Source of the DNA: Nonlabens antarcticus
GTDB lineage: Bacteria > Bacteroidota > Bacteroidia > Flavobacteriales > Flavobacteriaceae
Assembly: GCF_015356755.1 (NCBI RefSeq)
Contig: NZ_JADFCO010000062.1
Span: 124,001-188,000 of the forward strand
DNA: 64,000 nt
Direction: 5' to 3'
This document shows, piece after piece, positions 1 through 64,000 of this stretch (position 1 is the first letter of the stretch; the number at the start of each line of letters is the position of its first letter). The notes beneath the pieces are model-generated. The model made no database searches. It was given only the letters and a program-made list of their open reading frames with translations, and was not told the DNA's origin. Both the position numbers and the translations under genes were made by a program.

Positions 1-1596
1 GATGGAATGGGGTATCTCGCGGTTCGAATGACTTTCAAAGATGGCGAGGTGCGACATGCTCTGATCGAGAAGCCTAAACATTTGAACAGATTTGTTGTAC
101 TTCCAGATCTAAAAGACGGTAAGCAATATGTCTTGCTGATAGATGATTTGATACGTCACAGAATGCATTATCTATTCAGCATTTTTGAATATGAAAGCAT
201 TGAGGCACATATGATAAAAGTAACACTAGATGCCCAGCTTGATATTGACTTAGACCTTAAAAAAAGTCTACTAGAAAAAATCAGAGATAGTGTATATGAT
301 CGTAAAGATGGGGATCCAGTTCGGTTCGTTTTTGATAGAGAAATCAATAAGGAAACGATTGATTTGATAATGAGTAAACTGGAGATAGATGATACCGACT
401 CTATCATTCCCAGCGGTAGGTATCACAACAGGCGTGATTATTTAAAGTTCCCCAGTTTAGGTCGTAAAGACTTATTATATGAACCACTCACACCTTTACC
501 TATTAAAAATCTTGTTATTAAAGGTTCTCTATTGATGCACATTGCAAGGAAGGATATTCTGCAATACGCGCCGTATCATACATTTGCAAATACTACAAAA
601 TTCTTAAGAGAAGCTGCGCTGGACCCTAATGTTGAGGATATAAAGATTACAATATATAGACTGGCAGAAGTTTCCCAGATTGCAGGATCTCTTATTAATG
701 CCGCCAAAAACGGAAAGTCGGTTACGGTATCTATTGAGTTACAGGCACGGTTTGATGAACAAGCAAATATCAATTATGCAGAGTTGATGCAGGAGGAGGG
801 GATTCAGATGATTTTCGGTGTTCCAGGCTTAAAAGTGCACTGCAAAGCTTGTCTCATAACTCGCCGACAGGAAGGTAAATTGAAACGGTATGGTTTTATC
901 TCTACTGGGAACTTCAACGAGGCGACTGCAGGAATTTACACAGATTATACTTTATTCACAGCAGATAAGAAGATATTAAAAGAGGTGGAACGTGTTTTTG
1001 AATTTTTTGAAGTCAATTACAAACAGCACAGGTATAAGCATTTACTTGTGAGTCCTACTTTTTTGAGATCTCGTATTGAGCAGATGGTTAGACGTGAAAT
1101 CGCTTTCGCGAAAGCGGGAAAAAAGGCATTGATACGGTTGAAACTTAATTCGTTCTCAGACTATAAAATGATTGATTTATTCTATCAAGCGTCCAATGCA
1201 GGTGTTCAAATTGAGCTAATCATACGTGGCATATGTTGTCTGATTCCAGGTGTTAAGGGAATGAGTGATAACATTAAAGCGATTAGTATTGTCGATCGTT
1301 ATCTAGAGCATCCACGCGTTTATTATTTTCACAATGGCGGTGATACCTCGTTATACATTTCTAGCGCAGATTTTATGCAACGCAACCTAGATAATCGTGT
1401 AGAAATCGCTTGTCCCATCTACGATGAGGATATTAAAAAAGAGATTTTAGAAACGCTGGATATTTGCTGGAATGACAATGTGAAGGCAAGAATAATTGAT
1501 GAGGATCAGTCAAATTCCTACGTAAGGAATGAAATGCCAGAAATCAGGTCGCAATACGCTACCTATGCTTATTATCAACAAAATATAGATGTTTAA
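1..1596 (+). CDS. ppk: Polyphosphate kinase 1, 3' part (partial at window start)
   Basis: The reading frame is open from base 1, so the N-terminal part lies outside the window; about 531 residues are present of a family length near 690. PPK1 makes inorganic polyphosphate reversibly from the gamma phosphate of ATP. Visible landmarks are the autophosphorylated histidine in VHCKACLI (His codon at 838-840), FISTGNFNE after it, RGICCLIPG, and the second conserved histidine in YFHNGG (1330-1332) followed by SSADFMQRNLDNRVE. These are the two phospholipase D-like C-terminal domains. A palindrome copy at 1101-1116 adds an AFAKA stretch. The stop overlaps the start of the exopolyphosphatase gene by one base (TAATG), so the two are translationally coupled. 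Confidence 0.97.
   Translation, partial: DGMGYLAVRMTFKDGEVRHALIEKPKHLNRFVVLPDLKDGKQYVLLIDDLIRHRMHYLFSIFEYESIEAHMIKVTLDAQLDIDLDLKKSLLEKIRDSVYDRKDGDPVRFVFDREINKETIDLIMSKLEIDDTDSIIPSGRYHNRRDYLKFPSLGRKDLLYEPLTPLPIKNLVIKGSLLMHIARKDILQYAPYHTFANTTKFLREAALDPNVEDIKITIYRLAEVSQIAGSLINAAKNGKSVTVSIELQARFDEQANINYAELMQEEGIQMIFGVPGLKVHCKACLITRRQEGKLKRYGFISTGNFNEATAGIYTDYTLFTADKKILKEVERVFEFFEVNYKQHRYKHLLVSPTFLRSRIEQMVRREIAFAKAGKKALIRLKLNSFSDYKMIDLFYQASNAGVQIELIIRGICCLIPGVKGMSDNIKAISIVDRYLEHPRVYYFHNGGDTSLYISSADFMQRNLDNRVEIACPIYDEDIKKEILETLDICWNDNVKARIIDEDQSNSYVRNEMPEIRSQYATYAYYQQNIDV
1101..1116. repeat. Palindrome copy 1 (in ppk)
   Basis: CGCTTTCGCGAAAGCG, perfect 16 bases. Read as AFAKA in PPK. Confidence 0.95.
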
Positions 1597-2495
1597 TGGG
1601 ATTTAATACAGAGAAATACGGAGCTATTGATATAGGATCTAACGCAATACGTTTATTAATTGCGACGGTCAATACCTTTGACAACCTGTCCCCTGTATTT
1701 AAAAAAACCAGTCTGATACGTGTTCCTGTTCGACTGGGCGAGGAAGTTTTTATGGATGGAAATATCTCGGAATATAACATTGAAAGGATGGTCAAAACTA
1801 TGAAATCCTATAAAAACTTAATGGAAGTTCATGAGGTTCTTGATTATAAGGCTTATGCTACCAGTGCGATGCGTGATGCCTCTAATGGTAAAGATGTGGT
1901 GAAGATTATAAAGAAGCAATCGGGAATTGATATTGAAATCATTGATGGAACACATGAAGCTGCTATGATTGCCATGACAGACCTGCGCGATTTGATCGAT
2001 GAGAATAAAGTTTACTTATATGTGGATGTGGGTGGAGGAAGTACAGAATTTACCTTGTATGCAAATGGTAGCCCGATAGAATCAAAATCCTTTAAAATCG
2101 GATCTGTTCGACTACTGCACGATATGGTTAAAAGCGAACTGTGGAAAGAAGCTGAGAAATGGGTAAAAGAAGCTTGTGAACCCTATCATAAAATAGAATT
2201 GATAGGCTCTGGTGGTAATATCAATAATATCTTTAAAAACAGCGGTAAGGTTTACGGCAAGCCTTTATCGTATTTGTACTTATCGAGTTATTATGAGAAA
2301 CTGCAAAGCTATACTTATGAAGAACGCATCTATCATCTAGCACTTAATCGAGATAGAGCAGATGTGATAATTCCAGCCTGTCGTATCTATCTGAGAGCCA
2401 TGAAATGGAGTGATGCAAAAAACATTCATGTTCCAAAAATAGGATTAACGGATGGTATCATTAAATCTATATATAATTCTAGAATTCAAACATAA
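1596..2495 (+). CDS. ppx: Exopolyphosphatase / GppA-type phosphatase
   Basis: 299-residue protein of the Ppx/GppA branch of the actin/ASKHA fold. It hydrolyses terminal phosphate from polyphosphate, or pppGpp in some members. The first phosphate loop reads YGAIDIGSNAIRLLI near the N terminus, the second YVDVGGGSTEFTL near residue 148, and a third glycine-rich loop LIGSGGNINNI follows near 207. The length fits the short two-domain form without the C-terminal HD extension of E. coli Ppx. It starts inside the ppk stop codon, so synthesis and breakdown enzymes are made from one message. Whether its substrate is polyphosphate or pppGpp cannot be told from the sequence; the ppk neighbour favours polyphosphate. 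Confidence 0.92.
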   Translation: MGFNTEKYGAIDIGSNAIRLLIATVNTFDNLSPVFKKTSLIRVPVRLGEEVFMDGNISEYNIERMVKTMKSYKNLMEVHEVLDYKAYATSAMRDASNGKDVVKIIKKQSGIDIEIIDGTHEAAMIAMTDLRDLIDENKVYLYVDVGGGSTEFTLYANGSPIESKSFKIGSVRLLHDMVKSELWKEAEKWVKEACEPYHKIELIGSGGNINNIFKNSGKVYGKPLSYLYLSSYYEKLQSYTYEERIYHLALNRDRADVIIPACRIYLRAMKWSDAKNIHVPKIGLTDGIIKSIYNSRIQT

Positions 2496-2612
2496 AGAAT
2501 AGACTTTTAGAACAGCTCATCACATCTATCTTTAATGGTAAGGTCATAACTCGATAATTTTATGGTCCTACTTTCATTCCAGATTGAAACCGATTATGAT
2601 TTAAAAGTTCAT

Positions 2613-4499
2613 TTAAAATTCTAAGTCAAAGGTTTTTCTAAGTAAATCTATAGAAGGATTTTTATCTACTAATTTTTGAAATTTCTCCTGATCCGTATAG
2701 ACGTATCTTTTTTGTACTGATTTGTCCACAGTAATGGCGATTTCCAGATTGTAATTCTGTAATTCTCGCTTTAAGAATTCAAGTATTTGACCCATGTTTT
2801 TTTCCAAATCTTCCTTCATAGAAACATTTGGGAATCGCAGGTGTGCTATTGTACCTTCCAACTTGGGACTATCCACGTTTAAAATACTCGCTAGAATCAG
2901 TGAGCCGCGTTCTTTTAAGTGTTCCACATATTTATTCCATACCGCCACTAGCTCCTCTTGTGTAAAAGGTTCTTCAGGTAAACTGTCGTGTATCACTTCA
3001 GTTTCCTTTTTATTCTCAATGTGTTCCTTTTTACGCTCTATTCCCTGTATTGAAAGCGAGCTTACCCTATTGCGATTTTTATCTAATAAAGCTTTACGTC
3101 TCTCGTCTAGAGATTGATTGGAAGATTCACTAGGAGTAGGAGGTATAGGATTTGTTACTTCAGAAGTACTCGTTTGCGGAACAACTTTTACTTCAGGCTG
3201 TGGTAGAGAATTTAATTTTTCTTCTGTCTTCTCGGGAACGTCAATTGCACTGGAGTTAGAAACTTGACCTACATTTTCGGTATGGCCAGGAAGCGATTGG
3301 TTAGAATTAGATCTTTCAATTTTCGATTGGGAATCAGCTATAACCTCATCTGTAGAAGTAGTAGGCTCTGAAACTACAGCTTCAGCAAATGTATCAGCGG
3401 GTAGGATGTAGGTTAGAGACTTTTTTTTTTCGCCAGTAGCTGGCGTAAGAATAGAGGCAAGTTGCATCAAGCAAAGCTCCACAAGCAAACGCTGGTTGCG
3501 GCTGTTGCGGTACTTTAAATCGGCATCGTTAGTGATCTCGATGGCTGTTTGCAAAAAGCTCATCTCTGTCAATCTTGCCTGTTCTAGATATTTCTTTTTA
3601 GTAGATTCTCCCAATTCCAGCAACACAATCGTACGTTCGTCTTTACAAACCATTAGATCTCTAAAATGTGAGGCAAGACCATTTAAAAAATGCTGACCAT
3701 CAAAACCTTTAATCATGATCTGATCATAATCTACCAGTAGCTGTGGTATATTATTTTCAAGAATCAAAGAAGTCATACTGAAATAAGTATCCCGATCCAG
3801 TACATTCAAATTCTCAGTTACCGCTTGTACCGTTAGATCTTTACCAGAAAAACTCACAACCCGGTCAAAAATGGATAAGGAATCCCGCAAGGCACCATCA
3901 GCTTTTTGAGCGATGATTTGCAGTGCTTCTTCCTCCGCATCAATATTTTCCTTAACCGCTATTCGCTTTAAATGCTCTCGCATGTCACTAACCGTGATTC
4001 GTTTAAAGTCAAAGATTTGACAACGGGACAAGATCGTAGGAATTATTTTGTGCTTCTCTGTGGTTGCGAGAATAAAAATCGCATGCGCTGGTGGTTCTTC
4101 TAAGGTTTTCAAAAACGCATTAAAAGCAGCAGAAGACAACATGTGTACCTCGTCAATAATATAGATTTTGTATTTCCCCACTTGCGGAGGTACGCGCACC
4201 TGGGCAATCAATTCCCGGATGCCATCCACGCTATTGTTGGATGCCGCATCCAGTTCAAAAATGTTGAATGCAAAATCCTCATTAGGATCATATTCCACAT
4301 TATGCTGGTTAATTTTCTTCGCCAGAATACGAGCGCAAGTCGTTTTTCCCACACCACGCGGTCCGGTGAATAGCAGGGCCTGCGCTAGATGATTGCTTTC
4401 GATAGCGTTATCTAACGTTCGGGTAATGGCAGACTGTCCCACCACATCTTCAAAGGTCTCGGGTCTGTATTTTCGGGCTGATACTATAAAGGGCTCCAT
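2613..4499 (-). CDS. dnaX: DNA polymerase III subunit gamma/tau
   Basis: Clamp-loader ATPase of 628 residues if started at MEPFIVSARKYRP, the form usual in the family; an in-frame ATG seven codons earlier (4520) is less likely. Walker A is GPRGVGKTTCAR, Walker B DEVHMLS, sensor 1 ATTEKHK, and the SRCQ arginine-finger motif follows. The four-cysteine zinc module found in E. coli DnaX between Walker A and the ELDAASN motif is absent: that stretch has no cysteine cluster. A proline/serine-rich linker follows the collar domain, then a C-terminal tau-like domain ends near LRKTFDLEF. A run of ten A residues in the coding strand sits at codons 357-360, exactly after the collar domain (separate entry). 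Confidence 0.97.
   Translation of the reverse strand: MEPFIVSARKYRPETFEDVVGQSAITRTLDNAIESNHLAQALLFTGPRGVGKTTCARILAKKINQHNVEYDPNEDFAFNIFELDAASNNSVDGIRELIAQVRVPPQVGKYKIYIIDEVHMLSSAAFNAFLKTLEEPPAHAIFILATTEKHKIIPTILSRCQIFDFKRITVSDMREHLKRIAVKENIDAEEEALQIIAQKADGALRDSLSIFDRVVSFSGKDLTVQAVTENLNVLDRDTYFSMTSLILENNIPQLLVDYDQIMIKGFDGQHFLNGLASHFRDLMVCKDERTIVLLELGESTKKKYLEQARLTEMSFLQTAIEITNDADLKYRNSRNQRLLVELCLMQLASILTPATGEKKKSLTYILPADTFAEAVVSEPTTSTDEVIADSQSKIERSNSNQSLPGHTENVGQVSNSSAIDVPEKTEEKLNSLPQPEVKVVPQTSTSEVTNPIPPTPSESSNQSLDERRKALLDKNRNRVSSLSIQGIERKKEHIENKKETEVIHDSLPEEPFTQEELVAVWNKYVEHLKERGSLILASILNVDSPKLEGTIAHLRFPNVSMKEDLEKNMGQILEFLKRELQNYNLEIAITVDKSVQKRYVYTDQEKFQKLVDKNPSIDLLRKTFDLEF
3420..3431 (-). 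promoter_or_regulatory. Candidate A10 slippage / programmed frameshift site in dnaX
   Basis: The coding strand reads GAA AAA AAA AAG at codons 357-360 of DnaX, ten consecutive A. Slipping by -1 continues for eight codons (V S N L H P T R) to a TGA and gives a 368-residue product. The +1 frame stops at TAA within three codons. The product would keep the AAA+ and collar domains and lose the tau tail, as E. coli gamma (ribosomal frameshift on A AAA AAG) and the Thermus thermophilus short form (transcriptional slippage on A9) do. That it works here is inference. Confidence 0.55.
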
Positions 4500-4589
4500 G
4501 CGCGCCAAAGATAAATTCAACCATCCGCAACTGGATCGATTGTGGGTTTGTTTTTATGATAATTATCAACAGTTCGGGCATAATTCATG

Positions 4590-4597
4590 TAATTTTG
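4590..4597 (+). promoter_or_regulatory. -7 element of the rnpB promoter
   Basis: TAATTTTG matches the Bacteroidota -7 consensus TAnnTTTG and ends 4 bases before the 5' strand of the RNase P P1 helix. No good TTTG -33 box is seen at the usual spacing. It lies between dnaX (divergent) and rnpB. Confidence 0.6.
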
Positions 4598-4601
4598 CCG
4601 C

Positions 4602-4938
4602 AGCAGGCCGCTCTATCGTATAGCGCTCAGATTTATCTGGGAATTATGAGGAAAGTCCGGACACCATAGGATAACATAGCGGCTAACGGCCGTCGGTTCG
4701 CTTTCGCGAAAGCGAAAACGAATTAGGACCAGTGCAACAGAAAGGATGTACAGGTAATGCTGTAGTGAAACCAGGTAAACTCTATGTGGTGAAATGTCGC
4801 GTAAATCAGAGCTTGAGTGCGATCCGCGCGATTCTGAAGGGTAGGCAGTTAGAGGTTGTGAGTAATTGCAATCCTAGATAAATGATAGAGTGCTTCATTT
4901 ATGGAGTAACAGGATCCGGCTTATAGGCCTGCTTTTTT
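4602..4938 (+). ncRNA. rnpB: RNase P RNA (bacterial class A)
   Basis: The catalytic RNA that matures tRNA 5' ends. The P1 helix pairs AGCAGGCC (4602-4609) with GGCCTGCT (4926-4933). The P4 5' strand with its conserved surroundings, GAGGAAAGTCCGGACACC, lies at about 4650-4667, followed by GCGGCTAACGGCC, ACAGAAA and GTGAAACC landmarks. The 3' conserved part is ACAGGATCCGGCTTATAGGCC. A run of T directly after P1 (4933-4938) acts as terminator. The P12-position hairpin is built from the repeated palindrome (4699-4714), extended by TT/AA to a perfect 20-base stem. Confidence 0.96.
4699..4714. repeat. Palindrome copy 2 (in rnpB)
   Basis: Perfect 16 bases; extended to 20 by TT/AA. Forms the hairpin at the P12 position of RNase P RNA. 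Confidence 0.95.
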
Positions 4939-5080
4939 AATTACCAATTGCTGATTCTTGATTTGCTAAGCAAACCATTATTGCTAATTATCGATTGCGA
5001 ATTGCTGCGCAACCATTTATTCCTTTTCCAGGATATTTCACTGATCATAGATAGATCATTTTGTAAAATTACAAATCTCT

Positions 5081-5118
5081 CGACGTCAGTTCGAGCGCAG
5101 TCGAGAACAGTTGTGTAG
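5081..5118. repeat. Intergenic repeat, copy 1
   Basis: First copy of an imperfect direct repeat; the second is at 5279-5314. Shared core: CGCAGTCGAGAACA followed by TTGTGTAG. Preceded by CGTCAGTT in both. The first copy contains short self-complementary parts (CTCGA/TCGAG). It lies in the 522-base gap between rnpB and rsmD, where I see no gene. Confidence 0.7.
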
Positions 5119-5278
5119 CAGCGCCTTGATTTTTTTCACTAATCTTAATGGTCAATTATCTATTGGAAATCGCTACCCATTTTTCATTCTCGATTCTTAA
5201 TTATTGGCCTCCTTAGCAAGCTTTAGTTGCTGATTTCATTCAGGTACTACTATACAGCTTGTAAATAGAAAAACTACA

Positions 5279-5314
5279 ACGTCAGTTGGATCGCAGTCGA
5301 GAACAATTGTGTAG
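5279..5314. repeat. Intergenic repeat, copy 2
   Basis: Second copy of the repeat at 5081-5118, same orientation, about 198 bases downstream, with a few substitutions. Confidence 0.7.
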
Positions 5315-5390
5315 TTCAATTTTTAATTCAAGAGAAAACACAGATCTTGAAAAACTTAAACCTAAACTGAAACTAAAAAAAACTACATTT

Positions 5391-5411
5391 CAATATTCAA
5401 TATTCAATATT
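5391..5411. repeat. Three tandem 7-base units (CAATATT)
   Basis: CAATATT repeated three times without interruption, in AT-rich DNA beyond the rsmD stop codon. The remaining 4939-5460 interval holds degenerate short repeats and no supportable gene. Confidence 0.7.
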
Positions 5412-5460
5412 CGTTAATCTGTGTTCGATAATATTTAAGTTCGCTATTAGGCTCAGACTA

Positions 5461-6015
5461 TTATTCCTCCTCGGAACTTTCACCTAAGAAAAAACTAAAA
5501 ACCGTCCCCCCATATTTGCGCTGGTTATCAAAGGAAGGATGACTACTTAAATCGGTGTGTTTTGAATGCTCGATAATTAAAATCCCATCAGTATTGAGAA
5601 GGTTATTTTCAAAAACTGCATCAGGAATTTTTAGAAATTCCTCCAGCTCTATACCGTAAGGAGGATCAGCAAAAATGATGTCGTAACTGCCCTTGTGATT
5701 TTGGATAAACATGAAAACATCTGCTTTGGTGGTTTCAATGGGAAGATCTAGTAACTCTGCTGTCTTTTCAATAAACTGAATGCAGGGCATGTGTGAATCT
5801 ACAGCTAGAACAGACCCTACACCGCGACTTGCAAATTCATAGGACATGTTTCCGCTTCCTGCAAAAAGTTCTAAAACCTTCAAGCCATGTAAATGAACCA
5901 GGTTGCGCAGAATGTTGAATAGGGCTTCCTTAGCCATATCTGTTGTAGGGCGTATGGGAAGCTTTTTAGGAGCTTGAATCCTGCGGCCTTTATGAATGCC
6001 TGAAATTATGCGCAT
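5461..6015 (-). CDS. rsmD: 16S rRNA (guanine(966)-N(2))-methyltransferase
   Basis: 184 residues, the usual RsmD length. It transfers a methyl group from S-adenosylmethionine to G966 of 16S rRNA in the small subunit. It begins MRIISGIHKGRRI, followed by RPTTDMAKEALFNIL. The SAM-binding motif I is LELFAGSGNMS and the catalytic motif IV is ADPPYG, the DPPY form of the N-methyltransferase NPPY motif. Its start overlaps the end of the upstream DUF3822-like gene by 10 bases, so the two are co-translated. Confidence 0.93.
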   Translation of the reverse strand: MRIISGIHKGRRIQAPKKLPIRPTTDMAKEALFNILRNLVHLHGLKVLELFAGSGNMSYEFASRGVGSVLAVDSHMPCIQFIEKTAELLDLPIETTKADVFMFIQNHKGSYDIIFADPPYGIELEEFLKIPDAVFENNLLNTDGILIIEHSKHTDLSSHPSFDNQRKYGGTVFSFFLGESSEEE

Positions 6016-6770
6016 AGGAGTGTTTGTAAGTATTTAGGATAGTCATCAATATAAGCTACGTGGCGCACATAGGTGTATAATAAATTAAAAAGCTGTTGAT
6101 TGATTTCTGGCTGAATTATAGTTAAATGAACCGTTTCTGGATCGAGTTGGTTTTGTTCAGCGGCAAATAGGGTATAAAATAAAATATCTTCTACTTGCTC
6201 GTGCTGGAATAGGTTATGGGCAACTAAAATTCCATCGCTAAAAATAGTAAGATAAAAATGCGATGGCATGACTTCAATAAAAACTCCATCAGGTCTGGTA
6301 TTTAAAACAGGCAGACAGAGTGTTGAATAATGGAAATAACTATAATCTCCATACCTGTCGTAAAAGAAATTATTGACATTTGAATAAGCAACATATACCA
6401 GGTTCGCATTTATTGCTGGAAGGTTTTCGTCAACGCTTACCGTATCGGTTTGCAGCAATCTGGTGTTGTATTTTAAATAATCTGCAGCATTTTCTTCTTG
6501 ATAGATATCACTAGGAACTAGAGTGAAAATATCATGATGATAAATCAGTTTCACCGATTCAAAGTCTGCTTTGAGAGACTCCTCCTTTTCAAAACAATCT
6601 TTCACAGCAGTTAAGATCTCAATGGGGTTAGAAGCGTGTTTAAAAGATTTATTAAATACACTAATAACCTCAGATGAGGTATGGATATAAAAAGAAAGTC
6701 CATCCTGATGAATCAGGACGGACAGTCTATTAATTATATTTTGATTATTGTTTTGTGCGGGAGATTGCAT
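6006..6770 (-). CDS. DUF3822-like protein
   Basis: 254 residues from the ATG at 6770; an upstream in-frame GTG (6791) would add seven. It resembles the DUF3822 family that commonly sits directly upstream of rsmD in Bacteroidota; function unknown. No signal peptide or membrane segment. The pattern is of alternating beta strands and helices, with a repeated motif around hydrophobic strand-FY-D sites (FFYDRYGDYSYFHY) and an acidic stretch EHEQVEDILFY. It overlaps both the preceding membrane-protein gene and the following rsmD gene, which points to one operon. I assign family from memory of sequence pattern and context, not from a search. Confidence 0.65.
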   Translation of the reverse strand: MQSPAQNNNQNIINRLSVLIHQDGLSFYIHTSSEVISVFNKSFKHASNPIEILTAVKDCFEKEESLKADFESVKLIYHHDIFTLVPSDIYQEENAADYLKYNTRLLQTDTVSVDENLPAINANLVYVAYSNVNNFFYDRYGDYSYFHYSTLCLPVLNTRPDGVFIEVMPSHFYLTIFSDGILVAHNLFQHEQVEDILFYTLFAAEQNQLDPETVHLTIIQPEINQQLFNLLYTYVRHVAYIDDYPKYLQTLLCA

Positions 6771-7497
6771 ATTGTCTAGGCCAGTTACCACTTGTGGAAA
6801 CTTCTTCTAAGCTACCTACTATAATTTCAGCACCGTCAATGGCTTCCACTTGTTTGATTTCTAATTCTCTTTGAACCAATCTTTCTGGTTGGTCAAAAAG
6901 GATTTCTTTCTTAGAGGCTTTCGCTACAAATACTTGCAGTTGATTATCTCCATCTGCAACAGTTCCTGTTTCAAGGGTGATTTTTCCTGGTGCACCAGGA
7001 ATATCATAACTCAATAGGTTGCGTACATCCACATTTTGGAACAGTGAATCTTTAACCGATTTAAACCCTAGAGTATCCACCATTGTAATTTCTTTGTAAT
7101 ACCCTCCAGTTCCTGACAGACCGTATCGTTTGTTTTTTTCCACGTCAATGATACTGCTATCACGTTTTTGGGTTAATGCAAACTGTGCGGTATCAATAAA
7201 CCTTGCAAGAGCTTCAATATCTTTAGTGTATTTGCCAGTAATTAGTTTGTGAGCCACTTGTGCATCACGCAATCTAATAAGTTGGGCAACTACTTTTTGA
7301 TACCGTTCCTCTTTCACCTTTTCAAATTTGACAGGCTCTGCGATGGATTGATAAAGTTTGAATCCGAAGAAACCTATGAGCGCCAGCAATACAATGATGA
7401 TAACGATGTGAAGTTTACGTGGGATTTTGTTGATAAATATCGCAAGTAGTACAAGCACGATGATACCTATAACTACCGACAAGATCAAATTGAACAT
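6745..7497 (-). CDS. Hypothetical membrane protein with two N-terminal membrane segments
   Basis: 250 residues. Two hydrophobic helices at about 5-23 and 30-49, separated by a short basic loop KIPRKLH, suggest a membrane anchor with the rest on one side. A helical, charged stretch follows (KVKEERYQKVVAQLIRLRDAQVAHK), reminiscent of pseudopilin-like helices but not enough to assign. The remaining part is beta-rich. It is the first gene of the run with the DUF3822-like gene and rsmD, overlapping the next gene by about 26 bases. I do not recognise the family. Confidence 0.8.
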   Translation of the reverse strand: MFNLILSVVIGIIVLVLLAIFINKIPRKLHIVIIIVLLALIGFFGFKLYQSIAEPVKFEKVKEERYQKVVAQLIRLRDAQVAHKLITGKYTKDIEALARFIDTAQFALTQKRDSSIIDVEKNKRYGLSGTGGYYKEITMVDTLGFKSVKDSLFQNVDVRNLLSYDIPGAPGKITLETGTVADGDNQLQVFVAKASKKEILFDQPERLVQRELEIKQVEAIDGAEIIVGSLEEVSTSGNWPRQYAISRTKQ

Positions 7498-7618
7498 AAG
7501 AAGAATTGTTTGTTAGCTTTATTTCAAAGGAAACAAATCTACAATTTTTTTTCACTCGTCCTAATGAGCAGTGTTTTTTTTGAACTAAGTTTATCCTCTA
7601 CATTCCCACAACTCATTT

Positions 7619-9040
7619 ATGACTCCTCCAGAATTCTTCAAAATTCTCAAACTAGATTTTCCATTTGAACCCACTTTCCAGCAGGAGAAGGCGCTAGAGT
7701 CGCTTTCAGATTTTATTCTGGATCCAGATAGGGACAGGATATTTATGTTACGTGGATATGCGGGTACTGGAAAAACTACAATTATCAGTAGTTTAGTTAA
7801 AAGCATCTGGAAAATAAAGAAGAGCGCCGTACTTCTAGCGCCTACGGGTAGGGCTGCAAAAGTGATAAGCAGCTATTCAAATCAACAAGCAGCCACCATA
7901 CATCGTGAAATTTATTATCCCAAGGGTCAAGGTTCGGGAAATGTTCAATTTTCTTTAAAAGTCAATAAGCATAGAAATGCGTTATTTATTGTTGATGAAG
8001 CTTCTATGATTCCAGATGTTGCGGCAGATAATAAAATGTTTGGTGGGAATGGTTCACTGTTGGACGATTTGATTGAATACGTTTATAATGGTTACAAATG
8101 CAAATTGATTATAATAGGTGATACAGCGCAGCTCCCGCCAGTGAAACTAGACGTTTCGCCAGCGCTAGACGCTGCTTTGATAGGACAGCGCTATTTGAAA
8201 GAAGTAACAGATATTGAATTAGACGAAGTCAAACGACAGAGCGTTGAATCTGGAATTTTATATAACGCCACACAAATAAGGGATCACATAGAGGAAAATA
8301 ATCCCGCTTTCAAATTTAACGTATTGCCATTTCCAGATATTCATAGGTTAATTGACGGGCATGAGATAATGGAAACAGTGATGAGTGCTTATGACAACCA
8401 GGGACATGAGGAAACTGCGATCATTGTACGATCGAACAAACGAGCTAATCTGTACAACCAACAAATTAGGTCACGTATTCTTTTTCGCGAAAGCGAACTT
8501 GCCACTGGAGACTATTTAATGGTGGTAAAAAACAATTATCACTGGCTAGAAAGTACTAGTGATGCTGGATTTATTGCTAATGGTGACATTATAGAAGTGC
8601 TGGAGATTTTTGATTTTAAGGAAATTTATGAATTTAAATTTGCCAATGTTAAGGTGCGCATGGTGGATTATCCCAATGCAAAGTCGTTTGAAACCACGCT
8701 GCTGCTAGATACGCTCTCATCAGAATCACCTTCTTTAACCTATGAGCAAAGTAATCAGTTATATCAAGAGGTGCGCAAGGATTATCTTAAATTGCCTAAA
8801 TGGCAGCAGTATAAGGAGATTAAGGCAAATCAATATTTCAACGCACTCCAAGTGAAGTTTTCATATGCGATTACTTGTCACAAATCACAAGGTGGACAGT
8901 GGGAAAATGTGATTGTGGAACAACCTTATTTACCAGAAGGGCCCAGTAAGGAATACTTACGATGGTTATACACGGCTGTGACACGGGCCAAAACTAATTT
9001 GTATCTTATTGGTTTCAAAAATGAAAGTTTTATAGAATAG
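7619..9040 (+). CDS. Short RecD-like superfamily 1 DNA helicase
   Basis: 473 residues. Walker A is RGYAGTGKTT near residue 45, followed by APTGRAAK (motif Ia), Walker B FIVDEASMI, motif III GDTAQLPPV, and C-terminal motifs AITCHKSQGGQW and YTAVTRAKTNLYLIG typical of the UvrD_C_2 domain. It lacks the long N-terminal part of RecD2, so it is a compact ATP-dependent helicase related to RecD/Dda; its role in repair or recombination is inferred from the family. A degenerate palindrome copy at 8481-8496 lies in the coding region (FRESE reading). It is followed 4 bases later by the DUF4126 gene. Confidence 0.88.
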   Translation: MTPPEFFKILKLDFPFEPTFQQEKALESLSDFILDPDRDRIFMLRGYAGTGKTTIISSLVKSIWKIKKSAVLLAPTGRAAKVISSYSNQQAATIHREIYYPKGQGSGNVQFSLKVNKHRNALFIVDEASMIPDVAADNKMFGGNGSLLDDLIEYVYNGYKCKLIIIGDTAQLPPVKLDVSPALDAALIGQRYLKEVTDIELDEVKRQSVESGILYNATQIRDHIEENNPAFKFNVLPFPDIHRLIDGHEIMETVMSAYDNQGHEETAIIVRSNKRANLYNQQIRSRILFRESELATGDYLMVVKNNYHWLESTSDAGFIANGDIIEVLEIFDFKEIYEFKFANVKVRMVDYPNAKSFETTLLLDTLSSESPSLTYEQSNQLYQEVRKDYLKLPKWQQYKEIKANQYFNALQVKFSYAITCHKSQGGQWENVIVEQPYLPEGPSKEYLRWLYTAVTRAKTNLYLIGFKNESFIE

Positions 9041-9044
9041 CGCT

Positions 9045-9650
9045 ATGCTGGAAATCATTATTAGCATTTGTTTAGGAATAGGGCTTGCGGCAAGCGCTGG
9101 TTTCCGTGTTTTTATACCTTTATTGCTACTCAGTCTTGCTGGTTATATGGAATGGATTCCTCTTAATGAAGACTGGGCGTGGGCAGCAAGTTTAACGGCT
9201 ATTCTTGTTTTAGCGGCAGCCTCAATATTTGAGTTGGTTGCGTACCTTATTCCCTATGTGGACAATTTACTAGATACTATTTCAATACCATTAGCAGCAG
9301 TTGCAGGCACTCTGGCAATGGTTTCAGTAGTAGGCGATCTTGATCCTATATTTAGCTGGACATTAGCCATTATTGCCGGTGGTGGTACAGCTGCAACTAT
9401 TGCTACAACTACAACTGCTGCAAGGGCGGCAAGCACCGCGACCACAGCTGGAATAGGCAATCCTGTTATTAGTGTTTTAGAAGGTTTATTTTCAACTTTC
9501 TTGAGTATTCTATCGCTTATAGCGCCTATTATTGCAGTAATTGTTGTGATTCTTACGTTTTTTGGTATTCGTAAAGTATATCGCAGAATGTTTAAAGGGA
9601 ATTCGCTTTCGCGAAAGCGTAACAACCACATAACAACTGACAACTCATGA
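9045..9650 (+). CDS. DUF4126 integral membrane protein
   Basis: 201 residues with about five hydrophobic segments. The N terminus ISICLGIGLAASAGFRVFIPLL matches the DUF4126 signature; a low-complexity Ala/Thr stretch (TAATIATTTTAARAAS) lies near 110-130 between membrane parts. Function unknown. The last ten codons contain a palindrome copy (9604-9619) read as LSRKR, giving a basic C-terminal tail. ATGA overlap of 4 bases with the next gene. Confidence 0.85.
   Translation: MLEIIISICLGIGLAASAGFRVFIPLLLLSLAGYMEWIPLNEDWAWAASLTAILVLAAASIFELVAYLIPYVDNLLDTISIPLAAVAGTLAMVSVVGDLDPIFSWTLAIIAGGGTAATIATTTTAARAASTATTAGIGNPVISVLEGLFSTFLSILSLIAPIIAVIVVILTFFGIRKVYRRMFKGNSLSRKRNNHITTDNS
9604..9619. repeat. 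Palindrome copy 3 (in DUF4126 gene)
   Basis: Perfect 16 bases, read as SLSRKR near the protein C terminus. Confidence 0.95.
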
Positions 9651-10096
9651 GTTTCTTCGAAAGAGAACCGACAGCGTGGAACTATTCCAATAAAAATAAC
9701 GTTTTAGAGTTTAAGGATCATGTAAAATGGAAGTTGATCATGCAGTTTTTTCTCATGTTTTGGCCATTAATTTATGTGGGTATAACAGCCTACCTAGAAG
9801 GAGGGATAATCTGGATCATATTAATTTCGATTTTTGGTACTCTCAATATTCTATTCATTAGCATCAGTATTAAAACTGTCAGTCTTGCTACTAGTGTTGA
9901 TATTGAATCAATAGAAGGTGGTATTATAAAAGGGAATAGCCATACTAGGATTCATGTCAAATTGAAAAACGGCAGATGTAGACAGCTTTATTTTGTAACA
10001 AGACCACAATTTGAATCGTTTGCTTCTTTCCTGCACGATCACAATATTCCCGTTCAGGAACGATCAAAATACTTTTCTTTACCATTAAATTATTGA
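9647..10096 (+). CDS. Hypothetical protein with two membrane segments
   Basis: 149 residues. Two transmembrane stretches at about 32-50 and 57-78, then a soluble C-terminal beta-rich part ([20 protein letters not shown]) that looks like a small PH-like or bPH module, though this is a guess. Its start lies within the stop of the DUF4126 gene, and the kdsB start follows its stop by 1 base, so it is in an operon with both. No family recognised. Confidence 0.75.
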
Positions 10097-10097
10097 T

Positions 10098-10832
10098 ATG
10101 CTTAAAAAAATTGCCGTAATACCCGCCAGGCTAGAGGCGCAGCGGTTTCCCAAAAAATTACTTCAAGACCTAGGTGGCGCACCTGTAATTGTACGTACGT
10201 ATGAGGCAGCAGTTCGAACGGGATTGTTTGATCAGGTCCTGGTTGCCACAGATAGCAAGGATATATATCAAATCATACGTCAATATGATGGAAAAGCTAT
10301 CATGAGTCAAAAAGAACATGATTGTGGTAGCAATAGAATTGCAGAGGCTGTATTAGATCTGGATTATGATATTATAGTAAACGTTCAAGGCGACGAGCCT
10401 TTTACAAATCGTGGTGATCTTGAGCGGTTGATCCAGGTGTTTGAGGAAGATAAAGATCATAAAGTTGACCTTGCATCGCTGATGCACCCGTTGACAGAAG
10501 AATCTGAAATTCAAGATCCTAACAATGTGAAAGTAATTGTAGATGACTTGGGTAACGCGATCTACTTTTCAAGATCGCCTATTCCCTTTGTACGTGATGA
10601 ATCCGTTGATATTGAGTTCCAGAAACATATAGGAATTTACGCTTTTAGAAAGAAAGCGTTGATGGAATTTTATAAAACCGCACCCACACCTTTAGAAATG
10701 GCAGAAAAAATCGAATGCATAAGATACCTAGAACACGGCAAGAAAATACGCATGGTAAAAACTTCAAATCGCAGCATAGGAATAGATACGCCTACTGATT
10801 TAGAGAAGGCGCGTGTACTGTGGGAATCTTGA
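10098..10832 (+). CDS. kdsB: 3-deoxy-manno-octulosonate cytidylyltransferase
   Basis: 244 residues, normal for KdsB. It activates Kdo with CTP to CMP-Kdo for the lipopolysaccharide core, in the cytoplasm. The N terminus [18 protein letters not shown] is the nucleotide-binding signature; NVQGDEPF and YFSRSPIPF (substrate site) and [12 protein letters not shown] follow in the expected order, ending with [12 protein letters not shown]. It is the last gene of a tight plus-strand run starting with the helicase. Confidence 0.97.
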
Positions 10833-10842
10833 TTGAGGTTTT

Positions 10843-11157
10843 TTAAATACTAATTCCTACGGGAAGCATTTCTTTATATTCATTGCGGTGCTTGCGTACA
10901 AATCCTGCAATTTTAGGATGTGTAGGAACTACTTTTAGTTTTTTGTTATCTCGAATGTCAGCAAAAACTGCTTTCAAAAAATCATCTTTGAAAGTAGGGT
11001 TTTCTTCTAGAACTTCTGGAATAATTAATTTAGTCAGGAAGATCTTGCGTTCCTGTTGCGCATATTCGATTTTGGCAAGTGCCCCATCGAATTCACATTG
11101 ATACTGTCTTAAAAATTCATTATCAGTAATTTCGATCATAGTCGTATCCATATTCAA
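10843..11157 (-). CDS. GNAT-like (COG2388 type) small protein, acetyl-CoA loop not evident
   Basis: 104 residues from the first ATG; two further in-frame ATGs follow within seven codons. The C-terminal stretch KLKVVPTHPKIAGFVRKH and the N-terminal FDGALAKIEY match the layout of the small GNAT family COG2388 (human NATD1-like). However, the segment where acetyl-CoA is normally bound by an R/Q-x-x-G-x-G/A loop reads VLEENPTFKDDFLKAVF, with no glycine pair. It may be a catalytically dead or diverged member. It is transcribed away from the alpha/beta hydrolase gene. Confidence 0.7.
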   Translation of the reverse strand: MNMDTTMIEITDNEFLRQYQCEFDGALAKIEYAQQERKIFLTKLIIPEVLEENPTFKDDFLKAVFADIRDNKKLKVVPTHPKIAGFVRKHRNEYKEMLPVGISI

Positions 11158-11248
11158 TTTATTTGACTCGTTCTAAAATGTGAGAGAGGTAATTTTTAAA
11201 TCAAGCAAAGTTATGGGCTGGTTAGCAGAAGAGTAAAATTTGCTTGTT

Positions 11249-11256
11249 TAACTTTG
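11249..11256 (+). promoter_or_regulatory. -7 promoter element candidate
   Basis: TAACTTTG, a full match to TAnnTTTG, 73 bases upstream of the alpha/beta hydrolase start. No clear -33 box. Confidence 0.4.
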
Positions 11257-11328
11257 CAAAGATACTTTATTACAAGCACTAACGCTTTTTTATATAGTTA
11301 AAACCTTGACTGGCAATTCCCATTCTTT

Positions 11329-11979
11329 ATGAAGCATGTTTATTTAATGCCTGGGATGGCAGCATCGCCCTTGATTTTTGAATACATTGAATTGCCTAAA
11401 GACCGATTTGAAATCCATCTTATGGACTGGATCAATCCTGAAAAGAAAGAATCTCTTCCAGATTACTGCACGCGATTACTAGAACAAATCAAGCATGTCA
11501 ACCCGGTGTTGATTGGAGTATCGTTTGGTGGAATCATCGTTCAGGAGATCTCTAAATTGATTGCGGTAGAAAAGGTCATCATCATTTCCAGTGTAAAGTG
11601 TGTTGCAGAATTTCCCAGACGTATGCGCATTTGTAGAAAAACGCAATTGCATCGATTATTGCCCACTAGATTAATGGAGAATTTTGAAGGTATTTCAAAA
11701 TATGCCGTTGGAGTTGCGCCTAAAAAAATTGAGCTATATCAGAAATACATTCATATGAATAACAGGGTTTATCTCGACTGGGCACTGGATTCAGTAATGA
11801 ACTGGAGTCAAGAGGAACCACTTGATTATGTGATTCACATTCACGGAGAAAAAGACCCTATTTTCCCCATTAAATACATTAAGAATTGTATAATCGTGCC
11901 TGGTGGAACTCATGTGATGATCATCAATCGCTTCCGGTGGTTTAATGAAAATTTACCTGAAATCATTGATGGGAAATAG
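11329..11979 (+). CDS. Alpha/beta hydrolase
   Basis: 216 residues, no signal peptide, so cytoplasmic. The nucleophile elbow is GVSFGG (serine near residue 67), the acid is probably in IHGEKDPIFP, and the histidine in GGTHVMI near the C terminus, giving a complete Ser-Asp-His triad in order. The N terminus starts directly with the first strand and the oxyanion region MPGMAASP. The substrate is unknown. It stands upstream of the lytic transglycosylase gene on the same strand, with a 45-base gap. Confidence 0.85.
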   Translation: MKHVYLMPGMAASPLIFEYIELPKDRFEIHLMDWINPEKKESLPDYCTRLLEQIKHVNPVLIGVSFGGIIVQEISKLIAVEKVIIISSVKCVAEFPRRMRICRKTQLHRLLPTRLMENFEGISKYAVGVAPKKIELYQKYIHMNNRVYLDWALDSVMNWSQEEPLDYVIHIHGEKDPIFPIKYIKNCIIVPGGTHVMIINRFRWFNENLPEIIDGK

Positions 11980-12024
11980 ATTTCTTTTGGCTTGAATCTT
12001 CTATATTTAAACAAAAATTAAAAG

Positions 12025-12951
12025 ATGAAAAAGATCGTAATCGGCTTCTCTATAGCCATCGTATCCGTCATTGCCATCAGCGCATCGAGTATGTCTGACT
12101 CCTCATCTCAAAAAGAAAGTGTTACTGATCCAGAATCGCTGGTAGGTGATTACAATGTATATTCTCTTGCCATGCCAGAAGAACTCTCTTTTGCAGGTGA
12201 AAAAGTTCCGCTTTCAGATCCAGATATTGAAGAGCGATTTGATAATGAACTGCTATCTAATGTTTATTTCCAGTCAAATGCCATTAAATTAATTAAGAAA
12301 GCACATAAGTATTTCCCTATTATCGAGCCTATTTTGAGAGAAGAAGGAATTCCTGATGACTTTAAATACCTAGCGGTGGCAGAAAGTGCACTTACAAATG
12401 CTGTTTCTCCAGCTGGTGCAAAAGGTTTCTGGCAATTGATGCCTGCAACCGCGCGCGAGTTGAATATGGAAGTTAATGATAATGTCGACGAGCGCTATAA
12501 TATGGAAATGTCTACCCGCGCAGCTTGTAAATATTTGAAGGATAGTAAGAAGAAATTCGGTACGTGGACACTTGCGGCAGCAGCTTATAATGCTGGAAAT
12601 AGAGGAGTCAACCGCCAGCAGGAACGTCAGGAAGAAGGTGAATATTATGATTTATTGTTGAATAGCGAGACTGCTAGATATGTTTTTAGAATTCTTGCTT
12701 TGAAAGAAATATTAGAAAAACCTGAGGCTTATGGTTTCAATGTTCTGCCAGAACATTTCTATAAAAATGTTCCAGTTAGTCAGGTTGAGGTTGATTATGA
12801 AATTGATGACTTAGTCGCTTTCGCGAAAGCGAACAAAATCTCATATAAAGTGCTTAAAATTCACAACCCATGGCTGCGGGAGACAATGCTGAACAATAAG
12901 TCTGGAAAAACATATTTTATATCCATTCCAAAAGCCGGATATTATAAATAA
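12025..12951 (+). CDS. Lytic transglycosylase (GH23, Slt domain)
   Basis: 308 residues. An N-terminal hydrophobic segment (residues 4-22) is a signal peptide or anchor. It cleaves peptidoglycan between MurNAc and GlcNAc, forming 1,6-anhydroMurNAc. The catalytic glutamate is in AVAESAL (near residue 118), followed by GAKGFWQLMPATARE and AAAAYNAGNRGVNR, the classical Slt motifs. No LysM repeat is visible. A palindrome copy at 12816-12831 encodes AFAKA near the C terminus. It is followed 3 bases later by the cardiolipin synthase gene, so an envelope operon is likely. Confidence 0.93.
   Translation: MKKIVIGFSIAIVSVIAISASSMSDSSSQKESVTDPESLVGDYNVYSLAMPEELSFAGEKVPLSDPDIEERFDNELLSNVYFQSNAIKLIKKAHKYFPIIEPILREEGIPDDFKYLAVAESALTNAVSPAGAKGFWQLMPATARELNMEVNDNVDERYNMEMSTRAACKYLKDSKKKFGTWTLAAAAYNAGNRGVNRQQERQEEGEYYDLLLNSETARYVFRILALKEILEKPEAYGFNVLPEHFYKNVPVSQVEVDYEIDDLVAFAKANKISYKVLKIHNPWLRETMLNNKSGKTYFISIPKAGYYK
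12816..12831. repeat. Palindrome copy 4 (in lytic transglycosylase)
   Basis: Perfect 16 bases, read as AFAKA. Confidence 0.95.
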
Positions 12952-12954
12952 AAT

Positions 12955-14433
12955 ATGCTAGAATGGTTAGGAATGCACTGGTTCTTTACATCACTAATAA
13001 TTAATTATTTAGTAGCTCTCAGTGCAGCGTTTTTTCTGATCAGAAACAATCAGAATCCGCGTAAAACATTATCATCACTTTTATTCCTCGTCGCTTTTCC
13101 TTTCATAGGATTGGGGATATACTACTTCTTTGGTCTGGAATACCGCAAATCCAAAATATTTAAACGCAAAGATTTAAATTCTAATGCACTTATAGAAAAG
13201 TGGAATAAGCGTTTGTTTCCTTCAGACGATCAACTGGAACAATACCGCGATAGCTTTTTACAAGATCGTGTGAAAATGGTGAAACTGCTGAGCCACAATC
13301 AGAAATCACCACTCACATTACAAAATGATCTTGAGGTAATCTACAATGGAGAAAATACATTTAAAGCAATTTTTCAAGATTTAAAAAAGGCTACAAACCA
13401 TATTCATCTAGAGTACTTTGTTTTTAACGATGATAAAATAGGAACTGAATTCATCGATCATTTAGTGGAAGCTACAGGTCGTGGTGTAAAAGTTAAGTTG
13501 ATTTATGACTCTGTGGGAAGTGATTTATCCACTGCAGCTCAGCGCCGTATGACTGCTGCTGGAATTGATCACCATGCTTTTATGCCAGTTCTACTGTCCC
13601 GATTCACTAGAAAAGCAAATTACCGCGATCACCGTAAAATCTGTATTGTTGATGGTCACATAGGATATTTAGGAGGTGTCAATGTAAGTGATGATTATGT
13701 CAACACACCAGATAGAGACCCTCTAGAGTACTGGAGAGACACTCATTTGCGTATTGAAGGTCATGCTGTCAAAAGTCTGCAATCTCAATGGCTGTTGAAT
13801 TGGTTTTTTGTTTGTGATGGAGAGGGTCATGACAGTGATGATGAAATTTATGACAGCTACTTTCCAGAGATTGATGAAAAAGAGAACAAGGCAGTCCAGA
13901 TTGCAGCAAGTGGGCCAGATACAGATTGGGCTAACATTATGGAAGCCATTTTTGCCGGGATTAACTCTGCTGAAAAACGAGTGCGTATTACTACGCCATA
14001 TTTCATACCTAATGAAGCTATACTAATTGCTTTAAAAAGTGCCTCCAGATCTGGAATAGAAGTAGAGTTGATGTTGCCCAGAATAGGAGATAGTTGGGCA
14101 GCGAGATACGCTTCCAGGTCCTATTTTGAGGAACTTATGGAGAGCGGTATCAAAATTCACTGGTATTGTAAGGGTATGTTGCATGCAAAAACGATGGTGG
14201 TAGATAACAATTTTGCAACCATAGGAACCTGTAACATGGATTACCGTAGTTTTGGGATTAACTTTGAAATCAACGCATTGATTTTTGACAGCGATACCGC
14301 AAAAAATCTTAATGATAAGTTTGATATGGATATTAAAGATTGCCAGCTCATAGATATGAAAGAATGGCAGAATCGATCAAAAATGTATAAGTTTAAAGAG
14401 TCTTTTTGTAGATTGTGGGCTCCATTATTATAA
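12955..14433 (+). CDS. cls: Cardiolipin synthase
   Basis: 492 residues. Two N-terminal transmembrane segments (about 10-25 and 40-58) precede two phospholipase D domains. The first HKD motif is HRKICIVDGHIGYLGG, the second HAKTMVVDNNFATIGTCNMDYRSF. The enzyme condenses phosphatidylglycerol to cardiolipin at the inner membrane. Length and domain order are those of bacterial ClsA. It sits between the transglycosylase (3-base gap) and the TSUP-like gene (1-base gap). Confidence 0.95.
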   Translation: MLEWLGMHWFFTSLIINYLVALSAAFFLIRNNQNPRKTLSSLLFLVAFPFIGLGIYYFFGLEYRKSKIFKRKDLNSNALIEKWNKRLFPSDDQLEQYRDSFLQDRVKMVKLLSHNQKSPLTLQNDLEVIYNGENTFKAIFQDLKKATNHIHLEYFVFNDDKIGTEFIDHLVEATGRGVKVKLIYDSVGSDLSTAAQRRMTAAGIDHHAFMPVLLSRFTRKANYRDHRKICIVDGHIGYLGGVNVSDDYVNTPDRDPLEYWRDTHLRIEGHAVKSLQSQWLLNWFFVCDGEGHDSDDEIYDSYFPEIDEKENKAVQIAASGPDTDWANIMEAIFAGINSAEKRVRITTPYFIPNEAILIALKSASRSGIEVELMLPRIGDSWAARYASRSYFEELMESGIKIHWYCKGMLHAKTMVVDNNFATIGTCNMDYRSFGINFEINALIFDSDTAKNLNDKFDMDIKDCQLIDMKEWQNRSKMYKFKESFCRLWAPLL

Positions 14434-14434
14434 C

Positions 14435-14833
14435 ATGAAAAAAGGTAAAATGACAGTAGAAATTGTGTTGCTATTACTGCTATTAGGTTTAATAGCAGGA
14501 TTCTTGAGTGGCAGTGTAGGAGTAGGTGGCGGTGTGGTAATGGTACCACTTGCAATCTGGTTTTTAGGGTACGATCAGTATCAGGCACAAGGAATGAGTC
14601 TCGCGGTCCTCGCGGTTCCTGTAACCTTTATTGCTGCATATACATATCATACAAGTGGTCATGAGTTAGACTGGCGCTATGCGTTAGTAATTGCGGTGGC
14701 ATTTGTAGTAGGTGGTTATTTAGGATCGAAAATTGCAGTAAATTTGAATCAACAAGTTCTTAAGAAAGTGTTTGGGATTATTATGCTAATCGTTGCGATT
14801 AAAATGATCTTCTTTTCAGGAGCTAAAGCTTAA
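14435..14833 (+). CDS. Half-size TSUP (TauE/SafE) membrane protein
   Basis: 132 residues with four hydrophobic segments. The stretch GLIAGFLSGSVGVGGGVVMVPL is the TSUP family signature that normally opens each of two repeats, and GGYLGSKIA with the Lys-Lys-Val-Phe-Gly segment completes one repeat. Full TSUP exporters are about 250 residues, so this is a single-repeat form that would need to dimerise. Substrate (sulfite, organosulfur or other anion) is unknown. It directly follows cls. Confidence 0.85.
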   Translation: MKKGKMTVEIVLLLLLLGLIAGFLSGSVGVGGGVVMVPLAIWFLGYDQYQAQGMSLAVLAVPVTFIAAYTYHTSGHELDWRYALVIAVAFVVGGYLGSKIAVNLNQQVLKKVFGIIMLIVAIKMIFFSGAKA

Positions 14834-14851
14834 AATTTTAAAATAAAAATC

Positions 14852-15697
14852 ATGAATAAAAATATTTTTTTAGTAGCATTTTGTGCCATAGGAATGAGCA
14901 TGCAGGCACAAATAACTCCAGTACAGCCTAGTCCTAGTGCAAAATTGACACAAACCGTAGGTTTGACAGAAGTTAATGTTGAATACTCAAGACCTGCTGC
15001 GCGGGACCGTGCGATTTTTGGTGAATTAGTTCCGTTTGATCAAGTGTGGAGAACAGGAGCCAACTCAAATACTGTTGTCACATTTTCTGATAGTGTAAGT
15101 TTTGGGGAACAAAAATTGAAAGCTGGTAGTTATGCCTTGTATACTAAACCGGGTAAGAGTCAGTGGGAAGTCATATTTTATAATAATACAGAAAACTGGG
15201 GAACACCAGAGGACTGGGATGAGGCTCAAGTAGCTGCCACGGTAATGGCGCCGGTTACTAAAACTTCTAATAAAACAGAAAATTTTACCATTGCGGTTAA
15301 TAATCTTATGGTTGATGGAGCTACTCTTGACATTATGTGGGACCAGACAATGGTTTCTGTGCCATTTACAGTGCCTACAGATCAGAAAATGCTAGCCAGT
15401 ATTAACAGGATTATTGCGGGTCCAACGGGAACGGATTATTTTAGTGCCGCGAGTTTTTACATGGAAACAGGTAAAGATATCAATCAAGCAAAAGAATGGA
15501 TTGACATCGCCGTTGAAAAAAGTCCTAATGCTTACTGGATGTGGAGAATGAAATCCTTGATAGAGGCAAAAATGGGTGATAAGAACATGGCAATCGAGAG
15601 TGCAAAAAAATCATTAGCTCTTGCGACGTCCGCACCTAATCCAGATTATGTAAGACTCAACAAAATATCTTTAGAGGAGTGGGGAGTTAAGATGTAA
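14852..15697 (+). CDS. DUF2911 protein with signal peptide and TPR-like C terminus
   Basis: 281 residues. Signal peptide ending at MQAQ (about residue 20). Residues 28-165 carry the DUF2911 pattern: VEYSRPAARDRAIFG, VPFDQVWRTGAN, GSYALYTKPG and WEVIFYNN. The C-terminal 90 residues are helical and TPR-like (ASFYMETGKDINQAKEWIDIAVEKSP). Probably exported to the periplasm or outer membrane; function unknown. An intrinsic terminator follows at 15741-15770. Confidence 0.9.
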   Translation: MNKNIFLVAFCAIGMSMQAQITPVQPSPSAKLTQTVGLTEVNVEYSRPAARDRAIFGELVPFDQVWRTGANSNTVVTFSDSVSFGEQKLKAGSYALYTKPGKSQWEVIFYNNTENWGTPEDWDEAQVAATVMAPVTKTSNKTENFTIAVNNLMVDGATLDIMWDQTMVSVPFTVPTDQKMLASINRIIAGPTGTDYFSAASFYMETGKDINQAKEWIDIAVEKSPNAYWMWRMKSLIEAKMGDKNMAIESAKKSLALATSAPNPDYVRLNKISLEEWGVKM

Positions 15698-15716
15698 TAT
15701 CTTTTAAACTATTTCT

Positions 15717-15730
15717 GCTTTCGCGAAAGC
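15717..15730. repeat. Palindrome copy 5 (intergenic)
   Basis: 14-base perfect core GCTTTCGCGAAAGC, 20 bases after the DUF2911 stop codon. Confidence 0.95.
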
Positions 15731-15740
15731 TGACTAATCT

Positions 15741-15770
15741 AAAACCGCTCTACATAGAGCGGTTTTTTTT
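15741..15770 (+). terminator. Intrinsic terminator after the DUF2911 gene
   Basis: Stem AAAACCGCTC / GAGCGGTTTT with a 6-base loop followed by a T run (T8). A palindrome copy (15717-15730) lies just before it. Confidence 0.9.
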
Positions 15771-16018
15771 ATCGAACAGTATTTAGTTAAATCGTTGTCC
15801 GTCATGAATACGAGTCGATGTTTGCTTATAAAAGATATAAGTCGCTGGTTATCTATTATGAAAGTCATCCATTTGTGATTAACGTAGTGACGTCTAATTT
15901 TAGATTTGACTTAAATTGTGACTTTAAATTTAAAGTATCTCAACCTTGATTAAACCTTAGTTAAAGACACCGAAAAGCCCCTTTTTGCAGCTTACTTTTA
16001 TATTAAATAATTATAGTT

Positions 16019-16441
16019 ATGAAATTTACAAGAAATGCGGAAGCGCAATGGAAAGGAACCGGAAAAGAAGGTAAAGGTCATGTGACCACTGGTAGTAAGG
16101 CAATGGTAGATGTTCCTTATTCATTTGGAACTAGATTTGAAGGCGAACAAAAGGGTACAAATCCTGAAGAATTATTAGGTGCAGCTCACGCAGGATGTTA
16201 TACAATGCAGTTAAGCTTCCTATTAAATGAGGAGGATTTTACAGCAACTAATTTACATACAGATGCTAAAGTGCATTTTGCAGATGGTGAGATAACTACG
16301 GTTGATCTAGAGGTTACGGGAGAAGTTCCAGAAATCTCTGCAGATAAGTTTAAGGAGATCGCTAATAAAGCTAAAGAGGTTTGTCCTGTTTCAAAGCTTT
16401 TTAAAGCTAAGATTAATTTGAAAGTCAGCTTAAAAAAGTGA
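16019..16441 (+). CDS. OsmC-family peroxiredoxin-like protein
   Basis: 140 residues, the usual OsmC/OhrA size. These proteins reduce organic or inorganic hydroperoxides with a cysteine pair. The first cysteine is in AAHAGCYTMQLS (near 60), the second in CPVSKLFKA (near 124). The N terminus NAEAQWKGTGKEGKG and NPEELLGA fit the OsmC rather than Ohr subfamily. It stands alone with a 320-base gap upstream and a terminator downstream. Confidence 0.93.
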   Translation: MKFTRNAEAQWKGTGKEGKGHVTTGSKAMVDVPYSFGTRFEGEQKGTNPEELLGAAHAGCYTMQLSFLLNEEDFTATNLHTDAKVHFADGEITTVDLEVTGEVPEISADKFKEIANKAKEVCPVSKLFKAKINLKVSLKK

Positions 16442-16459
16442 ATTTCTAAATAGTATCAG

Positions 16460-16492
16460 AAAATCCGCTGCAGCACTTGCAGCGGATTTTTT
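16460..16492. terminator. Bidirectional intrinsic terminator
   Basis: Thirteen-base perfect stem AAAATCCGCTGCA / TGCAGCGGATTTT with loop GCACT. A tract on the left and T tract on the right serve both the OsmC gene (+) and the convergent GYF-like gene (-). Confidence 0.92.
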
Positions 16493-17024
16493 ATGCGGCG
16501 TAAATTGAGAAAATATTCCAGGCAGCATACAAGTTAGCAATAACCAACACAATTGCAAGAATTAAACCTGGTATCCTATAAATCTTCTTTTGAATTCCTA
16601 AGGCGATGAGCAAAGGCGTAAATGCTGTTAGAATTCTTAAAATCAAATAAACATTGCTGGAAATATTTATTTCTAATTCCGATTTTATGATGTTTAATAT
16701 GAAACGTAAAATAAGTACAAACATTAATAAAACCACAGCACCGAATAGAAGGGGGTCACGCCAGGCTTCTCGATCCTTTTCCAACCTTGGAGCCTGAGCG
16801 CTCTCTTCTTCTTTTTCATCAAGCCTCTTAAATTCTGACTCAGCAGGAAAAGTTTTATTATTTCCTACAATGAATCGCAGTTCAGGATGTTCTGAAATGG
16901 GTTTCATCTCCACCTCATTTGCTTCCCGAACCTTAAAATCCGGACGTAGCTTTTTGTCCATCATTTCTGTAACTGTAAAAGGCCCAAATTCGCGCAAGCC
17001 ATCGCCGTAATAATATCTATTCAT
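16491..17024 (-). CDS. GYF_2/DUF4339-like membrane protein
   Basis: 177 residues. The first 50 residues, YYYGDGLREFGPFTVTEM and the following LRPDFKVREAN, fit the GYF_2 (DUF4339) module, a short peptide-binding fold. A charged linker follows, then three hydrophobic segments at about 92-112, 124-142 and 148-170. It overlaps the end of the symporter gene upstream by 8 bases, and is the last gene of the four-gene overlapping operon that begins with the PIG-L deacetylase. Confidence 0.75.
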   Translation of the reverse strand: MNRYYYGDGLREFGPFTVTEMMDKKLRPDFKVREANEVEMKPISEHPELRFIVGNNKTFPAESEFKRLDEKEEESAQAPRLEKDREAWRDPLLFGAVVLLMFVLILRFILNIIKSELEINISSNVYLILRILTAFTPLLIALGIQKKIYRIPGLILAIVLVIANLYAAWNIFSIYAA

Positions 17025-18789
17025 TTAATACTGTTTTAGGAGTAGAGGGAAGAGAATCTTTAGGCGACTGAATTAATAAAGCAAGCCCCATAGTTAACAA
17101 GGCTCCCAGCGGATTCAACCATAAGAAAGGTAGGATTTTGATTCCGTTATCCTGCAAGTCAATTAAATAGCAAGCGATCACAACAACTTCTGAAATCAAT
17201 GCTGCAATAAAAATGGCTCGGCCTCTGATTTTTTTCAAATAGAAGGCAGTAAGAAAAATCCCGAGAATCGTACCGTAAAACAAGGAACCGATAATATTCA
17301 CCAACTGGATCAAATTATCAAATAAGGAGACCACACTTGCAAATACAATGGCGATTATACCCCACATTAAAGTGAACCACTTGCTCGCTATAACATAGTG
17401 ATCGTCTTCTTTCCCAGCACCGCTAAACCTCTTATAGATGTCAATTGTGGTGGTAGAAGAAAGAGCATTCAATTCTGAGGCGGTGGATGACATAGCGGCA
17501 CTGATAATTACCGCTAGAAGAAGACCTATCAAACCTTTAGGCAAGTGGTGCAAAATAAAATTGATAAATACAAAATCCTTGTCATTGGTCTCCGCCGTGG
17601 GATCTGCTTTTGTGATGAGATCTCTTGCGAGTTGTCTGTTTGATTCTTCTTGGCTTCTCAAAACTTTGAGCTCGTTGCTCAGTCTATTTGATTCGGCCGA
17701 AACTCCGTTCTCTAGTAATTTTCCATAGGCGATTTGCTTCTCTTGTTTCTCCTCGAGAATGGAAGCATGATTAGACTGTAAAGCCTGATAATCTCCAGAA
17801 TAGTCACTTTCAAGAACAGCTTTTTCTGCTGCTGGATTAAAGTTAAGTGGTGTGGAATTGAACTGGTAGAATACAAAAACCATCACACCTACCATCAATA
17901 TAAAGAACTGCATGGGAACTTTAAGCAACCCGTTAAAGAGTAGGCCGATCCGCATTTGCTTTACTGATTTTCCTGATAAGTAGCGTTGCACCTGCGATTG
18001 ATCTGTTCCAAAATAACTGAGCATTAAAAAACTGGCGCCAAAAATTGCCGTCCATACATTATAGCGATCGTCCAGAGAAAAATTGAAATCTAAAATCTTC
18101 ATCTTGTCGGCATTACCTGCCATAGTCAGCGCATTGTCAAAAGAAACGGTATCTGGTAATTGAGTGACTATAAGTACAAAAGCGGTGATCATACCCGCCA
18201 TAATAACGATCATTTGTTGCTTTTGAGTCACATTCACAGCCTTGGTACCTCCAGAAACGGTGTAGATAATAACTAATATTCCTATAACAATATTGAGGTA
18301 TTTGAGTTCCCAATTCAATACCGCACTCAAAATAATCGCCGGCGCATATATCGTGATTCCTGCAGCTAGGCCTCGCTGGATAAGGAATAGGATGGAGGCA
18401 AGTGACCTTGTTTTCACATCAAACCGCTGCTCCAGAAATTCGTAGGCGGTATAAACCTTAAGTTTATGATAGATGGGAATAAAAGTGACACAGATAATAA
18501 TGACCGCTATAGGCAGCCCAAAATAGAACTGGACGAACTCCATCCCGTCCGTATAGGCTTGACCAGGCGTACTCAAAAAAGTAATGGCACTAGCTTGTGT
18601 TGCCATGACAGATAAACCTACTGTCCACCATCGCGCATCACCGCCTTTTATATATTGCTCACTGGTCTGTTTTCCACGTGTTTTGTAAACCCCATACAGC
18701 ACGATAAATGCAAGCGTGGAGGCAAGTATAAACCAGTCGACAATGGATAATTCCCCCAGGCTACCTGAGAACCAATCAACTATTCCCAT
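17017..18789 (-). CDS. Sodium:solute symporter (SSS family) with a coiled-coil insertion
   Basis: 590 residues, about 13 membrane segments. SSS signatures include the N-terminal TRGKQTSEQYIKGG, QASAITFLSTPGQAY (sodium and substrate region), and YTVSGGTKAVNVTQ. Between about residues 305 and 400 a charged helical stretch (ILEEKQEKQIAYGKLLENG, ELKVLRSQEESNRQL) interrupts the membrane core; it looks like an extramembrane coiled coil of about 80 residues, and explains the extra length over the usual 500-550. Substrate unknown. It overlaps a 44-residue membrane protein gene at its start and the GYF-like gene at its end. Confidence 0.9.
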   Translation of the reverse strand: MGIVDWFSGSLGELSIVDWFILASTLAFIVLYGVYKTRGKQTSEQYIKGGDARWWTVGLSVMATQASAITFLSTPGQAYTDGMEFVQFYFGLPIAVIIICVTFIPIYHKLKVYTAYEFLEQRFDVKTRSLASILFLIQRGLAAGITIYAPAIILSAVLNWELKYLNIVIGILVIIYTVSGGTKAVNVTQKQQMIVIMAGMITAFVLIVTQLPDTVSFDNALTMAGNADKMKILDFNFSLDDRYNVWTAIFGASFLMLSYFGTDQSQVQRYLSGKSVKQMRIGLLFNGLLKVPMQFFILMVGVMVFVFYQFNSTPLNFNPAAEKAVLESDYSGDYQALQSNHASILEEKQEKQIAYGKLLENGVSAESNRLSNELKVLRSQEESNRQLARDLITKADPTAETNDKDFVFINFILHHLPKGLIGLLLAVIISAAMSSTASELNALSSTTTIDIYKRFSGAGKEDDHYVIASKWFTLMWGIIAIVFASVVSLFDNLIQLVNIIGSLFYGTILGIFLTAFYLKKIRGRAIFIAALISEVVVIACYLIDLQDNGIKILPFLWLNPLGALLTMGLALLIQSPKDSLPSTPKTVLNE

Positions 18790-18910
18790 AAACCGAGCTT
18801 ATTATATAGAATGCAACGGCAAACAATAGGTTAGCGACAGCTATGAGAATGTAGAAATACATCCACTTTTTAGAACTTTTGATCTTGTTTTCTTTCAAGG
18901 TTGGCTTCAT
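18776..18910 (-). CDS. Small single-span membrane protein, probable symporter partner
   Basis: 44 residues, hidden by overlaps: its ATG lies inside the last 14 codons of the PIG-L gene (41-base overlap) and its TGA lies 14 bases into the symporter gene. The first 15 residues are strongly basic (MKPTLKENKIKSSKK), followed by one hydrophobic helix starting WMYFYILIAVANLLF. This basic-in, single- or few-span layout is like the small partner subunits of some SSS transporters (for example DUF4212 or YhdT-type proteins, named only as analogies). Basis is reading frame, overlap geometry and composition; no search was possible. Confidence 0.7.
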   Translation of the reverse strand: MKPTLKENKIKSSKKWMYFYILIAVANLLFAVAFYIISSVYGNS

Positions 18911-21413
18911 TTTTACTTAAACTAATCATATTTGCGAGCAGCTTATAAGCTCCAGAAACTCCAGCAGGCAATTCTCTAAATAGACTTAAACCTGTATAAA
19001 CCACGTGACCTTTACCATATGGAGCAACCAGCAAACTTCCTTTTGTTTGAGCCTCACCCTTATCGTTCATTCCTAAGATAGGAGTGAAGGCAGCATCCCA
19101 CTTTTCAGGGAAATACAATCCACGTTCTTGAACCCAGCCTTTAAAATCATTTTCGGTAATTTTATTGGGTGACTGGAGCACCTTATGTTCGGGATTTAAA
19201 AAGGTTACCGCGGCGTTTTCATCAGTAACCCGCTTCCGCGAAAGCGTAATTGACAACGGTCCCAGTGCATCATTAGGAATCCCACGGTCTGTATTGTATT
19301 GCATTATAAGTGTACCGCCGTTTTTCACGTAAGCGTCAAATCTATTTTGAAGGTTTGCCATCGCTTCTGGCTCTACATTAAACGCCCTAATTCCCACCAC
19401 AACAGCGTCATATTTACTTAAGTCTGCGGGAACTTCGCTAGGCTCAAACTTGAAAACCTTACTACCTATGGCTTCAATGGCCTGAGCAACCTCGTCACCA
19501 GCGCCGTTGATATACGCGACTGTTTGAGCAAAATTGGTCAACCCTGGATTAACAATCTTAGCGCTAGCTGCTTTTACCAACTGTTGATTTGGGATGTGGT
19601 TATAATCAATGAGAATTACTTCTGAAGTAAACTTTTGATCATCAATTCTAGCAACTATGTCCAGCTCGCCTTGAGAAGAACCATAAGGTGCCGTAATGTA
19701 AAAGTGCTCTGTAGTTTGTTGTCCTTTTTGTAGATCTTTTGGTATTCTCTCTACAATCTGGTTTTCCCAATCGTCTGGAACGCTTCCATATATTTTTAAA
19801 CCTTTGATATCTTTGTAGGCCTTAATAGTGACATTGATCGTTTTAGATTCATCATCACTAAAAACATACACCGGGTTCTCGATAGAGATTGAAACTGCCG
19901 GAACCACCATAAAAGGTTCATAAACTTCGCCTCGCACACGATCTGTGGTTTTATAAATAACAGGCAATGACATTTCAATTTTCTGATTGCCAAAATTTAA
20001 GATCAATGGTACTTGAAAGGCAGCATTTGCCTCAGGTAAACCTATCAAGTTAGGATCATTAACGGTGTACATTCCCACGGTGCCCTCTTCCTCTAAATAA
20101 TACGGATTTGTAGCTTTTGCATCTTCAGCAATTTTAAGCGTTCCAGTTATCGTTATTGATTTATTTTTTGTCAGTGATCCTTTGGACTCTTTAAAGGAAA
20201 CGGCTGCATTATTATTAAGTTGAAAATCCAATTGATCCAGCGCGCGGTTTGCAATTTCCACATTTAATTTTACTGATTCTCCAGGCGTTGCGTATGCTTG
20301 GGAAACATATGCCTTTGCATAAAGCCCGATAATATCTTCAACGATTCCATCGACTTCTGCCCGTTTTATACTTTTCCAATACCCTGAGTTCAAAGTATCG
20401 ATTTCATTTCTTAATTCTAGCAACCCTTTCAGACTGCTAGATGGGTTTTTAAAGTCATAAGCAGACTGTACCTTTTCCAGTTGCGCTAATACTTTTTTCC
20501 CATCATCAACACGTGTCCAGGTTGTATTGATCCCAGAAAACGGATCTGATTTATCGGTAGGTCGGGTTCCTTTTAAAAACTCCAGGTATTCTGTTGACGA
20601 CCCACGAGATCCGCTGGAACCAAATCCTTGAGACTGGTGTCTGCTTCGGCTCAATGCAGCAATTTCACCTATAGAGTAACCGCTATAATTTAAATAATCA
20701 CCATCTTCTAGTTCTAATAAGTTGGTTTTGTCCGCTTTCGCGAAAGCGTCCTCGCTGCCATAAAACCACCAGCTGGTATTAAAGAATAAACGCTCCGGCT
20801 TCCAGGTGTCCACATATTTTAATTGTGCGGGAAAAGCATTTTTGTCATTTACAAGGTCAAATGCCTCAACACTTAAAATGGCACTGCTGGTGTGATGACC
20901 GTGGGTTTCCCCTGCGGTTCTATGATCAAATCTATTAATGATAATATCTGGTTGAAACTTGCGGATCACCTGAACTACATCAGAAAGTACCTCATTACGA
21001 TCCCAAATCTCTAGGGTTTCCTCTGGGTCCTTAGAATACCCGAAGTCATTTGCCCGAGTGAAAAACTGCTCGCCGCCATCGATATTGCGGGCTTCCAGTA
21101 ATTCTTGTGTTCTGATCATTCCCAGTTGTTCCCTTAATTGTGGTCCCACGAGGTTCTGACCACCATCACCACGAGTAAGTGACAAATAAGCCGTACGCGC
21201 CATTTTCTTATTGTCCAGCCAGCCGATTAGCTTGGTATTTTCATCATCAGGATGCGCCGCAATAAAAAGCGCCGACCCTAGAAAACCCAACTTCTCGATC
21301 TTGTGATAAATCTCTGAACTGCTGGTAGGCCTATCGCCCAGTCGGTTTTCCTGTGCCACAGACGTTGCTATAATAAAACAAGCAACTAACAGTGAAAGAA
21401 CGTATTTTTTCAT
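18870..21413 (-). CDS. PIG-L family deacetylase with C-terminal ThuA/glutamine amidotransferase-like domain
   Basis: 847 residues. Signal peptide to about residue 20 (SVAQ). The zinc motif AHPDDE lies near residue 53, with HGHHTSSA as the third zinc ligand near 175, typical of GlcNAc-type PIG-L deacetylases. A central beta-sandwich region (about 370-640) contains NEW3-like repeats. The last 220 residues, VGIRAFN, NGGTLIMQYNT and GKGHVVYTGLSLFRELPAG, fit a ThuA-like flavodoxin/amidotransferase fold. Probably periplasmic or surface, acting on an N-acetylated sugar, and coupled to the downstream symporter. Palindrome copies occur at 20733 (AFAKA) and, degenerate, at 19231. Confidence 0.88.
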   Translation of the reverse strand: MKKYVLSLLVACFIIATSVAQENRLGDRPTSSSEIYHKIEKLGFLGSALFIAAHPDDENTKLIGWLDNKKMARTAYLSLTRGDGGQNLVGPQLREQLGMIRTQELLEARNIDGGEQFFTRANDFGYSKDPEETLEIWDRNEVLSDVVQVIRKFQPDIIINRFDHRTAGETHGHHTSSAILSVEAFDLVNDKNAFPAQLKYVDTWKPERLFFNTSWWFYGSEDAFAKADKTNLLELEDGDYLNYSGYSIGEIAALSRSRHQSQGFGSSGSRGSSTEYLEFLKGTRPTDKSDPFSGINTTWTRVDDGKKVLAQLEKVQSAYDFKNPSSSLKGLLELRNEIDTLNSGYWKSIKRAEVDGIVEDIIGLYAKAYVSQAYATPGESVKLNVEIANRALDQLDFQLNNNAAVSFKESKGSLTKNKSITITGTLKIAEDAKATNPYYLEEEGTVGMYTVNDPNLIGLPEANAAFQVPLILNFGNQKIEMSLPVIYKTTDRVRGEVYEPFMVVPAVSISIENPVYVFSDDESKTINVTIKAYKDIKGLKIYGSVPDDWENQIVERIPKDLQKGQQTTEHFYITAPYGSSQGELDIVARIDDQKFTSEVILIDYNHIPNQQLVKAASAKIVNPGLTNFAQTVAYINGAGDEVAQAIEAIGSKVFKFEPSEVPADLSKYDAVVVGIRAFNVEPEAMANLQNRFDAYVKNGGTLIMQYNTDRGIPNDALGPLSITLSRKRVTDENAAVTFLNPEHKVLQSPNKITENDFKGWVQERGLYFPEKWDAAFTPILGMNDKGEAQTKGSLLVAPYGKGHVVYTGLSLFRELPAGVSGAYKLLANMISLSKNEANLERKQDQKF
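20733..20748. repeat. Palindrome copy 6 (in PIG-L gene)
   Basis: Perfect 16 bases, read as AFAKA on the minus strand. Confidence 0.95.
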
Positions 21414-21478
21414 AGGTGGTGAAGATAGAATTTTTGAATCGGAATGTTTTAATGGTATACGGAAACTAGGAGACGATA

Positions 21479-21895
21479 TTAAGGCCTCTGTTTGAGGTAA
21501 GTTAGTGGAGTTTGAATGGAGAGCCTACTGCTTTTGTAGTCTTTGAAGTTTCGGGTAATTACTATAGAAATATCTTTGTTCGCGGCTGCTGCAAAATTTT
21601 GTAAAGCGTCTTCGAAATCTTTGAAACTAGAATTAAGAGCGTCAATCACAGTGATTTTATTTATTTCAACAAGATCGATGACTTCCAATAATTTTAAAAA
21701 ACTCTTTACAATGTTTTCGTGAGAATGAATTTTCCTTAATACATAGTGAGCATTGGAGAGGATAACGGGACTAGTATACCCCTTAATAACCCCAGTTTTA
21801 CAAAGCTCATAAATCTTAGCTGCATCATCTGAAAATGGTTGACGATTGAGCAGAAAATCAAGCATAACGTCATTGTCTATTAGTACGTGATCCAT
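21479..21895 (-). CDS. PIN-domain toxin (VapC-like)
   Basis: 138 residues. The PIN fold is marked by VLIDNDVMLDFLLNR near the N terminus (first acidic residue), PVILSNAHYVLRK, and ALNSSFKDFEDALQNFAA with ITRNFKDY near the C terminus, giving the expected acidic quartet. Such toxins are ribonucleases acting on tRNA, rRNA or mRNA; the target is unknown. It begins 2 bases after the DUF6364 antitoxin gene and has the short tail typical of the PIN_3 group. Confidence 0.88.
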   Translation of the reverse strand: MDHVLIDNDVMLDFLLNRQPFSDDAAKIYELCKTGVIKGYTSPVILSNAHYVLRKIHSHENIVKSFLKLLEVIDLVEINKITVIDALNSSFKDFEDALQNFAAAANKDISIVITRNFKDYKSSRLSIQTPLTYLKQRP

Positions 21896-21897
21896 AC

Positions 21898-22164
21898 CTA
21901 CAAATATTTCTTTTCCAGTTCTTCTTGCAAAATCTTTTTATAGTCGTAATCAAAACCTGAACATTTAGGTGGTGTGAGAGCGCCTTTCAATGAATCTACC
22001 CAAGGACTCAATTCATCTTCTTCAATAGAAATCTGTTTCTTTCCCGAGATGTGTTTCAAATAATTCTCCACCAGTTTACTCAAACTTTGATTTTGTTCTT
22101 TGGCAAACACTTTGGCCATTTCAATGACGTCCTTTTTAATGCTTAACGTAAGTTTTGTGTTCAT
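21898..22164 (-). CDS. DUF6364 antitoxin
   Basis: 88 residues. The N terminus TKLTLSIKKDVIEMAKVFAKEQNQSLSKLVENYL is a ribbon-helix-helix-type DNA-binding segment as in DUF6364 antitoxins; the C-terminal half, with SLKGALTPPK, probably wraps the PIN toxin. Placed directly upstream of the toxin gene on the same strand, in the classic antitoxin-first order. It likely represses its own promoter through the repeat at 22182-22217. Confidence 0.88.
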   Translation of the reverse strand: MNTKLTLSIKKDVIEMAKVFAKEQNQSLSKLVENYLKHISGKKQISIEEDELSPWVDSLKGALTPPKCSGFDYDYKKILQEELEKKYL

Positions 22165-22181
22165 CCTGAAGATCTTAAATA

Positions 22182-22217
22182 GTTATACGTAGTAAATATA
22201 ATAAAAAGATACGTAAC
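22182..22217. promoter_or_regulatory. Candidate operator of the toxin-antitoxin operon
   Basis: GTTATACGTA (22182-22191) and TACGTAAC (22210-22217) form an imperfect inverted repeat just upstream of the antitoxin start (22164). Autoregulation is inferred from family behaviour. Confidence 0.4.
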
Positions 22218-22223
22218 AGATTT

Positions 22224-22997
22224 CTAATCAATTGGTATGTTGCGGTGCTTTCCGCTTAAAATGAGGAACAAACCATAACACATCATTCCAAAAGCAACAA
22301 TACCCATGAAGACTGCTCCATAAGTCGCATCCATAAAGGCAAAAGCAGCATCAGCACCTTTCGGTAAGTTTTCCATATCATAGTAAGCAGATCGGGCCAA
22401 TACATAAGCAAAAACACCAAAAACAATCCCACGACAGAATCTACCGAAGCGACCTAATCCCATCAACCATTTGTACTGTAATGTGGTCAGGTTATCAGGC
22501 AGCGTCATTTTATTCATCATGTCAGAAAAAGAGATCCACCACTCATTTATAGCACTAACTGCCAGTCCTATGGCTATTATGTAAACTAAAATTTTCCCAT
22601 AAATTGATTGTAATACCATCAATTTAAAGTTGGAATCACTGTTGCTTTGGGCTCCTAAAAGTATCGTGATACAAGTGAACAGTAAAAGACAATATCCTAA
22701 GCCATTGATAAGATAGGCTGCTCTTCTAAAATTAGGTTTGTTTTTAGACCCATCATAATCTCTATTATTAAAGGTGAGATAGACGCGAGAGAAAATGTAA
22801 CCGATTAGTCCTATGGATACTGCTAGCAATAAAAACCACCCAAAAGATAAACCATAAATCCATTGAATGACTTCCTTTTCATTTTTCAGAGTATAAGTTA
22901 GATTACACGCTGTTATAAATGACATGAAGCCTATCAGAAAGAAGACGATGCCTTTTGTGGCGATTCCTACTCTTGCAAAACGTCTGGAATTTTTCAA
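22224..22997 (-). CDS. DUF1206 membrane protein
   Basis: 257 residues with six hydrophobic segments arranged as three pairs. Each repeat opens with an R-x-G/A-x-x-(A/T)-K/R-G-x-V/I-F signature: FARVGIATKGIVFFLIG, RRAAYLINGLGYCLLL and GRFGRFCRGIVFGVFA, the third being the clearest. Function unknown in the family. Ends with NIPID. Transcribed away from icmF. Confidence 0.88.
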   Translation of the reverse strand: MKNSRRFARVGIATKGIVFFLIGFMSFITACNLTYTLKNEKEVIQWIYGLSFGWFLLLAVSIGLIGYIFSRVYLTFNNRDYDGSKNKPNFRRAAYLINGLGYCLLLFTCITILLGAQSNSDSNFKLMVLQSIYGKILVYIIAIGLAVSAINEWWISFSDMMNKMTLPDNLTTLQYKWLMGLGRFGRFCRGIVFGVFAYVLARSAYYDMENLPKGADAAFAFMDATYGAVFMGIVAFGMMCYGLFLILSGKHRNIPID

Positions 22998-23173
22998 TAA
23001 TTGGTTTTAGAAGAACTGTCGCGCAAAGATAATAGTGACGCACATAGGATGAAACCCTTTATCAAAAGGTTATACTAATTGTTCAAATTAATACTTAGGC
23101 TTACAAATCTTTTTAAAATCTAATTCTATTAGAAGTTTAAAATAGCATTGGCAATCGTACGCTATCGTTTTCG

Positions 23174-23181
23174 TAATTTTG
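23174..23181 (+). promoter_or_regulatory. -7 promoter element of icmF
   Basis: TAATTTTG, matching TAnnTTTG, 33 bases upstream of the icmF start. A TTG at 23148-23150 is too distant to be a standard -33 box. Confidence 0.5.
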
Positions 23182-23206
23182 CAACATATAAAATAAGGAT
23201 ATCGCA

Positions 23207-26200
23207 ATGCAGGATCAGACCCCATATACTCCAAAAAATAAAGTAAGAATTGTAACCGCAGCCAGTCTATTTGATGGTCATGATGCCGCTATAAATATTA
23301 TGCGCCGCATCATTCAATCTACGGGTTGTGAGGTGATTCATTTAGGCCACGACCGCAGCGTTGAAGAGGTTGTAAATACAGCAATTCAAGAAGATGCAAG
23401 CGGTATTGCGATGACTTCTTATCAAGGTGGTCACACCGAATATTTCAAGTATATGCGCGATCTTCTGGTGGAGAAAGGCGCTGGGCACATCAAGATTTTT
23501 GGTGGCGGTGGCGGTGTCATCCTTCCATCAGAAATTAAGGAATTGATGGATTATGGAATCACCAGGATTTACGCGCCAGATGATGGACGTGAGATGGGAC
23601 TCCAGGGAATGATCAATGATCTAGTAGAGCAGTGTGATGTGGAGGTTCCCCCATTTCCTGTAAAGGAATCAAAAGACAAGGACGCGAAAGCGAAATTAAA
23701 TGGAGAATTGCTGGAAAATCACGTACCCACCATTGCCCGATTGATCTCTCTAGCAGAAAACCGTCACGAGGACTACGTAAAACACTTTGCAGAAGCCGAT
23801 AAAACTGAAATCCAAGCGCCAGTGCTAGGAATTACTGGAACGGGTGGGTCTGGAAAATCATCTCTCGTTGATGAACTGATCCGAAGATTCCTAGTCGATT
23901 TCCCAGAAAAAAATATTGGGGTAATTTCAGTCGATCCTTCAAAAAGAAAAACGGGAGGCGCATTGTTGGGAGATAGAATACGCATGAATGCGATTAATAA
24001 CGACCGCGTTTATATGCGATCTCTAGCAACACGTCAATCAAATCTTGCTCTTTCTAAACACGTGCAGGAAGCTGTTGACGTTCTGAAAGCAGCAGATTAT
24101 GACCTTATCATTCTAGAAACAAGCGGGATAGGGCAGAGTGATACAGAGATTATGGACCATAGCGATGTGGCTTTATATGTGATGACACCAGAATTTGGTG
24201 CTGCAACTCAGTTGGAAAAAATCGATATGTTAGATTTTGCTGACGTGGTTGCCATCAACAAATTTGACAAACGTGGTTCGCTAGACGCTTTGCGTGACGT
24301 TAAAAAACAATATCAGCGCAATCATAATCTGTGGGAGACAGATCCTGATACACTTCCTGTTTATGGAACTATTGCAAGTCAGTTCAACGATCCGGGAATG
24401 AATGCGTTGTATGAAGCATTGATGGGAGAAATCACTACAAAAACCCATGCCGATTTCAGTTCCACCAACAAACTGAACACCGTTCAAAGCGAGAAAATAT
24501 TTGTAATTCCACCAGCGAGAACACGCTATTTAAGTGAGATTGCAGAAAGCAATAGATCCTACGATCAAACAGCAGAAGTACAGTCAGAGGTTGCTCAAAA
24601 GCTATTTGGAATTTATAAAACAATCCAAGCGGTTCTTGATAATTCTGAATTTAGAATGGAGAATTCAGAAATGCTGACCGATAAAGGTCTCAATGAAGAA
24701 GCAATACTTTCTTCTCTTAGAGAAGATGTTCGCAGGACAGATGGAATTGAAGCTGATGAGCAGTTTTTAGATTTACTTATCGCTCAATTCAATAAAACCT
24801 TAAAAGACCTTGATCCCTACAACTGGGAAGTTATCTTCGGTTGGGGAGAAAAAGTGAATAAATACAAACAACCTATTTACGAATTCCAAGTTCGCGATAA
24901 GGTTATCAAAATAGAAACCCACACAGAATCTCTTTCTCATAAGCAGATTCCAAAGGTAGCGATGCCTAAATACAGCGCTTGGGGTGATATTTTAAAGTGG
25001 TGTCTGCAGGAAAATGTTCCCGGTGAATATCCATATACCGCAGGATTGTACCCATTCAAACGTCAGGGTGAAGATCCTACTAGAATGTTTGCTGGTGAGG
25101 GTGGACCGGAACGTACAAATAAGCGATTCCATTACGTAAGTCTGGGCATGCCTGCAAAACGTCTGAGTACGGCTTTTGATAGTGTAACTTTATACGGGAA
25201 CGATCCTGGATTGCGACCAGATATTTATGGGAAAATTGGTAATGCAGGAGTAAGTATCTGCTGTCTTGATGATGCTAAAAAACTGTATTCTGGTTTTGAT
25301 TTGTCTCATGCAATGACTTCCGTTTCTATGACGATTAATGGGCCAGCGCCCATGTTGTTAGGTTTCTTCATGAATGCCGCAATTGATCAGAACTGTGAAC
25401 GATTTATTACAGAAAATGAACTGGGCGACAAGGTAGAAGCAAAGCTTAAAGAGGTTTATGACGATCACGATGTAGAACGCCCTTCCTATCTAAATGCAGA
25501 TGGCGAAAAAGTCATTTCAAAAAACGGCAAAGTCGACACTTCTAAATTGCCAGAAGGAAATGATGGGTTGGGGTTGATGCTATTAGGTTTAACAGGTGAT
25601 CAAATCCTAGAACCATCAGATTATGCCAAAATCAAAGCGGAAACCCTAGCACAGGTTCGTGGGACCGTTCAAGCCGATATTTTAAAAGAAGATCAGGCAC
25701 AAAACACCTGCATATTCTCTACTGAATTTGCTCTGCGGTTAATGGGTGACGTTCAGCAGTATTTTATTGAGGAAAAAGTACGCAACTTTTATAGTGTTTC
25801 TATTTCAGGATATCACATTGCAGAGGCGGGAGCAAACCCGATTACCCAACTAGCATTCACGCTAGCAAATGGTTTCACTTATGTAGAATACTATTTGAGC
25901 AGAGGAATGGACATCAATAAATTCGGTCCTAACTTAAGTTTCTTCTTTTCTAATGGTGTAGATCCAGAATATTCTGTGATCGGTCGTGTGGCGAGGAAAA
26001 TTTGGTCTAAAGCGTTGAAACATAAATACGGTGCGAATTCCAGAGCACAGATGTTGAAATACCACATTCAGACTAGTGGTAGATCACTGCACGCTCAGGA
26101 AATTGATTTTAACGACATTAGAACCACGTTGCAGGCGTTGTACGCGATTTATGACAATTGTAATTCGCTACACACAAACGCTTACGATGAAGCAATCACG

Positions 26201-26758
26201 ACACCTACGGAAGAATCGGTGAGACGTGCGATGGCGATCCAGCTGATTATTAATAAAGAATTGGGACTTGCTAAGAATGAAAATCCGATTCAAGGATCCT
26301 TTATCATTGAAGAGTTAACTGATCTGGTAGAATCTGCCGTATTGGAAGAATTTGACCGCATCACAGAACGTGGCGGAGTGTTAGGAGCTATGGAAACGAT
26401 GTATCAGCGCAGTAAGATTCAGGAAGAATCCATGCACTACGAGATGCTGAAACATACTGGCGAATTCCCAATCATAGGAGTGAATACATTCCTAAGTTCT
26501 AAAGGAAGCCCAACGGTATTACCGGCTGAGGTAATCAGAGCAACTGAAGAAGAGAAACAGGCTCAAATTGCAACCAAGAATAATTTGCATTCCGCTTTCG
26601 CGAAAGCATCACAAGAGCAAATTGATAAGATACAGGCCGCAGCAGTAGCACAAGGAAACATTTTTGAACATTTGATGGAAGCAACTAAAGTTTGTACGTT
26701 GGGTCAGATTACTGAGGCATTGTTTGAAGTAGGAGGGCAGTATAGGCGCAATATGTAA
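23207..26758 (+). CDS. icmF: Fused isobutyryl-CoA mutase / methylmalonyl-CoA mutase family (IcmF)
   Basis: 1183 residues in the IcmF order. Residues 1-150 are the cobalamin-binding domain with [12 protein letters not shown] (DxH cobalt-ligand motif) and [11 protein letters not shown]. Residues about 205-420 are the MeaB-like G-protein chaperone, with P loop [12 protein letters not shown] and [13 protein letters not shown] linker of about 100 residues follows, then the mutase TIM barrel starting near 600 ([26 protein letters not shown]). The Phe in GLYPFKR is consistent with branched-chain acyl-CoA rather than methylmalonyl-CoA. It interconverts isobutyryl- and butyryl-CoA with adenosylcobalamin. 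A palindrome copy at 26593 encodes AFAKA near residue 1130, and a dyad sits in the linker at 24643-24670. Confidence 0.95.
26593..26607. repeat. Palindrome copy 7 (in icmF)
   Basis: 14-base perfect core with one outer base changed; read as AFAKA. Confidence 0.95.
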
Positions 26759-26788
26759 GCAGAGAACCATAACCCGCTGCGCGGGATG

Positions 26789-26907
26789 TGTGTGAATCGC
26801 TTATCCCGCTAAGCGCAGCGAGAGCGGGATCTATCGTTTTGTAAAGATTTTGACTGAAGAAGGGTTATGTGTGAATCGCTTATCCCGCTAAGCGCAGTGA
26901 GAGCAGA
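26789..26907. repeat. Pair of 40-base direct repeats with hairpin potential
   Basis: Copies at 26789-26828 and 26868-26907 share TGTGTGAATCGCTTATCCCG followed by CTAAGCGCAG(C/T)GAGAGC. In copy 1 ATCCCGCT pairs with AGCGGGAT to form a hairpin; in copy 2 that pairing is damaged. ACCCGCTGCGCGGG just upstream (26772-26786) is a further small hairpin. Located directly after the icmF stop. Confidence 0.8.
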
Positions 26908-27048
26908 ACCTTATGTAGAATACAGCTTCGTTACGTTGCAGGCAGCTTTTCCTAAGCTTGACTGGGGATCACTTTCTTTGAAATATTTGTGAATGAAACT
27001 AATTTACGTTTGAATCCATTATATTTAGAGGACAACAAACTAATCCAG

Positions 27049-27297
27049 ATGAAAAATTTAATAATATTCTACCTAATCATCCTAGTGCCCTTGGCATTTT
27101 TAATTTGGTTGACTAAGATTGAATTTCTAGATGGTTGGTTGTTCATGAGTATTCTGCTCATTTATACATTTGTATATCGAACTTACACAGACGGAAAAAG
27201 ACTCGCCAGTAAAAATATCATTCTTGAAAAAGACATCTGGAAATTGGTTATTCCCGGTAAGCGTTTTCAGTATTTCAGGGAGTTGTATTTAAAATAG
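27049..27297 (+). CDS. Small hypothetical membrane protein
   Basis: 82 residues from ATG 27049 (MKNLIIFYLI); an in-frame ATG at 26989 would add 20 residues that do not look like part of the protein. Two hydrophobic segments at about 3-20 and 29-45, followed by a basic tail (YTDGKRLASKNII ... KRFQYFRELYLK). No family recognised. It stands alone between icmF and an apparently empty 512-base stretch. Confidence 0.5.
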   Translation: MKNLIIFYLIILVPLAFLIWLTKIEFLDGWLFMSILLIYTFVYRTYTDGKRLASKNIILEKDIWKLVIPGKRFQYFRELYLK

Positions 27298-27809
27298 AAG
27301 CAGCTGGAAAAATAATTAGATTTTCAGCCACTATTTGAGGTACTCTTTAAGTTTGTGTAGTAACCAGAAATTATATCACGACGGCATATCACGAACCTAC
27401 TGCACAAAAGCGTTGTAAACCTTTGTAAGAATTTAGCTTCAGCAACTATTCGGTGCTGGTAGAATCAGCTCTGGAATAAATAGAAATTGAGTGAATCGGC
27501 AAGAAGGCATTTAACAATTTCTACTTTTGAATTTTAAGTAAATGTCTTTTCAATTAATCCGGATTAGGTTTCATCGCGAACAAGCAATATTGTAGTTTGA
27601 CCTTTTTTTTAGTCTTTTACCTTCAGTCTAAATAAGCTCTTAAGATAAAAGCTCCTTTACTTCTGATTAAAATTATTTAATGATATCCACTAGATTTCTG
27701 ACAATCCTGCAAAATCAGCATTTTTCAGTCAATTCTACGCTTTAGGAATTAACAATTGTAATTGTCTGTACAACTAAACCAAGATTATTTTTGATGAAAA
27801 TTGAAGTTC
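27298..27809. other. Gap without a recognisable gene
   Basis: AT-rich stretch of 512 bases with stop codons in all frames and no reading frame I can support. No terminator or promoter consensus is clear. It may hold the promoter of the surface-protein gene at 27810. Confidence 0.5.
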
Positions 27810-28553
27810 ATGAAAAATAGTTTTATTCTTTGGATGGTTTTTGGAATAGTTGCATCCAGTTTTGCTCAAGTTGGAATCAATACGGCAACTCCAGACGACT
27901 CGGCCATCTTAGATATTACTTCAACTGATAAAGGGGTTTTGTTTCCTAGGATGGATTTGAAGAATTTGAATGAGGCATCTCCAATTTCGAACCCACAAGA
28001 AAGTCTAGTAGTTTGGAATACAGACACTAAAAATGGTGGGGCAAAAAAAGGTTTTTATTATTGGGATGGGGAATGGAAGAGGTTTGGTATTGTTGATGAT
28101 CGTTTGTCTGGGGTGTTTGGACAATTAAAGTTGAGCTCAAACGTGAAAGGAAATTTACGTGCAGCTTTTAACAATACTGTAGTGTCAATAAAAGGAAGTT
28201 CAACTGGAAAGTTTTCAGGTGTCACACTCAACGAGCCAAATTTTAAAATGAATACTCAGTTAGGAGGTCTTTATGAGATAAAATTTACAGTTACTTTTAA
28301 AAATGATAAAACTGTTGGATCTAATCAAATTGAGTTTTACACAACTCAAAATAATAATTTAATGCAGTCTACAGTAACATCCGGCTTATTATCATCCGAT
28401 AAAAATTCGGTAACTTTTGTTGGTAATGTCAACTTGATTGCTAATGCTGAATATGCTTTAGGTTTTCGACCAGCGGGACTAAATCCCAGCAATAAAGCAA
28501 CTACTATTACAATTTTTGAAGATTTAACTCAGTTCTCCATCAAACGACTTTGA
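27810..28553 (+). CDS. Secreted surface-type protein (GINT/ALDI N-terminal pattern)
   Basis: 247 residues from ATG at 27810; a TTG nine bases earlier is in frame but unlikely. Signal peptide MKNSFILWMVFGIVASSFAQ, mature protein starting VGINTATPDDSAILDITSTDKGVLFPRM, the pattern seen in many Flavobacteriaceae outer-surface or tail-fibre-like proteins. A YYWDGEWKRF segment follows, then a C-terminal beta-sandwich of about 140 residues that resembles a C1q/TNF-like jelly roll (GFRPAGLNPSN). No T9SS sorting tail is seen. Function unknown; probably secreted or cell-surface. Confidence 0.7.
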   Translation: MKNSFILWMVFGIVASSFAQVGINTATPDDSAILDITSTDKGVLFPRMDLKNLNEASPISNPQESLVVWNTDTKNGGAKKGFYYWDGEWKRFGIVDDRLSGVFGQLKLSSNVKGNLRAAFNNTVVSIKGSSTGKFSGVTLNEPNFKMNTQLGGLYEIKFTVTFKNDKTVGSNQIEFYTTQNNNLMQSTVTSGLLSSDKNSVTFVGNVNLIANAEYALGFRPAGLNPSNKATTITIFEDLTQFSIKRL

Positions 28554-28642
28554 TTAGTCTACTAGTCGTTAATTTTCTTAACACAAATTTATTCCCCACA
28601 CCCTCAATTTCCCGCTGATTTTTAGCAATTTGCACGACTTAT

Positions 28643-31600
28643 GTGCGTTACTCTAAACACGCATCTCTAGTGGAAAAGGAAGAAGAAAAAAAAGACAAAA
28701 AACCAATTAGAAGATTCCGCTGGCTGCGCAGGCTGGCACGGGTATTTCTGGGTATTCTGATTTTTTTAATCCTGTTGTTATTGTTTATTCGCAGTCCGTG
28801 GGGACAGAATATTATCGTGGGTCAGGCCGTCAAATATGTGAAGGATAAAACAGGAACTGAGGTTTCTGTTGGTAAACTTTTTGTCACATTTGATGGAAAT
28901 ATACAACTGGATGATCTTTATCTAGCAGATAAAAAGGGCGATACGCTCGTTTATTCTAAACATTTAGAAGCAAGTATTCCGTTGTTGCCTATCATTAAAG
29001 GCGATGGTTTTGGCATCGATTATGCGCGCTGGGATGGTTTTAAAGCTCGGGTTTCCCGCAGGGATTCCATCAGTGGTTTTAACTATCAGTTTTTGATGGA
29101 TGCCTTTGTGGTAGAGGATACAACTACTACTTCAGAGCCTGTACAGGTTTCCATAGGAGATCTGGATTTTTCTAATTTTGACATTACGTTCAAGGACGAT
29201 GTTGAGGAACTGGACGCTATAGTCCAATTTGAAAAGTTTCATCTTTCCATGAATGAGCTCGATCTCGAGCAGATGATTGTGGACATTGATGCTGTATCGC
29301 TTACAAATGCCGTGATTAAATATGATAAGGATACGGTTACCGCTTTCGCGAAAGCGGAAAAGGACAGCGATCCCAACACAGACACCACCATCGCAGAGGC
29401 GATCACAGACGACGCAGGTGACTCTCCATTGCCCTTGATAACCGTAGGAAACCTTAAAATGGACCGGGTGGCACTCGAATATGAATCTGTGCCTGATGCG
29501 ATCAATTTCAACAGTATCATAGGGTTGCTGGAAACTTCTATTTCTAAAGCAGATGTGGGTGCAAGTGCCTATACCGTTGACTATTTCAATTTGAGCCAAA
29601 GCCATATAAAAGTGGCCATGAAAACTGTGGTTGAAGATGATGCGACTGCTGTAACTAGTGAAACCGCTCCATTTGAATGGCCAGATTTCGTTATTGATGT
29701 AAACGATCTAGCGCTGCGTAATAATAGCGTGGATTATAGGATGGATGGTGCTGCACCGGTACGGAACACGTTCGATCCAAATGCGATTGTCCTAACTGAT
29801 TTTAACCTGCTTGCAGATAAGATTCTTTATAAAAATAAGGAGGCCAACGCAGAGATTTCAGAGCTTATTTTTGAAGAGGCCTCTGGAATCAACGTGAAAC
29901 AGTTTGCGTTTGCATTAACTGCAAACGATAAGGCCATTAATATTACAGATCTCAATGCGCAGGTTAATAATAACGCTCTGCAAGGTAATGTGATGTTGGG
30001 ATACACTAGTATGGATGCTTTTATCAGCAATCCAGATAAAGTAAAGCTGGATGTTCAAATCCCAAGATATATGATTGATTTAGCTGATATTTTCAGATTC
30101 CAGCCAGATTTGAGATCCAATGAATATTTACTTGCTTTAAGCAAACGTCCACTAACGGGAAGCTTAAAAGCTAAAGGCTCTACAGCTGCCTTGCAAATAC
30201 CAAATCTTGTGGCTAACTGGGGAAATCAAACTGCTATTATGGCAACGGGAAGCCTGCGCAATGCGACAGATCCAAATAATCTATATATCGATTTTCCTTC
30301 CATAAAAATGCGCTCCACAAGAGCAGATCTTACGAATTTTATTAGTGAAAAAGACTTGGGGATTCAATTACCCGAGCGTTTTTCATTGGCAGGAAATGCA
30401 CAGGGTCGAGTGGATGATATAACCGCCAAAGCCACGTTAACAACGAGTTCAGGAACGATAAAGCTAGATGGAGGTTTCAAGAACCAAAAATTAATGACTT
30501 TCAATGCAGATGTTGAGGCCGTGGAAGTAGATCTGGGTGCTATTTTGCAAAATCCGCAACTGGGGAAATTGAATTTAAGTATCAAAACGAATGGTTCTGG
30601 ATCAACACTAAATAATCTAGATGCTGTTGTTGATGCTACCATTTCAAGTTTTACCTATAATGATTATGAGATAAAGGATCTTCCCATTAATGGGAAGTTT
30701 AAAGACGGCAATGGCTCTGTTACTTCAAAATACAGGGATAAAAATATCGATCTGGATCTGGACAGTCAGATCAAGCTGGATAGTGTGGCCACAGAAGCAA
30801 ACATGCAACTCGATATTGCTGGTGTGGACTTGCGGGCTTTTGGGATAACGACCCAAAACGTGAAGGCAGCCGGAAAAATATCGGCATTTTTTAAGGGTGA
30901 TGCAGAAAATTTTGAAGTAAAGTCAACCATTACAGATGGTATTGCTGTATTTGACGAACAATCCTATTTGCTGGGGAATTTAAATTTGAGTGCATTTGTA
31001 AATCCAGATTCAACATCAGTAGATGTGAAAAATAAGATGCTTGATTTAGAATTAAGGTCCAATGCAGATCCTACAGATCTTACCGCCGCGATGAAACGAC
31101 ATATTGATCGTTATCTCAGTCCTAAAACTGCGGTTGACACGATCAAACCAGTCGTCATGAGAGTGAAGGGAACCATCAGTCCAGCGCCCATTTTAAGGGA
31201 TGTAATCCTACCCAGTCTTGAGGCTCTTGACACGATCAGGATTGCAGTGGATTTTAATGAGTTAGATCGTAAACTCGATGCAGATATCAAGGTTCCCTAC
31301 GTAAAATATGCAGGTAGCGAGATTGATAGTCTTTTGATCACTTCTACTTCAGATGCTGAGAATCTAACTTTTAATTTAGGGTTTAAAAACGTTGTCGCTG
31401 GACCTCTCCACATAAAAAGAACAAACCTTAATGGAGTCATTACAAGTAAGGCGTTAAATATTGATTTTGTTTCTTATGATGAGGAAGAAGTGCTGATGCA
31501 GTTCAATAGTGCACTGAAAAGAAGATCAAATGCTCAAGGTATTGAAGAGCTTATCTATAGTGTAAAGCCCGAGAATTTAACTCTTAATAAACAATCGTGG

Positions 31601-33862
31601 ACCATACCCGCAGATAATTCCCTGACGTATAATGAGAATGAGTTAGCCTTCAATGACTTCAAACTTTCCAATGGTTCTCAAAGTGTGGAATTTAGTAGCA
31701 ATGTATCTGGCATCACTAAAGATCATCTGGGGATTTTACTGAATGATTTCAAACTACAATCCATTATTTCTCTCTTAAATTCTGACGAGGAGTTGGCAAG
31801 CGGCAGTGTAGATGGGAAATTGGTTTTAGAAGATATTTTCAATAAGCTAGGTTTTTCTGCAGGTCTATCTATCGATGATTTAAAAGTTCTAGAGGTTCCA
31901 TTGGGCACAATGGGATTAGATGCCGGGACTGAAGACGGACAGCGCTACACCATGGACATGAGTCTTAACGGCAATGACATTGATCTAGCGGTTGACGGTT
32001 CTTACGTGGCAGATCCTGAGGCTGCCCAACTGGATTTAAACCTTGATCTACAGAAACTGGGTATGCAAACCTTAACCGGAATTGCAAGTGACTTTTTATC
32101 TGAAGGTTCAGGAAACCTTTCCGGAAAAATGAAAATTACTGGGACTACGGCAGCACCAGATTACGTGGGAACTTTCCGTTTTAACGACGCAAAATTTACC
32201 GTGGATATGCTCAATGCCCCATTTGAGTTCAGAGATGAAGAATTAATTATCAACAATGACGGGTTGTCCATGGCTGACTTTACCATTCGTGATGCAGACG
32301 ATAACACTTTTGTAGTGGATGGACTCATAGGAACAGAAGAATTGCTGACGCCTACATTTGATCTGCGAATGAAGGCTGAAAATTTCACGGCCTTAAACTC
32401 CACCGCTTCAGACAACGATTTGTACTACGGTAAAGCCACTTTTGACGCCACCGCAACCATAACGGGAAATAGTACGGTTCCCGTAGTGGATCTAACCTTT
32501 AATGTAGATGACTCTACAAATGTGACCTATGTTATCCCAGGTACCGAACTGGATATCGTTCAACGCGATGGCATTGTCCAATTTGTAAATAAAGAGAACC
32601 CTGATGATATTCTTACTCGTACTGAGGAAGAAAGCGCTACCCTAACTGGTTTTGATATCACCGCAAACTTGAAAATTGGGAAAGAAGCTGTTGTAAATAT
32701 TATTGTTGATCCTACTACTGGAGACAATTTACAGGTGTCTGGGGATGCAGATCTTAAATTTAGAATGACTCCTAATGGACGAATGACGCTTGCGGGTCGT
32801 TATGAAATTGACAATGGTCATTATGAATTGAGCTTGTACGATATCGTCAAGAGAAAATTTGACCTTAAAAAAGGTGGTATTGTTTCCTGGTCAGGCGATC
32901 CATTTGATGCAGATTTGAATGTAAGTGCGATTTATGAGATTGAAACCAGTGCGAGTGCTCTTATGGCATCCCAGACTAGCGGCGCTGATCAGAACGAGAA
33001 AAATAAGTTTCGTCAGGAATTACCGTTTCTAGTCTACCTGAATGTGGATGGAGAATTACTAAAACCGATAATCAGTTTTGAATTGGACTTGCCTGAGAAT
33101 GAAAGAGGGTACGCCAGTGGACAAGTCTATGGTCGATTGCGACAATTGAATACGCAAGATCAGGAATTGAATAAACAGGTGTTTTCCCTTTTAGTGCTCA
33201 ACAAGTTCTTTCCAACCAGTGGTGCAGATGGTAGTTCTGGTGGAACGGCAACGATAGCCCGTGATAATATCAATCAGGCATTGAGCGATCAGCTCAACCA
33301 GTTTGGTGGTAAATTATTGGGTAATTCTGGAATAGATTTAAATTTCGGTCTTGATAGTTTTACAGATTATCAAAGTGGTACGGGACAGGACCGCACCCAG
33401 TTGGATGTAACCGCTAGTAAGAAATTACTGGATGATCGATTAATTGTAAGTGTAGGTAGTGAGGTGGATATTCAGGGTAGTGCCGCAGAGTCTGAAGGCA
33501 AAACACCTGTGGTGGGTAATGTGAGTCTGGAATATCTATTGAACGAATCTGGGCAATGGAGGTTAAAAGGATTCCGTCGCAATCAGTATGATAACGTTAT
33601 TGATGGACAATTAGTCGTGAGTGGGATCAGTTTGATATTTACCAAAGAATTTAACGAATTCAAAAACTTGTTTACCAAAACTGTTCAAGAAGCAGCAGCA
33701 GACGAAAAAAGAAAAGAGGAAGCAGCAAAGAAGAGGGAAGAAGAAAAAGCGAAAGCCAAACGAGATGAGGAAGAAGAGCGTCAAAAACAGCTGGATGCCA
33801 CTAAAAAAGAGCGGGAAGCAATGAGAAAAAAGGAGAACGAAAACGAAGATCAAAAACAATAA
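28643..33862 (+). CDS. tamB: Translocation and assembly module protein TamB
   Basis: 1739 residues starting with GTG (28643); a stop codon lies a few codons upstream in frame and no in-frame ATG is near. An N-terminal membrane anchor (about residues 29-48) is followed by long beta-rich repeats, a hydrophobic-groove architecture that bridges inner and outer membranes to move lipids or outer-membrane proteins. The DUF490/TamB C-terminal domain is near the end (VGSEVDIQG, NVSLEYLL, GQWRLKGFRRNQYDNV). The last 60 residues are a very charged Lys/Glu/Arg tail absent in E. coli TamB. It pairs with the Omp85 gene that starts 28 bases downstream. A palindrome at 29341 encodes AFAKA. Confidence 0.95.
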   Translation: MRYSKHASLVEKEEEKKDKKPIRRFRWLRRLARVFLGILIFLILLLLFIRSPWGQNIIVGQAVKYVKDKTGTEVSVGKLFVTFDGNIQLDDLYLADKKGDTLVYSKHLEASIPLLPIIKGDGFGIDYARWDGFKARVSRRDSISGFNYQFLMDAFVVEDTTTTSEPVQVSIGDLDFSNFDITFKDDVEELDAIVQFEKFHLSMNELDLEQMIVDIDAVSLTNAVIKYDKDTVTAFAKAEKDSDPNTDTTIAEAITDDAGDSPLPLITVGNLKMDRVALEYESVPDAINFNSIIGLLETSISKADVGASAYTVDYFNLSQSHIKVAMKTVVEDDATAVTSETAPFEWPDFVIDVNDLALRNNSVDYRMDGAAPVRNTFDPNAIVLTDFNLLADKILYKNKEANAEISELIFEEASGINVKQFAFALTANDKAINITDLNAQVNNNALQGNVMLGYTSMDAFISNPDKVKLDVQIPRYMIDLADIFRFQPDLRSNEYLLALSKRPLTGSLKAKGSTAALQIPNLVANWGNQTAIMATGSLRNATDPNNLYIDFPSIKMRSTRADLTNFISEKDLGIQLPERFSLAGNAQGRVDDITAKATLTTSSGTIKLDGGFKNQKLMTFNADVEAVEVDLGAILQNPQLGKLNLSIKTNGSGSTLNNLDAVVDATISSFTYNDYEIKDLPINGKFKDGNGSVTSKYRDKNIDLDLDSQIKLDSVATEANMQLDIAGVDLRAFGITTQNVKAAGKISAFFKGDAENFEVKSTITDGIAVFDEQSYLLGNLNLSAFVNPDSTSVDVKNKMLDLELRSNADPTDLTAAMKRHIDRYLSPKTAVDTIKPVVMRVKGTISPAPILRDVILPSLEALDTIRIAVDFNELDRKLDADIKVPYVKYAGSEIDSLLITSTSDAENLTFNLGFKNVVAGPLHIKRTNLNGVITSKALNIDFVSYDEEEVLMQFNSALKRRSNAQGIEELIYSVKPENLTLNKQSWTIPADNSLTYNENELAFNDFKLSNGSQSVEFSSNVSGITKDHLGILLNDFKLQSIISLLNSDEELASGSVDGKLVLEDIFNKLGFSAGLSIDDLKVLEVPLGTMGLDAGTEDGQRYTMDMSLNGNDIDLAVDGSYVADPEAAQLDLNLDLQKLGMQTLTGIASDFLSEGSGNLSGKMKITGTTAAPDYVGTFRFNDAKFTVDMLNAPFEFRDEELIINNDGLSMADFTIRDADDNTFVVDGLIGTEELLTPTFDLRMKAENFTALNSTASDNDLYYGKATFDATATITGNSTVPVVDLTFNVDDSTNVTYVIPGTELDIVQRDGIVQFVNKENPDDILTRTEEESATLTGFDITANLKIGKEAVVNIIVDPTTGDNLQVSGDADLKFRMTPNGRMTLAGRYEIDNGHYELSLYDIVKRKFDLKKGGIVSWSGDPFDADLNVSAIYEIETSASALMASQTSGADQNEKNKFRQELPFLVYLNVDGELLKPIISFELDLPENERGYASGQVYGRLRQLNTQDQELNKQVFSLLVLNKFFPTSGADGSSGGTATIARDNINQALSDQLNQFGGKLLGNSGIDLNFGLDSFTDYQSGTGQDRTQLDVTASKKLLDDRLIVSVGSEVDIQGSAAESEGKTPVVGNVSLEYLLNESGQWRLKGFRRNQYDNVIDGQLVVSGISLIFTKEFNEFKNLFTKTVQEAAADEKRKEEAAKKREEEKAKAKRDEEEERQKQLDATKKEREAMRKKENENEDQKQ
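29341..29356. repeat. Palindrome copy 8 (in tamB)
   Basis: Perfect 16 bases, read as AFAKA. Confidence 0.95.
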
Positions 33863-33890
33863 CTCTCGAATGAAAATTACGTTTTAAGCT

Positions 33891-36194
33891 TTGGAATTTA
33901 AAAAGATAACCTTGATTAAAAACACGTACATAAAAATTGGTTTGCTGTCATTTTTCTCAATGATGGTATATTCCTGTGCCGTTAAAAAATACGTACCAGA
34001 TGATGAGCTACTTCTGGAGTCTAACAATCTAGAGTTAATGGTTGATTCTGCCGTGGTTGTAAAAGATGTGGATCTTCTCAAGATCGAATTGCAAAAAACA
34101 GTTTCTCCCAAACCCAACTCTAAATTTTTGGGCCTTCGTCCGGGACTGCATTATTATTATAAAGTGAATGTGGACAGTGCCGGGTTTATAAATAAATTTA
34201 TAAATAAAAAAATAGGCGAGAAGCCCGTTTACCTATCTCAGGTAGAAGAGGAATCAACGAAAGACCTGTTAAGAAACCGCCTGGAAAACCGAGGCTTCTT
34301 TTTTAGCAATATAGCATCAGAGGTAGAGCGTAATGAAGATGCTAAAGAGGCTACCGTTAATTACAAGATCAAGCTGCCCAAACCTTATACGATGGAGACC
34401 TATCAGGTAGATCGGGATTCCATACCATTTTATGATGTGCTGGAGCAGGAAGTTCAAAACTCCCCTATAAAGAAAGGCTCAAGATTTGACCTGTCTGCCA
34501 TGAAACTGGAGCGGGAGCGCATCGATCGGAATTTTAAAGAAAAGGGATATTATAACTTCAATTCTGGTTTCCTGATTTTTCAAGCAGATACGAACCAATA
34601 TGACAACCGCAGGTTTGACCTATTTCTCAAACTGAAACAAGATGTTCCCAGCAAATCTGTCAAGCCCTATAAGATCAATAAGGTAAATATCTATCCCCAT
34701 AATGTGGTGGGAGCAGATTCCATAATTAAGGATACGACTCGATATGCAGAGAAGAACTTTATCCAAGATCAAGAGTTTTTTAGGGCAGATCGATTAGATC
34801 CTTTTGTACTGATAGAAGAAGGAGACCTTTACAGCCCTACTACATCAAAAGCAACCAGCAGGCGATTGGGTTCCATAGGGGCTTACAAATTTGTGAATAT
34901 TGAATATAAAGAGTTGGACTCCCTACAAAATGATTCCCTCAATTTTCTGGAAGCTAATATTTACCTCTCACCGCTCAATAAAAGAGCATTGCGTGCGGAA
35001 TTACAGGGAGTGACAAAATCAAACGATTTTGCGGGACCTAGCCTAGCATTGACGTTTTCCAACCGCAATCTTTTTAAGGGAGGAGAAACCCTTAATATCA
35101 CGGCCAAAACTTCCTATGAGGTCCAGATTGCTAAAAGCAGTCAGGCCGGATTGACCAGTACAGAATTTGAGTTGGGAGCAGACTTGATCTTCCCACGTGT
35201 GTTGACACCTATTAAAATAAACGATGATTTTTTTGAATATTCAATTCCCAAAACCATAGTCAGTGCAAATGTGAATCTATTGACTAGGAGTAAACTCTAT
35301 AGTTTATTGACCTTTTCTGGTAGTTTCGGTTATGTATGGCAGGCTAATAAATTTGTTACCCATGAGTTCAATCCCATTTCCATTAATTATGTGAATCCAT
35401 TGAATAAATCAAAGGAGTTTGATGAGATTTTAATGTCAAATAGGTTTTTATCAAACAGTTTTGATCAGCAATTTATTTCTGGTTTAACTTATTCCTTTAC
35501 TTATAATGGGATGATAGAACAAAACAAGCGCCATCTCTTTTTTGTGAACAGTACGGTAGATATTGCAGGCAACTCCATTAGTTTTTTGGGAAAAGAAAAC
35601 GACATGGGTAAAAAGGAATTTCTGGGACTGGAATATGCACAATATGCGAAGGCTGATGTGGATTTCAGGTATCATTTTATAACCGGTAAGGAACAGCGCA
35701 TCGCCACAAGGATTTTTGCGGGAATAGGCTTGCCCTATGGAAATAGTGATGTACTGCCATTCAGTAAACAATACTTTTCTGGTGGTGCCTATAGCGTTCG
35801 TGCCTTTAGAACCAGATCGCTGGGCCCGGGAACCTACACGCCAGAAAGTACAAATGACCGGTCGTTTTTTGACAGGTCCGGTAACTTGAGGTTGGAGGCA
35901 AACGTAGAATATCGATTCCCCATTTTTGGGTATGTGAAAGGTGCCCTTTTTGCAGATGCGGGAAATGTGTGGAACACTACTAATAATGGACTGGAAGGCG
36001 GGAAGTTTTCGGGCAATTTCTTGAATGAGTTGGGAATAGGTGCCGGTGCTGGAATACGGGTAGACGTTCAGGGTTTTGTAATTCGTTTTGATCTTGCCGC
36101 GCCATTGCACGATCCATCGCTCCCGGTAGAAGATCGCTGGGTGAATGATTTTGCAAATCCCGTGTTTAATTTTGCCATAGGATATCCTTTTTAG
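33891..36194 (+). CDS. BamA/TamA-family outer membrane protein (Omp85)
   Basis: About 767 residues with no ATG before residue 24; TTG at 33891 or TTG at 33912 is the likely start. The N terminus is a lipoprotein signal, with a lipobox ending SMMVYSC, then AVKKYVPDDE. POTRA domains fill about 40-370, and the C-terminal half is the 16-strand beta barrel with the Omp85 L6 loop motif VRAFR (near 637) and a C-terminal phenylalanine. Forms the partner of TamB; a lipidated TamA-like form is known in Bacteroidota (TamL), an inference here. Confidence 0.88.
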   Translation: MEFKKITLIKNTYIKIGLLSFFSMMVYSCAVKKYVPDDELLLESNNLELMVDSAVVVKDVDLLKIELQKTVSPKPNSKFLGLRPGLHYYYKVNVDSAGFINKFINKKIGEKPVYLSQVEEESTKDLLRNRLENRGFFFSNIASEVERNEDAKEATVNYKIKLPKPYTMETYQVDRDSIPFYDVLEQEVQNSPIKKGSRFDLSAMKLERERIDRNFKEKGYYNFNSGFLIFQADTNQYDNRRFDLFLKLKQDVPSKSVKPYKINKVNIYPHNVVGADSIIKDTTRYAEKNFIQDQEFFRADRLDPFVLIEEGDLYSPTTSKATSRRLGSIGAYKFVNIEYKELDSLQNDSLNFLEANIYLSPLNKRALRAELQGVTKSNDFAGPSLALTFSNRNLFKGGETLNITAKTSYEVQIAKSSQAGLTSTEFELGADLIFPRVLTPIKINDDFFEYSIPKTIVSANVNLLTRSKLYSLLTFSGSFGYVWQANKFVTHEFNPISINYVNPLNKSKEFDEILMSNRFLSNSFDQQFISGLTYSFTYNGMIEQNKRHLFFVNSTVDIAGNSISFLGKENDMGKKEFLGLEYAQYAKADVDFRYHFITGKEQRIATRIFAGIGLPYGNSDVLPFSKQYFSGGAYSVRAFRTRSLGPGTYTPESTNDRSFFDRSGNLRLEANVEYRFPIFGYVKGALFADAGNVWNTTNNGLEGGKFSGNFLNELGIGAGAGIRVDVQGFVIRFDLAAPLHDPSLPVEDRWVNDFANPVFNFAIGYPF

Positions 36195-36236
36195 GTCAGT
36201 AAATATCTAGTATGTATTTTATTTCTTGATGATCCA

Positions 36237-36251
36237 GCTTTCGCGAAAGCG
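36237..36251. repeat. Palindrome copy 9 (intergenic)
   Basis: 14-base perfect core plus one, between the Omp85 and DUF805 genes. Confidence 0.95.
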
Positions 36252-36292
36252 GAACAACCATTTTTATATATTGCACTTTATAAATTAAAAAA

Positions 36293-36790
36293 ATGAGTGA
36301 ATTTAACCGACCGGAGGACAAGACCGATTACAGACCTAGAAGAAATAGAGAACCTTTTGATGCCACGGTTGAGGCTCAAGGAATGATGGACTATGTCAAA
36401 GACTGTTTTAAAAAATATGCTGATTTTAAAGGACGCTCTCGCAGGTCAGAATATTGGTATTTTTATCTTTTTAATATCATTATATCTTTTGCCTTAATTA
36501 TTCCTGCAATAGCGCTTATGGTAGCAAAGAGCGATGCTTTCTGGCTGCCCGTAATATTATTAATACTGTATTCCCTAGCAACAATCCTACCTACATTAGC
36601 AGTTGTTGTGCGCCGTTTACATGATACCAGCCGCAGTGGATGGTATTATTTTATGACACTTATCCCGCTCGTAGGGATCTTTATACTGATAGTATTTCTC
36701 GTTGACGATAGTAAGCCTGGAACAAATCAATGGGGACCTAATCCTAAAGGTGAGGGAAATGAAGATTTTGATACAGAAGCATTTTTATAA
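36293..36790 (+). CDS. DUF805 membrane protein
   Basis: 165 residues. Core DUF805 signature: KYADFKGRSRRSEYWYFYLFN near residue 42, VRRLHDTSRSGWYYF near 108, and DSKPGTNQWGPNPKG at the end. Three or four membrane segments in between. An extra charged N terminus of about 30 residues (rich in Arg/Asp) is unusual. Function unknown. Confidence 0.92.
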   Translation: MSEFNRPEDKTDYRPRRNREPFDATVEAQGMMDYVKDCFKKYADFKGRSRRSEYWYFYLFNIIISFALIIPAIALMVAKSDAFWLPVILLILYSLATILPTLAVVVRRLHDTSRSGWYYFMTLIPLVGIFILIVFLVDDSKPGTNQWGPNPKGEGNEDFDTEAFL

Positions 36791-36836
36791 ATACGTTCAT
36801 TGACGCAAAACCTCTATAATTACTGGTTTTTAAAAC

Positions 36837-36844
36837 TATATTTG
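36837..36844 (+). promoter_or_regulatory. -7 promoter element candidate
   Basis: TATATTTG, a full match to TAnnTTTG, 18 bases upstream of the EEP protein start. Confidence 0.45.
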
Positions 36845-36861
36845 GATAAACCTCTTTCACT

Positions 36862-37959
36862 ATGAAATGGCGTCTCGCGTTTCAAATATTAGGCCTTATT
36901 GCCGCTGTATTTTCTTTACTTCCATTAATCGCAGCAGACTACTGGTGGATTAGGGTATTTGATTATCCGCATCTACAGTTTACTGCTTTCACTCTAGCAG
37001 CTATTATTTTATCGTTATTTACCTTCAAATGGCGGTGGTATCAGGATTACATATTCTTGGCGATTTTAGTGGGTTGTTTTGCTTTTCAATGTTATAAAAT
37101 AATTAGATTCACACCATTAGTCCCTGTTGAATTGAAAGACAGTTCTGCAAATATTTCCTCTAAAGATCAACTGAGACTGTACACAGCAAATGTGTTACAA
37201 ACGAATACAAATAGAAAAGCCTTATTTGAGGAAATCACGCAGCGTCAACCAGATGTAGTCGTTTTTACAGAAACAGATCAAATATGGATGAAGGAAATTA
37301 GAAAAGCTTTAAGCGCTGATTATCCTTACAAGGTGGAAGAGCCATTAGAAAACACGTATGGAATCATCTTGTATTCTAAATTGCCACTAAGGGAAACCTC
37401 TGTGCAATTTATGGTAGATCCGGAAATACCTTCCATACATACTCAAGTAAAATTGCGTAATGGCGACTGGTTCCAGTTGTATGCAATACACCCAACACCG
37501 CCCATGCCGCAGGAAAACCCATCAAGTTCAGACCGTGATACAGAATTGATGAAAATCGCCATTAAAAGTTATCAGTCTACTCTTCCCGTTATTGTTTTAG
37601 GTGACTTTAATGATGTAGCCTGGTCTTCAAGTACGGAGTTAACTGAGACGATCGGAAAATTACTGGATTTAAGAGTAGGGCGAGGATTCTATAATTCCTA
37701 TCATGCGCAGTACCCCATGTTTAGATGGGCTTTAGATCATATTTTGATAGCGCCAGAATTCAGATTATCAAAAGTAGGAAGAGGAGTCAATACGGGAAGT
37801 GATCACTTTCCAACCTATGCATATCTTACGTATGAACCTGATCTTGCACACGAACAAGAGCCGGAAGAGCCAAGCATGGAAAACTGGAAGAGTGCCAGAG
37901 ATCAAATGAGTAAACAGGGATTAGAAAGTTTTTCAGTACTTCCCGACGGAATGAAATAA
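36862..37959 (+). CDS. Endonuclease/exonuclease/phosphatase family membrane protein
   Basis: 365 residues. Three N-terminal transmembrane segments (about 7-25, 38-53, 63-80), then the EEP domain: YTANVLQTN, VVVFTETDQ (metal-binding Glu), VLGDFNDVAWSS (Asn and Asp), WALDHILIAP and GSDHFPTYA (catalytic Asp-His). The enzyme hydrolyses phosphodiester bonds of an unknown substrate outside the membrane. Similar proteins in Bacteroidota are anchored in the inner membrane. A charged tail (EQEPEEP) ends the protein. Confidence 0.9.
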   Translation: MKWRLAFQILGLIAAVFSLLPLIAADYWWIRVFDYPHLQFTAFTLAAIILSLFTFKWRWYQDYIFLAILVGCFAFQCYKIIRFTPLVPVELKDSSANISSKDQLRLYTANVLQTNTNRKALFEEITQRQPDVVVFTETDQIWMKEIRKALSADYPYKVEEPLENTYGIILYSKLPLRETSVQFMVDPEIPSIHTQVKLRNGDWFQLYAIHPTPPMPQENPSSSDRDTELMKIAIKSYQSTLPVIVLGDFNDVAWSSSTELTETIGKLLDLRVGRGFYNSYHAQYPMFRWALDHILIAPEFRLSKVGRGVNTGSDHFPTYAYLTYEPDLAHEQEPEEPSMENWKSARDQMSKQGLESFSVLPDGMK

Positions 37960-38084
37960 TTTTTAGATTTCAATTACCTGAATGAAAATCGGCTCGGTTA
38001 TTAATAGTTAATTATAAGGTAATTAATTATGTATTAACGACTTCAGAGCGATTTCAGGACGATATTTGCAGCTTAATTAAATCC

Positions 38085-38285
38085 ATGAATAAATATATAC
38101 TCTTACTTGTAACTCTTGCTACCGTTAGTGGTATCATAGGCTTTACAACGGACTCTGCTCTTACTTCTTTTTTAAGAGTTTTCACTTTAATTACCGCTGA
38201 CATTGCGATTATTCTTTTGATAGGTAAATTTGTATTCTTTACAGATAAAAGTAAGACTTTGCGTCAACGCATCAGCATAAGATAA
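38085..38285 (+). CDS. Small hypothetical membrane protein
   Basis: 66 residues with two hydrophobic segments (about 3-20 and 30-52) and a basic tail SKTLRQRISIR. Not recognised. A possible -7 element (GATATTTG) lies upstream. It faces crcB, which is on the other strand. Confidence 0.6.
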   Translation: MNKYILLLVTLATVSGIIGFTTDSALTSFLRVFTLITADIAIILLIGKFVFFTDKSKTLRQRISIR

Positions 38286-38301
38286 TCTGAGTTATGATGG
38301 T

Positions 38302-38673
38302 TTAATTTATAGATTTTATAAATTGATAGGATAGTAAAACAGCAGTAATTCCCAAAATGCTGCTCAGTAAAAAATAAATTACCGCCTGTGTATAGGCAGC
38401 TTGTTTCAGCAGAAAATACAACTCAGCAGAAAAAGTGCTGAAGGTGGTCAAGCCACCACAAAAACCCACAGCCAGCAATAGGAATGTAGATTCTGATAGC
38501 TGGCTTTTATCGTTTAAGGCTAGAAAGCTTCCCAAGAGTAAACAGCCTATAATATTAACTGCGATTGTAGGTATCCATTTAATCTCGTCTGAATTGAGCC
38601 ATAGACTCATAAGAAATCGTAGGCAACTGCCTAACCCACCGCCCAGAAAAACAAAGAATAAACTTTTAATCAT
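38302..38673 (-). CDS. crcB: Fluoride ion channel CrcB (Fluc)
   Basis: 123 residues with four membrane segments. FLGGGLGSCLRFLMS near the N terminus and GFCGGLTTFSTFSAEL (the Fluc fluoride-track and sodium-site motif) near 75 are decisive. Dual-topology dimers export fluoride. It overlaps the stop of the upstream gene by one base. No fluoride riboswitch is apparent upstream. Confidence 0.95.
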   Translation of the reverse strand: MIKSLFFVFLGGGLGSCLRFLMSLWLNSDEIKWIPTIAVNIIGCLLLGSFLALNDKSQLSESTFLLLAVGFCGGLTTFSTFSAELYFLLKQAAYTQAVIYFLLSSILGITAVLLSYQFIKSIN

Positions 38674-39695
38674 TATCGAACGGGCAAATAGATTTCAGTA
38701 ATATAATTCGCTGGATTGTCTATTTTACTGGGATCAGTTTTATAAACCTCAAAAGGCGGTTGTTCAGACCTTTCTAAACCATTTGCAGATATGTAATCGT
38801 CACCGTTCTTCCAGGCTTCTCTTAGGTAATCATAACTTCCTTTGAGCGTAATTTTTATGGCACTTTGAGGTTCCATGAAGCCAACTAAGATCCGAGAGTT
38901 AGCGGCTGTAATAACACGTTCTTGAACAGGTACAGCTGCAGAAAATATGGCGTTTTCTCCGTCTTCATCAAACTTCTCATAGAGAACCATATCAGCTCCA
39001 TAAGAATCAATGTTATTAGCATCCATAAAACTATGGATTTTACGTAACATTTGCGACTGGAGACTGGAAAGGTTTTCATAACTAGAGCTGGAAGACATGT
39101 ATAAATAATATCCACCACTGTAATCGATTCTTCCATCCACATTTGCGATGTATTTATCCATCTCGGTAGTTAGGTACTGGTTTAAATTAGCAATACTTTT
39201 CTCATACGATGGACCTAATTCCTCATCCATACTCGTTCCACTCAAGGTTGATAATATTTTGCCGACTAAATTTTTATCGCCAGTCGTATGGATAATGACT
39301 TCTGTACCGTTTTCAACTTGTGCGAGCTTGTAATTTATTTTAGCCCGAGAACTACCTAAGCTATGTTTATAAAACATTTCAAGATCAATGGATTTATTAG
39401 GATTCAATCTTGTAATCGTCATTGTACCTTTTCCATCTTCATCAGTAAAAGAATAGTTTGCATCAACACCAGCAGATTGCTCATTGAGCTGCACATCAAC
39501 ATCACTTCGTTGATGATAAGTATTCCAATTTGCCCAATTGTCAAAATCGGCTATTTGATCATAAACTAGGCTGGATGGTGCATCTACTATAGAAGTGCGT
39601 TTCACGTCATAATGTCCGTCCTGTAATGAGAAATAGACGGCACCTGCGATGATGACCACCAGCAGTAAAATAAGAATGTACTTTAAGGCTTTCAT
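38673..39695 (-). CDS. SRPBCC and GyrI-like effector-binding protein
   Basis: 340 residues. One N-terminal transmembrane segment (about 6-24), then an SRPBCC/polyketide-cyclase-like domain (residues about 30-175; IVDAPSSLVYDQIADFDNWANWNTYH), followed by a GyrI-like effector-binding domain (about 180-340, ending NPANYITEIYLPVR). Such fusions are common in Bacteroidota; ligand unknown. Coupled by a one-base overlap to crcB. Confidence 0.85.
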   Translation of the reverse strand: MKALKYILILLLVVIIAGAVYFSLQDGHYDVKRTSIVDAPSSLVYDQIADFDNWANWNTYHQRSDVDVQLNEQSAGVDANYSFTDEDGKGTMTITRLNPNKSIDLEMFYKHSLGSSRAKINYKLAQVENGTEVIIHTTGDKNLVGKILSTLSGTSMDEELGPSYEKSIANLNQYLTTEMDKYIANVDGRIDYSGGYYLYMSSSSSYENLSSLQSQMLRKIHSFMDANNIDSYGADMVLYEKFDEDGENAIFSAAVPVQERVITAANSRILVGFMEPQSAIKITLKGSYDYLREAWKNGDDYISANGLERSEQPPFEVYKTDPSKIDNPANYITEIYLPVR

Positions 39696-39751
39696 ACTAA
39701 AAAATGGTTGTAGATCAAAGATACAATTTATATGAAGTGATCACAGGTCAT

Positions 39752-39831
39752 AAAAAAACTGCCAGATTTAAGTCTGGCAGTTAGAAAGAAACGCAAGCGA
39801 TTCTTTTCCCCTACTACTCTCTCAAGTAATT
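39752..39831 (-). ncRNA. Candidate small RNA of about 80 nt downstream of the two-component operon
   Basis: The minus strand has a promoter (39837-39867), then about 50 bases without a start codon of note, then a strong terminator: stem AACTGCCAGA / TCTGGCAGTT (39757-39782) followed by T7 on the minus strand. The predicted 5' end is about 39831. The segment is rich in GAGAG/GGGG-type motifs in its first half. It lies 370 bases past the response-regulator stop, too far to be an ordinary terminator of that gene. Transcription is predicted, not shown. Confidence 0.5.
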
Positions 39832-39836
39832 TGAAT

Positions 39837-39883
39837 CAAAGGTAGGAGGTAAGGAAAGTAGACGAAATACCCACTATTGGGTA
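39837..39883 (-). promoter_or_regulatory. NarL-like 7-2-7 dyad and promoter of the candidate small RNA
   Basis: On the minus strand: dyad TACCCAATAGTGGGTA (39868-39883), then TTTC (-33 box, 39864-39867, consensus TTTG), 19 bases, then TACCTTTG (-7, 39837-39844, full TAnnTTTG match). The dyad is two heptamers spaced by two bases, the architecture of NarL sites (TACYYMT). It has the same geometry as the site at 43009-43024. Function as an operator is inference. Confidence 0.6.
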
Positions 39884-40168
39884 TATTTTCAAAAGTCGTA
39901 ATGCTCTAAGGAAAGAAAGTAATTAGCTTACCAACTTTCAAAACAGGTTATAATACAATAAAGCAAGCTAAAAGATATACGATTTCAATAGGCAAGGTAG
40001 TCGCGGATTATAATCGCGAATAAAACTGTTACTCGATTCCAGAAATAAAACAAGCATAAAGTTTTAGTTCATAAGATTTGTGCTTTTGATAAGCAGCTTA
40101 GAAGAGGTGCCAGGATTTTTATCGAGCACGTTGATTATCTGATGTATTACTGAAAATGGAAAGAAGTC

Positions 40169-40184
40169 CGCTTTCGCGAAAGCG
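40169..40184. repeat. Palindrome copy 10 (intergenic)
   Basis: Perfect 16 bases, 18 bases past the response-regulator stop codon. The rest of the 39696-40201 gap is taken by the candidate small RNA and its promoter. Confidence 0.95.
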
Positions 40185-40201
40185 AGATGCAGTGAATCAC
40201 A

Positions 40202-40825
40202 TTACTTATAATGAGGGTGCTGCTGCAAGGCAAATCTCAACAGCTCACCTTTACCTTCCAAGCCTAATTTTTGAATCATATTCTTGCGATGCTTATGAAT
40301 AGTACTCACAGCAGTATGGCGGATTTCTGCTATATCTGATGAACGATTTCCTGCCGCCATGAGCTTTAAAATTTCTCGCTCACTGCGGGAAAGTATATCA
40401 GTATCACCATTAGGAATTTCAGAATTTGGATTGACGGTTATTGATGGATCGATATACGCATTCCCTCGAGAAACACTTAAAATCGCCTCGCGAACTGTCG
40501 ATAATGATCTTATTTTTAAAACGTAACCATCCACACCAGCATTCATCATTTCTTTTACTGCGGATGCATCGTCAAACATAGTGAAAGCTACAACCTTGAT
40601 TTTAGGGTTCTTTTCCTTTACTCTTTTACATAATTCGATGCCGTTCATTCTAGGCATGCTTATGTCTGTGAGTATGACGTTAGGATTTCTGTATTCTAAA
40701 ATACTCATGAGTTCTATACCATCTAGTGCTGTATCGATAACTTCAATATCTGTATCTTTTTCAAATAATAATTTAAGACCGTCGATGAGGGAGACATGAT
40801 CTTCAACAATGATTAGCTGTATCAT
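40202..40825 (-). CDS. NarL/FixJ-family response regulator
   Basis: 207 residues. Receiver domain with acidic pocket (IIVEDH near residue 8) and phospho-Asp in LTDISMP (near 53), Thr-containing AFTMFDD and Lys in YVLKIRS. A LuxR-type helix-turn-helix fills the C terminus: ILSRSEREILKLMAAG, then STIHKHRKNMIQKLGL. It overlaps the histidine kinase gene by 4 bases, so kinase and regulator are co-translated. The conserved DNA-site candidates flanking this operon match the binding style of this family. Confidence 0.95.
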   Translation of the reverse strand: MIQLIIVEDHVSLIDGLKLLFEKDTDIEVIDTALDGIELMSILEYRNPNVILTDISMPRMNGIELCKRVKEKNPKIKVVAFTMFDDASAVKEMMNAGVDGYVLKIRSLSTVREAILSVSRGNAYIDPSITVNPNSEIPNGDTDILSRSEREILKLMAAGNRSSDIAEIRHTAVSTIHKHRKNMIQKLGLEGKGELLRFALQQHPHYK

Positions 40826-42585
40826 ATAAAAGGTATTTCGATGGTTATGGTGGTGCCATGTCCTGGATTTGAATCAATCTCAAACTGACCATCCATATCT
40901 TCCACTCTAGCTTCAATACTGGTCAATCCCATACCATCTGTTTTTTTAGTACGGTCAAGGATAAAGCCCTGGCCATCATCTTCTACCATAAGGTTGATGC
41001 TTGTATCAGAGCCTACAATATTTATACTTGCCGTGCTGGCACCAGCATGCTTTACAATATTGCTTAGCAGCTCCTGCAACATTCTAAAAATGTTAAGTTC
41101 GAGCGAGTTTTCGATCTTTCGATCCATCCCGTGATGAAATATATCCACTTGTAATTTACCGCTATTGGAAATATTAGTTGTCAGCTTTTTGAGCGTAGGA
41201 ATTAATCCTTTACTTGCCAGCACTCCATTGTGACGGCTGTGGGACATCCCACGTATGGTCGCATAGGTATCTTCCAATAACTTATCCGTACGATCATAAA
41301 TCTCTGACGAGGTCTCTGGTTTCAATTGGTTTTTCAAATTATCAAAATACAACCGAATGGTAGTCAATGAACTCCCTAGATTATCATGTAGGTCTTCCGC
41401 TAATTTTTTACGTTCTTTTTCTTGACCTTGAATCATGGCGTCGATCGTGGCGAGTTCTTGGTTCTTCATCAAGTTATCGGCACGTTGTTTTTCCAGTTCC
41501 ATCTCTTGTTTAGCAATACGTTGCTTTTTGCGCTGGTTGTTATACACAAATCCTGCGACCAGTAAAAGAACTAGAGCACTTCCTGCAATGGAAATGATCA
41601 TCAGTTTTTGACGTTCGTTGTCAGCACTTAACTCAGCATTTTCAAGTTTGCGTTCTTGGACTTGGTATTTTGTTTCTAATTCCTGTAATGCATTGAATCT
41701 TTCTGTAGCATTTAGGGAGTCTTTAAAGGAAACGTAACTTTTATAGGATTCTAAACTTTTTTCATATTCCTCATTCAGGTCATAATTTGTCGCTAGATTA
41801 AATAGAATATTGAGCTTAGTATTGTTGACGTTTTCATCTTTTGATAATTGCAAGGCTCTATTCAAATTGTCAATGGCTTCATCGTACCGGCCAAGGCTAT
41901 TCAAGGTATTTGCGATATTATTGTAGAAAGCGATTTTTGTGGGTATGTACTCCTTATTCTCCACATATTTTCTGGACTTCTCATAGTAAATCATTGCAGA
42001 GTCGAACTGTTTTGCCCTTTCATGGGTAGTGGCGATATTAATAACCTCATTGCCATAGATGGTTTTTAAATTTGATCTTTCTGCAATCACACGATTTTTA
42101 TGCAATAGCGCCAATTGTTTTTGGAACTTTAATGGATCATCTTGATCAATTTGATAGAACAAATAACCGTTGCAGTAGATGGTATGTTCGGGATCTTGTG
42201 TTTTTGCAGCTATCGCGCAGTTTTCTGCCATTAATTCACTGGCGGTATTCTGGCTGTTATCAAAAGAAAGTTGGGCATAAATTAGCTCATCGTTCAATTT
42301 GAATAATAAGTCATCGCTCTGATTTTTAAGGAGTCTTTTTGCATCCAGTAAAATCTGGTAGGATTTCACAACTTCACCTTCAAGGTTAATTTTGCAAAGA
42401 GCAAATTCGTAAAGATATTTTGCCTTGTTGAGCCTATTGAAACCGACGGTATCAATCTTAACTAGGATATCTTTCCCTTCTTGGTATTTACCCACATCAT
42501 TTTTGCTGCGGACTTGATCTAGCAAATTTACTTGAGCAAGACTAGTAACGGAAAATAAAAATAAAAGTATTTTGATTAGCTTCAT
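40822..42585 (-). CDS. Sensor histidine kinase with TPR sensor domain
   Basis: 587 residues. Signal peptide (MKLIKILLFLFSVTSLAQ), then helical TPR repeats to about 320 (for example NNIANTLNSLGRYDEAIDNLNRAL) exposed outside the inner membrane, a transmembrane segment at about 330-348 (SIAGSALVLLLVAGFVY), a coiled coil, and a HisKA_3 dimerisation domain with phospho-His in LAEDLHDNLGSSLTT. The ATPase domain has N box LLSNIVKHAGAS, G box EDDGQGF and MGLTSIEARVE. This is the NarX/DegS-type partner of the downstream regulator. Confidence 0.95.
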   Translation of the reverse strand: MKLIKILLFLFSVTSLAQVNLLDQVRSKNDVGKYQEGKDILVKIDTVGFNRLNKAKYLYEFALCKINLEGEVVKSYQILLDAKRLLKNQSDDLLFKLNDELIYAQLSFDNSQNTASELMAENCAIAAKTQDPEHTIYCNGYLFYQIDQDDPLKFQKQLALLHKNRVIAERSNLKTIYGNEVINIATTHERAKQFDSAMIYYEKSRKYVENKEYIPTKIAFYNNIANTLNSLGRYDEAIDNLNRALQLSKDENVNNTKLNILFNLATNYDLNEEYEKSLESYKSYVSFKDSLNATERFNALQELETKYQVQERKLENAELSADNERQKLMIISIAGSALVLLLVAGFVYNNQRKKQRIAKQEMELEKQRADNLMKNQELATIDAMIQGQEKERKKLAEDLHDNLGSSLTTIRLYFDNLKNQLKPETSSEIYDRTDKLLEDTYATIRGMSHSRHNGVLASKGLIPTLKKLTTNISNSGKLQVDIFHHGMDRKIENSLELNIFRMLQELLSNIVKHAGASTASINIVGSDTSINLMVEDDGQGFILDRTKKTDGMGLTSIEARVEDMDGQFEIDSNPGHGTTITIEIPFI

Positions 42586-42953
42586 TAAGGTTTATGCCTA
42601 ATAATTACACCACCGTCAATCGGGTCATCCATTTCTTTCTCCTGATTCAGATGAATGATTACAGGGTATTCCTGATCTTTCACTAATAATTTATTTTTAA
42701 GAGAAAATACCTTTAACGGTTTTACATTACTTTCTAGTTTTATAAGAAAACTTCCATCTTTTTGAAAATGAGCATAGCTTACTTGATGATCCCCATCTAA
42801 TTGGCAAAAAACAACATTGCTCAACGATTTTTTATCGCTCCATTCAAAAAACGCCCAGATTTGCAAACCGTTTTTGTCGTAGAGACAAACGGGTTTGTAG
42901 CACGTGTCTTGGGAGATGATGCAAAGGTGTTGAGATGGTTCTGTGGACTTCAT
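42585..42953 (-). CDS. Hypothetical protein, first gene of the two-component operon
   Basis: 122 residues, no signal peptide or membrane segment, several Trp/Cys/Tyr residues. Sequence runs from KSTEPSQHLCIISQDTCYKPVCLYD through AFFEWSDKKSLSNVVF. Family not recognised; it may be a small beta-rich domain. The stop overlaps the kinase start by one base (TAATG). Position suggests a sensor accessory or input regulator, but only by context. Confidence 0.6.
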   Translation of the reverse strand: MKSTEPSQHLCIISQDTCYKPVCLYDKNGLQIWAFFEWSDKKSLSNVVFCQLDGDHQVSYAHFQKDGSFLIKLESNVKPLKVFSLKNKLLVKDQEYPVIIHLNQEKEMDDPIDGGVIIRHKP

Positions 42954-42977
42954 GGTATGAAGGTTTTAGACTAGGTT

Positions 42978-43026
42978 CAAATATGCCTTGAAATTAGGCA
43001 AAAAAAAATACCCACTAATGGGTATT
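42978..43026 (-). promoter_or_regulatory. NarL-like dyad, promoter of the two-component operon, and overlapping terminator
   Basis: On the minus strand TACCCATTAGTGGGTA (43009-43024) is followed by TTTT (43005-43008, -33 position), 19 bases, and CATATTTG (42978-42985, -7, one mismatch to TAnnTTTG), 25 bases before the first gene of the operon. The left half heptamer fits TACYYMT exactly. The same dyad has a T9 tract on the minus strand and would also terminate the M28 peptidase transcript; both roles may coexist. Confidence 0.55.
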
Positions 43027-43045
43027 TTTTTGAATTTGAAATGAA

Positions 43046-44383
43046 TTATCTCATTGTTCCACTAGGGAAAGAAACCACACTTTCCACGCCGTCTTCACCC
43101 ACCGCAGCAACGCCAAAGAAGGAGTTGTCAATCACGATACCATTGAGTGTAAACTGGTTAACATTTCCTACATATCTGGAATGATCCCAAGTAGGACTGG
43201 TAGTATCTCTCCAGTATATTTTATACCCTTTAGCGCCTTTCACAGCATCCCAGGATAGTTTTACATCTGCTTCTACAATCCCACCTATTTTTACATTTTG
43301 TGGTCGGGTAGGAGCCCAGGCCAGTTGTGCCAGGTTGATGGCATTCACTGCCGTCAATTTTCTAGCATAAGGAAAATTTACATGTTCTACCACGTCGCCA
43401 TAAGCGATGCCATCCTCAACTCTAATATCCTGATGTTGCTGGGTATAATTCTCATGCGCCTCCATAATACGGATTCCAGGAAATCCTAAATCATTAAAAG
43501 GTCTATGGTGACCACCACGACCAAAACGGTCCAGTCGATACACCATCATGGGGTGCATTTCTGGCATGTAATGAGTTACGCTCTTGTGAATATATCTTGC
43601 TAGCTGTCGGGAAATCCCATCTACTTCACCACCGTAAAAACGTCTGGCACCGCGTTCTCTTTCTGTTTCGGTGGGGTCTGTAGGTTCAGAAAATATGCGG
43701 AATTCTCGATTATCGATCACACCATCCACACCCTTGATATTACCTATCATGTCATTATTAAGAAAGCCTATAACGTTCCATTCTTTTTCTTTGGCATATT
43801 CTGCAAGGCCTTTTCCACCAAACAATCCCTGTTCCTCACCGCTCAATCCTACGTAAACAATAGAATTATTGAAAGTCCGCTTGCTAAGTACTCTCGCTGC
43901 TTCAATGGTTCCTGCCATACCACTCGCGTTGTCGTTAGCGCCAGGAGCATCTTTAGTAAAGTCAGAGCCATCACTATTGCGGGAATCAATATCCCCACTC
44001 ATCATCACAAAACTGTTAGGATTGGTAGTGCCTCGTTGTATGGCTATAACATTCACGACCCAAGTATCTTTTGGGATGCGGTTGCTCATATCCTTAGTGA
44101 CATAATCTTTTTGATAAAAAACCTCTAGACAACCACCACAGTCAGCGCTAATCTTATCAAATTCTGCTTTGATCCATCGTCTTGCGGCGCCTATACCACG
44201 AGTATCGCTAATAGTATCAGAAAATGTATTTCTTGTTCCAAAACCCGCCAGTTTGCGAACATCATTCTCAATGCGATCTGCGCTGACTTCATCAACGATC
44301 TTGTAAATATCTTGTTGGTTTTTAGTAGGGATTTGTGCCGCAGCCAGACTGGCTGTAAGCATAAGGAGGGTAAGAATGCGCAT
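43046..44383 (-). CDS. M28-family metallopeptidase with fibronectin-like C terminus
   Basis: 445 residues from the ATG at 44383; an in-frame ATG 66 bases upstream would add a spurious AFAKA-containing extension encoded by a palindrome (44414-44429). Signal peptide MRILTLLMLTASLAAA. Zinc ligands: MSGDIDSR region, GANDNASG (bridging Asp), SGEEQGLFG (Glu base and ligand), FLNNDMIG, and AHENYTQQHQ (His). The last 95 residues form a fibronectin type III module (PQNVKIGGIVEADVKLSWDAVKGAKGYKIYWR). Secreted zinc exopeptidase. Confidence 0.9.
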   Translation of the reverse strand: MRILTLLMLTASLAAAQIPTKNQQDIYKIVDEVSADRIENDVRKLAGFGTRNTFSDTISDTRGIGAARRWIKAEFDKISADCGGCLEVFYQKDYVTKDMSNRIPKDTWVVNVIAIQRGTTNPNSFVMMSGDIDSRNSDGSDFTKDAPGANDNASGMAGTIEAARVLSKRTFNNSIVYVGLSGEEQGLFGGKGLAEYAKEKEWNVIGFLNNDMIGNIKGVDGVIDNREFRIFSEPTDPTETERERGARRFYGGEVDGISRQLARYIHKSVTHYMPEMHPMMVYRLDRFGRGGHHRPFNDLGFPGIRIMEAHENYTQQHQDIRVEDGIAYGDVVEHVNFPYARKLTAVNAINLAQLAWAPTRPQNVKIGGIVEADVKLSWDAVKGAKGYKIYWRDTTSPTWDHSRYVGNVNQFTLNGIVIDNSFFGVAAVGEDGVESVVSFPSGTMR

Positions 44384-44413
44384 GTGTTTTTGTTTTAAAG
44401 ATAAAGGTTGTTC

Positions 44414-44429
44414 CGCTTTCGCGAAAGCG
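44414..44429. repeat. Palindrome copy 11 (upstream of M28 peptidase)
   Basis: Perfect 16 bases, 31 bases upstream of the chosen start of the peptidase gene. Confidence 0.95.
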
Positions 44430-44534
44430 AAAACCAAACAATACCCCATTAAAATAAAATATGCTGCCTAGTTAAAGAATGCGCAAAGAGTTGGTTGACC
44501 GATGGATAAGAGATATTTTTCTAAAAAGTAAACC

Positions 44535-45425
44535 ATGAAAAAATTAGCGATAGTACTGATACTGGCATTAGTAAGCTGTGAAAGTCAGGAAAGAGAAAGT
44601 GATTTACCGGATGTGCTTGGCGCAAATTATGCGCTTTCCACCCAGAGTTTTATAGAGACTTACGAAAGTATTGAGAATAGCTTGAAAGCAGCTGCGCCCA
44701 TAAGTATCGTTGCGGTAGTGGATCATAAATCAAATGCTGCCAGTGTGAATCAAGAATTGAAGGATGCTAAAACGATATTTTTTGGTAATCCTGCGTTGGG
44801 AACTGCATTTATGCAAGAAAACCAACAAGCTGGACTGGATCTACCTCAAAAATTTGCAGTTTATACCACTCAAAATGATACAACCATCCTTATATATAAT
44901 GACGTGGATTATCTTAAAAATAGACACGGAGTTGACCCGGCAACCGCTCCCAAAGTGGCAACCGCATTAGAAAACATTGCGTTAAAAGCTAAAAATTCCC
45001 AAATTATTCAAAATAAGGAATCTGTGACGAGGGACGAAGGTGTGGTTGTCGTGAAGAGCGATCGGGACTTTGAGTTGACTTATCAAAGTTTGATAAATGC
45101 TTTGAATGCTAATCCAGCGATCAAGATTATCGCAGAGCTTGACCACCAACAAAATGCAGCTAGTGTAAATTTGAGCTTGCTTCCTACAAGGGTCGTAATT
45201 TTAGGAAATCCTACGTCAGGAACACCATTGCTGCAGAAAGGCGGCAGTATTTCGCTCGATCTACCGCAGAAAATGCTGGTTTATCAAGATGCTACGGGAA
45301 TAGTAAAGATTGCTTTTAACGACGCCTCATTTATGGCAAAACGTCATAATTTAAATAACGCTGAGAACATTGCTATAATTAATAATGCACTTGCAACGTT
45401 TGCCGAAACAGCTGCCGGCAGGTAG
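44535..45425 (+). CDS. Tandem DUF302 lipoprotein
   Basis: 296 residues. Lipoprotein signal ending LVSCESQ. Two DUF302 domains, about 30-150 and 165-290, each containing the same order of elements: SIVAVVDHKSNAASVNQ ... FGNPALGT ... LDLPQKFAVY in the first and KIIAELDHQQNAASVNL ... LGNPTSGT ... LDLPQKMLVY in the second. Tandem duplication of this domain is visible by eye. Function unknown. A long hairpin terminator follows. Confidence 0.9.
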   Translation: MKKLAIVLILALVSCESQERESDLPDVLGANYALSTQSFIETYESIENSLKAAAPISIVAVVDHKSNAASVNQELKDAKTIFFGNPALGTAFMQENQQAGLDLPQKFAVYTTQNDTTILIYNDVDYLKNRHGVDPATAPKVATALENIALKAKNSQIIQNKESVTRDEGVVVVKSDRDFELTYQSLINALNANPAIKIIAELDHQQNAASVNLSLLPTRVVILGNPTSGTPLLQKGGSISLDLPQKMLVYQDATGIVKIAFNDASFMAKRHNLNNAENIAIINNALATFAETAAGR

Positions 45426-45448
45426 GAAGTTCTTGACCTACCTAAATT

Positions 45449-45489
45449 AAAAATCCTCATGACTTTTGAAAAAAGCCATGAGGATTTTT
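45449..45489. terminator. Bidirectional intrinsic terminator
   Basis: Long stem AAAAATCCTCATG ... CATGAGGATTTTT with an inner CTTTT/AAAAG pairing, between two convergent genes (DUF302, and the unknown gene starting 46167). Confidence 0.9.
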
Positions 45490-45504
45490 GTTGAACTCAG
45501 CTTT

Positions 45505-46167
45505 TTATTCCTCAACTTCTGGTAAAGTAGCTTCAAATTCTCTTGCGGTCAATTCCTCCGTACTGATCCAGTAGTTTGACGTAATCAATTGATAACTATG
45601 ATCGCCGGTTTTATCAAAGTACCAGGCGATATTTTCTGCTTCAGGAAACTCTTCTTCACCACTTATTTGATCTTTGAACAATCGTCGCAAAATAGAATGT
45701 GGATCAATCCCAGCGCATAATAATCGCAAAGCGGCAGCTTTGTCGATTTCTTGACCTTCGTTTGATTTAGTAGTTGCGGTAAACTTGATAACACTTGCCT
45801 GTCCATGAGGAAATTTACCATTGTAAGCTTTATACAGGAACTCGTTGACATCAAATAGCCTACTGTGCAGTGTTATATCAGAATATTTTTCGGCCACGTT
45901 TTCCTTGAGCATATCGTTTGAGATTTGACCATATTGACCGTCGTTCAATTCGTCCTTAAATTTGTAACGCAATACAAGTTCTGCAGCTTCCTGTGGATCG
46001 TATTCTGATAGGGCGAGGAAGAGTAATTCTCGTAAATCCTGATCTGTTGCTTCTCCAGTATCACCAAACTCGATCAATTCTAAAAGGTTCACATAGTCAT
46101 CATGATTCCATTTATTTTCTATTTCGTTAACCGAATCAAAATCGTCGATTACAATTTGATATTTCAT
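45505..46167 (-). CDS. Hypothetical cytoplasmic protein
   Basis: 220 residues, acidic at both ends (VIDDFDSVNEIE; TLPEVEE), no signal or membrane segment. Contains an all-alpha-looking segment (LLFLALSEYDPQEAAELVLRY). Not recognised. Single gene between two strong terminator regions. Confidence 0.75.
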   Translation of the reverse strand: MKYQIVIDDFDSVNEIENKWNHDDYVNLLELIEFGDTGEATDQDLRELLFLALSEYDPQEAAELVLRYKFKDELNDGQYGQISNDMLKENVAEKYSDITLHSRLFDVNEFLYKAYNGKFPHGQASVIKFTATTKSNEGQEIDKAAALRLLCAGIDPHSILRRLFKDQISGEEEFPEAENIAWYFDKTGDHSYQLITSNYWISTEELTAREFEATLPEVEE

Positions 46168-46239
46168 AAAAAATACTTTTTGGAAAGTTAGCTCATGTGG
46201 ACATTTATCATTGCTAAAACCAACTTAAACCAGAGAGGT

Positions 46240-47100
46240 TTAGTTGCAATAAAAAGTGGTGTTTGTAAGATCACGATCTTTTAATACGCTGCTGTATTGA
46301 AGTCGCCTTGCTTCTGGACAGACCTGGTTATTGAAGTCGGTTCTTCTCATACGATCCGTGTATTCTACCAGGAATACGGCTTTGTTAGCATCGATATAAG
46401 GAGTCAATTGAGTGTAAAATTCGTCTACAAAAGCATCTTCAGCAAGAAACCAATCGAATTCATTAACTAAAGTAGGGATGAGTTCTTCCGCATTTTTTTG
46501 ACCTATGCTCAATCCTCTCTCATGAGCCTCGCGTATCAACCATCTGGAAAAGGTGATAGCGTCTTTTTTTGTCAGATCAAATCCAGAGTTGTTTTGGTAG
46601 CCATTGATGTTGTCTGGTTCGATCCCGTCAAAGCCCTTAGCCTTAATCATGTCCAGTCTTGCTTCCATAATAGGGCCCACAATGTCAATTTTTCTAACGT
46701 CAATCCATTTTTCGTCAGGAAATCCTTCGTACTTGTTTCCCTTGACGCTGCTGGGAAATGAGCCGGCATCTTCTCGAAAATTCTCAAAACTCCCCACTGA
46801 TAAATAGGCAATCACTTTAGTTCCTTGAGCTTGTAGGTTAGCCACCAGTTGTGGGGTAGCGGCAAATGCATCAATATCAATAATGTCAACGCCGGTTTGA
46901 AAATCATCAGGTAAATCATCGAGGCGCCATTCAAAAGTAGCACCAGGTCTTGGAATCATAATACCATTGACAATGTCAACATTGCCGGTGCGGGTGCCAG
47001 GATTGATAGTATCCATTCTAGTATCCTGATCTTTCATAGCGGTACATGAAAATAAAGCCAAAACCGATAGAAGAAAAGAAATAGAAGAGATGTATTTCAT
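46240..47100 (-). CDS. GH114-like (endo-alpha-1,4-polygalactosaminidase) lipoprotein
   Basis: 286 residues starting at MKYISSISFLLSVLALFSC (lipobox); an ATG 42 bases upstream gives a longer N terminus that would spoil the signal peptide. The catalytic-fold pattern FEWRLDDLPDDF, KVIAYLSVGSFENFRED, FPDEKWIDVR, GFDGIEPDNINGYQ, IGQKNAEEL fits the GH114 family (TIM barrel). Predicted to cut polygalactosamine-type exopolysaccharide outside the cell. The segment around the tandem repeat (47159-47246) lies upstream. Confidence 0.85.
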   Translation of the reverse strand: MKYISSISFLLSVLALFSCTAMKDQDTRMDTINPGTRTGNVDIVNGIMIPRPGATFEWRLDDLPDDFQTGVDIIDIDAFAATPQLVANLQAQGTKVIAYLSVGSFENFREDAGSFPSSVKGNKYEGFPDEKWIDVRKIDIVGPIMEARLDMIKAKGFDGIEPDNINGYQNNSGFDLTKKDAITFSRWLIREAHERGLSIGQKNAEELIPTLVNEFDWFLAEDAFVDEFYTQLTPYIDANKAVFLVEYTDRMRRTDFNNQVCPEARRLQYSSVLKDRDLTNTTFYCN

Positions 47101-47158
47101 GGGGATGGAAATTAGACTCAAGAAACGGTAGACTAGGTTCATTATTATTAGTAATTAA

Positions 47159-47246
47159 CAAAAACAAAGCAAGAATAAATTCAAGAATAAAATCAAAAAC
47201 AAAAACAAAAACAAAGCAAAAATAAATTCAAGAATAAAATCAAAAA
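47159..47246. repeat. Tandem repeat with 47-base period
   Basis: About 1.9 copies of a purine-rich unit (CAAAAACAAAGC plus AATAAATTCAAGAATAAAATC), with one substitution in the GC(A/G)A region. Located 5' of the GH114-like gene. Confidence 0.85.
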
Positions 47247-47461
47247 TTGGCTTAAACATTAAATTTCTGCTTCATAATTCCATCTGTCAGAAATAATCAA
47301 ATATTTAACCAACTTTTAAATCTACAAAGCTTTGTTTATTAGGAGAACACTGATTCCTTTCACTTCTATGGAGTATTCATTCCTCTTTGAGCTTCACATT
47401 TTCTGTAAGGGAGAACTTAAATTCAATAATCATAAACAGAGCAGATAATTGAAAAGCATTA

Positions 47462-47491
47462 AAAAGCCGCTTCTTTAAGGAAGCGGCTTTT
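47462..47491. terminator. Bidirectional terminator near MscS gene
   Basis: Twelve-base stem AAAAGCCGCTTC / GAAGCGGCTTTT, loop TTTAAG, with A/T tracts on both sides. It ends the MscS transcript (minus). Confidence 0.85.
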
Positions 47492-47505
47492 GATATTCAA
47501 GACAA

Positions 47506-48315
47506 TCAGTCTTTTTTGTGTATTTCCACTTGATGTGGGTAAGGAATTTCAACTCCTATTGCATCTAGCGTAGTTTTGAAGTTTTCCTGTAGATACCAGT
47601 AAACCGACCATACATCGTCAGAAAGCGTATAGGGTCTCACATTAATTTTAATGCAACTGTCCGCATTATCTGCAATTTGTATAAGCGGTGCTGGATCTTC
47701 TAGGACTAGAGGATTATCCTTACATAGTTTGAGTAGCGCCTCTTTAACTTTAGGAAGATCTGCGCCGTAATTGACTCGTACAACGGCTTGACAACGTAAG
47801 ATTCCGGTGCCGTCGTGATTGATGATATTCCCATTTAATAAAGGTCCATTAGGAATGATAGCGAGCTTGCGTTCAAAGGTGACGACTTTAGTCTGTAAAA
47901 TATCAATTTCCTTGATAGTACCTAAAATTCCTTGGGCCTCTACGGTATCGCCCACTTTAAAAGGTTTGAAGACCAGCAAAAGTACGCCTCCGGCAAAGTT
48001 AGATAGGGAACCCTGTAATGCTAATCCTATGGCAAGACCCATTGCGGCGAGTACGGCGGCAAAACCACTAGTTTCTACCCCTAATGTTCCTATAATGGCA
48101 ACGAGTAAGAGGATCCACAGCACCCAATTTATAATGTTAACCAAGAATTTTTGAAGGGTTAACTCATATTCCCGGGCTACCATTACTTTCTTAACAATCT
48201 TAACCAGGCGTTTAATCAGCCAGGCACCTATAAGGTAGATTGCAATAGCCTTCAATAACGGTATTCCATATTCCAGAGCTAGAGCTATGACACTTTCCCA
48301 TTTAAAATCTCCCAT
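47506..48315 (-). CDS. MscS-family mechanosensitive channel
   Basis: 269 residues from ATG at 48315, just 22 bases downstream of a promoter -7 box, which makes the 45-base TTG extension unlikely. Four hydrophobic segments, with the pore helix GLAIGLALQGSLSNFAGGVLLL of the MscS family, and the beta domain FKVGDTVEAQGILGTIKEIDILQTKV that follows. Opens under membrane tension to release osmolytes. Confidence 0.93.
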   Translation of the reverse strand: MGDFKWESVIALALEYGIPLLKAIAIYLIGAWLIKRLVKIVKKVMVAREYELTLQKFLVNIINWVLWILLLVAIIGTLGVETSGFAAVLAAMGLAIGLALQGSLSNFAGGVLLLVFKPFKVGDTVEAQGILGTIKEIDILQTKVVTFERKLAIIPNGPLLNGNIINHDGTGILRCQAVVRVNYGADLPKVKEALLKLCKDNPLVLEDPAPLIQIADNADSCIKINVRPYTLSDDVWSVYWYLQENFKTTLDAIGVEIPYPHQVEIHKKD

Positions 48316-48336
48316 GGTAATTTTTTGAATTTTGCG

Positions 48337-48344
48337 CAAAGTTA
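48337..48344 (-). promoter_or_regulatory. -7 element of the MscS promoter
   Basis: TAACTTTG on the minus strand, full match to TAnnTTTG, 22 bases before the ATG at 48315. It decides between the ATG and an upstream TTG start. Confidence 0.6.
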
Positions 48345-48360
48345 TTACGTTGATACTCAA

Positions 48361-48775
48361 ATCTCCTTAGTAAATTGTTAAGTGTATAAAAGTCATAATA
48401 AGGATCTTTAAGTTTTTAAAAATTGAAAGCCGCAAAGAGATTAATACACGATAAATCTTTTACTTTAATTGCACTGAACCCTGAATAATTAGCGGATCAA
48501 ATATCTAGATGCCACTCAACTTTATAGATTCTAAATATAGATGCATTGGCAACCATCAGCATTTATAGAGACAATTACGATCTTTTAAGGTTCTTTGTAA
48601 GCAGATCTATCAATCATTACACGGGATAAATATTTAAGCTACAACCATACCCAGCTTATAAAATATTACATTAGCCCTCCAGTTTGTATGACAGCCTTAT
48701 ATTTTGAAAGCTTAATACAGCAATTAATAAGACCTTTTCAAAACAACACTAACACATCACCCGCTAATTTCTTAA
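48361..48775. other. Gap of 415 bases without a gene
   Basis: Divergent intergenic region between the MscS and DUF2254 genes. AT-rich, stops in all frames; I see only promoters for the flanking genes. Confidence 0.5.
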
Positions 48776-50086
48776 ATGAAAAAATTATACAATCGCATTA
48801 CCGCCTTTTACAATACCATAAAAAGTAAAATCGCATTCTATCCCACGCTTTTGTCACTCGGCGGCTTTCTGGTGGCTCTATTGATGATACTGCTTGAAAA
48901 GGAAGGGATTTCCCGTAAATTAATTGAAATCTTTCCCCTTATTGTTATTGAGGATGGAGATACAGCTCTTAATGTGTTGAGCACTTGTATAGGTGGGTTG
49001 ATTTCCCTGATGGTTTTCAGTTTTTCCATGGTAATGCTGTTATTGAGTCAGGCCTCCAGTAATTTTTCACCTAGATTATTGCCAGGTTTGATCTCTAATA
49101 AAAAGCATCAGTTGATATTAGGGTTTTATCTCGCCACGATTATCTATAATATTTTCACGTTGTTTTCCATTGAACCCAGTGAAAAAAAGTACACGCTGCC
49201 CGGGCTTTCTATCTTGATAGGGGTATTGCTGACTATCATTTGTTTGAGTGCTTTCATATTTTTCATACATAACATATCGCAATCCATTCAGATCAATAAT
49301 ATCATGGACGGTATTTATGATAAGGCTTCAAAACGTATGGAAGAGGTTATCAAAAAGGAAAAAGAAAATCCGACCGCTGTGGTGGAAAGTTTTCCAGATA
49401 CTGAGGGCTGGACCGCTTACATATCTCCCAAAACTGGATATTTTCAAAACCTGGCAGAGAAGAACATAATGGATATCTGTGAAAAACAGGAAACTAAAAT
49501 TCACATCACCGTACCTAAGGGGCTTTTTGTACTTAAAAATGTTCCCATACTCAAGTCAGAGAAAGCACTTTCTCAAGAGGTGATCAAGGATATTTTCCAA
49601 AACCTGAACTTCGCCCGAGGAGAATATATTGAAGATAATTATGTATTATCCTTCAAGCAGATTTGTGAGATCGCTCTAAAAGCCATGTCACCGGGAATCA
49701 ATGATCCCGGCACCGCGATCAATGCCATTGATTATCTCACGGAGTTATTTGCCTTGCGCCTACAGAAAAGTGATTCAGGAGTACTTGTTTTCGATGGCAA
49801 AGCAAAAATCAGGATAGCAGTAGTGAGCTTCAGTGAGTTGCTGTATTACGTGATGTCCTCCCTGCGTACCTATTGCAAACATGACCCTATCGTTGTTCAA
49901 AAATTGTTATGGATGCTCAGCTATCTAAAACAACAGCCCTGTGAAGTGGACAGTTACAATGAATCCATAGAACGAGAAATATCGGTTCTCATGAAAGACG
50001 TTAACTTTGATTCCCCCACAGATCAAAGGAAGGTAGAAGAACTTGCTACCTCGCTAGGTGACGGCTCTTTTGGTGAAAATAATTAG
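48776..50086 (+). CDS. DUF2254 membrane protein
   Basis: 436 residues. Four N-terminal membrane segments to about residue 170 (TCIGGLISLMVFSFSMVMLLLSQASSNFSPRLL), then a soluble cytoplasmic domain with PGINDPGTAINAIDYL typical of DUF2254. Function unknown. Confidence 0.92.
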   Translation: MKKLYNRITAFYNTIKSKIAFYPTLLSLGGFLVALLMILLEKEGISRKLIEIFPLIVIEDGDTALNVLSTCIGGLISLMVFSFSMVMLLLSQASSNFSPRLLPGLISNKKHQLILGFYLATIIYNIFTLFSIEPSEKKYTLPGLSILIGVLLTIICLSAFIFFIHNISQSIQINNIMDGIYDKASKRMEEVIKKEKENPTAVVESFPDTEGWTAYISPKTGYFQNLAEKNIMDICEKQETKIHITVPKGLFVLKNVPILKSEKALSQEVIKDIFQNLNFARGEYIEDNYVLSFKQICEIALKAMSPGINDPGTAINAIDYLTELFALRLQKSDSGVLVFDGKAKIRIAVVSFSELLYYVMSSLRTYCKHDPIVVQKLLWMLSYLKQQPCEVDSYNESIEREISVLMKDVNFDSPTDQRKVEELATSLGDGSFGENN

Positions 50087-50097
50087 TGGGAGAATTT

Positions 50098-50113
50098 CGC
50101 TTTCGCGAAAGCG
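50098..50113. repeat. Palindrome copy 12 (intergenic)
   Basis: Perfect 16 bases, 12 bases past the DUF2254 stop codon. The 50087-50427 gap otherwise holds only the fad terminator. Confidence 0.95.
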
Positions 50114-50373
50114 GAATAAAACAATATTCGTCGAAAATTGATTTTCTGAACTTGCCATTGATTCTAGATATACAGGCTATTGTCTAAAGCGAAATGATCG
50201 TTAGCCACAACGCATTAATTGCTGCTGTTAGAGCCTTTCCTTTGAATATTTAAGAAGCTGAATATTCATAAACTCAAAAAATCTCTTATAGGATTTTAAT
50301 TGGTCATTATTCATTCCTGCTCTTAACGCGGAATCTCATTTCGGTACCTGAATTTCAATCCTATTTAAGACCA

Positions 50374-50406
50374 CAAAAAAATGCCCTAAATCTCTTCAGG
50401 GCATTT
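50374..50406 (-). terminator. Terminator of the beta-oxidation operon
   Basis: Minus strand AAATGCCCT (50398-50406) pairs with AGGGCATTT, then T7. Just after the FadE stop codon. Confidence 0.9.
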
Positions 50407-50427
50407 CAACATTCACGTTTTAGAATC

Positions 50428-52236
50428 CTAGAAAGGATACTTATTTTCTTTAGTTACCTTGTCTGCAATCGTATTTCTCAATTCAATCACATTAGGCAGG
50501 TTTGCATATTTAGTAAAGCGTTTCAAGCCCATTAACATCATGCGTTGTTCATCACCTTCTGCAAAGCTGGCAATTCCTTCCTCAGCTTTTGCCTGGATGA
50601 TCTTAGTGGCTTTGTATAGATAAAGTCTAGACATAGCGATTTGCTCTTTTTGAGCTTCCTCACTGGAACGGTTCACGTTCTTTTCAGTTCTAAGAAGAGC
50701 GCTTTCTGCCATATAGATCTCGATCAGGATATCAGAAGCTGCCATTAACAATTGTTGGTGCTCTTCTAACTCTGTACCGAATTTTTGAACCGCACTACCG
50801 GCTACCATCAAGAACACTTTCTTGAGTTTCCCTAACATTTCTTTTTCTTCCGCAAATAGTTGGGAATAATCTGGTGTTTCAAATGATGGGATGGATGTCA
50901 ATTCTTGTCCTACAGCTGTGGCAGGTCCTAATAGATCAACATGACCTTTCATTGCTTTTTTAACAAGCATTCCCACGGCTAGCATGCGATTAATCTCGTT
51001 AGTACCTTCATAGATTCTAGAAATACGCGCATCTCTCCAGGCGGCTTCCATAGGCGCGTCTGCACTGAATCCCATTCCTCCATAAATCTGGATTCCTTCA
51101 TCTGCGCATTCCTGTAAATCTTCAGAAACGGCCACTTTAAGAATAGAACATTCAATAGCAAATTCCTCCACACCTTTCAATTCCGCTTCCGCGAAAGGAG
51201 CTCCGTCTTCCTGGCGTCTGTGGATTCTATTTTCAATATCTTTTGCAGCACGGTAGGAAGCACTTTCACCTACATAGGCATTTGTAGCAAGGTCTGCCAG
51301 CTTCTTACGAATCGCACCAAATTTTGCGATAGGTGTGTCAAACTGTACCCGATCATTAGCATAAGTAGTGGACAGCGTAATCAAACGACGCTGTGCATCC
51401 AGACAAGCCGCAGCCAATTTTATACGTCCTATGTTCAGGGCATTCATTGCAATTTTAAAACCTTCACCCTGACCAGCTAGCATATTTTCAACAGGTACCA
51501 TTGTGTCGTTGAAAAATACCTGACGGGTAGAAGAGGAGTGGATTCCTAGCTTGTGCTCTTCATCACCCATAGTGATGCCGTTGCTGGCGTCATTCTCAAC
51601 GATGAATCCGGTAATATTTTTGTCATCACCCATTCTCGCAAATACTACAAAAACATTACAGAAACCTGCGTTTGAGATCCACATTTTTTGACCATTGATC
51701 TTGTAATGTTTCCCGTCTTCTGTAAGCTCTGCTTTTGTTTTCCCTGAATTGGCATCAGATCCTGCACCCGGTTCTGTCAAACAATAAGCGCCAAACCATT
51801 CACCGGTGGCGAGTCTGGGAACATACTTTTTCTTCTGCGCCTCTGTACCATACAAGGTAATAGGCATAGTGCCGATTCCCGTATGCGCACCAAAAGCGGT
51901 TGCAATAGATCCCGTAGCTCCAGATATGTAGTCACACACGAGCATGGTAGAAACAAACCCCATTCCTAGGCCATCGTATTCCTCAGGAACGGCAACGCCC
52001 AAAAAGCCCATTTCTCCGGCCTTGCGCATCACTTCTTCCGTAAGTGCGTAGTCTTTCTTTTCAAAACGTTCCCTGTTTGGAATAATTTCTTTATCCACAA
52101 ATTCGCGAACGGAATCCCGCATCATTTTTTGTTCGTCTGAGAAGTCCTCAGGAGTGAATACATCTGCCGCTTTTGTTTCAGTGACTATAAATTGACCACC
52201 GCGGATCATTGTTTTTTCTTGTGTTTCTGTACTCAT
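50428..52236 (-). CDS. Acyl-CoA dehydrogenase (FadE type, 600-residue form)
   Basis: 602 residues. N-terminal, middle and C-terminal domains of the FAD-dependent acyl-CoA dehydrogenase family: YCLTEPGAGSDANSGKTKAEL, LGIHSSSTRQVFFNDTMVP, IQIYGGMGFSADAPMEAAWRDARISRIYEGTNEINR. A C-terminal extension (LLGPATAVGQELTS onward) gives the long form seen in Bacteroidota. Degenerate palindrome at 51184. Last enzyme gene of the MarR-led operon. Confidence 0.95.
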   Translation of the reverse strand: MSTETQEKTMIRGGQFIVTETKAADVFTPEDFSDEQKMMRDSVREFVDKEIIPNRERFEKKDYALTEEVMRKAGEMGFLGVAVPEEYDGLGMGFVSTMLVCDYISGATGSIATAFGAHTGIGTMPITLYGTEAQKKKYVPRLATGEWFGAYCLTEPGAGSDANSGKTKAELTEDGKHYKINGQKMWISNAGFCNVFVVFARMGDDKNITGFIVENDASNGITMGDEEHKLGIHSSSTRQVFFNDTMVPVENMLAGQGEGFKIAMNALNIGRIKLAAACLDAQRRLITLSTTYANDRVQFDTPIAKFGAIRKKLADLATNAYVGESASYRAAKDIENRIHRRQEDGAPFAEAELKGVEEFAIECSILKVAVSEDLQECADEGIQIYGGMGFSADAPMEAAWRDARISRIYEGTNEINRMLAVGMLVKKAMKGHVDLLGPATAVGQELTSIPSFETPDYSQLFAEEKEMLGKLKKVFLMVAGSAVQKFGTELEEHQQLLMAASDILIEIYMAESALLRTEKNVNRSSEEAQKEQIAMSRLYLYKATKIIQAKAEEGIASFAEGDEQRMMLMGLKRFTKYANLPNVIELRNTIADKVTKENKYPF

Positions 52237-52385
52237 AATAGTATTTAGTATTTGTCGCTTCGCTCTTAGTACAAAGTATTATGTATAAAGTACAAAGACT
52301 GAGTGGGTGTTATTAATTCGCTTTGCTCATTTCGTAAAAAGTAGTGTGTAATAAATACAAAGATCGAATGAAAAGCATTACTTTT

Positions 52386-52736
52386 TTATTTTAGACTTTT
52401 TTGAAGTCCGTAGTTCATATTTGATATTTCTACACATTGATCGACTAATATTCTCATAGTTTCTGTGTCTAACAATCCTAATCGCTCAGAGAGAAATGTC
52501 TGCGTAATTAATTCCGATGTACTACCATTGGCAATTCCTAAAAATTGATTGAACTGTGGATTACTATTTCTGCCTGAGCCTTCCGCAATATTTGATGGAA
52601 TGGAAACAGAACATCTTCTCATTTGAGAAATCAATCCGTATTTCTCCTCTGTCGGGAATGAACTTGTAGCATTATAAACATCTACTGCTAGATCCATTGC
52701 TTTTTGCCAAATTTTCAACTTCTCAAACTTATGCAT
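52386..52736 (-). CDS. Four-helix-bundle protein (S23 / IVS-type), copy 1
   Basis: 116 residues. LKIWQKAMDLAVDVYNAT near the N terminus and LISQMRRCSVSIPSNIAEGSGR near 40-60 are the S23 family hallmarks. Family members are encoded in intervening sequences of 23S rRNA and are related to Avd in retroelements. This copy lies in the fad operon between fadE and fadA, bounded by inverted repeats (separate entry). Role unknown. Confidence 0.92.
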   Translation of the reverse strand: MHKFEKLKIWQKAMDLAVDVYNATSSFPTEEKYGLISQMRRCSVSIPSNIAEGSGRNSNPQFNQFLGIANGSTSELITQTFLSERLGLLDTETMRILVDQCVEISNMNYGLQKSLK

Positions 52737-52769
52737 ATGTTTTGTTTTAGATTAAACTTCTAAATATTC

Positions 52770-52785
52770 CGCTTTCGCGAAAGCG
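52770..52785. repeat. Palindrome copy 13 (intergenic, inside S23 cassette 1)
   Basis: Perfect 16 bases, between fadA and the four-helix-bundle gene. Confidence 0.95.
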
Positions 52786-52844
52786 AAAACACCATTAGCA
52801 ACTGTCTTAATACTTTGTACTCTGTACTTAATACTAAAAGGACT

Positions 52845-54038
52845 TTAATTCAAAAACTCAAATATCCCAGCAGCTCCCTGTCCAGTTCCCACACACATGG
52901 TAACCATACAATATTTTCCCTGATTTCCACGCTTGCGCATCTCGTCAAAAATTTGCACTGATAATTTTGCGCCGGTGCAACCTAGAGGATGGCCTAGTGC
53001 AATGGCACCACCGTTTACGTTTACAATATCTTTATTCAGTTCTAATTCTCGTATTACTGCAACAGACTGGCTAGCAAACGCCTCGTTCAGTTCGATCAAT
53101 GCCATGTCTTCTTTTTTAAGACCGGCTTGTTTTAATGCTTTTGGTATTGCGATAATTGGTGCAATTCCCATCACTCGTGGTTCAACGGCAGCAACGGCAA
53201 AACTTACCATTCTAGCAATAGGCTTAATGCCCAGCTCCTTGACCATATCCTCACTCATCACCATAGTAAACGCAGCACCATCACTGGTTTGCGAAGAATT
53301 TCCAGCAGTGACACTACCGCCAGCTGCAAATACCGGACGTAACTTTGAAAGCGCCTCGACATTAGTTCCCTTACGTGGCCCTTCATCTTTAGTCACGGTA
53401 TAGGTTCTGGTTTGTTTCTTACCATCGTCATCCAGATAAACTTCTTCTACATCAATAGGAACAATCTGATCTTGAAAACGACCTTCATCTTGAGCTCTTA
53501 GTGCTTTAGATTGGGATTCGAATGCAAATTGATCTTGCTCTTCTCGGGAGACATTGTAATCATTGGCTACCTCTTCAGCCGTCAAACCCATTCCCCAGTA
53601 ATAATCTTCATGACCTTCTTTAGCCAGTTTATAGTCTGGAGTAGGTTTGTAACCACCCATTGGAACATAACTCATGCTTTCAACGCCACCAGCAACAATA
53701 CATTCTGCCATTCCTGACTGTATTCTAGCGACTGCAGTTCCTATGGCATCAAGGCCAGAAGCACACCATCGATTGACGGTAGTTCCTGGAACGTCTACAC
53801 GATCCAATGCTAGCAAAGAGATCTGTCGAGCCATGTTCAACCCTTGTTCTGCCTCAGGCATTGCATTGCCGATGATCATATCATCAATGCGACCCTTGTC
53901 AAAATCAGGGAGGTCTTTCAACATTCCTTGTATGGTTTCTGCCGCAAGCTCATCAGGTCTTTTGAACCTGAATACGCCTCTTCCTGATTTTCCTACCGCG
54001 GTTCTTTTTGCGGCTACTATGTATGCTGTCTTGTTCAT
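52845..54038 (-). CDS. fadA: Acetyl-CoA C-acyltransferase (thiolase)
   Basis: 397 residues. Active-site cysteine in VNRWCASGLDAIG, second in MCVGTGQGAA, and the His in GGAIALGHPLGCTGA. Cleaves 3-ketoacyl-CoA in the last step of beta-oxidation. In the operon with the fused FadB-type protein and FadE. Confidence 0.95.
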   Translation of the reverse strand: MNKTAYIVAAKRTAVGKSGRGVFRFKRPDELAAETIQGMLKDLPDFDKGRIDDMIIGNAMPEAEQGLNMARQISLLALDRVDVPGTTVNRWCASGLDAIGTAVARIQSGMAECIVAGGVESMSYVPMGGYKPTPDYKLAKEGHEDYYWGMGLTAEEVANDYNVSREEQDQFAFESQSKALRAQDEGRFQDQIVPIDVEEVYLDDDGKKQTRTYTVTKDEGPRKGTNVEALSKLRPVFAAGGSVTAGNSSQTSDGAAFTMVMSEDMVKELGIKPIARMVSFAVAAVEPRVMGIAPIIAIPKALKQAGLKKEDMALIELNEAFASQSVAVIRELELNKDIVNVNGGAIALGHPLGCTGAKLSVQIFDEMRKRGNQGKYCMVTMCVGTGQGAAGIFEFLN

Positions 54039-54070
54039 GTTCTTAATTTTGTTGATAGTTCTTAAATTCC

Positions 54071-54600
54071 TAATGACATAAGAATTAATTCGCTTTCAGC
54101 GAATTTGACTTAGGACGTAAGACTTTTTTCTAGTTTTTCTATAAACCTATGGATTTTACCTTGAAGATTTTGAATCTTTTTTTCCAACTCCTCAAACCTA
54201 TTTTTCTCTATGTAACCTACTCTAAATGCTATTACTAATTGAGATTCCCATTCATATCCAGAACCTAGGGCATTCTCTAAATAAGTAATGAAATGCTTAT
54301 CTGATTTACGAGAGGTTCCTTCAGCGATGTTTGATGGAATTGAAACGGATGCCCTTTGCATTTGACTTATAAAGCCAAAACGTTCCTCCTTAGGAAAACT
54401 CTTAGTTAAGGCACACGTATCTATAGACAAATCAATCCCAGCTGACCAGACCTCTAACTTTTTAAAATTATGTCTCATAACTATTTTTAAGCTTCAGTGA
54501 ATATTCTATAGGTCAAATAATTAGTATTAATGTTCCTGTATCAATATTTATTCTTACGTCTTAAGTCAAGTTTGCGTCAGCAAACTCCATCCTATGTCAG
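54071..54600. repeat. Inverted repeats bracketing S23-type copy 2
   Basis: Minus-strand GTCTTACGTCCTAAGTCAA (54123-54105) matches plus-strand TTCTTACGTCTTAAGTCAA (54551-54569). Beyond it, each arm holds its own small hairpin (AATTCGCT/AGCGAATT; GTTTGC/GCAAAC) and a TTATGTCA/CTATGTCA box. The transcript could pair its two ends. Confidence 0.75.
54110..54478 (-). CDS. Four-helix-bundle protein (S23 / IVS-type), copy 2
   Basis: 122 residues. LEVWSAGIDLSIDTCALT and FISQMQRASVSIPSNIAEGTSR match copy 1 well but with many differences, so the two are old paralogues. Its 3' end runs into the flanking inverted repeat: the last codons encode SLTS from the repeat. Located between fadA and the FadB-type gene. 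Confidence 0.92.
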   Translation of the reverse strand: MRHNFKKLEVWSAGIDLSIDTCALTKSFPKEERFGFISQMQRASVSIPSNIAEGTSRKSDKHFITYLENALGSGYEWESQLVIAFRVGYIEKNRFEELEKKIQNLQGKIHRFIEKLEKSLTS

Positions 54601-54615
54601 AAATAAGGCGTAAGC

Positions 54616-57024
54616 CTAGTTTCTCAACGGTTTCCCCTTCTGCAACATATGCTGCAATCTTTCCAATGTCTTGCGTTCTCCTGCTAAACTCAAGAAAGCT
54701 TCTCGTTCCAGATCTAATAAGTAGCGCTCGCTGACTTCTTGCGGCTGACTCAAATTTCCACCTGCCATCACGTAGGCAAGTTTATTAGCTATTTTCTGAT
54801 CGTGCTCGCTGATGTATTTTCCGGCGTGCATTGCATCTGTTCCTACCAGGAACATTCCCAATGCCTGTTTTCCAAGAACTTTTACATTCTTGTTAGGCGG
54901 TGGCTGGGTGTAACCCATATCGGCTAACATTCTTGCTTCTGCTTTTGCAGCTCCTATTTGTAAAGAAGCATTGACCACTACTTTATCTTTCCCTTTTTTC
55001 AAGATTCCTAGATCAAAGGCTTCGTAAGCACTAGTGGCAACTTTAGCCTGACCTATAGTTAGGAAGTATTCTCTCAAACGGTTGAGTTCTACATCACCTT
55101 CACTAAATCCTTCTGCAGCGCGCAAGGTCATTTCCTTAGATCCTCCACCACCGGGAATCAAACCAACACCGAATTCTACCAGACCTATGTATGTTTCTGC
55201 ATGAGCCACCACAACATCTGCGTGGAGGGATAACTCACAACCACCACCTAACGTCATTTGTTGAGGTGCGGCAACTGTCGGGATACTGCTGTAACGCATG
55301 CGCATCATCGTATCCTGGAATTGCTTCACAGCCATATTGAGCTCCTCATACTCCTGCTCAACGGCCATCATAAATATCATACCGATGTTTGCTCCCACAG
55401 AGAAATTTGTTCCCTGATTTGCAATCACTAATCCATCAAAATCTTTTTCTGCGAGATCAATCGCCTTATTCATACCAGCAAGTACATCACCACCTATAGA
55501 ATTCATCTTAGAGCGGAATTCACAATTAATGATACCATCGCCTAGATCCTGAATAGAAACGCCAGAATTACTCCAGATTTCTGTTGATTTTCTAATATTG
55601 TCTAAGATGATTACACCATCTTGACCGGGTTTTTTAACATAGTCTTTATCTGGAATAGAGTAGTAGTAAGTAGCTCCTTCCTTGATAGTATAGAAAGATT
55701 CAAATCCTTTCTCTAACATTTCAGTTACCCATGAAGCTGGTTCTTTGCCCAGTTCTTTCATTAAGTCAATTCCTTTCTGAATACCTACGGCGTCCCAAAT
55801 CTCGAAAGGTCCATTTTCCCAACCAAACCCTGCGCTCATCGCGTCATCGATGCGGTATAATTCGTCAGAAATCTCTGGAATGCGATGTTGCACATAAGCA
55901 AACAAAGCTCCAAATGACTTGCGATAAAATTCGCCAGCCTTATCTTTTCCTTTGATCAATACCGGAAAACGATCTGGTACATGATCAATAGTTTTGGTTT
56001 GTTCTAGTGTGGCATATTTAGCTCGTGGCTGGACTTCATACTCCATAGTATCTAGATTCAATCCTTGAATCTCGCTACTTCCATCCTTGCCTTTCACTTT
56101 TTTGTAAAATCCTTGTCCAGACTTACTTCCCAACCATTTGTTAGTCATCATCGTGTCGATGAATTCTGGAAGTTTAAAGGTGTCTCTGTGCTCGTCTTCA
56201 GGGGCATTTTCATATACACCGTTAGCCACATGAACTAAAGTGTCAAGTCCTACAACGTCAACTGTTCTAAATGTAGCCGATTTAGGACGGCCGATAACTG
56301 GACCGGTTAATTTGTCAACTTCAGAAACGGTCAATCCCATTTCTTTTACCGTGTGGAATAAACTCTGAATGGAGAAAATTCCCACTCGGTTTCCTATAAA
56401 CGCTGGAGTATCCTTAGCAAGAACGGAAGTTTTACCTAAGAATTTTTCTCCATATTTCATTAAGAAATCAGTCACGTCAGGATCACAATCTGGTCCCGGG
56501 ATGACTTCAAATAATTTTAAATAACGCGGTGGGTTGAAAAAGTGGGTAACTGCAAAATGCTTGCGGAAATCGGCACTACGTCCTTCATTCATAAAGTGAA
56601 TGGGAATACCTGAGGTATTAGAAGTAATTAAAGTCCCTTTAGTACGGAATTCTTCAATTTTCTCAAAGACGGATTTTTTAATATCGAGTCTTTCAACGAC
56701 AACTTCAATAATCCAGTCTGTGTCCTTTATTTTTTTAAGATCATCGTCTAGATTTCCAGTGGAAATACGGTTGACAAAATCTTTATGGTAGAGTGGTGCT
56801 GGTTTGCTCTTGATCGCGCTTGCAAGATTTTCATTCACCATGCGGTTGCGCACTTTCTTATCTTCCAGCGTCAATCCGCTTGCTTTTTCTTTTTCTGTCA
56901 GTTCCCTAGGAACAATATCCAGCAACAACACCTCGCAACCTATATTAGCAAAATGGCAAGCAATCCCGCTTCCCATAATCCCTGAACCTATAACTGTGAC
57001 GTGTTTAATTCTGCGTTTTCCCAT
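54616..57024 (-). CDS. fadB: 3-hydroxyacyl-CoA dehydrogenase / enoyl-CoA hydratase fusion
   Basis: 802 residues. Order is dehydrogenase first: NAD-binding VTVIGSGIMGSGIACHFA at the N terminus, ITSNTSGIPIHFM, DTPAFIGNRVGIF; then crotonase in the last 300 residues: ANQGTNFSVGANIGM and GGGCELSLHADVVVAH and GLIPGGGGSKEM. This domain order is opposite to E. coli FadB. Carries out steps two and three of beta-oxidation. Confidence 0.95.
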   Translation of the reverse strand: MGKRRIKHVTVIGSGIMGSGIACHFANIGCEVLLLDIVPRELTEKEKASGLTLEDKKVRNRMVNENLASAIKSKPAPLYHKDFVNRISTGNLDDDLKKIKDTDWIIEVVVERLDIKKSVFEKIEEFRTKGTLITSNTSGIPIHFMNEGRSADFRKHFAVTHFFNPPRYLKLFEVIPGPDCDPDVTDFLMKYGEKFLGKTSVLAKDTPAFIGNRVGIFSIQSLFHTVKEMGLTVSEVDKLTGPVIGRPKSATFRTVDVVGLDTLVHVANGVYENAPEDEHRDTFKLPEFIDTMMTNKWLGSKSGQGFYKKVKGKDGSSEIQGLNLDTMEYEVQPRAKYATLEQTKTIDHVPDRFPVLIKGKDKAGEFYRKSFGALFAYVQHRIPEISDELYRIDDAMSAGFGWENGPFEIWDAVGIQKGIDLMKELGKEPASWVTEMLEKGFESFYTIKEGATYYYSIPDKDYVKKPGQDGVIILDNIRKSTEIWSNSGVSIQDLGDGIINCEFRSKMNSIGGDVLAGMNKAIDLAEKDFDGLVIANQGTNFSVGANIGMIFMMAVEQEYEELNMAVKQFQDTMMRMRYSSIPTVAAPQQMTLGGGCELSLHADVVVAHAETYIGLVEFGVGLIPGGGGSKEMTLRAAEGFSEGDVELNRLREYFLTIGQAKVATSAYEAFDLGILKKGKDKVVVNASLQIGAAKAEARMLADMGYTQPPPNKNVKVLGKQALGMFLVGTDAMHAGKYISEHDQKIANKLAYVMAGGNLSQPQEVSERYLLDLEREAFLSLAGERKTLERLQHMLQKGKPLRN

Positions 57025-57043
57025 GTTGTTTTATAGCTAGTAC

Positions 57044-57484
57044 TTATTCTTTTGTGTAAACTTTCTTTGAATAGACCAAATCATTTATCCGATTAGTCAC
57101 CTCTAGAAAGATACTTAATTTTTCTTCTGAAATTTCTGATTTCACCACGTTATCAAAGGTTTTAACTACGTTTTTAGAAAAATCGCGCATCTCTTTTCCA
57201 AAGTCGGTTAAATGTATCAAAACACTGCGTCCATCTTCAGGATTGCGGCTTCTAGTAATCAGACCTTTTTCCTCCATCGCTTTTAAAGTGCGCGATAAAG
57301 AAGTAGCCTCCATTCCCATTTTAGGCCCTAAAGCAGTGCTGGGAGTACCTGTTTCTGGATCGATACTTATCAGCGCAAATCCAGTAGCCATGGTGCTTCC
57401 CTTAACGCTTGCCTGTTCGTTGTACATCTTTGCAACGGCCATCCAGGTCGATCTCAAGACGTAATCTATGGTTTTATCTTTCAT
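57044..57484 (-). CDS. MarR-family regulator of the beta-oxidation operon
   Basis: 146 residues from ATG at 57484; an upstream in-frame TTG (57499) overlaps the -7 box and is unlikely. Winged-helix signatures: EATSLSRTLKAMEEKGLITRSRNPEDGRSVLIHLTDFG. First gene of the operon, 19 bases ahead of fadB. Probably represses the operon by binding the dyad at 57511-57534. Confidence 0.93.
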   Translation of the reverse strand: MKDKTIDYVLRSTWMAVAKMYNEQASVKGSTMATGFALISIDPETGTPSTALGPKMGMEATSLSRTLKAMEEKGLITRSRNPEDGRSVLIHLTDFGKEMRDFSKNVVKTFDNVVKSEISEEKLSIFLEVTNRINDLVYSKKVYTKE

Positions 57485-57496
57485 AAAATTGAGTCT

Positions 57497-57534
57497 CAAA
57501 TATAATCAAAAGTATTATGCACGCATAGTATACT
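57497..57534 (-). promoter_or_regulatory. Promoter -7 element and MarR operator candidate
   Basis: TATATTTG on the minus strand (57497-57504) fully matches TAnnTTTG, 12 bases before the marR start. Upstream at 57511-57534 is the dyad AGTAT-TATGC-AC-GCATA-GT-ATACT, placed over the -33 region, as expected of a repressor site. Confidence 0.6.
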
Positions 57535-57748
57535 TGTTAAAGTTTAACCGAAATAATTATTGATTTTCAGCATTTAGGATAGGCAATTAAAAGGCATCTT
57601 GACGCAGGTTCCGGCAATCTAACAAGCACTGCGCGACTGGAGATAAAACAATTTCACTTCAATCCATTGACGTTCATCATGACATTATTATTGTCATTGT
57701 AGAAATTTCAACTGTATTTAAGGAACATGATTTTCTTTGCGCCATTGA

Positions 57749-57832
57749 TTATGCGTCACAGCCACAACCGTTTTTCATGACGCGGTCTTCTATTTTTTTA
57801 AAGGTTCCAGAATCGGAGTCGGTTCTTGCCAT
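57749..57832 (-). CDS. Possible 27-residue peptide with CGC motif
   Basis: Short reading frame ending KNGCGCDA, with a helical FKKIEDRVMK segment. Alternative upstream TTG start would extend it by 6 residues (LELLSD). It lies in the 448-base gap between marR and the T9SS gene. May be a real peptide, a gene remnant or chance. Confidence 0.25.
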   Translation of the reverse strand: MARTDSDSGTFKKIEDRVMKNGCGCDA

Positions 57833-57865
57833 ATCGCTCAATAATTCCAAGACGGATTTCTATTA

Positions 57866-57881
57866 CGCTTTCGCGAAAGCG
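57866..57881. repeat. Palindrome copy 14 (intergenic)
   Basis: Perfect 16 bases, in the gap between marR and the T9SS cargo gene. Confidence 0.95.
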
Positions 57882-57947
57882 GAACAATTCAAAGTCTACA
57901 ATAAATAATCTATCCTGAAATTATTCTTAGAGGTAATGCTCTTTTGA

Positions 57948-58616
57948 CTAGCGCTTCAAGCTAAAATGGGCAGAGAATTCAGTTCCATCTTTAAGGGTTG
58001 CTTTGAACCAGTAATCACTGGAGGGTAGGGGCTCACCATTAAAGGTACCATCCCAACCTTGAGCAGTGGACAATAATTGTTTCAATAATTTCCCATAACG
58101 ATGGAAAATAAAAATTTTAGCCTTTGGTTCAAACATGTTGTTAACGCCATCCAGTTGCCAGAAATCGTTAAATCCATCAGCATTAGGTGTGAAAAACCGC
58201 GGATAACCCACGATGCTGAATCGTTGCTGAGTTACCCCACACCCATTTTTATCATTAACGAATAAGGTATAAAAATCAGGTGGAAGATCATTGAAAAAAG
58301 GACTTTCCTGATAACTAGCATTTTCATCGATGCGGAATTCATAATCACCCAGCCCACTTACCATTGCAGTTGCAGACCCAAATTCCCCACCGTTTGCATT
58401 AATTATTTCTATAGCGTTTATGGTAGCTGGATCACAGTTGATCGTAGTAATTAGCTGGTTTCTATAGGTGTCAAAATCATCCGCATCATTTGTATTAGAA
58501 TTATACCTTGATTCCTCATTCTCTCCATAGTATCTATTCTGCGCCTCTAACTGTCCATAGCTTAATTGTACCGTACAAATAACCAGCACAATTAAAGCGA
58601 TACGTGTTTTTATCAT
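57948..58616 (-). CDS. T9SS type B sorting (gliding CTERM) protein
   Basis: 222 residues. Signal peptide (MIKTRIALIVLVICTVQLSYG), short N-terminal part, then the type B sorting domain: RFFTPNADGFNDFWQLDG, IFIFHRYGKLL, GWDGTFNGEPLPSSDYWF, GTEFSAHFSLKR. Exported by the type IX secretion system. The cargo portion is only about 115 residues. Confidence 0.92.
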   Translation of the reverse strand: MIKTRIALIVLVICTVQLSYGQLEAQNRYYGENEESRYNSNTNDADDFDTYRNQLITTINCDPATINAIEIINANGGEFGSATAMVSGLGDYEFRIDENASYQESPFFNDLPPDFYTLFVNDKNGCGVTQQRFSIVGYPRFFTPNADGFNDFWQLDGVNNMFEPKAKIFIFHRYGKLLKQLLSTAQGWDGTFNGEPLPSSDYWFKATLKDGTEFSAHFSLKR

Positions 58617-58639
58617 GCTGCTAATTTAAAGGATTAGAC

Positions 58640-59482
58640 CTATAAGTCGCGACGCTTGAGTAGCGCAAAAGCCCAATAAATAAAAATAGAACTCCAGATT
58701 AATACAGATGCGACATCAATCCATTCGACTTGATAATCAAAAACGAGACCTCCTTGCGTTACCTGATTAATGCTAGAACCTATCAAATCAATTCTTGTGA
58801 ATGGTTGCTTAATTAAATTTGCCATGGCGTTTAATGGAAGGATATGAAGGACATAATCATACACCTGCGTACCATATGCCTTATCAATCACGTAGGCAAT
58901 TATATTGACGGCACCCTCAAAAAGCCACCACACAGCGACAAAACCCAAAGCAAACGCACTACGTTTCAATAAAATTCCTGCAAAAAGACAAAAACTAAAA
59001 AATACCAGATGCCCTAAGAAAAAGGCTCCTATAAATTGTAAATCTGAGAAAATGATACCAATCTCGTTGTAATCTGAATAGATTAAACCTAAAGTTAATG
59101 ATGCTAGAAACACAACTAGTGTGGTTAACACGGCAAGTATCAATACAAAGTAAAATTTAGATAAAATTAACTCCTTTTTACTCAACCCGTCAATCAAATT
59201 CTGTTTGATCGTCCTATTGCTGTATTCACTTGCTGTTAGAGAGACAATTACAATTGCAATGAATATTTTTAGAAAGCTGGTAAAATAGGTGCTAACATGC
59301 CAGACATAAGGAAAGTCAAAAATGCCTAAATCTGAGAAACTACCGCTGAACCCGTTGAAATCAATTTTGATCATTCCCACCAGCATCATAAGTGCAACGA
59401 TGGATAGGTAAATTATGGTCAATATTTTACTACTACGGCTGTATCTGAATTTGTGAAATTCTATATCAAGTAATCTTTTCAT
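58640..59482 (-). CDS. ABC-2 type transporter permease
   Basis: 280 residues with about six membrane segments, typical ABC-2 permease. It ends FALLKRRDL. Downstream of and 9 bases from the ATPase gene; together they form an exporter of unknown substrate. Confidence 0.9.
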   Translation of the reverse strand: MKRLLDIEFHKFRYSRSSKILTIIYLSIVALMMLVGMIKIDFNGFSGSFSDLGIFDFPYVWHVSTYFTSFLKIFIAIVIVSLTASEYSNRTIKQNLIDGLSKKELILSKFYFVLILAVLTTLVVFLASLTLGLIYSDYNEIGIIFSDLQFIGAFFLGHLVFFSFCLFAGILLKRSAFALGFVAVWWLFEGAVNIIAYVIDKAYGTQVYDYVLHILPLNAMANLIKQPFTRIDLIGSSINQVTQGGLVFDYQVEWIDVASVLIWSSIFIYWAFALLKRRDL

Positions 59483-59491
59483 CTGTAGTGG

Positions 59492-60385
59492 TTAGTTTTT
59501 AGTTAGCTCTATAAATTGATCTTCTAGGCTCTGCTTTTTAAACATCAATTTACTTAATACAATACCTGCGTTGTAGGCATCTTGATTGATTTGGGTGGTG
59601 TTGACATCTTTCAATAATTTGACTTCAAATCCATCAAGTTGATCTTCTGTACTCCCCACATAATCTTGTGTTTTCATAAAGCGCATTAAAGCTGCTTTAT
59701 CGACGGCATCTATCAATATGGAACCAAAGTTTTTATTCATTTCTTCCACAGGACCGCAATACAACATCTGTCCCTTGCGCAAAACAATAACGTGGGTGCA
59801 CACTTTTTCAACTTCATCTAGTAGGTGAGAGGCGAGTAAAATGGTAGTTCCCATTTTAGCAATATGCTGTATGATATCCCTTATTTTACGTATTCCCTGT
59901 GGATCCAGACCATTAGTAGGTTCGTCTAGGATCAATATCTCGGGATCGTTCAATAATGCACTGGCAATGGCAAGACGCTGCTTCATTCCTAGTGAGTAGG
60001 TTTTGAAGGGACTATTTTTTCGCGAAAGCAAATCTACCAGTTCCAGTTTTTCATCAATTTTATCCTCACTTATTTCTTTGATTTTACAAACCAGTTTTAG
60101 GTTTTGCACCGCATCCATATTAGGATAGAAGTTGGGTCTTTCTATTATAGCACCTATGCGTTTGAGAGCATTGTGATTGTTAACAGTACCTTCAAACCAG
60201 GAATAGCTACCTGCGGTAGGATTAACGACATTGAGAACCATTCCTAAAGTGGTAGATTTGCCGCTGCCGTTAGGACCTAGAATGCCATACACATGACCTT
60301 TTTGTATTTGAAAGCTTACGTGATCTACTGCTTTTAGAGCACCATAGTGCTTTGAGAGATCTTTAATTTCAAGGATTTTTTCCAC
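59492..60385 (-). CDS. ABC transporter ATP-binding protein
   Basis: 297 residues. Walker A GILGPNGSGKSTT, signature SLGMKQRLAIASALL, Walker B ILILDEPTNGLDP, switch His LLASHLLDEVEKV. Partner of the ABC-2 permease. A degenerate palindrome (60015) is in the linker before the signature, read as LLSRKN. Confidence 0.94.
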   Translation of the reverse strand: MEKILEIKDLSKHYGALKAVDHVSFQIQKGHVYGILGPNGSGKSTTLGMVLNVVNPTAGSYSWFEGTVNNHNALKRIGAIIERPNFYPNMDAVQNLKLVCKIKEISEDKIDEKLELVDLLSRKNSPFKTYSLGMKQRLAIASALLNDPEILILDEPTNGLDPQGIRKIRDIIQHIAKMGTTILLASHLLDEVEKVCTHVIVLRKGQMLYCGPVEEMNKNFGSILIDAVDKAALMRFMKTQDYVGSTEDQLDGFEVKLLKDVNTTQINQDAYNAGIVLSKLMFKKQSLEDQFIELTKN

Positions 60386-60442
60386 AGTTGGCGTTTTTGT
60401 TGTATTATGAGACTAAGATAAAAGTAAAACGTTACCAATTCC

Positions 60443-61501
60443 ATGAATGAAGTTCAAGAAGATAAGTTATTATCTAAGAAAAAGCCCGCTTTTCCCGTAC
60501 ACCAAAAGCTTAGGGATTATCTAAAAAAATACAATCGTGATTCTGATATCTCTGTTTCCTACGACGACTTGTTACGTTTTCAAGGTGCAATCACGGTTTA
60601 TGACCGCAATGAAGAAGATACCTTATGGGTACGTTGCTATTATGCAGATCATGAACGAGAAAATATAGATAAAGACTTAAGACACATCTATGATGTACTC
60701 CATAGTGATGGTCGCAGCAATACAATGGATTTTCTAAATGTTGATGCGGTGGACTACTGCACCTTTGGTAACACAAAACCATTCAGAATTAAGGTGCGTA
60801 ATATCTTAAATGATGCGTTTACCTATTTTTATGTGAAACGTGCAGATGCGTCAAGAGTTTACGGTCTGGAGCTGGAACATTTGCTATCGCCACACAGGAT
60901 CAATTTTCTAGTTCACGATGACACTTTAATAGAAGAGCATATCGCGGGAATTCCCGGTGATGAATTTATTGATAATTATCTAGAGGAATGCGACCATCAA
61001 GAACGCACTCAAATAGCAAAAGAATTTGTTAAATTTAACGAGCGCTGTTTAATAAGGCTTCTAGGAGATATGCGAGCTTACAATTATGTAATCATACCCA
61101 CGCACGATTTTGACCGTGTAAGTTATGCGATAAGAGCCATTGATTTTGACCAGCAGAGTTATGAAGGGAGGCTTAAAGTGTACCGGCCGCAATTCTTTAA
61201 GGAAAATGTACCCATGGTTATGAATGTTGCTGACTGTCTTAAGAATGAAAGCATAGAACAATATAAAAAAGAGGAACGAGCCCTAATTGCTAAAAGATTG
61301 ATCAATACTCAAAATCGCTATAAAGCCTTAATTAAATGCATGCGTGCTGACCATCTTACCACGAACGAAAAACTAAAAGAATTGAAGCGCGATTTGCTAG
61401 ATTTTACGGGCGATATAAAATTCAAAACTTGTCGGAATATGGGATCTGTCCTTCATACGGCGCTAGAATTTGTACGCCGTAATTACTCCATTGAACTTTA
61501 A
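60443..61501 (+). CDS. Hypothetical protein with kinase-like motifs
   Basis: 352 residues; no signal peptide. In the middle: FLVHDDTLIEEHIAGIPGDEF, then GDMRAYNYVIIP followed by IRAIDFDQQSYEG. This order of E-x-IPG, GD(x)4N and an IDFD motif resembles the hinge, catalytic loop and metal-binding motif of eukaryotic-like kinase folds (APH/HipA type), but the Gly-rich loop is not clear. Inference only. Convergent with the nucleoid-associated protein gene, stop codons one base apart. Confidence 0.75.
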   Translation: MNEVQEDKLLSKKKPAFPVHQKLRDYLKKYNRDSDISVSYDDLLRFQGAITVYDRNEEDTLWVRCYYADHERENIDKDLRHIYDVLHSDGRSNTMDFLNVDAVDYCTFGNTKPFRIKVRNILNDAFTYFYVKRADASRVYGLELEHLLSPHRINFLVHDDTLIEEHIAGIPGDEFIDNYLEECDHQERTQIAKEFVKFNERCLIRLLGDMRAYNYVIIPTHDFDRVSYAIRAIDFDQQSYEGRLKVYRPQFFKENVPMVMNVADCLKNESIEQYKKEERALIAKRLINTQNRYKALIKCMRADHLTTNEKLKELKRDLLDFTGDIKFKTCRNMGSVLHTALEFVRRNYSIEL

Positions 61502-61502
61502 G

Positions 61503-62561
61503 TTACTTCTTTTCCTCGCGGTTGAAATACACTAGATAATAGTACATCTGTCGCTCTTCATCCCAGCCTTTTTCAATGTATTTCTCTGCGCTGTCAGAAT
61601 TTGTAAAGTCCATTTTGATCTGTACGTGAGTGTCCAGATTGATCACGCTTTTGATACCTTTTCTCGCAGCACTTACCGCAGTATTTGAAATAGGGAAACT
61701 GGAAACGTCCTCAATACTATATTTAGGGCCCTTTTCTGTTTTGTAATTTTTGAATTCTGGAATTAGGTCAGGATTTTCTAGGGTTTCATTTAAAAAAGCC
61801 GACTCTTCAAAATCATCATTTTTGGCAAAATAGTTTACAGATCTGTTCATAAACATCACCTCTTCTTTTTTATCCTCTGCTGGGAGGACAACGTCTTTTG
61901 CAAAGTCTTGACAGAATTTAAGATACTTTTTAGTGAAGAAATTTTCATCTTCAAAAACGTCCACACCTAAGAAATCATCTAGCCAATATTTAGCATCGTA
62001 GCGGTTTGAATCTACAGAAAGAATTTTGAAACCATTTTCTTGTTCTGCGTTGAAAATTATGGCGCCTTTATCCAGTTTGTTGAGGTTGACTCCTTGTTTC
62101 AGGAGCATTTTCAAGTCGGTTTCTGATTCTTCAAATTGAAGGAAATCTTGTTTGATTTCGCTTTTGAATATTCCTATGGCGTCTACTTTATTGTTGTCCA
62201 GCATGACGTTTGTAAAATAGCAAACGTAAACCTCACCGCTTCTAATGTGTGGATGTACGGACTGTTGATAGAGTTGTTTTGCTATCTTTTTAGAGTTTTC
62301 CAGTAAGGTTGCTGGGGTGCTAAATATCGCTTTCGCGAAAGCGTACATTTCATGAAATTCTAAGTCCTCTTCATGATGAAAACTATAATACGCCTCTTCT
62401 TTGGAACGGAAGGGTTTTAAAAAATATTCCTTGAGTAGCGAGTGCATTTCATCATCCAGCGGTGTGCTATTACTGGAAGTAAGAAGCATCTCTCCTTTAT
62501 TTTTATTTCCTACGCGATGGATCGCAAGGTCTTCAATTCTCGTATTAAATAGGTTGATCAT
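61503..62561 (-). CDS. Nucleoid-associated protein (NdpA/YejK family)
   Basis: 352 residues. N terminus starts INLFNTRIEDLAIHRVGNK, a hallmark of the 37-kDa nucleoid-associated protein family; LDKGAIIFNAEQENGFKILSVD follows. Binds DNA; role unclear. Palindrome at 62328 encodes AFAKA. Confidence 0.9.
   Translation of the reverse strand: MINLFNTRIEDLAIHRVGNKNKGEMLLTSSNSTPLDDEMHSLLKEYFLKPFRSKEEAYYSFHHEEDLEFHEMYAFAKAIFSTPATLLENSKKIAKQLYQQSVHPHIRSGEVYVCYFTNVMLDNNKVDAIGIFKSEIKQDFLQFEESETDLKMLLKQGVNLNKLDKGAIIFNAEQENGFKILSVDSNRYDAKYWLDDFLGVDVFEDENFFTKKYLKFCQDFAKDVVLPAEDKKEEVMFMNRSVNYFAKNDDFEESAFLNETLENPDLIPEFKNYKTEKGPKYSIEDVSSFPISNTAVSAARKGIKSVINLDTHVQIKMDFTNSDSAEKYIEKGWDEERQMYYYLVYFNREEKK
62328..62343. 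repeat. Palindrome copy 15 (in nucleoid-associated protein gene)
   Basis: Perfect 16 bases, read as AFAKA on the minus strand. Confidence 0.95.
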
Positions 62562-62567
62562 GTAGGT

Positions 62568-63086
62568 CTAGTAAAACTCGTTATCGTCGTATTCATCATA
62601 AGATTCCTCATCATCGCCATAAGAATCATCATCTTCATCCTCGCCCTCGTGGAATCGTGGGTCTGCCTCAAACTCTGGATCTGGTGGCGAGTCCGGTAAT
62701 TCTCCCATTGCAAATATGACTTGAGGATATGCGGTACCATCGACTGGACCAGCAATATCTGCCAGTTCAATCATAAAAGTCCACATGCTTAGGAAATCAT
62801 AGACATATATCATCTTTGTATTCCCCTTATCCATTACATCATCAATAGCTGTATCCTGCATCTTTTTAACAGGTGCCGTACCATCGCTCATATCAAAAAG
62901 GCAGTATTCTTCACCTTGATTCCAGTCAGCATCACAAGCATAAAAGCTTGCCATCTCATCGCCCTGGAGCTGGAATGACTGCGCAATTACATTATGAAGG
63001 TCTTCTAGGGTAGCGTCAGACTCGATCTCAATATCGCGGAAACAGTCCTGCGTAGTGTCGAGAATAGCTCTTAATCTATAGATCAT
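62568..63086 (-). CDS. PRiA4b ORF-3-like protein
   Basis: 172 residues. The core (YRLRAILDTTQDCFRDIEIESDATLEDLHNVIAQSF, FYACDADW, YVYDFLSMWTFMIEL) fits the plasmid pRiA4b ORF-3-like (IS1096 passenger TnpR) family. The last 35 residues are a very acidic Asp/Glu/Tyr tail. No transposon ends are seen nearby. Function unknown. Confidence 0.88.
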   Translation of the reverse strand: MIYRLRAILDTTQDCFRDIEIESDATLEDLHNVIAQSFQLQGDEMASFYACDADWNQGEEYCLFDMSDGTAPVKKMQDTAIDDVMDKGNTKMIYVYDFLSMWTFMIELADIAGPVDGTAYPQVIFAMGELPDSPPDPEFEADPRFHEGEDEDDDSYGDDEESYDEYDDNEFY

Positions 63087-63164
63087 TTCCGATTTTTTTT
63101 AAGGATTGCAAAGATAGGTTTTTAAAGAATTGTGACCCTAAAGTTTCTCCCGATCCTATAATTA

Positions 63165-64000
63165 TTATCCCACGATTCTAGCCGATCTCAATCGCATCCA
63201 AATGTAAAATTGAAGTCCCAAAATCAAAGAGGCGGTGACTAAATGAGCAGCCTGTGAACCAAATGGAAAATCAACGTAATTCATTAGAATACCACTAATC
63301 ATAGTGATTATGATTAAGAAGGCAAGCCAGTAGTAAGATCTCTTAGGATGATTCCATTTTTTAATGGCTATATAAAAGAACCAAAAATGCAATAGCGTCA
63401 AAACGATGGAAAAACTGCGATGGATGAAAAATAAAACGGGACCATTTTCCAACCATTCAGAACTAAGGTTGTAGCCAAATAGATCTACTTGATGATCTAT
63501 ATATTGACGAACTTGAGTTCCCATGACTACTTGTACAAGGGTCAAAATTATTAATACGGAAGCGATATTTGCCAACTTCCCGTCGTTTTTGTAGCGGTTG
63601 TCAGGCGGTAGAACTTCATACAATAAGTAAATGAGTAAACCTACAATCAGCAGCGCTACAATCATATGTATCGTGATCAATACTGGTGACAGCAACGTAT
63701 CGACAACGATTTTACCTATCACTGCTTGTATCAACATCGATAGTAAAGCCACCACGGTAAGAATTGTAATTTTAGGTCTTGATTTAATAAACTGCAGCGA
63801 TAATAATGCTGCAATCAGCACTACTAATCCACCTAGAGCGCCTATTAATCTATTAATATACTCAGTCCAAGTATGAAACTTATTGAAAACCGCATAATCG
63901 TGTTTAGTGTAGGGTTCCCAATTTTCTGCCTTATAAGTGGTTGAGGTAAAGAAATCTTTTTTAGCAACTTGCAACGCTTCCTCGTGAATGATGACCATTC
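63165..64000 (-). CDS. ctaA: Heme A synthase CtaA/COX15, partial
   Basis: About 278 residues visible; the N-terminal part continues beyond the window. Motifs: YTKHDYAVFNKFHTWTEYINRLIGALGG (conserved His), LITIHMIVAL, FFIHRSFSIVL, AAHLVTASLI, the paired histidines that bind heme. About six membrane segments. Converts heme O to heme A for cytochrome oxidase. The frame stays open to the window edge. Confidence 0.93.
   Translation of the reverse strand, partial: MVIIHEEALQVAKKDFFTSTTYKAENWEPYTKHDYAVFNKFHTWTEYINRLIGALGGLVVLIAALLSLQFIKSRPKITILTVVALLSMLIQAVIGKIVVDTLLSPVLITIHMIVALLIVGLLIYLLYEVLPPDNRYKNDGKLANIASVLIILTLVQVVMGTQVRQYIDHQVDLFGYNLSSEWLENGPVLFFIHRSFSIVLTLLHFWFFYIAIKKWNHPKRSYYWLAFLIIITMISGILMNYVDFPFGSQAAHLVTASLILGLQFYIWMRLRSARIVG

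Follow-up and report, generated by a model that had tools for sequence, protein, structure and literature searches.

Locus and Sites

Does the two-component system encoded at this locus control its own operon together with a small RNA, through a pair of matching operators? The question arises from a window of Nonlabens antarcticus DNA (the whole 64,000-nucleotide stretch analysed, from a genome of 3.27 Mb), in which an operon composed of u122, a kinase and a response regulator lies on the minus strand between two 18-bp dyads (Table 1). The original prediction read these dyads as NarL-like operators of the encoded regulator, one serving the operon and the other a candidate small RNA.

The dyads were located where the prediction had placed them and differ by a single base. 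On the minus strand they read TACCCAT-TA-GTGGGTA and TACCCAA-TA-GTGGGTA, which are inverted heptamers with a 2-bp spacer, as the 7-2-7 reading requires; when compared to the consensus TACYYMT given with the prediction, one of the four half sites (TACCCAT) fits fully and the other three deviate at the last letter. An engineered NarL site is TACCCCTAAAGGGGTA (PMC4549865). The dyads had been described as the only full ones in the window, and the pattern with up to three mismatches indeed matches just these two places, against a mean of 0.11 matches in 100 shuffles of the window. In the whole genome, exact TACCCANTANTGGGTA was found at the same two places only, 3.1 kb apart, and a scan with two mismatches yielded 17 sites versus 4 in the reversed control. 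One further dyad (G000:C64:388965) was set aside for want of a promoter at 22-24 nt.

The regulator carries a receiver domain (PF00072, E 3e-24) and a GerE, LuxR-type helix-turn-helix (PF00196, E 1.5e-11), which places it in the NarL/FixJ type by domain content; it is the single regulator match of this genome at E<=1e-30. The first gene of the operon is more variable: u122 has matches in 8 of the 23 genus genomes, its own included, and eight other genomes present a lipoprotein-like gene of 176-213 aa in its position. The names akr, rny, "secreted" and "lipoprotein-like" were assigned by reading translations.

Table 1. Features of the locus, in positions of the window.
Feature	Position	Strand	Remarks
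Operon operator (predicted), 7-2-7 dyad ATACCCATTAGTGGGTAT	43008..43025	-	second dyad at 17/17 readable genus operon loci
-7 box CATATTTG, operon promoter	42978..42985	-	23 nt from dyad core; predicted start ~42973
u122, first gene of operon	42585..42953	-	122 aa; without Pfam family
Sensor histidine kinase	40822..42585	-	TPR, HisKA_3, HATPase_c domains
NarL/FixJ-type response regulator	40202..40825	-	Response_reg and GerE domains
Small-RNA operator (predicted), 7-2-7 dyad ATACCCAATAGTGGGTAT	39867..39884	-	found at 20 genus loci
-7 box TACCTTTG, small-RNA promoter	39837..39844	-	TAnnTTT[AG] in 20/20 loci
sRNA1, predicted transcript	39752..39832	-	~81 nt; no ATG inside; start inferred from -7 box
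Conserved GGGGA motif of sRNA1	39807..39811	-
sRNA1 hairpin 1	39785..39806	-	9 bp; compensatory change in 6/9 pairs, 7 sequences
sRNA1 terminator hairpin, then U run	39757..39782	-
-7 box TATCTTTG of next gene (38673-39695)	39716..39723	-	separate; TAT[AC]TTTG in 8/8 aligned loci

Conservation and Promoter Geometry

The prediction had staked itself on conservation of the dyads in near relatives, and across the genus they are conserved. A dyad precedes a structured RNA at the same place in 20 of 23 Nonlabens genomes, and the second dyad is present in all 17 operons readable that far upstream (one with a single mismatch). Dyads, kinase-regulator pair and RNA are all absent at this place from G017. 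Three genomes (G009, G016 and G022) have kept the dyad and sRNA1 here and are missing the local pair. At E<=1e-30 the whole genome of G009 presents no regulator match, and G016 and G022 present a paralogue as their sole match, 52-53% identical; matches of this kind occur in 12 of the 23. Since dyad and RNA persist there without the pair, the site is presumably open to another NarL-type regulator.

Measured from the 16-bp core, 23 bases separate each dyad from its -7 box, so that the equal distances proposed originally were recovered. Both proposed boxes are present, but the one serving the 43008 dyad has C rather than T in its first position, and T is the first letter in just 2 of 16 genus operons. 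NAnnTTTR occurs at 23 nt in 15 of these 16, G018 being the exception, and also in G012, a 17th. For the small-RNA promoter, the spacing is 23 nt at 19 of the 20 genus loci and 22 nt in G018. The "-33-like" boxes (TTTC and TTTT) described directly after the dyads did not hold up: they overlap the dyad end. Of the Bacteroidota promoter pattern (TAnnTTTG at -7, TTTG at -33), the -7 element is matched at all sRNA1 loci in the form given in Table 1 and the -33 element is not conserved.

We also examined dyads collected without any promoter requirement, a part of all sites found that was chosen free of the 23-nt pattern. TAnnTTTR stood at exactly 23 nt in 37 of 80 genus dyads and 13 of 30 family dyads, and every other spacing from 5 to 60 gave at most 4 and 1 cases, respectively, which indicates that the spacing is not due to chance. 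Using the numbering of the F. johnsoniae -7 element, T-12 to G-5 (PMC6847099), the dyad centre falls at -43.5.

Candidate Small RNAs

The candidate small RNA of the original prediction was borne out as a structured element with compensatory base changes, kept across the genus and laid out as AGGGG, hairpin and terminator. Covariation was detected in 7 of 20 pairs in one alignment of sRNA1 and in 5 of 18 in another; G011 was excluded from one alignment because its stem was misplaced by one column. The first GGGR is fully unpaired in the lowest-energy fold of 12 of the 19 sequences folded and partly paired in the window's own copy, which has lost one pair of hairpin 1 and whose single-sequence lowest-energy fold is a different, longer hairpin rather than the consensus. 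A covariance model run on whole genomes matched in 12 of the 23 genus genomes, and the remaining copies were accepted by the model plus their position beside the downstream gene; scores were low in G011 (25.6 bits) and G021 (21.7 bits). A second match in the window's genome (L086, G000:C63:124936; 41.3 bits) has neither dyad nor GGGGA and was rejected as a chance hairpin pair. Among Rfam covariance models, RNase P alone scored above gathering in the window and sRNA1 fell in no Rfam family. At eight loci with dyad-driven RNAs, only 6S-Flavo scored above gathering, at another place; matches in L198 and L208 lay below gathering and were taken as chance.

A third dyad of the window's genome lies on another contig, beyond the window, in front of a longer RNA that carries (U)UAGGG(G/A). 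This sRNA2, predicted at ~170 nt, lies behind an aldo-keto-reductase-like gene. Set against the GGA loop motifs of Rsm/Csr RNAs, most sRNA2 copies present AGGG twice, in hairpins, and sRNA1 has one AGGGG run. At the sRNA2 place of G002 and G007 (L201, L211) we found the dyad and AGGGG, but a proper -7 box is missing at 23 nt; the copy of G012 reads UAGAGG, as if decayed.

The G-rich core was then counted over 135 dyad-promoter sites, which include loci chosen by the 23-nt pattern and of which 70 precede protein genes. Of 35 terminated noncoding transcripts driven by a dyad, 29 contain GGGG (shuffles: mean 8.4, maximum 15); these transcripts are not independent, since 26 of the 35 are sRNA1 or sRNA2 orthologues. 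Among 70 protein leaders, each read over 90 nt, 2 contain it. The 35 leave out the RNA-like candidates L214 and L220 and the sRNA1 of G011, which was counted as a protein leader because its ATG frame runs on. Eight patterns (UUAGGG, UAGGGR, AGGGG and complements among them) showed no clear enrichment in 253 leaders from the window and 400 kb of the genome. The pattern [CT]CCCTA was found in 10 leaders versus 4.9 in shuffles, a count reached in 4 of 100 shuffles and not significant after eight tries.

Distribution across Flavobacteriaceae

Across 397 Flavobacteriaceae genomes, the dyad-plus-promoter pattern yielded 118 sites in 68 genomes against one site in the reversed control. The regulator (E<=1e-40) was found in 87 genomes and 45 genomes possess both (odds ratio 13.4); the Fisher value of ~1e-18, which counts genomes as independent, is inflated. 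In 23 of these 45 genomes, a site follows the regulator downstream on the same strand, at a distance of no more than 1.2 kb. Conversely, the regulator is absent at this threshold from 23 of the 68 dyad genomes, and among the 87 genomes with the regulator 42 lack a site of exactly this form. In 19 of 21 genomes outside Nonlabens, a protein gene follows the dyad that lies beside the regulator. Among 80 named M28 loci, dyads were reported just at the two Nonlabens ones; the other 78 present no exact TACCC-N6-GGGTA inside the locus, no regulator, u122 or GyrI match at E<=1e-20, and no kinase match of at least 90 residues at E<=1e-20.

A Candidate Circuit and Its Alternatives

From the sites, their fixed geometry, their conservation, the RNA structure and the link between regulator and site, all observed in silico, we infer a circuit in which binding, activation rather than repression, transcription of the RNAs and their mode of action would be as follows. 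The sensor kinase would phosphorylate the NarL-type regulator. A dimer of the regulator would bind the 18-bp 7-2-7 dyad, whose centre lies near -43.5, and through contact with RNA polymerase at the -33 edge would activate promoters of the Bacteroidota type. Activated targets in this genome would be the operon itself, as positive feedback, and the two small RNAs, which would act in trans through their G-rich core (AGGGG in sRNA1, (U)UAGGG(G/A) in hairpins of sRNA2). Because near-identical dyads precede the system's own operon and a conserved structured RNA, it probably works through small RNAs. Judged on these sequence data, the explanation as a whole is probably correct, and there is an even chance that the RNAs act by seed pairing with C-rich mRNA stretches.

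The local regulator remains our favoured binder. The autoregulatory loop with small-RNA output proposed originally gains comparative evidence, but the three genomes that keep dyad and RNA without the pair depart from it. These genomes, two of which possess the paralogue alone, are what would be expected if the operators belonged to another NarL-type regulator, such as the paralogue of about half the genus, with the local pair being one regulated operon. This is unlikely, given that the dyad adjoins relatives of the local regulator in 23 of 45 family genomes and that the window's genome has a single regulator match. Repression from the dyad by the local regulator is quite unlikely. With its centre at -43.5 the dyad reaches the edge of the -33 region, a position that permits either outcome, and NarL does both (PMC4549865). 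But sRNA1 promoters combine a good -7 box with no conserved -33, as expected for activator-dependent promoters, and NarL activates napF and yeaR from sites (-40/-49 and -38/-47) in almost this position (PMC4549865). In the window's clade the 43008 dyad has an A run on one side and a T run on the other, forms a good fold on either strand (z -5.2, -4.3), and may additionally serve there as the M28 terminator. That the dyads are intrinsic terminators with an accidental likeness to operators is, however, extremely unlikely: in G012 and G009 a terminator-like hairpin distinct from the dyad stands between it and M28, A and T runs are missing around several operon dyads of the other clade, most dyads have TA at their centre, the distance to the -7 box is constant, and about half of the dyad-promoter sites precede protein genes. 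On the separate hairpins, missing runs and fixed spacing we rejected the dyad as M28 terminator only.

The RNAs themselves invite two other readings. In the 21 genomes where it was found, sRNA1 lies directly upstream of a GyrI-like gene, and in G011 an ATG within the RNA is open into that gene, as a mere attenuator or leader, or a peptide-coding transcript, might be. But at 8 aligned loci a separate, conserved -7 box serves this gene downstream of the terminator (Table 1), so that sRNA1 is not simply its leader. No common reading frame unites the 20 sRNA1 sequences: 8 have no ATG, and the rest except G011 have scattered open frames of 3-33 codons. Moreover, sRNA2 sits at another place, as does the RNA that follows the regulator in G108 (L051), which leaves the leader or peptide reading highly unlikely. 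The second reading takes the RNAs as sponges for an RNA-binding protein recognising UAGGG in loops, the role that CsrB and RsmY/Z play towards CsrA. Otherwise dissimilar RNAs do have just a short G-rich core in common, which often lies in hairpins and occurs twice in sRNA2, but UUAGGG is not enriched in leaders (4 versus 3.1 shuffled) and the 23 genus genomes gave no match to CsrA (control matched in 3 of 14), Hfq (control matched in 5 of 14) or RRM_1. We consider such sponges less likely than seed pairing. It is rather unlikely that Flavobacteriaceae evolved their own Csr/Rsm-like circuit, in which a NarL-type system drives several unrelated UAGGG(G/A) RNAs that titrate a global RNA-binding protein. 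No protein is known to us as an established global partner of small RNAs in Flavobacteriaceae.

Relation to Known Systems

The activating circuit, favoured here as the most likely, would resemble GacA-RsmY/Z or CiaR-csRNA. GacA-type regulators have a LuxR-type domain, and the Rsm/Csr RNAs carry several GGA loop motifs. Like GacS/GacA (BarA/UvrY) with RsmX/Y/Z and CsrB/C, the Nonlabens regulator would activate several small-RNA genes from an 18-nt inverted repeat. However, the dyad is TACCC-N6-GGGTA rather than the UvrY repeat TGTAAGN6CTTACA of csrB/csrC (PMC4682653), and it lies close to the promoter whereas the csrB repeat is centred at about -182. Nonlabens also differs by a TPR-containing kinase encoded beside the regulator, by an operator before its own operon, and by having no CsrA found. 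In streptococci, the two-component regulator CiaR drives several small RNAs whose interacting parts are alike and which are presumed to act by mRNA pairing (PMC8186281). CiaR recognises a direct repeat, TTTAAG-N5-TTTAAG (PMC8186281), unlike the Nonlabens dyad, and the pairing parts of the csRNAs are complementary to ribosome-binding sites, whereas Bacteroidetes mRNAs are described as lacking Shine-Dalgarno sequences (PMC6847099).

E. coli NarL shares the 7-2-7 site and, at napF and yeaR, nearly the same distance to the promoter (PMC4549865) and is homologous to the Nonlabens regulator (PDB 1a04, E 3e-21), but VraR is a slightly closer solved relative, and the Nonlabens system has predicted small-RNA outputs and a Bacteroidota promoter. 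RbpB-FopS of Bacteroides likewise involves Bacteroidota small RNAs in several copies with a common motif; FopS, however, is bound by an RRM protein, and the portion of that article available to us states no tie to a two-component system (PMC11697453). The literature searched (titles, beginnings of abstracts and passages) yielded no description of the circuit. With a kinase input, an operator whose geometry is known and two or more predicted small RNAs, which add two candidate families absent from Rfam, this defined circuit would open a way into the post-transcriptional control of a large marine bacterial group. The promoter rule (dyad, 23 nt, TAnnTTTR) yields candidate regulon members across Flavobacteriaceae. 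Finally, the extended motif seems to shift from genus to genus, jointly within the RNAs of one genome, as in the pairs of G081 and G108.

A probable NarL-type operator with a fixed promoter spacing

Both 18-bp dyads described in the original prediction were found at the positions it reported, on either side of an operon that encodes, in this order on the minus strand, u122, a histidine kinase and a regulator (see table). The observation is confirmed, including the claim that the window holds only two dyads: no third place was found with up to three mismatches (shuffles average 0.11). In the 3,270,668-base genome, TACCCANTANTGGGTA as an exact core is present at two places, both of them flanking the operon. 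The wider core TACCCNNTANNGGGTA has four sites, namely the two flanking dyads, C63:174779 and C64:388965. Across 23 Nonlabens genomes, this wider core yields 91 sites versus 6 in a reversed control, 4 of which fall in a single genome (G001).

Coordinates of the features discussed (window positions unless a locus is named)
Feature	Position	Strand	Remarks
Dyad before sRNA1	39867-39884	minus	18-bp inverted repeat
Dyad before operon	43008-43025	minus	18-bp inverted repeat
u122	42585-42953	minus	First operon gene; no Pfam family
Histidine kinase	40822-42585	minus	TPR repeats, HisKA_3, HATPase_c
Regulator	40202-40825	minus	Receiver and GerE domains
sRNA2	L198:2280-2500 (G000:C63:174779)		Behind aldo-keto-reductase-like gene; dyad-driven; strong terminator at end
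RNase P RNA (RF00010)	4600-4939		Only Rfam match above gathering threshold in the window
Palindrome CGCTTTCGCGAAAGCG	15 places, e.g. 1101, 4699, 9604, 12816, 20733, 29341, 40169, 44414, 50098

Among proteins of solved structure, VraR and NarL are nearest to the regulator. NarL prefers inverted heptamers with a two-base spacer, and dyads of the genus such as TACCCCTTAAAGGGTA closely resemble the engineered 7-2-7 site TACCCCTAAAGGGGTA given in PMC4549865. The original prediction had claimed a shared distance of 23 bases between dyad and -7 box. Among dyads gathered without any promoter condition, 23 nt is the sole spacing that stands out: TAnnTTTR lies at exactly this distance in 37 of 80 dyads of the genus and 13 of 30 of the family, and any other spacing from 5 to 60 nt occurs at most 4 and 1 times, respectively. 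Because the -7 element of Flavobacterium johnsoniae, TANNTTTG, spans T-12 to G-5 (PMC6847099), 23 bases from the dyad core to T-12 place the dyad centre at -43.5. NarL sites are at -40 to -49 in napF and at -38 to -47 in yeaR (PMC4549865). The dyad centre lies between these, a position that would suit an activator contacting the -33 region.

Conservation of the locus in Nonlabens

The operon lies between an M28 peptidase gene upstream and, downstream, a gene encoding Polyketide_cyc2 and GyrI-like domains. The latter is present in 22 of the 23 genomes and was not found in G013 (77% complete). sRNA1 precedes it in 21 genomes: 20 with the dyad, plus G012, whose contig stops short of the expected dyad position. 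RNA, dyad and kinase-regulator pair are all absent from this place in G017. Loss of the dyads in near relatives had been named as evidence against the original prediction; they are kept at sRNA1 in those 20 genomes and upstream of the operon in all 17 genomes where operon and upstream interval are readable (the contig of G020 begins within the kinase gene). The operon dyad fits TACCC-N6-GGGTA exactly in 16 of these, 15 of which have NAnnTTTR at 23 nt (the exception is G018); G012 shows one mismatch and the same box. At sRNA1, 19 of 20 genomes show a spacing of 23 nt and G018 one of 22 nt. Three genomes (G009, G016 and G022) have kept the M28 gene, dyad, sRNA1 and downstream gene, and the kinase-regulator pair is missing from the locus.

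Some neighbouring genes vary. Eight genomes present a lipoprotein-like gene of 176-213 aa at the position of u122, two of which (G010 and G003) share the u122-like ending GG.I.....P. This suggests fast evolution or replacement at this position. The GyrI-like gene of G020 (L153:2506-3520) is matched in three pieces, two of them with stops, and has dyad and sRNA1 upstream. Four genomes (G007, G019, G002 and G020) carry TACCCTTTAAAGGGTA, a dyad located a few kilobases upstream of a paralogous kinase-regulator pair (L155, L156, L157, L167) and ahead of a gene for a probable secreted protein of 459 aa.

Candidate small RNAs and their G-rich motif

The predicted sRNA1 starts near 39832, as judged from its -7 box, ends at 39752, and contains AGGGG, a hairpin of 9 bp and a terminator. 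Among the six distinct sequences of seven genomes, both sides changed in 7 of 20 pairs and 98.3% of cells pair; none of 500 shuffles scored as high, and the signal was lost on sliding the partners. Thirteen further sequences (twelve distinct) gave double-sided changes in 5 of 18 pairs, matched by 5 of 500 shuffles. These were all in the terminator, hairpin 1 being almost invariant. The window's copy has a U-U mismatch within hairpin 1, and its lowest-energy fold when taken alone is another, longer hairpin. With a cutoff of E<=0.001, a whole-genome search with the sRNA1 model detected the RNA in 12 of 23 genomes, one with an additional chance match; other copies were identified by applying the model at the known place (weakly in G011 and G021). 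No Rfam family matches sRNA1. No reading frame common to the 20 sequences was found: ATG is absent from the window's copy and 7 of the 19 others, and in G011 one ATG frame is open into the downstream gene. That gene has its own -7 box past the sRNA1 terminator in each of the eight loci that were aligned.

The genome's third dyad is followed at 23 nt by GATCTTTA and a predicted transcript of about 170 nt, sRNA2, whose other-side neighbour in relatives is an rny-like gene. It carries two motifs, UAUUA-GGGG-UAAUA and GUUUCUGAU-AUUAGGGAC-AUUAGAAAC. Both motif hairpins and the terminator align in G005, G001, G014 and G015 around a variable middle, and more diverged counterparts in G006 and G011 retain AGGG in or near loops. 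The second motif is paired in the lowest-energy fold of this genome's own sRNA2, so its display is not certain. Across the rny-like gene from sRNA2, three Nonlabens genomes have a 6S-Flavo RNA (L208:380-488, L200:4157-4266, L211:4023-4133).

A script sorted 135 unique dyad-plus-promoter sites into 70 protein leaders, 35 terminated noncoding transcripts (19 sRNA1, 7 sRNA2 and 9 remaining) and 30 that were neither. GGGG lies upstream of the terminator in 29 of the 35 noncoding transcripts (shuffles: mean 8.4, maximum 15), versus 2 of 70 leaders, read over their first 90 nt, and 3 of the 30 other sites, read over their first 120 nt. UUAGGG occurs in 18 of the 35 (shuffles: mean 2.5, maximum 6). 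Six of the remaining nine carry GGGG or GGGA upstream of the terminator (L024, L051, L069, L179, L191 and L233). In L246, GGGG is confined to the loop of the terminator, and neither sequence is present in L249 or L252. The extended motif seems genome-linked, since two dyad-driven RNAs of G108 share AAAAUUGGGGCUUU, or nearly so, and two of G081 share AAGUAAGUUUUUUUGGGGUAA. We infer from this pattern that a partner acting in trans, either an RNA or a protein, co-evolves with the RNAs.

Distribution across Flavobacteriaceae

TACCC-N6-GGGTA-N23-TAnnTTTR has 118 sites in 68 of 397 Flavobacteriaceae genomes, versus one site for the pattern read backwards. A narrower core, searched without the promoter in 199 genomes, had 32 sites in 20 of them, versus 2 in the control. 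The regulator (E<=1e-40) is found in 87 of the 397 genomes and co-occurs with the site in 45 (odds ratio 13.4; p ~1e-18, kinship ignored). In 23 of these 45, two being Nonlabens, the site shares a strand with the regulator gene and lies no more than 1.2 kb beyond the stop of that gene. By eye, of the 21 sites outside Nonlabens, 16 stand before a gene for a secreted or lipoprotein-like product, 3 before some other protein gene (G268, G307, G164) and 2 before an RNA-like unit (G108 L051, G394). The operator adjoining the regulator thus looks old and the small-RNA output looks like a lineage trait. In G394 (L345:3291-3400) the unit consists of UUUGGGAGAA followed by a hairpin whose tail is rich in U.

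To the extent that comparison allows, these results support the interpretation that the regulator would bind both dyads, controlling its own operon and an RNA output.

Possible mode of action

Our first choice for the mode of action is that the G-rich seed would pair with C-rich mRNA. In 253 gene leaders (464 kb, about 14% of the genome), [CT]CCCTA shows a weak, uncorrected excess (10 vs 4.9), and UUAGGG is not enriched (4 vs 3.1). As a second choice, the RNAs might act as a protein sponge; CsrA, RRM_1 and Hfq had no match in the 23 Nonlabens genomes, with positive controls in 3, 2 and 5 of 14 named genomes, respectively. Two-component systems with small-RNA outputs are of a kind already known. 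PMC4682653, PMC8186281 and PMC11697453 treat GacA/UvrY repeats, csRNAs and RbpB/FopS, respectively. We found no account of the present circuit in a literature coverage that mostly excludes subscription papers. In Nonlabens, where CsrA, RRM_1 and Hfq, the usual partner proteins looked for, were not found, a two-component system would combine a NarL-type operator with outputs in the form of small RNAs.

Other features of the window

The 16-bp palindrome CGCTTTCGCGAAAGCG has 12 exact and 3 one-mismatch copies in the 64-kb window, where none is expected, and 49 copies in 400 kb of this genome. It recurs at many Nonlabens loci, is absent from every examined locus of other genera, and appears to be a highly iterated palindrome of the genome. 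Its copies lie in open reading frames, in intergenic regions and, at 4699, within the RNase P RNA gene.
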